A stretch of DNA of 15,696 nucleotides from Proteobacteria bacterium UBA4656 (GTDB taxonomy: Bacteria > Pseudomonadota > Gammaproteobacteria > Xanthomonadales > Ahniellaceae). The translations under genes were made by a program, and so were the position numbers. The stretch covers positions 51,361 to 67,056 of the forward strand of contig DHLY01000169.1 of NCBI GenBank assembly GCA_002405525.1, given 5' to 3'. Positions 1 through 15,696 of this stretch are shown here, piece after piece. The notes beneath the pieces were generated by a model. The model did not search any database, was not told where the DNA came from, and saw only the letters and a program-made list of their open reading frames with translations. Every line of letters begins with the position of its first letter. Position 1 is the stretch's first letter.

Positions 1-28
1 CACGCGATGCGTTGAAGCGCATCGCGTG
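1..28. repeat. Perfect inverted repeat beyond sdaA, possible terminator stem
   Basis: Bases 1-11 and 18-28 are exact reverse complements (11 bp arms) around a 6-base loop at 12-17. It lies about 55 bases past the sdaA stop. On the sdaA strand any T-run would fall before base 1, outside the window, so a rho-independent terminator can be proposed but not confirmed. Reading on the plus strand, no T-run follows the stem. Confidence 0.45.
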
Positions 29-40
29 CGCGCCCCGAGG

Positions 41-62
41 GTCCACCCATGGATGGGCGGAC
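41..62. repeat. Imperfect inverted repeat after the sdaA stop
   Basis: Bases 41-50 and 53-62 pair as 10 bp arms with one mismatch around a 2-base centre, starting 20 bases past the sdaA stop codon. It may help end or stabilise the sdaA transcript. There is no flanking T-run, so it is not a classical terminator. Confidence 0.3.
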
Positions 63-82
63 GGATACCGGCACCGGGACGC

Positions 83-1465
<1,383 letters not shown>

Positions 1466-1497
1466 GGGCGGCGCTGGACCTGGCGGAGGCGCCGCGC

Positions 1498-1503
1498 AGT
1501 CTA
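1498..1503 (-). promoter_or_regulatory. Probable -10 element for sdaA
   Basis: The minus strand reads TAGACT here, matching the key T, A and final T of TATAAT, 32 bases before the sdaA start. It predicts a transcript beginning near 1491. No convincing -35 hexamer is seen at 16-18 bases upstream. It lies in the 67-base gap after the methyltransferase gene, which makes separate transcription of sdaA plausible, with readthrough also possible. Confidence 0.4.
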
Positions 1504-1532
1504 TTCCATCCCCTCGGCGGACGCAGGACGGG

Positions 1533-2285
1533 TCAGCCAGGATCGCGGGTGCACACGGCGTAGATGCTGGCGCAAAGCTCCGGATACTGCTGGCCCAGCG
1601 CATAGCAGCCCTCGACGTAGTCCATGCCGAGCACGCCGTCGGCGAGCAGACGGTCGAACTGGAAGTTGGCCAGCGGCTTGAACACGATGCCGCCGCGCGC
1701 GGCGATGCCGAGGCCGGCCTCGCGCAAGTCGCGCTCCAGGGTGTCGAAGCGGTAGGTGCAGCGGTGGCCGTGGCGACGCTCGGGTTCGGTGACCGCCGCG
1801 TTGTGCGCGATCAGCCCCATCTTGACCGCGATCTGCCGCGAGGCCGCGTCCGCGTTGGGCACCACCACGAACAGCAGTCCGTCGGGCGCCAGCGCGGCGC
1901 GCAGCGCGGCGAGCGCCGGTCCCGGCGGATCGATGTGCTCCAGGGTGTGCACGAGGAAGATGGCGCGGTAGTGCGGTTCCAGCGGCACCTGCTCGACCAG
2001 CCCGTGCACGAAGCGCACGCCGGAGGGGACGCGCGCGCGCGCGCGCTGAATGAGCGTGGCGCTGGCCTCGACCACGGTCAGGTCCGGGAAGGCCTCGGCG
2101 AGCAGCGCGGTCGAGGCGCCGTCGTAGCAGCCCACCTCCAGCGCCGGGCCGGGACGGAACCACGGACGCAGGGTGCGCATCATGTAGCCGCGCACGATGG
2201 CGTCGAAGTCGTAGGCGTAGCGGCGGCCGACGTCGTCGTCGAACTCGGCCTCGTGGTCGCGGGCGTGCTGCATGGCGTGCGTCAT
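1533..2285 (-). CDS. Class I SAM-dependent methyltransferase, last gene of the glycan unit
   Basis: 250 residues. A Rossmann methyltransferase core starts near residue 46: motif I is [10 protein letters not shown] (49-58), the acidic residue that usually holds the SAM ribose is E73 in VVEAS, and post-motif HTLEHIDPP (113-121) precedes a typical strand ending VVVPNAD (140-146). No membrane segment is seen, so it is cytoplasmic. The start ATG at 2285 overlaps the stop of the dioxygenase gene as ATGA, so translation is probably coupled. An internal ATG four codons later is possible. The family (Methyltransf_11/23 type) includes small-molecule and sugar O-methyltransferases. The operon context points to O-methylation of a sugar or of its acyl group, but the substrate cannot be read from the sequence. 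Confidence 0.85.
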
Positions 2286-3070
2286 CCCTGGTCGGCGTGG
2301 TAGCAGCGGCGCTCGGCGGGCCGGTACCAGGCGTCGTGCGAGTCGGGGATGCGCGAGCGGAAGCCCAGCACCTCGCGCACCCGCGGATCGTCGCTGAAGC
2401 CTTCGCCGACCAGTCGCGGATAGTCCATCTGCGGCTTCACCAGCGGCCGGGTGAAGGTCAGGGTCAGGGCCCGCCGCGGCTCGCCGTTGCGGTTGGGCGA
2501 GGCGGCGTGCCAGAGGTTGGCGTCGAACAGCAGTGCGGTGCCGGCGCGCCCGGTGACGTGGATGGCATGCGCGGCAAGATAGTCCTCGGGCGGGCGGTCG
2601 GCGAGGCGATGCGAGCCCGGCAGCACGCGGGTGGCGCCGTTGTCGACGCTGAAGTCGTCCAGCATCAGCAGCAGGTTGAGCATCAGCCGGAACTCGCCCG
2701 CAAAGGTGCGCACGTCGCGGTGGAAGCGGTGCGCGTGGGTGTAGTCCGCCGCCGGGCCGTCGAGATGCATCAGCCCGCCGAAGGAGTTGAGCACGTAGGG
2801 CCCGCCGAAGTGGTGGCGGATCTGCGCGTCCAGCGGCAGCGCGCGGATCAGCTCGCCCATCGCGTCGTCCTCGCCGAGCAGGTGGTGGGCGACGCCGCGC
2901 ATCGAGGCGCCGAGCCCGTTGCGTCGGCGGATCGCGTCGCAGCGCGCGATCCACCGCTCGAGGTCGGCGCGCAGGCGGGCGAGGAAGGCCGCATCCAGCA
3001 CGCCGGGCACCACGGCGTACCCGAGGCGCGCGAGCTCGAGGGCCAGGGCGTCGGGCGCGGGTGCGCTCAT
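2282..3070 (-). CDS. Phytanoyl-CoA dioxygenase (PhyH) family Fe(II)/2-oxoglutarate oxygenase
   Basis: 262 residues. The fold of this non-haem iron oxygenase family is indicated by the HxD iron motif H117-R-D119 (in HRFHRDVRT) and the distal iron histidine H188 (FDANLWHAASPN). R199/R200 in GEPRRALTLTF are candidates for binding 2-oxoglutarate. MLDDFSVDNGATRVLPGSH (136-154) is the characteristic PhyH strand region. All three iron ligands are present, so the enzyme looks active. The start ATG at 3070 overlaps the acetyltransferase stop (ATGA), with a GGGA run just upstream. PhyH enzymes hydroxylate acyl chains and other small molecules. In this unit a hydroxylation of the sugar, or of an acyl group on it, is the natural guess. 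It is not an AlkB or TauD type by motif layout. Confidence 0.88.
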   Translation of the reverse strand: MSAPAPDALALELARLGYAVVPGVLDAAFLARLRADLERWIARCDAIRRRNGLGASMRGVAHHLLGEDDAMGELIRALPLDAQIRHHFGGPYVLNSFGGLMHLDGPAADYTHAHRFHRDVRTFAGEFRLMLNLLLMLDDFSVDNGATRVLPGSHRLADRPPEDYLAAHAIHVTGRAGTALLFDANLWHAASPNRNGEPRRALTLTFTRPLVKPQMDYPRLVGEGFSDDPRVREVLGFRSRIPDSHDAWYRPAERRCYHADQG

Positions 3071-3630
3071 GCGCCGTCCCAGTAGCGGTGGCGCGCCGCC
3101 CACTCGCGGTACCGCGCCGCGTCGATGCCGAGGATCAGCTTGTCCCAGCGGCGACCCTCGCGGAAGTACCAGCCGCGCTTGATGCCCTGCACCTGCCAGC
3201 CGCAGTGCTCGACGTGGACCTTCAGCGAGGCCGTGTTGTACTCGATGATGTCGGTATCGAGCAGCGCGAGGTCGAGCTCGTCGAAGGCGTGGCGCATCAC
3301 GGCCATGATGGTGTCGCGGCCGAGGCCGCGGCCGCGATGCTCCGCGTCGCCGATCATCACCCCGTGGAACGCGGTGCGGTTCTTCCAGTCGATCGACACC
3401 AGGTTGGCGCTGCCGACCATGCCGGTGCCGTCGGCATCGATCGCGAAGCGCTGGTCGTTCGAGCGGCATGACAGGGAGGCGAGCCAGGCCTGCTGGTCGG
3501 CGCGGCTGACCGGGAACTGCCAGCCGCCGAGCAGCCGCTGCACCTGCGGATCGTTGGCCCAGGCCTGCAGCCTCGGCAGGTCGTCCGGCTCGATCGCACG
3601 CAGCGTCACCTGGCGCCCGCGCAGGTTCAT
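3067..3630 (-). CDS. GNAT acetyltransferase, RimJ/RimL-like
   Basis: 187 residues, a single GNAT domain of the Acetyltransf_3 type. The acetyl-CoA pyrophosphate loop is E97-HRGRGLGRD (R99, G100, G102, G104). Motif B follows as YNTASLKVHVEHCGW (131-145) with N132. The N-terminus VTLRAIEPDDLPRLQAWAND is characteristic of the family. Members acetylate amino groups of proteins, antibiotics or nucleotide amino sugars (for example PseH or FdtC-like enzymes). Its position directly after two aminotransferase-type genes suggests that it acylates the amino group they install, which is inference. The start ATG at 3630 overlaps the previous stop as ATGA. No clear Shine-Dalgarno sequence is seen, which fits translational coupling. 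Confidence 0.88.
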   Translation of the reverse strand: MNLRGRQVTLRAIEPDDLPRLQAWANDPQVQRLLGGWQFPVSRADQQAWLASLSCRSNDQRFAIDADGTGMVGSANLVSIDWKNRTAFHGVMIGDAEHRGRGLGRDTIMAVMRHAFDELDLALLDTDIIEYNTASLKVHVEHCGWQVQGIKRGWYFREGRRWDKLILGIDAARYREWAARHRYWDGA

Positions 3631-4616
3631 GCGGCGGCCCGCGTGGCGTCGAACACCGCCAGCGTCGCGTCGACGTCGTCGTCGTCCAGGCGCTGGTCGC
3701 AGGGCAGGCAGACGGTCGCATCGCGCAGGCGCCGGCCGACCGGGTCGTGGCGCAGCGAGGTGGCGTCGTCCCAATAGTGCGCGCAGTAGATGCCGTGCGC
3801 GGCGAGCCGGCGGCGCAGGGCGTCCGCATCCGGCGCGGGCAGGGGCAGGCACAGCGGCACGGCGTCGTCGGGCAGGTCCGGCGGGGCGTGGCCGAGCGCG
3901 ACCAGGCCGTCGGCGAGGCGGCGGTAGTTGCGCCGCCGGGCCCGCGCCACGGCGTCGAAGTCGATCCCGGCGAGCAGCCGGGTGGTGAGCGCCGACATCG
4001 TCGTCGGCGCGGTTTCCGCGCTGATCGACGCCTCGGCGGCGGCGAAGTGCGCGCGGCCGCCGGCGACGTCGCCCGCCGCGCGGTGCAGCAGGTGGGCGCA
4101 GCGCGCGATGCTGGATTCCTCGCGCTGCGGTGCCGGTGCCGCGGTCGCCGGCGGATGGCGCAGGCAGCCGCCGTCGGGCACGCCGACGAACTTGCGCGGC
4201 GAGGTCGCGGTGGGCACGCCCGGCTCGGGTTCGAACCACAGCGACATCGCGGCATCGACCAGCACGCGCTGCGCGCCGAAGCGGCGGCAGGCGCGACGCA
4301 CCGTGGCGCCACACAGGCCGAACCAGTCCACCAGCAGCACGCGGTCGCCGTCGTCCGGCTGCACCGCGGCGTCCGGACCGAGGTCCTCGGCCAGCGCGTA
4401 CTCGCGCAGCCGCCAGCCGCTGGCGGCGAGCGCGGCGCGCGCCGGCGGGCAGTACCAGGCCGGCAGCCACAGGGTCGCGCGTGGCCAGGCGTCGAGCGCG
4501 AGGCGCAGGGCCATGCGCCCGCTCTGCACGGCGCGCGCATCGCCGAGCCACGGCAGGCCCCGGCCGGCGCCGGGCTCCAGGCCGAAGTAGCCACCGAGGG
4601 CGCGCATGGCCGTCAT
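3627..4616 (-). CDS. Divergent PLP-dependent aminotransferase-like protein
   Basis: 329 residues, shorter than typical DegT/DnrJ/EryC1/StrS enzymes (about 370-400). The fold type I pattern can still be traced: SGRMALRLAL (32-41) at the first helix, LWLPAWYCPPAR (49-60) for the strand-loop seen as LPSYTF in normal members, D121 in VLVDAAMSLW as the partner of the PLP ring nitrogen, and K142 in SPRKFVGVPDGG as the likely Schiff-base lysine. Both key residues are therefore kept, and activity is possible. The C-terminal third (about 250-329) resembles the small domain, with YCAHYWDD where sugar aminotransferases have a substrate loop. The start ATG at 4616 overlaps the WbqC stop as ATGA; the ATG three codons in is an alternative. 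The substrate is unknown. Its sitting beside a standard DegT enzyme makes a second amination or a non-sugar role both possible. Confidence 0.72.
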   Translation of the reverse strand: MTAMRALGGYFGLEPGAGRGLPWLGDARAVQSGRMALRLALDAWPRATLWLPAWYCPPARAALAASGWRLREYALAEDLGPDAAVQPDDGDRVLLVDWFGLCGATVRRACRRFGAQRVLVDAAMSLWFEPEPGVPTATSPRKFVGVPDGGCLRHPPATAAPAPQREESSIARCAHLLHRAAGDVAGGRAHFAAAEASISAETAPTTMSALTTRLLAGIDFDAVARARRRNYRRLADGLVALGHAPPDLPDDAVPLCLPLPAPDADALRRRLAAHGIYCAHYWDDATSLRHDPVGRRLRDATVCLPCDQRLDDDDVDATLAVFDATRAAA

Positions 4617-5323
4617 GCGTGGCCGGTGACCAGGTCGAACTGCGCGACGCGGCGGGCGACCTCGTCGACCGGCAGGAACATCAGGGCGTCGAGGATCGAC
4701 AGGTTGGGCACGAAGCCGCCGCCGCCCTGTGCGTAGGGTTCCGGGCGCGCGCGCAGGAAGCGCAGTTCGATGCCGCGCGCGGCGAAGGCCGAGTGGTCGT
4801 ACAGCGTGGTGCCGCCGATCGCGTTGACGTAGGTGTCGGCGCCGAGCGCGGCGCAGATTGCGAGCACGCGGTCCTGGCCGCGCAGGCGGGTGTCGTGCGG
4901 CACCTCGGAGGCGCGCACGATGCGGGCGCCCAGCCCGAGCGTCGTGGCGACGCTGCGCAGCCCGTGCAGGTTCGCGTCCGCGACGCCCTCGGCGGCCGGA
5001 TCCATCGCCACCGCGCCGAGGTCGAGCGCGTCGTCGCGCCGCGGGGCGTGCCGGTAGCGGTCGCGCAGCCGGTCGAGCAGCCGCGCGCGATGCCGCGGCC
5101 AGTCGTGGTACTGGCGCTCGGCGATGGTCGAAGCCAGCGGCGCGGACGCCACCGGCGCGGTCCACCACTCGGGGGAGCCGTCGCGCAGGATGCGGTTGCG
5201 GTTCACCCAGCCGTGCTTCTCGAACTGCACGTTGTCGTAGGCGACGAACACGTCGGCGGCCGCGAGCAGGCCGTAGTAGCCGAGGTAGGGGAAGAAGTAC
5301 GGCTGCATCAACGCGACGATCAC
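4613..5323 (-). CDS. WbqC family protein
   Basis: 236 residues matching the WbqC family along its whole length: QPYFFPYLGYYGLL (7-20), QFEKHGWVNRNRI (33-45), ADTYVNAIGGTTLYD (162-176), GIELRFL (184-190) and PNLSILDALMFLP (206-218). The start is the GTG at 5323, because family members have a few residues before the MQPYFFPY motif and because GTG overlaps the previous stop as GTGA, matching the other junctions; a GAGG run lies a few bases upstream. The ATG at 5308 would cut the first strand. WbqC-like genes occur in O-antigen, capsule and flagellin sugar clusters, often beside amino-sugar genes, and are thought to take part in acylating or modifying an amino sugar. The biochemical reaction of this one is not established. 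Confidence 0.9.
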   Translation of the reverse strand: MIVALMQPYFFPYLGYYGLLAAADVFVAYDNVQFEKHGWVNRNRILRDGSPEWWTAPVASAPLASTIAERQYHDWPRHRARLLDRLRDRYRHAPRRDDALDLGAVAMDPAAEGVADANLHGLRSVATTLGLGARIVRASEVPHDTRLRGQDRVLAICAALGADTYVNAIGGTTLYDHSAFAARGIELRFLRARPEPYAQGGGGFVPNLSILDALMFLPVDEVARRVAQFDLVTGHA

Positions 5324-6555
5324 GGCGCCGCCTCGCGCAGGGCGCGGATCACCTCGGCGACGGTGTCGATGGCGTCCACCGGCAGGGTGGGGCCGGTGGG
5401 AAGGACGATCACCCGCGCGGCGACGTCGGTGGTGTGCGGCAGCAGCAGCCCGGCGTGCGGGTAGAGCGAGCGGAACGGCTGCATGTTGTGGCAGCCGGGC
5501 CAGAAGTACTTGCGCGCCAGGATGCCCTCGGCGTGCAGGGCGGCGACGATCGCATCGCGCGGCACGGGGAAATCGCGGTCGAGCTCGGCCACGACGTACT
5601 GGAAGTTGCTCGCTTCGGCCGCGTCGTAGGGCAGCACGCGCAGGCCGGGGATCGCCGACAGCGCGTCGGTGTAGCGCCGGTGGTGGGCGCGGTTGGCCTC
5701 GACCACGGCGGGCAGCACGTCGAGGTTGGTCAGGCCCATCGCGGCGCAGATCTCCGGCATCTTGCCGTTGGTGCCGGGGTGGACCACGCGGTCGAAGTCC
5801 TCGAAGCCGAAGTTGCGCATGTAGCGCATGGCGCGCGCGAGGTCGTCCTCGTTGGTGGTGACCGCGCCACCCTCGAAGGTGTTGAAGAACTTGGTCGCGT
5901 GGAAGGAGAACACCTCGGCGCGGCCGAAGGCGCCGACCCGCCGGCCGCGGTAGGTCGCGCCGAAGGCGTGCGCGGCGTCGAACATCAGCGCCAGCTGGTG
6001 GCGGCGCGCGATCTCGGCCAGTTCGTCGATGGGCGCTGCGCGGCCCCACAGGTGCACGCCGATGATGCCGGTGGTGCGCGGCGTGATCATGCGCTCGACC
6101 GCGGCCGGGTCGAGGTTGTGGGTGGCGGGGTCGATGTCGGCGAAGACCGGCGTGATCTCCTGCCACTGCAGCGCCTGCGCGGTGGCGACGAAGGTGTAGG
6201 AGGGCAGGATCACCTCGCCGCGCAGGCCGAGCGCGCGGATCGCGATCTCCAGCGCGACGGTGCCGTTGCACATGGCCACCACGTGGCGCACGCCCAGGTG
6301 GGCGGCCAGGCGGCGCTCGAGTTCCTGCACCAGCGGCCCGTTGTTGGTCAGCCAGCGCCGGTCGAGCAGCTCGTTGGCGAGTCCGAGGAAGCGCTCGCGA
6401 TTGCCGATGTTGGGCCGGCCGACGTGCAGCGGCTCGGCGAAGGCCGGCGGCGCGCCGTGCACGGCGAGGTCGGCGCGGCCGCGGATGCGCTTGCGCACGG
6501 CCGGTGGCGCGCACTCGGCCGGCGGGTCGTGCGGGAGATGGGTCTCGAGGATCAT
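5320..6555 (-). CDS. DegT/DnrJ/EryC1/StrS family sugar aminotransferase
   Basis: 411 residues, a full-length PLP enzyme of the nucleotide-sugar aminotransferase family. GNRERFLGLANELLDRRWLT (51-70) and NNGPLVQELERRLA (71-84) are the standard entry region. CNGTVALEIAIRALG (96-110) and ILPSYTFVATAQAL (116-129) bind PLP. D193 in FDAAHAFG pairs with the ring nitrogen, and K222 in SFHATKFFNTFEGGAV forms the Schiff base. NGKMPEICAAMGL (263-275) is the conserved dimer loop. Such enzymes transfer an amino group from glutamate to a keto group of an NDP-sugar; VioA, PseC and FdtB are relatives. The exact sugar cannot be assigned. About 40 extra residues precede the core, which is unusual. The start ATG at 6555 overlaps the glycosyltransferase stop as ATGA. 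No 4,6-dehydratase is present nearby, so the keto-sugar must come from elsewhere. Confidence 0.93.
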   Translation of the reverse strand: MILETHLPHDPPAECAPPAVRKRIRGRADLAVHGAPPAFAEPLHVGRPNIGNRERFLGLANELLDRRWLTNNGPLVQELERRLAAHLGVRHVVAMCNGTVALEIAIRALGLRGEVILPSYTFVATAQALQWQEITPVFADIDPATHNLDPAAVERMITPRTTGIIGVHLWGRAAPIDELAEIARRHQLALMFDAAHAFGATYRGRRVGAFGRAEVFSFHATKFFNTFEGGAVTTNEDDLARAMRYMRNFGFEDFDRVVHPGTNGKMPEICAAMGLTNLDVLPAVVEANRAHHRRYTDALSAIPGLRVLPYDAAEASNFQYVVAELDRDFPVPRDAIVAALHAEGILARKYFWPGCHNMQPFRSLYPHAGLLLPHTTDVAARVIVLPTGPTLPVDAIDTVAEVIRALREAAP

Positions 6556-8504
6556 GCGGCGGCATCCGAGGGTTCGATCGCGCGCGGCGCGACGCGGAAC
6601 GGCGCTGGCGGCTTGCCGCTGCAGTGCCGGCGCCACATGGCGCGCAGCGCGTCCTCCAGGCCTTCGACCACGCGACGGGCATCGCGCTGCGGGGCGGCGG
6701 CGAGCTGCTCGCGCAGCCCGGCGCGCAGCGCGGCAAGCGCGGCGATGCGCTCGATCCATTGCGCCGCCAGCGGCGCCAGCGCCGCGGCGTCGGCGGCGAT
6801 GAACTGCGGCAGGCCGGCATGGCGCAGGATCGCCGCGCTGGAGCGCGAGGCCAGCGTCGCGCCCTCGAAGGTCAGCGTGGGCACGCCCATCCACAGGCCG
6901 TGGGCGGTGGTGGTGCCGCCGGTGTAGGGGAAGGTGTCGAGCAGCAGGTCGACTTCGTGGTGGGCCGCGAGGTAGGCGGCGAGGTCGGTGCGCGGCAGCA
7001 GGTCGACGCGCGCCGTGTCGATGGCGTGCGAGGCGAGGCGCTCGCGCAGGCGGTCGCCCTGCGACGGGTCGATCGCGCCGATCCGCAGCCGCGCGCCCGG
7101 CACCGCGGCGAGCACCGCCGACCAGGCATCGAGGGTCGCCGCGGTGATCTTGGCCGAGCGGTTGAAGCTGCCGAAGGTGGCGTGGCCGCGCGCGAGGGCG
7201 GGCAAGGGGCCGACCGGCGGCGACGCGGGATCGGGCCGGAACACCGACACGGTCGGCAGGTGCACCAGGCGCTCGGTGAACTGCGAATCGAGTTTCCCCG
7301 GCGGTGCGAAGCCGCGGTCGACGAAGTAGTAGTCCATCGCGCGCAGGCCGGTGGTGCCGGGATAGCCGATCCAGCTCACCTGCAGCGGCGCCGGGCGGCG
7401 CGCGAACACCGCCAGGCGGTGGTGCGCGGTGTGGCCGGACAGGTCGAGCAGGATGTCGATCCCGTCGTCGCGGATCGCGGCGGCCAGCGCATCGTCGGAC
7501 CAGCCCGCGGCCGGGGTCCATGCGTCGACCAGCCCCTGCAGGCGCGACGTCACCTCGTCGGCGGCTGGCGCCACCGAGTAGGCATGCAGGCGGAAGCGGG
7601 TGCGGTCGATCTCGCGCCACACCGGTTCGATGAAGTGCGCGGCCGCGTGGCGGCGGAAATCGCCGGATACGAAGCCCAGGCGCAGCGGACGCTCGGGGTC
7701 GCGCGGGCGCTGCGGCGGAGCGACCGGGCCGAGCGCGCGTTCGAGCCGCAGGCCGAACTCGCGATGCGCCTCGAACAGCTTCTTCGGCGACAGCGTGCCG
7801 TGGTGCTGCAGCAACAGCAGCAGGGTGCTGCGCGGGCCGCTCGCCTCGGGCGCGCGTTCGACGGCGCGGCGGCACCAGGTCTCGGCCTCGGCGTGCTCGC
7901 CGTCGGCGGCCAGCAGCGCGCCGAGCAGGCTCGGGTACTCCGGGTGGTTCGGGTCGCGTTCGATCGCGGCGCGGATCGCGGCGCGGGCCTCGTCGCCGCG
8001 CTGCAGGTCGCGCAGGAGCAGGGCGAGGTGGTGCCAGGTGGCGGCGCGCTGCGGTGCGCGCGCGAGGGCCTCGCGGTACGCCGCCTCGGCCTCGTCATGC
8101 CGGTGCAGCGCCGCCAGTGCGACGCCGAGATTGTCCCAGGCGACCGCGTTCGCGGGATCGAGCGCGAGCGCGCGCCGCGCGGCCGTTTCGCCCGCCGCGG
8201 CATCGCCGACCGCGACGGACGCCGCGGCGAGGTTGCTGTGCGCTTCGGCGTCGTCGGGCAGATGCTGCGCGGCGGTGGCCAGCGCGGGCAGCGCCGCCGC
8301 CGGCGAAACCAGCACCCACTGCAGCGCGCCGAGCACTTTCCAGGCCGCGCCATCGTCGGGTGATGCGGCGACCTGCCCGGCCGCGGCCGCCATCGCGGTG
8401 GCGAGATCGCCGCGCGCGAGCGCGTCCTGCACGGTCGCCGGCGAAACGGCGGCAGCGGCATCGGCGTGCGGCGGACTCGGGCGCGGGGCGACAGCGGACG
8501 GCAT
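6552..8504 (-). CDS. TPR-containing SPINDLY/O-GlcNAc transferase-like glycosyltransferase (GT41)
   Basis: 650 residues. About five TPR units with a clean 34-residue spacing cover roughly 52-220 (conserved starts near 86, 120, 154 and 188). The C-terminal half is a GT-B catalytic region of the OGT type: LGFVSGDFRRHAAAH (276-290) with H286 at the position of the OGT active-site histidine, DLSGHTAHHRLAVFARRPAP (354-373) followed by LQVSWIGYPGTTG (374-386), FGSFNRSAKI (444-453) with K452 at the nucleotide-binding lysine position, and DTFPYTGGTTTAHGLWMGVP (523-542) for the UDP-binding helix. No signal or membrane segment is seen, so it is a cytoplasmic enzyme that likely glycosylates Ser/Thr of a protein bound by the TPRs. 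The start ATG at 8504 is chosen because GGTGGAG sits 6 bases upstream and a sigma-54 element lies just beyond; ATGs at 8555 and 8684 would fall in or before that promoter. It heads the seven-gene unit. Confidence 0.93.
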   Translation of the reverse strand: MPSAVAPRPSPPHADAAAAVSPATVQDALARGDLATAMAAAAGQVAASPDDGAAWKVLGALQWVLVSPAAALPALATAAQHLPDDAEAHSNLAAASVAVGDAAAGETAARRALALDPANAVAWDNLGVALAALHRHDEAEAAYREALARAPQRAATWHHLALLLRDLQRGDEARAAIRAAIERDPNHPEYPSLLGALLAADGEHAEAETWCRRAVERAPEASGPRSTLLLLLQHHGTLSPKKLFEAHREFGLRLERALGPVAPPQRPRDPERPLRLGFVSGDFRRHAAAHFIEPVWREIDRTRFRLHAYSVAPAADEVTSRLQGLVDAWTPAAGWSDDALAAAIRDDGIDILLDLSGHTAHHRLAVFARRPAPLQVSWIGYPGTTGLRAMDYYFVDRGFAPPGKLDSQFTERLVHLPTVSVFRPDPASPPVGPLPALARGHATFGSFNRSAKITAATLDAWSAVLAAVPGARLRIGAIDPSQGDRLRERLASHAIDTARVDLLPRTDLAAYLAAHHEVDLLLDTFPYTGGTTTAHGLWMGVPTLTFEGATLASRSSAAILRHAGLPQFIAADAAALAPLAAQWIERIAALAALRAGLREQLAAAPQRDARRVVEGLEDALRAMWRRHCSGKPPAPFRVAPRAIEPSDAAA

Positions 8505-8543
8505 GGAAGGCTCCACCGGGCGGGGCCCGACGGACCGGTGGCA

Positions 8544-8559
8544 GGCAAAGGGCATGCCG
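8544..8559 (-). promoter_or_regulatory. Candidate sigma-54 (-24/-12) promoter of the glycan unit
   Basis: The minus strand reads CGGCATGCCCTTTGCC. Against the consensus TGGCAYR-N4-TTGCW it matches every specified position except the first T and the last W, and the invariant GG and GC have the required spacing. The predicted start of transcription is near 8533, giving a leader of about 28 bases with the GGTGGAG ribosome site before the ATG at 8504. Sigma-54 promoters need an ATP-dependent activator, which suggests that the unit is switched with flagellar, pilus or nitrogen-type regulons. Confidence 0.65.
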
Positions 8560-8594
8560 GAAGTCCGCCACCGCGCGCGTCGGAACGCCGCCGT

Positions 8595-8621
8595 CCGGCG
8601 CGACGGCGCCGGTCGCGCCGG
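8595..8621. promoter_or_regulatory. Inverted repeat between divergent genes, possible activator site
   Basis: Bases 8595-8604 and 8612-8621 are exact reverse complements (10 bp arms, 7-base spacer). The centre is about 75 bases upstream of the sigma-54 start predicted at 8533 and about 50 bases before the start predicted for the divergent gene. This is a usual distance for an enhancer-binding protein site, although the GC-rich base composition raises the chance of fortuitous repeats. The bound protein is unknown. Confidence 0.4.
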
Positions 8622-8622
8622 G

Positions 8623-8652
8623 CTGGCAGGCCGTGCCTCGCTTGCGTAGGCT
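8623..8652 (+). promoter_or_regulatory. Candidate sigma-70 promoter for the glutaredoxin-like gene
   Basis: CTGGCA at 8623-8628 (4 of 6 against TTGACA) and TAGGCT at 8647-8652 (T, A and final T kept) are 18 bases apart. The predicted start is near 8659, 24 bases before the ATG at 8683. Core matches are modest, as is common in GC-rich genomes. Confidence 0.4.
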
Positions 8653-8682
8653 TGCCGGCCCACCGCCCCCACAGGCCGGTCC

Positions 8683-8919
8683 ATGGCCCTGCACCTCTAT
8701 CGACGCGAGTCCTGTTCGCTGTGCGACCTCGCGGAGGCCGCCCTGCAAGGCGCCGGCGTGGCGGACTACGTCGCGGTGGAGATCGGCTGGACCGGCGAGC
8801 TCGCCGAGCGCTACGGCTGGCGGGTGCCCGTGCTGCGCGAGCCGGCCAGCGGGCGCGAACTCGACTGGCCGTTCGATGCCTGGGGCGTGCGCGCGTTCCT
8901 GGCAGGTCCCCGGGGCTGA
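8683..8919 (+). CDS. Glutaredoxin-like thiol-disulfide protein (DUF836 type)
   Basis: 78 residues, one thioredoxin-fold domain. Strand LHLYRRESC leads to the active-site pair C11-S-L-C14, followed by helix DLAEAALQGAG, then strand YVAVEIGW. The cis-proline loop RVPVLRE (V48-P49) comes before the last strand and helix (PFDAWGVRAFLAG). This is the small DUF836/glutaredoxin-2-like family, found as stand-alone cytoplasmic proteins probably involved in thiol-disulfide exchange; the partner is unknown. The ATG at 8683 is the only start that places the first strand correctly. The ribosome site is weak. The gene diverges from the glycan unit and faces the yceI cluster tail to tail. Confidence 0.85.
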   Translation: MALHLYRRESCSLCDLAEAALQGAGVADYVAVEIGWTGELAERYGWRVPVLREPASGRELDWPFDAWGVRAFLAGPRG

Positions 8920-8936
8920 GGCGGGGCGGGGGAATC

Positions 8937-9003
8937 GCGGCGCGCGCGCCGCTGCCACCAGGCCGCGGCAAGGTCGCGGGACCGCGGCGGCGCGACGCCG
9001 CGG
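8937..9003. terminator. GC-rich hairpins in the convergent gap
   Basis: The 133-base gap between the converging glutaredoxin-like and yceI genes holds a 16-base palindrome at 8937-8952 and a stem of 8 bp (8982-8989 with 8996-9003) around a 6-base loop. A further short stem with a 2-base loop lies at 9016-9029. No T-run follows on either strand, so intrinsic termination is unproven. The position between converging genes is the main argument. Confidence 0.35.
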
Positions 9004-9052
9004 GCAAGGTGGGACCGCCGCGTGCGGCGCGATCCGCCTGCCCGGCGCCGGC

Positions 9053-9607
9053 CTATCTGCGCGCCAGCACCAGGTCCACGGTCACGTCGACGAACTGCGG
9101 GATCAGGTCGGTGTCGGCCCAATCGCCGCTGCCGACCTCGAAGGCGATCCGGTCGACCTTCGCGGCGGCCTTGAGCGTGGCGCGGTCGCCGGCGGCCTCG
9201 AAGCGCAGGTTGAACGGCATCGCGACGGTGCGGTCGCGGAGCGTCAGCGAGGCCTCGCAGTCGATCGCGCCCGGCGCCGCGCCCGCCTTGCAGGCGGTGG
9301 TGCGGAAGGTGGCCGACGGGAACTTGCCGGTCCAGAAGAACTCCGGCGTGGCCAGGGTGCCGTCGCGCTCCTCGTTGTCGGTGGCCACGCTGGCGATGTC
9401 GATCGACACTTCGATCCGGGTCGCCTCCGGCTTCGCGGGGTCGAGCGTGATCGCGGGCGTGAAGCGCTGGAAGCGGCCGCTGAAGGCCTCGCCGTCGTAG
9501 CTGCTGGAAAAGCCCAGCGTGCTTCCGGCCGCGACCAGGGACCACTCGGCGGCCGGGGCCGCGGCGGAAACGGACAGCAGCAGCGCGCAGGCGATGGGTC
9601 GGATCAT
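9053..9607 (-). CDS. YceI family periplasmic protein (second copy of the cluster)
   Basis: 184 residues with a signal peptide (MIRPIACALLLSVSAAAPAA, cut before EWSL). The mature part is a lipocalin-like YceI barrel: AAGSTLGFSSSYDGEAFSGR (26-45), IEVSIDIASVATDNEERDGT (65-84), FFWTGKFPSATFRTT (90-104), SLTLRDRTVAMPFNL (120-134) and AFEVGSGDWADTDLIP (155-170). YceI proteins bind long isoprenoid-like molecules in the periplasm and frequently accompany cytochrome b561. The ATG at 9607 overlaps the cytochrome stop as ATGA and has an AAGGAG ribosome site 8 bases upstream. It ends at a TAG. It is clearly divergent from the other YceI protein of the cluster, so this is not a recent duplication. C106 and C116 in the mature chain could form a disulfide. 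Confidence 0.92.
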   Translation of the reverse strand: MIRPIACALLLSVSAAAPAAEWSLVAAGSTLGFSSSYDGEAFSGRFQRFTPAITLDPAKPEATRIEVSIDIASVATDNEERDGTLATPEFFWTGKFPSATFRTTACKAGAAPGAIDCEASLTLRDRTVAMPFNLRFEAAGDRATLKAAAKVDRIAFEVGSGDWADTDLIPQFVDVTVDLVLARR

Positions 9608-10203
9608 GGGTCTTGCTCCTTCGTCGGTTCGGCGGCCGCGCGCGGCGCCGGGCGGGCGGACGCGAACGGCAGCATCGCGCGCAGCACGCCGTCGCGGTCC
9701 CCGAAGTGGTGCTTGAGCGCCGCGGCGACGTGCAGCGCGACGATGGCGGCCAGCGCGATCGCGGCGTACTCGTGCACCGCGCCGCTGATCGCCTTCAGGG
9801 TCTCGTCGCGCCCGGACAGCGCCGGCACGCGGAACAGCTCGAACCACTTCAGCGGGAAGTTGGACGCCGAGTTGTACAGCCAGCCCGACAGCGGCATCGC
9901 CAGCAGCAGCAGGTACATCAATCCGTGGCTTGCACGTGCGGCGCGCCGCTGCCACGCCGGCATCGCGGGTGCCGCCGGCCGGCGGCGGTCGACCAGGCGC
10001 AGCGCGATGCGCAGGCTCATCAGCGCCAGCACGGTCAGGCCGATCGACTTGTGCAGCTTGTAGATGTCGATCTTCCGCGGCCCGTTGGGCAGGTCCTGCA
10101 TCCACCAGCCGACCGCCAGCAGGCCGATCACGCCCAGCGCGATCGCCCAGTGCAGCACGCGCATCGGCGTACCCCAGACCCGTTCGTCGTTGCGCCACGC
10201 CAT
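9604..10203 (-). CDS. Cytochrome b561 family membrane haem protein
   Basis: 199 residues, four hydrophobic segments near 14-36, 50-72, 92-110 and 142-162. Histidines in the helices, H18 (VLHW), H51 (YKLHKS), H144 (VHEYAA) and H158 (ALHVAA), fit the two bis-histidine b-haems of the CybB family. The inner-membrane protein passes electrons with the quinone pool; Escherichia coli CybB is a superoxide oxidase and relatives serve other redox tasks. The family length is about 175-190, so the tail (about 183-199, Ala/Pro-rich) is a small extension. The start ATG at 10203 follows the first yceI stop by 6 bases, with GGGAG spanning that stop as ribosome site. It sits between two yceI genes, the reverse of the more usual single b561-yceI pair. 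Confidence 0.93.
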   Translation of the reverse strand: MAWRNDERVWGTPMRVLHWAIALGVIGLLAVGWWMQDLPNGPRKIDIYKLHKSIGLTVLALMSLRIALRLVDRRRPAAPAMPAWQRRAARASHGLMYLLLLAMPLSGWLYNSASNFPLKWFELFRVPALSGRDETLKAISGAVHEYAAIALAAIVALHVAAALKHHFGDRDGVLRAMLPFASARPAPRAAAEPTKEQDP

Positions 10204-10209
10204 GCGCGC

Positions 10210-10788
10210 CTACTCCCGTATGGCCTCGATCTCGAGCACGATCTCGACGTCGTCGGCGATCGCCGCCGGCAGGCGCGAGATGCCGAACGCGCGGCGGCTG
10301 AGCGTGGTGCGCGCCGAGAACCCCGCGGTCTGCTTCAGGTTGAAGGTGTTGCGCCCGACGCGATTGCGCGTCACCTCCAGGACCACCGGCCGCGCGACCC
10401 CGCGCAGTTCGAGCAGGCCGTGCACGCGGGCGGTGGATTCGCTTGTCGGCTCGATGCGCTGGCTGGTGAACCGAGCCGCGGGGAAGCGCCCGGCGTCGAA
10501 GAAGTCGTCGGAGCGCATCTTCTTCTCCCATGCGGCATCGCCCAGCCACAGTGAGTCGACGTCGATCGTGGCCTCGACCCGGCCGGCGGTCCAGTCGTCC
10601 GGGTCGAAGTCGATGCTGCCCGTCACGCCGGTGAAGCGGCCCATCTGGCGCGAAAAGCCCAGATGGTCGGCGAAGAACAGCACCTGGCAATGCACCGGAT
10701 CGAAGCGCCATCGCACCGGCGCGTCCTGGGCGCCGGCAGCGCGGGCGAGACCCAGGACAAGGGCGAGCAGGGCGATGGACCGGCGCAT
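10210..10788 (-). CDS. YceI family periplasmic protein (first copy of the cluster)
   Basis: 192 residues with a signal peptide ending LARAAGA before QDAPVRW. The YceI barrel motifs follow: [20 protein letters not shown] (27-46), [17 protein letters not shown] (50-66), [20 protein letters not shown] (71-90) and [18 protein letters not shown] (92-109), then [18 protein letters not shown] (122-139). The start is the ATG at 10788, because it opens the signal peptide directly; an upstream in-frame TTG at 10842 adds 18 residues that do not fit a signal peptide. The ribosome site is weak. It is the first gene of the yceI - b561 - yceI cluster and diverges from the sensor kinase gene across 120 bases. 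The cluster as a whole suggests a periplasmic isoprenoid or quinone carrier paired with membrane redox chemistry. Confidence 0.92.
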
Positions 10789-10867
10789 GGAAGCCAGTGT
10801 GCCCGCAAAGACGTGCAGATGGCGCGTGCGCCGTGGCGCCAAGCACCTGCGCGGCCGACGGACCGGC

Positions 10868-10873
10868 TATTCT
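10868..10873 (+). promoter_or_regulatory. Probable -10 element for the sensor kinase
   Basis: TATTCT is a strong -10 hexamer in an otherwise GC-rich stretch and predicts transcription from about 10880, some 29 bases before the ATG at 10909. No good -35 is found at 16-18 bases upstream, so the promoter may need an activator. Confidence 0.5.
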
Positions 10874-10908
10874 TCGCGGCGGCGCACGCGGGGCGGGTGG
10901 GACGACAG

Positions 10909-13900
10909 ATGCACAGGGCAAGGCGCTGGATGCTGCTGCTCGGTGGCCTGCTGGCGATCGACGCCGGCGCCCTGCCGCCGACGCCCCTGTTCGAGACGCT
11001 GGGCGTGGAACAGGGTCTGCCCAGCACTTCGATCTACGAGGTCGTGGAAGACCGCAACGGGTTCCTCTGGGTCGCCACGGCCAATGGCCTGGCCCGCTAC
11101 GACGGCGTGGCGTTCCGGGTCTGGCAGCGCGATCCCGGCCGCCCCGGGTCGCTGCCGGCCAACGACGTGCAGACGGTGTTCGTGGACCGCGAGGACCGGA
11201 TCTGGGCCGGGACTGTGGACGGCGGGCTGTCGATGCTGGATGCGCGTGACGGCCCGGTGCGCACCTGGCGCGGCGGCATGGGCGGCGACGGGTTGACGGG
11301 CACCGACGTGTGGGCGATCGCACAGGCCCCGGACGGAACCATCTGGGTCGGCACCTATGGGGGCGGGCTGAACCGGCTCGACCCTGCGCGGGGCGTGATC
11401 GGGTCGGTGCGCCACCGACCGGGCGATGCAGGCTCGATCGCCGCCGACGCGGTGACCGACCTGCAGGTGGACGCGCGTGGCCGTTTGTGGGTCGGCACCT
11501 TCAGCGGGCTGAGTGTGCTCGACCTGGCTGCTGCCCCCGCGGGCGACGGTCCGGCGACGCAGTACTTCGATGGCCGGATGGTGATCTCGCTGCGCGCGGG
11601 TGCGGAGGGCGCGATGTGGGTCGGTTTCGGCAACGGGGCGGTACGCATCGCCGCCGACGGCACCGTGGAGCCGGTCGCCCTGCCCGAGTCGCTGCCGATC
11701 GAAGCGGTGATCGAGGACGGCACGGATCGCCGTTGGTACGCCGGGCGCCGCGGTCTCGTGCTGGAGCACCCGCCCGGCAGATTCGCCGTGTTTCGCCGCG
11801 AGGCCGGTCGCCCCTACGTCCTGCCGTCGAACATCCTTCTCGCCGGGCTGCGAGACCGCGAGGGCGGCCTGTGGTTTCCCGCGCGGGAGGGCGGCCTGGT
11901 CCATGTCAAACCCCAGTGGGACAACTTCAGCCTGCTGCGCCCCGACGCGCGCGGTGCCGGCGTGGTCGACGACGCGCGCGTGCGCACGGTGGCGCGATGC
12001 GCCGATGGCGACGTGCTGTCCGACGGCCCGCAAGCCAGCCTGCTGCGTTTCGACCCGCGTTCGGGCGCCGACGTGCGCATCGACCCGCCGTGGCCGGATC
12101 GCGCCGAGTCGCGCGTCCTGACGGGGGTGCTGTGCGCGAGCGATGGCAGGTACTGGCTGGCGTATCGTCGTGGTCTTGCGCGCTTCGACCCGCGCAGCGG
12201 GACGATGGAAACGTTCCGCGGCGGGGCGCCCGATGGCATCGCTTCCGGCGTCGTCGGCCTGCTGGTGGAGGACGCCGACGGCGCGGTCTGGGTCTCGGTG
12301 CTTGGGATCGCCCTCTACCGCTTCGGTCCCGGCAGTGCCGCGCCGCAGCGCTTCGACGCCTGGCGCGAGGACCAGCAGGGCCGCGAGATCGAACAGCTCG
12401 GCCCGGGTCCCGATGGCGCGCTGTGGGCCACAGGCACCCTGGGCGTGGCGCGCTTCGATCGCGCGGCGTTGCGCTGGACAGCACTGTCCGGCGCGCCGGC
12501 GGGCCGCATCGAGTCGTTCGCCTTCGATGCCGACGCGGGCCTGTGGCTGCACGCCGCAGACGGCCTGCTGCGATTCGCCGTCGAAGGCGACACGCTGCGC
12601 GAGACCGCGCGCATCGGCCACGCCGATGGCCTGCCGGCACTGCGCGGCGCGGGACTGTCCGTGGACGCCGCCGGAAGGCTGTGGCTGATCGCTCCGTCCG
12701 GTATCTGGCGCGTCGATCCGGCGACCCGCGCGGTGCGCCGCTTCGGCCGTGCCGACGGCCTGATGGCGCCCGAGTTCGGCGAACACCCGCCGGTGCGCGC
12801 GCCTGACGGATCGATGTTCATCGCCAGTTCGCTCGGCGTGGTGGCCTTCGATCCGCAGCGCGTCCGCGACAACGAGATCGCGCCGCGCGTCGTGGTCGCG
12901 GGCGCCTCGGTCCTGCGCGACGGCACGCGCGTGGCGCTCGATCCGGCCCAGCCGATCGCGCTGGGCCACCTCGACCGCGACCTGCGGGTCAGCGTGCGCG
13001 CGCTGTCGCTGGCCGACCCGTCAGCCAACCGCTACCGCTTCCTGCTGCAGGGGTTCGACACCGACTGGGTGGACCTCGGCAATGTCGGGGAGCGTGCGTT
13101 CTCGCAACTGCCTCGCGGGCGCTACCGGTTGCGGATGCAGGCCGCCAATCCCAGCGGCGTATGGGCGGCGGCACCGATGGAACTGGCGATCGACGTGCGA
13201 CCGGCGCCGTGGTTCACCAGCTGGGCCTTCATGCTCTACGCGCTGGTGCTGGCGCTGGTCGGCTGGCTGGCGTCGCGGGCCTGGCGCGCGCGCGCCGACC
13301 GCGCGCATGCGCTGGCGCTGGCCGAGGAGCGCCGGCTCGCCGCCGAGCGCCAGAACCAGGCCAAGACCGAGTTCCTCGCCGACGTCGGGCACGAGATCCG
13401 CACGCCGATGACCGGCCTGCTGGGCATGACGGAACTGCTGCTGCGCTCGAGCCTCGACTCGCGCCAGCGCGAGCAGGCGCTCACCGTACGGCGCTCCGGC
13501 GAGCACCTGATGAAACTGGTCGACGATCTGCTTGACCTCTCGCGCATCGAGGCTGGCCGGCTGGAACTGGAGCCGGTGCCGACCGACCTGTGGGCGCTGG
13601 TCGACGATGCGGTGGCGCTGCAGGCGCCGCTGGCGGCCGAACGTGGTCTGGCCCTCGATGCGCGCATCGATCCGGTGGCGCCGCGTCACGTCCGGGTCGA
13701 TGCGACGCGGTTGCGAGAGGTGCTGCTCAACCTGCTCAGCAATGCACTCAAGTTCACCGCGCGCGGCCGCATCGACGTCGGGCTGGCGCCGGATCCGGAG
13801 GTCGGGGGCGGGTTGCTGCTGTCGGTATGCGACACCGGCCCGGGCATGGACGCCGACGCGGTGGCGAGGCTGTTCGGCCGCTGGGAGCAGGGCCGCGGGC

Positions 13901-14486
13901 CACGCCGCCGCGGCAGCAGCGGGCTGGGACTGTCGATCAGCCGCCGGCTGGTCGAACTGATGGGCGGGCGGATTGCGGTCGACACCGCGCCCGGCGCCGG
14001 CGCCACCTTCCGTGTCCATCTCGTCCTGCCGGCCTGCGACCCGCCGGCCGCGCCGTCGCCGCGCGGCGAGCCGGTGGCGGCGGCCAGCGGCGGGTTGTCG
14101 CTGCTGCTGGTGGAGGACGACGCCGTGGTGCGCGAGGCGCTGGTCGGGCTGCTGGGCGCCGCCGGGCACCGCGTGGAGGCGGGCGCGAACGGGCTGGATG
14201 CGCTGCGCCTGCTGGGCGAGCATCGCTTCGACGCCGCGCTGTTCGACCTCGACCTGCCGGGCGTGGACGGGCTGCGCCTTGCCCGCATGGTGCGCAAGCG
14301 CCCCGGCGCGGAGGCCGCGCTCCCGCTGCTGGCGATCACCGCCAACGCCGCACCGGGGATCGAACTGCAGTGCCGCGAGGCGGGCTTCGACGCCTTCGTG
14401 CGCAAGCCGGCCAGCCTGCAGGTGCTTGGCGCCGCCCTGCTCATGGCGGTCGCGCATCGACGCGTGACGACCGTCGGGGACGGTGC

Positions 14487-14490
<4 letters not shown>
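10909..14490 (+). CDS. Hybrid sensor histidine kinase with two-component propeller sensor
   Basis: 1193 residues. The start ATG at 10909 gives a signal peptide ([21 protein letters not shown]). Residues about 25-690 hold roughly 14 Reg_prop propeller repeats of the form DxxGxLWVGTxxGLxRxDP, probably two seven-bladed propellers. A Y_Y_Y domain (about 693-764) follows, then one membrane segment (about 772-791) and a short coiled linker. The kinase core has H828 in GHEIRTPM as phosphorylation site, N945 in the N box ([12 protein letters not shown]), D975 in DTGPGMD and [10 protein letters not shown] in the G2 box. The C-terminal receiver (about 1063-1185) has E1069-D1070-D1071, acceptor D1113 in [10 protein letters not shown] and K1166. 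It would sense a periplasmic ligand, as propeller kinases often do for glycans, and phosphorylate its own receiver. No separate response regulator or output domain is visible, so the downstream partner lies elsewhere. Confidence 0.95.

Positions 14491-15696
<1,206 letters not shown>

Follow-up and report, generated by a model that had tools for sequence, protein, structure and literature searches.

The window, by which we mean the whole 15,696-nucleotide stretch analysed here, carries seven overlapping genes on the minus strand (1533..8504), linked by ATGA translational coupling. We lean towards reading them as a self-contained cassette for cytoplasmic protein glycosylation that moves horizontally and whose most likely target is flagellin; the unit probably makes an unusual amino sugar with several decorations and attaches it to a flagellum protein. 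The genes and their flanks are listed in Table 1. The observation of the preliminary description, that a seven-gene unit surrounds a SPINDLY/OGT-like transferase, is confirmed.

Table 1. Genes of the unit and of its two flanks, in window coordinates.
Feature	Position	Strand	Assignment and proposed role	Family match
sdaA	83..1465	-	L-serine ammonia-lyase; right-hand flank, outside the unit	TIGR00720, 714 bits
Methyltransferase	1533..2285	-	SAM-dependent methyltransferase; sugar O-methylation proposed (role like VioM)	Methyltransf_23, 66 bits
PhyH	2282..3070	-	PhyH-family oxygenase (Fe(II)/2-oxoglutarate); would hydroxylate acyl group or sugar	PhyH, 90 bits
GNAT	3067..3630	-	GNAT acetyltransferase; proposed N-acetylation of new amine	Acetyltransf_3, 75 bits
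PLP2	3627..4616	-	PLP enzyme of DegT fold, short and divergent; partners WbqC	
WbqC	4613..5323	-	WbqC family; proposed amide ligase acting on sugar amine	PF08889
DegT	5320..6555	-	DegT/DesI-type sugar 4-aminotransferase; proposed dTDP-4-amino-4,6-dideoxyglucose (viosamine) synthase	
GT41	6552..8504	-	TPR repeats and SPINDLY/OGT-type catalytic domain; proposed protein O-glycosyltransferase	
Glutaredoxin-like ORF	8683..8919	+	Left-hand flank, outside the unit	PF05768, 32.5 bits (cut-off 26)

The sdaA site, which forms the right-hand border of the insertion site, is conserved in relatives. In seven of eight relatives the glutaredoxin-like ORF lies only 56-139 bp from sdaA, and this empty site indicates that the seven genes arrived as one unit. 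The borders of the unit share no 9-mer that would mark a mobile element, its GC content does not differ clearly from that of the flanks, and a PHROGs search of the unit returned only one aminotransferase and one acetyltransferase match. The unit is rare in both the family and the order, being present in one of 10 and two of 398 genomes, respectively (G001 included in both).

Homologous units were gathered by a single peptide pattern in PLP2, KFVG[VL]PDG, and relatives without this pattern were therefore missed. The pattern yielded 60 loci, 58 of them with a called gene at PLP2; genes were called with a basic procedure of our own, and the identity of many neighbours comes from clustering or visual inspection, that of others from Pfam (flagellin was Pfam-checked in five of the 10 loci of the PhyH-bearing cluster, and the ATP-grasp cluster in three of eight). 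Conservation of all seven genes is narrow, as they were found in only five of the 60 loci, a near-identical relative among them. In Burkholderia sp. lig30 (L020) and Bp8963 (L027), the seven genes keep the order and strand of the window and directly follow fliC-fliD-fliT, while in two Caballeronia loci all seven are present with WbqC shifted to the end. Six of the seven genes were found in four further loci: in L021 and L065 GT41 is inverted, the methyltransferase is missing and fliC adjoins, and in L036 and L046 a large GT2 protein stands instead of GT41 and flg genes adjoin. Flagellar genes adjoin six of the 10 PhyH-bearing loci. The preliminary description proposed checking relatives for the gene order, which holds in Burkholderia, so that the refuting outcome it named, a set scattered in relatives, did not arise. 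The nearby flagellin gene that it also proposed to look for stands beside the Burkholderia units but not in the nearest genome, where two Flagellin_N matches lie on contigs other than that of the unit and no flagellar gene was recognised in the 21 kb round the unit; in the window and L012, too, none was recognised. The gene set, unfamiliar to the preliminary description, is not unique to the window, with seven-gene units in Burkholderia and Caballeronia, although we found no report of the set in the open-access literature searched.

The catalytic domain of GT41 matches PF13844 with 137 bits (cut-off 25), and TPR families also score above cut-off. Against PDB sequences the best solved relative is SPINDLY (326 bits), followed by 5djs (297), human OGT (203) and XcOGT (161), in agreement with the SPINDLY-like character first ascribed to it. 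A point against the proposed reading is that the donors of the GT41 enzymes characterised so far are UDP-GlcNAc or GDP-fucose, and that these enzymes are not known to use dTDP-viosamine. For DegT, TIGR04427 (DesI) was the best of the 23 families listed, with 478 bits, which falls short of the equivalog cut-off of 650; DesI is also its best solved structure (2po3, 385 bits; next 204). A 4-aminotransferase of DesI/VioA type supports its earlier description as a DegT aminotransferase. The nearest genome encodes RmlB, as anticipated when the dehydratase was assumed to be supplied from elsewhere. In PhyH, the H-x-D motif, the distal H and the R of RR are kept in all 11 aligned rows. The best NCBIfam match of GNAT is PseH (48 bits, cut-off 93); in the PDB, the methyltransferase matches a hypothetical protein (2p7h, 256 bits).

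The gene set, its coupling, its arrival as a unit, the conservation beside fliC in other genomes and the folds are observations, whereas the chemistry set out below, the sugar donor and the protein modified here are all inferred. Host RmlA and RmlB would furnish dTDP-4-keto-6-deoxyglucose, which DegT would aminate at C4 to give dTDP-viosamine (Qui4N). The WbqC-PLP2-GNAT-PhyH block would then build an N-acyl group other than the 3-hydroxybutyryl group of P. syringae: WbqC may link the sugar 4-amine through an amide bond to an amino acid, or an acid of a similar kind, that PLP2 would make or present, GNAT would cap the new amine and PhyH would hydroxylate. The methyltransferase would O-methylate the sugar, and the TPR-GT41 would move the finished sugar onto Ser/Thr of flagellin. 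The computed residue mass would be 217.095 for viosamine with acetyl, hydroxyl and methyl alone, and 274.116, 288.132 or 304.127 with Gly, Ala or Ser in addition, against 245.126 for the sugar of P. syringae. The earlier interpretation is partly supported: a protein-glycosylation cassette around the TPR-GT41 stands, but WbqC, PLP2, GNAT and PhyH make better sense as a single block for assembling the N-acyl group than as a set of separate decorations.

In a Pfam scan of WbqC, PF08889 was the sole family at E 0.01, with PF10079 (BshC) unmatched, and a profile search of solved structures gave no match (best E 0.48). The leading fold matches of its predicted model are BshC, class I synthetases and pantothenate synthetase, all carboxylate-activating enzymes. 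By predicted fold, WbqC looks like an amide ligase, suggesting that acylation here is not simply the work of GNAT. Foldseek alone gave no BshC match to the model at E 0.001. Sequence homology between WbqC and BshC was rejected, since hhalign gave 0.3 % at E 0.18 and the controls were no worse (PLP2, 0.057; DegT, 0.17); the BshC side comprised 30 stop-to-stop ORFs (30 of 30 BshC by blastp) and 10 of 120 listed proteins. An earlier hhalign run with 30 ORFs, some cut at the first Met, likewise gave 0.3 % and E 0.18. Among short N-terminal windows, nothing in register beat the other windows, the best (12.9 %) lying in an unrelated place. Visual comparison of WbqC and BshC pointed to an HQ...G motif in each, which is kept as a lead. 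PLP2 adopts the DegT fold and retains the PLP-binding catalytic Lys and Asp, but it matches no Pfam family at E 0.01, PF01041 (DegT/DnrJ/EryC1) included, and its profile gave only weak DegT matches among solved structures (best E 0.052). WbqC lies one gene upstream of PLP2 in 26 of the 58 loci and at most eight genes away in 31 of 58, and the two are also paired in Bacteroidota and Firmicutes loci that lack GNAT-PhyH. Such co-travel suggests a joint task. In the open-access literature searched, none of the papers listed dealt with the function of WbqC. WbqC kin were reportedly once proposed as glycine transferases, and a WbqC gene occurs in an E. coli cluster making N-acetylglycyl-viosamine. 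The cassette itself hints that WbqC, a widespread and uncharacterised family, joins amino acids to sugars.

The retained Lys and Asp of PLP2, the weak likeness of GNAT to PseH and the missing sequence and Foldseek support for a WbqC-BshC relationship would all suit a scheme in which WbqC has no ligase activity and PLP2 acts as another sugar aminotransferase, so that GNAT would be the sole N-acylating enzyme of a diamino or otherwise modified sugar. We regard this as unlikely, as the unit encodes no 3-oxidase or isomerase from which a further keto group could come, the WbqC-PLP2 pair persists even without GNAT-PhyH, and the leading matches of the WbqC model are carboxylate-activating enzymes. 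A role in altering a surface polysaccharide, be it O-antigen or capsule, with GT41 as a bystander, is far less probable still. Many PLP2-WbqC pairs do lie in polysaccharide loci, in Firmicutes and Bacteroidota with neighbours such as an initiating sugar transferase and genes of the GT4 and PIG-L types. The lone glycosyltransferase of the window unit, however, is a soluble TPR-GT41 whose gene is coupled in translation to the others, no initiating transferase, flippase or polymerase is found among the seven, and fliC stands next to the closest homologous units of seven genes.

The same sugar chemistry could instead serve another exported protein, such as a type IV pilin or an autotransporter. 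TPR-GT41 acceptors are varied, and in the nearest genome no flagellin gene adjoins the unit. In Luteibacter (L013), the order's other bearer, a DegT-WbqC-PLP2 core whose DegT is 67 % identical to that of the window adjoins a pilin gene (PF00114, 91 bits). That locus, however, lacks a GT41 within the stretch of DNA retrieved, whereas fliC adjoins five of the eight GT41-bearing loci. Moreover, the fliC-adjacent Burkholderia GT41 finds the window GT41 as its best match in G001 (398 bits; next 200, among 18 matches listed). A point against flagellin is that the nearest genome carries further GT41-domain genes (18 matches on eight contigs). We consider another acceptor unlikely and keep flagellin as the most likely one.

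More speculatively, MshC and BshC might be joined by WbqC as a third kind of amide ligase that resembles aminoacyl-tRNA synthetases and acts on amino sugars; with its constant partner PLP2, WbqC would aminoacylate dTDP-viosamine and other nucleotide amino sugars in many phyla. Exchangeable caps (GNAT and PhyH, or ATP-grasp and methyltransferase) would diversify the product, here an N-acetyl-hydroxyaminoacyl O-methyl viosamine on flagellin. This proposal is tentative, and we hold it to be possible rather than probable. If true, it would give a testable function to the uncharacterised WbqC of O-antigen, exopolysaccharide and flagellar loci and a function to a PLP enzyme family without a Pfam entry, and account for the way in which bacteria attach amino acids to the amino group in viosamine-type sugars; flagellin sugars would be diversified by swaps of whole N-acyl-making blocks between islands. 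BshC (the bacillithiol cysteine-adding enzyme) and MshC (the mycothiol cysteine ligase) differ from WbqC in lacking profile similarity to it and in genomic setting, and BshC has 540 residues with extra domains that the 236-residue WbqC lacks.

Among known systems, the viosamine island of P. syringae (vioA-vioM-vioT-vioS-vioB-vioR-acp), described in the accessible part of PMC3927599 together with the flagellin glycan Qui4N(3-hydroxybutyryl)2Me, likewise combines a viosamine-type 4-aminotransferase, a methyltransferase and a glycosyltransferase for a flagellin sugar. L046 even shares its transporter-glutamine synthetase-vioA flank, and there WbqC-PLP2-GNAT-PhyH lies between the vioA-like and methyltransferase genes, with none of acp, vioS, vioB or vioR recognised. 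The parallel with the viosamine glycan of P. syringae drawn at the outset is supported. The acp, KAS III, reductase and VioB of P. syringae are absent from the seven genes of the window, which have WbqC-PLP2-GNAT-PhyH instead. An exact positional replacement is ruled out by the gene order in the table of PMC3927599, where vioM and vioT precede vioS-vioB-vioR-acp; island and role correspond, while the internal position differs, which leaves our assessment unchanged. The proposed GT41 would act on protein, whereas VioT caps rhamnose. In the enterobacterial flagellin glycosylation islands, as far as the available text of PMC4875605 goes, GT41 occurs in 14 of 42 island types, and GT41/SPINDLY, DegT aminotransferases, SAM methyltransferases and N-acetyltransferases recur as in the window; those islands lie beside flagellin, unlike the window unit, and that text names neither WbqC nor PhyH nor a further PLP protein. 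Of the features that define a flagellin island, nucleotide-sugar modification enzymes and a glycosyltransferase are present in the window unit, and flagellar neighbours, not recognised in the window and L012, are present in L020, L021, L027, L065, L036 and L046. Viosamine of O-antigens is known with N-acetylglycyl, N-(3-hydroxybutyryl)-L-alanyl and N-acetyl-D-alanyl groups, according to the accessible part of PMC3210612. The flagellin glycan of Burkholderia cenocepacia, Qui4N(3-OHBut) (Hanuszkiewicz 2014, as cited in PMC12355684), carries 3-hydroxybutyryl, unlike the acyl group proposed here; compared by glycan, it is nevertheless a single viosamine-type flagellin sugar, in the genus whose gene sets are closest to that of the window.

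The 60 loci compared here came from a scan of genome contigs with the alignment of PLP2, the divergent short DegT-fold PLP enzyme, via a single peptide pattern, and were searched with the window proteins by tblastn (E 1e-5). All seven genes are present in five of them (L012, L020, L027, L014 and L015). L012 is a near-identical relative, while Burkholderia sp. lig30 (L020) and Bp8963 (L027) keep the order and strand of the window, and two Caballeronia (L014 and L015) have all seven genes, but with WbqC shifted to the end. Six of the seven are found in Caballeronia L021 and L065, where GT41 is inverted and the methyltransferase absent, and in Pseudomonas L036 and L046, which lack GT41. Outside L012, protein identities to the window in these six- and seven-gene loci are about 29–54 %. 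This conserved gene order agrees with the preliminary description, in which the seven genes together are read as making a decorated amino sugar and attaching it to protein.

The nearest genome in the collection searched is the Lysobacteraceae MAG CoA8_M120 (G001; contig JAJTHZ010000031.1, locus L012), whose PLP2 is 97 % identical to that of the window. PLP2 is confined to G001 among 10 genomes of the family, and to two of 398 genomes in the order, G001 included. In seven of the eight other family genomes with the sdaA 5' end covered, a homologue of the glutaredoxin-like ORF in the window starts 56–139 bp from this gene; the exception is G004, where none was found in the 1.5 kb beside sdaA. The seven genes fill exactly this gap in the window and in G001, which shows that the unit was transferred as one piece. 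No shared repeat of at least nine bases was found at the unit borders, and no distinct GC value marks the unit off. Such a whole-unit insertion of the seven genes is new here, with no earlier report found in the open literature searched. In several relatives, homologues of parts of the YceI/cytochrome b561/YceI-like set adjoin the glutaredoxin-like gene and sdaA.

Genes beside the unit in the window
Feature	Position	Strand	Basis
Glutaredoxin-like ORF	8683-8919	+	PF05768
YceI	9053-9607	-	PF04264
Cytochrome b561	9604-10203	-	PF01292
Second YceI-like ORF	10210-10842	-	
Long ORF resembling a hybrid sensor kinase (about 1,200 aa), located upstream of the YceI genes	within 10841-14490	+	named by eye
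DinG-like helicase ORF, after the sensor kinase-like ORF, continuing past the window edge			named by eye

Of 58 loci, 26 have WbqC immediately upstream of PLP2 and 31 have it at most eight genes away; the pairing also occurs in Bacteroidota and Firmicutes. Behind this pair, a second cassette of ATP-grasp and methyltransferase genes occurs in Luteibacter, B. multivorans and Pseudomonas L039, L043, L044 and L048 (ATP-grasp cluster in eight loci, PF15632 confirmed in three), and shares no locus with the PhyH cassette (10 loci). WbqC–PLP2 is thus a core whose caps vary. In L018 and L022, a single cluster contains DegT and PLP2 together with a methyltransferase and two more DegT genes, and L031 is arranged alike; the window's DegT type may have come from such clusters (66–68 % identical in L018 and L022).

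The unit directly follows fliC-fliD-fliT in L020 and L027 (Pfam). By gene clustering, 10 of 58 loci have fliC close to PLP2, with flagellin confirmed by Pfam in five of the 10, and two more (L036 and L046) have flg genes close to it. Flagellar genes adjoin six of the 10 PhyH-bearing loci and five of the eight with GT41. In L014, L015 and the window's kin, the unit does not adjoin flagellar genes. The window's GT41 is the best match in G001 of the fliC-adjacent Burkholderia GT41 (398 bits; next 200, among the 18 matches listed). G001 has two Flagellin_N matches (contigs C258 and C111); no glycosyltransferase gene was seen on its fliC contig, which ends soon after fliC. That flagellin is the target in the lineage of the window is thus argued by analogy, and pilin stays a rival, since in Luteibacter the DegT-WbqC-PLP2 core adjoins a pilin gene (PF00114). 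There (L013:3603-12989), the pilin gene is followed by two large proteins, of which one shows weak TPR matches, and then by DegT-WbqC-PLP2-ATP-grasp-methyltransferase; this locus may serve pilin or polysaccharide glycosylation.

G001 has 18 GT41-domain matches on eight contigs, an unusual expansion; those beyond the window's are on C113 (some in tandem), C170, C203, C64, C122, C159 and C216. The longest in-frame GT41 start, 8684, leaves no promoter room against the glutaredoxin-like start at 8683 on the + strand, so that 8504 or 8555 is likelier.

The preliminary description had looked outside the unit for a dehydratase, and G001 does encode RmlB (485 bits; cut-off 365), which would supply dTDP-4-keto-6-deoxyglucose. 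DegT (478 bits to the DesI family, under its cut-off of 650; 385 bits to PDB 2po3, DesI) would convert this sugar to dTDP-viosamine. WbqC may then form an amide with an acid that PLP2 makes or presents, with N-capping by GNAT, hydroxylation by PhyH (HxD, H and R conserved in 11 of 11 aligned rows) and O-methylation by the methyltransferase, before GT41, closest to SPINDLY (326 bits), would transfer the sugar to protein. Each of these steps is inferred, and the order given for them is tentative. We know of no GT41 that uses a dTDP-viosamine-type donor.

Published accounts describe Enterobacteriaceae flagellin islands with GT41/SPINDLY, DegT, methyl- and acetyltransferases (14 of 42 island types; PMC4875605), the Caulobacter TPR flagellin glycosyltransferase FlmG (PMC7591256) and Qui4N(3-OHBut) on B. 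cenocepacia flagellin (as cited in PMC12355684). The general kind of unit is therefore known and the variant new: for the WbqC-PLP2-GNAT-PhyH block and the ligase reading of WbqC, no earlier report was found in the open literature searched. In the published account of P. syringae (PMC3927599), the viosamine island (vioA, vioM, vioT, vioS, vioB, vioR and acp), flanked by glutamine synthetase and histidine kinase genes, makes 4-(3-hydroxybutyryl)amino-2-O-methyl viosamine on flagellin; loss of vioM removes one methyl, and loss of vioR the whole sugar. In Pseudomonas L046, a 372-residue DegT lies beside a transporter gene and part of a glutamine synthetase gene, and is followed by WbqC, PLP2, GNAT, PhyH, a 243-residue methyltransferase and a 1,179-residue glycosyltransferase. 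By length, the DegT, methyltransferase and glycosyltransferase are close to VioA (372), VioM (241) and VioT (1,173) as described there. Given this vio-like setting, and since no acp, KAS III or reductase gene was recognized in L046, WbqC-PLP2-GNAT-PhyH seems to take the place of the genes that make the N-acyl group in a P. syringae-type island, although its internal position differs from theirs in that account.
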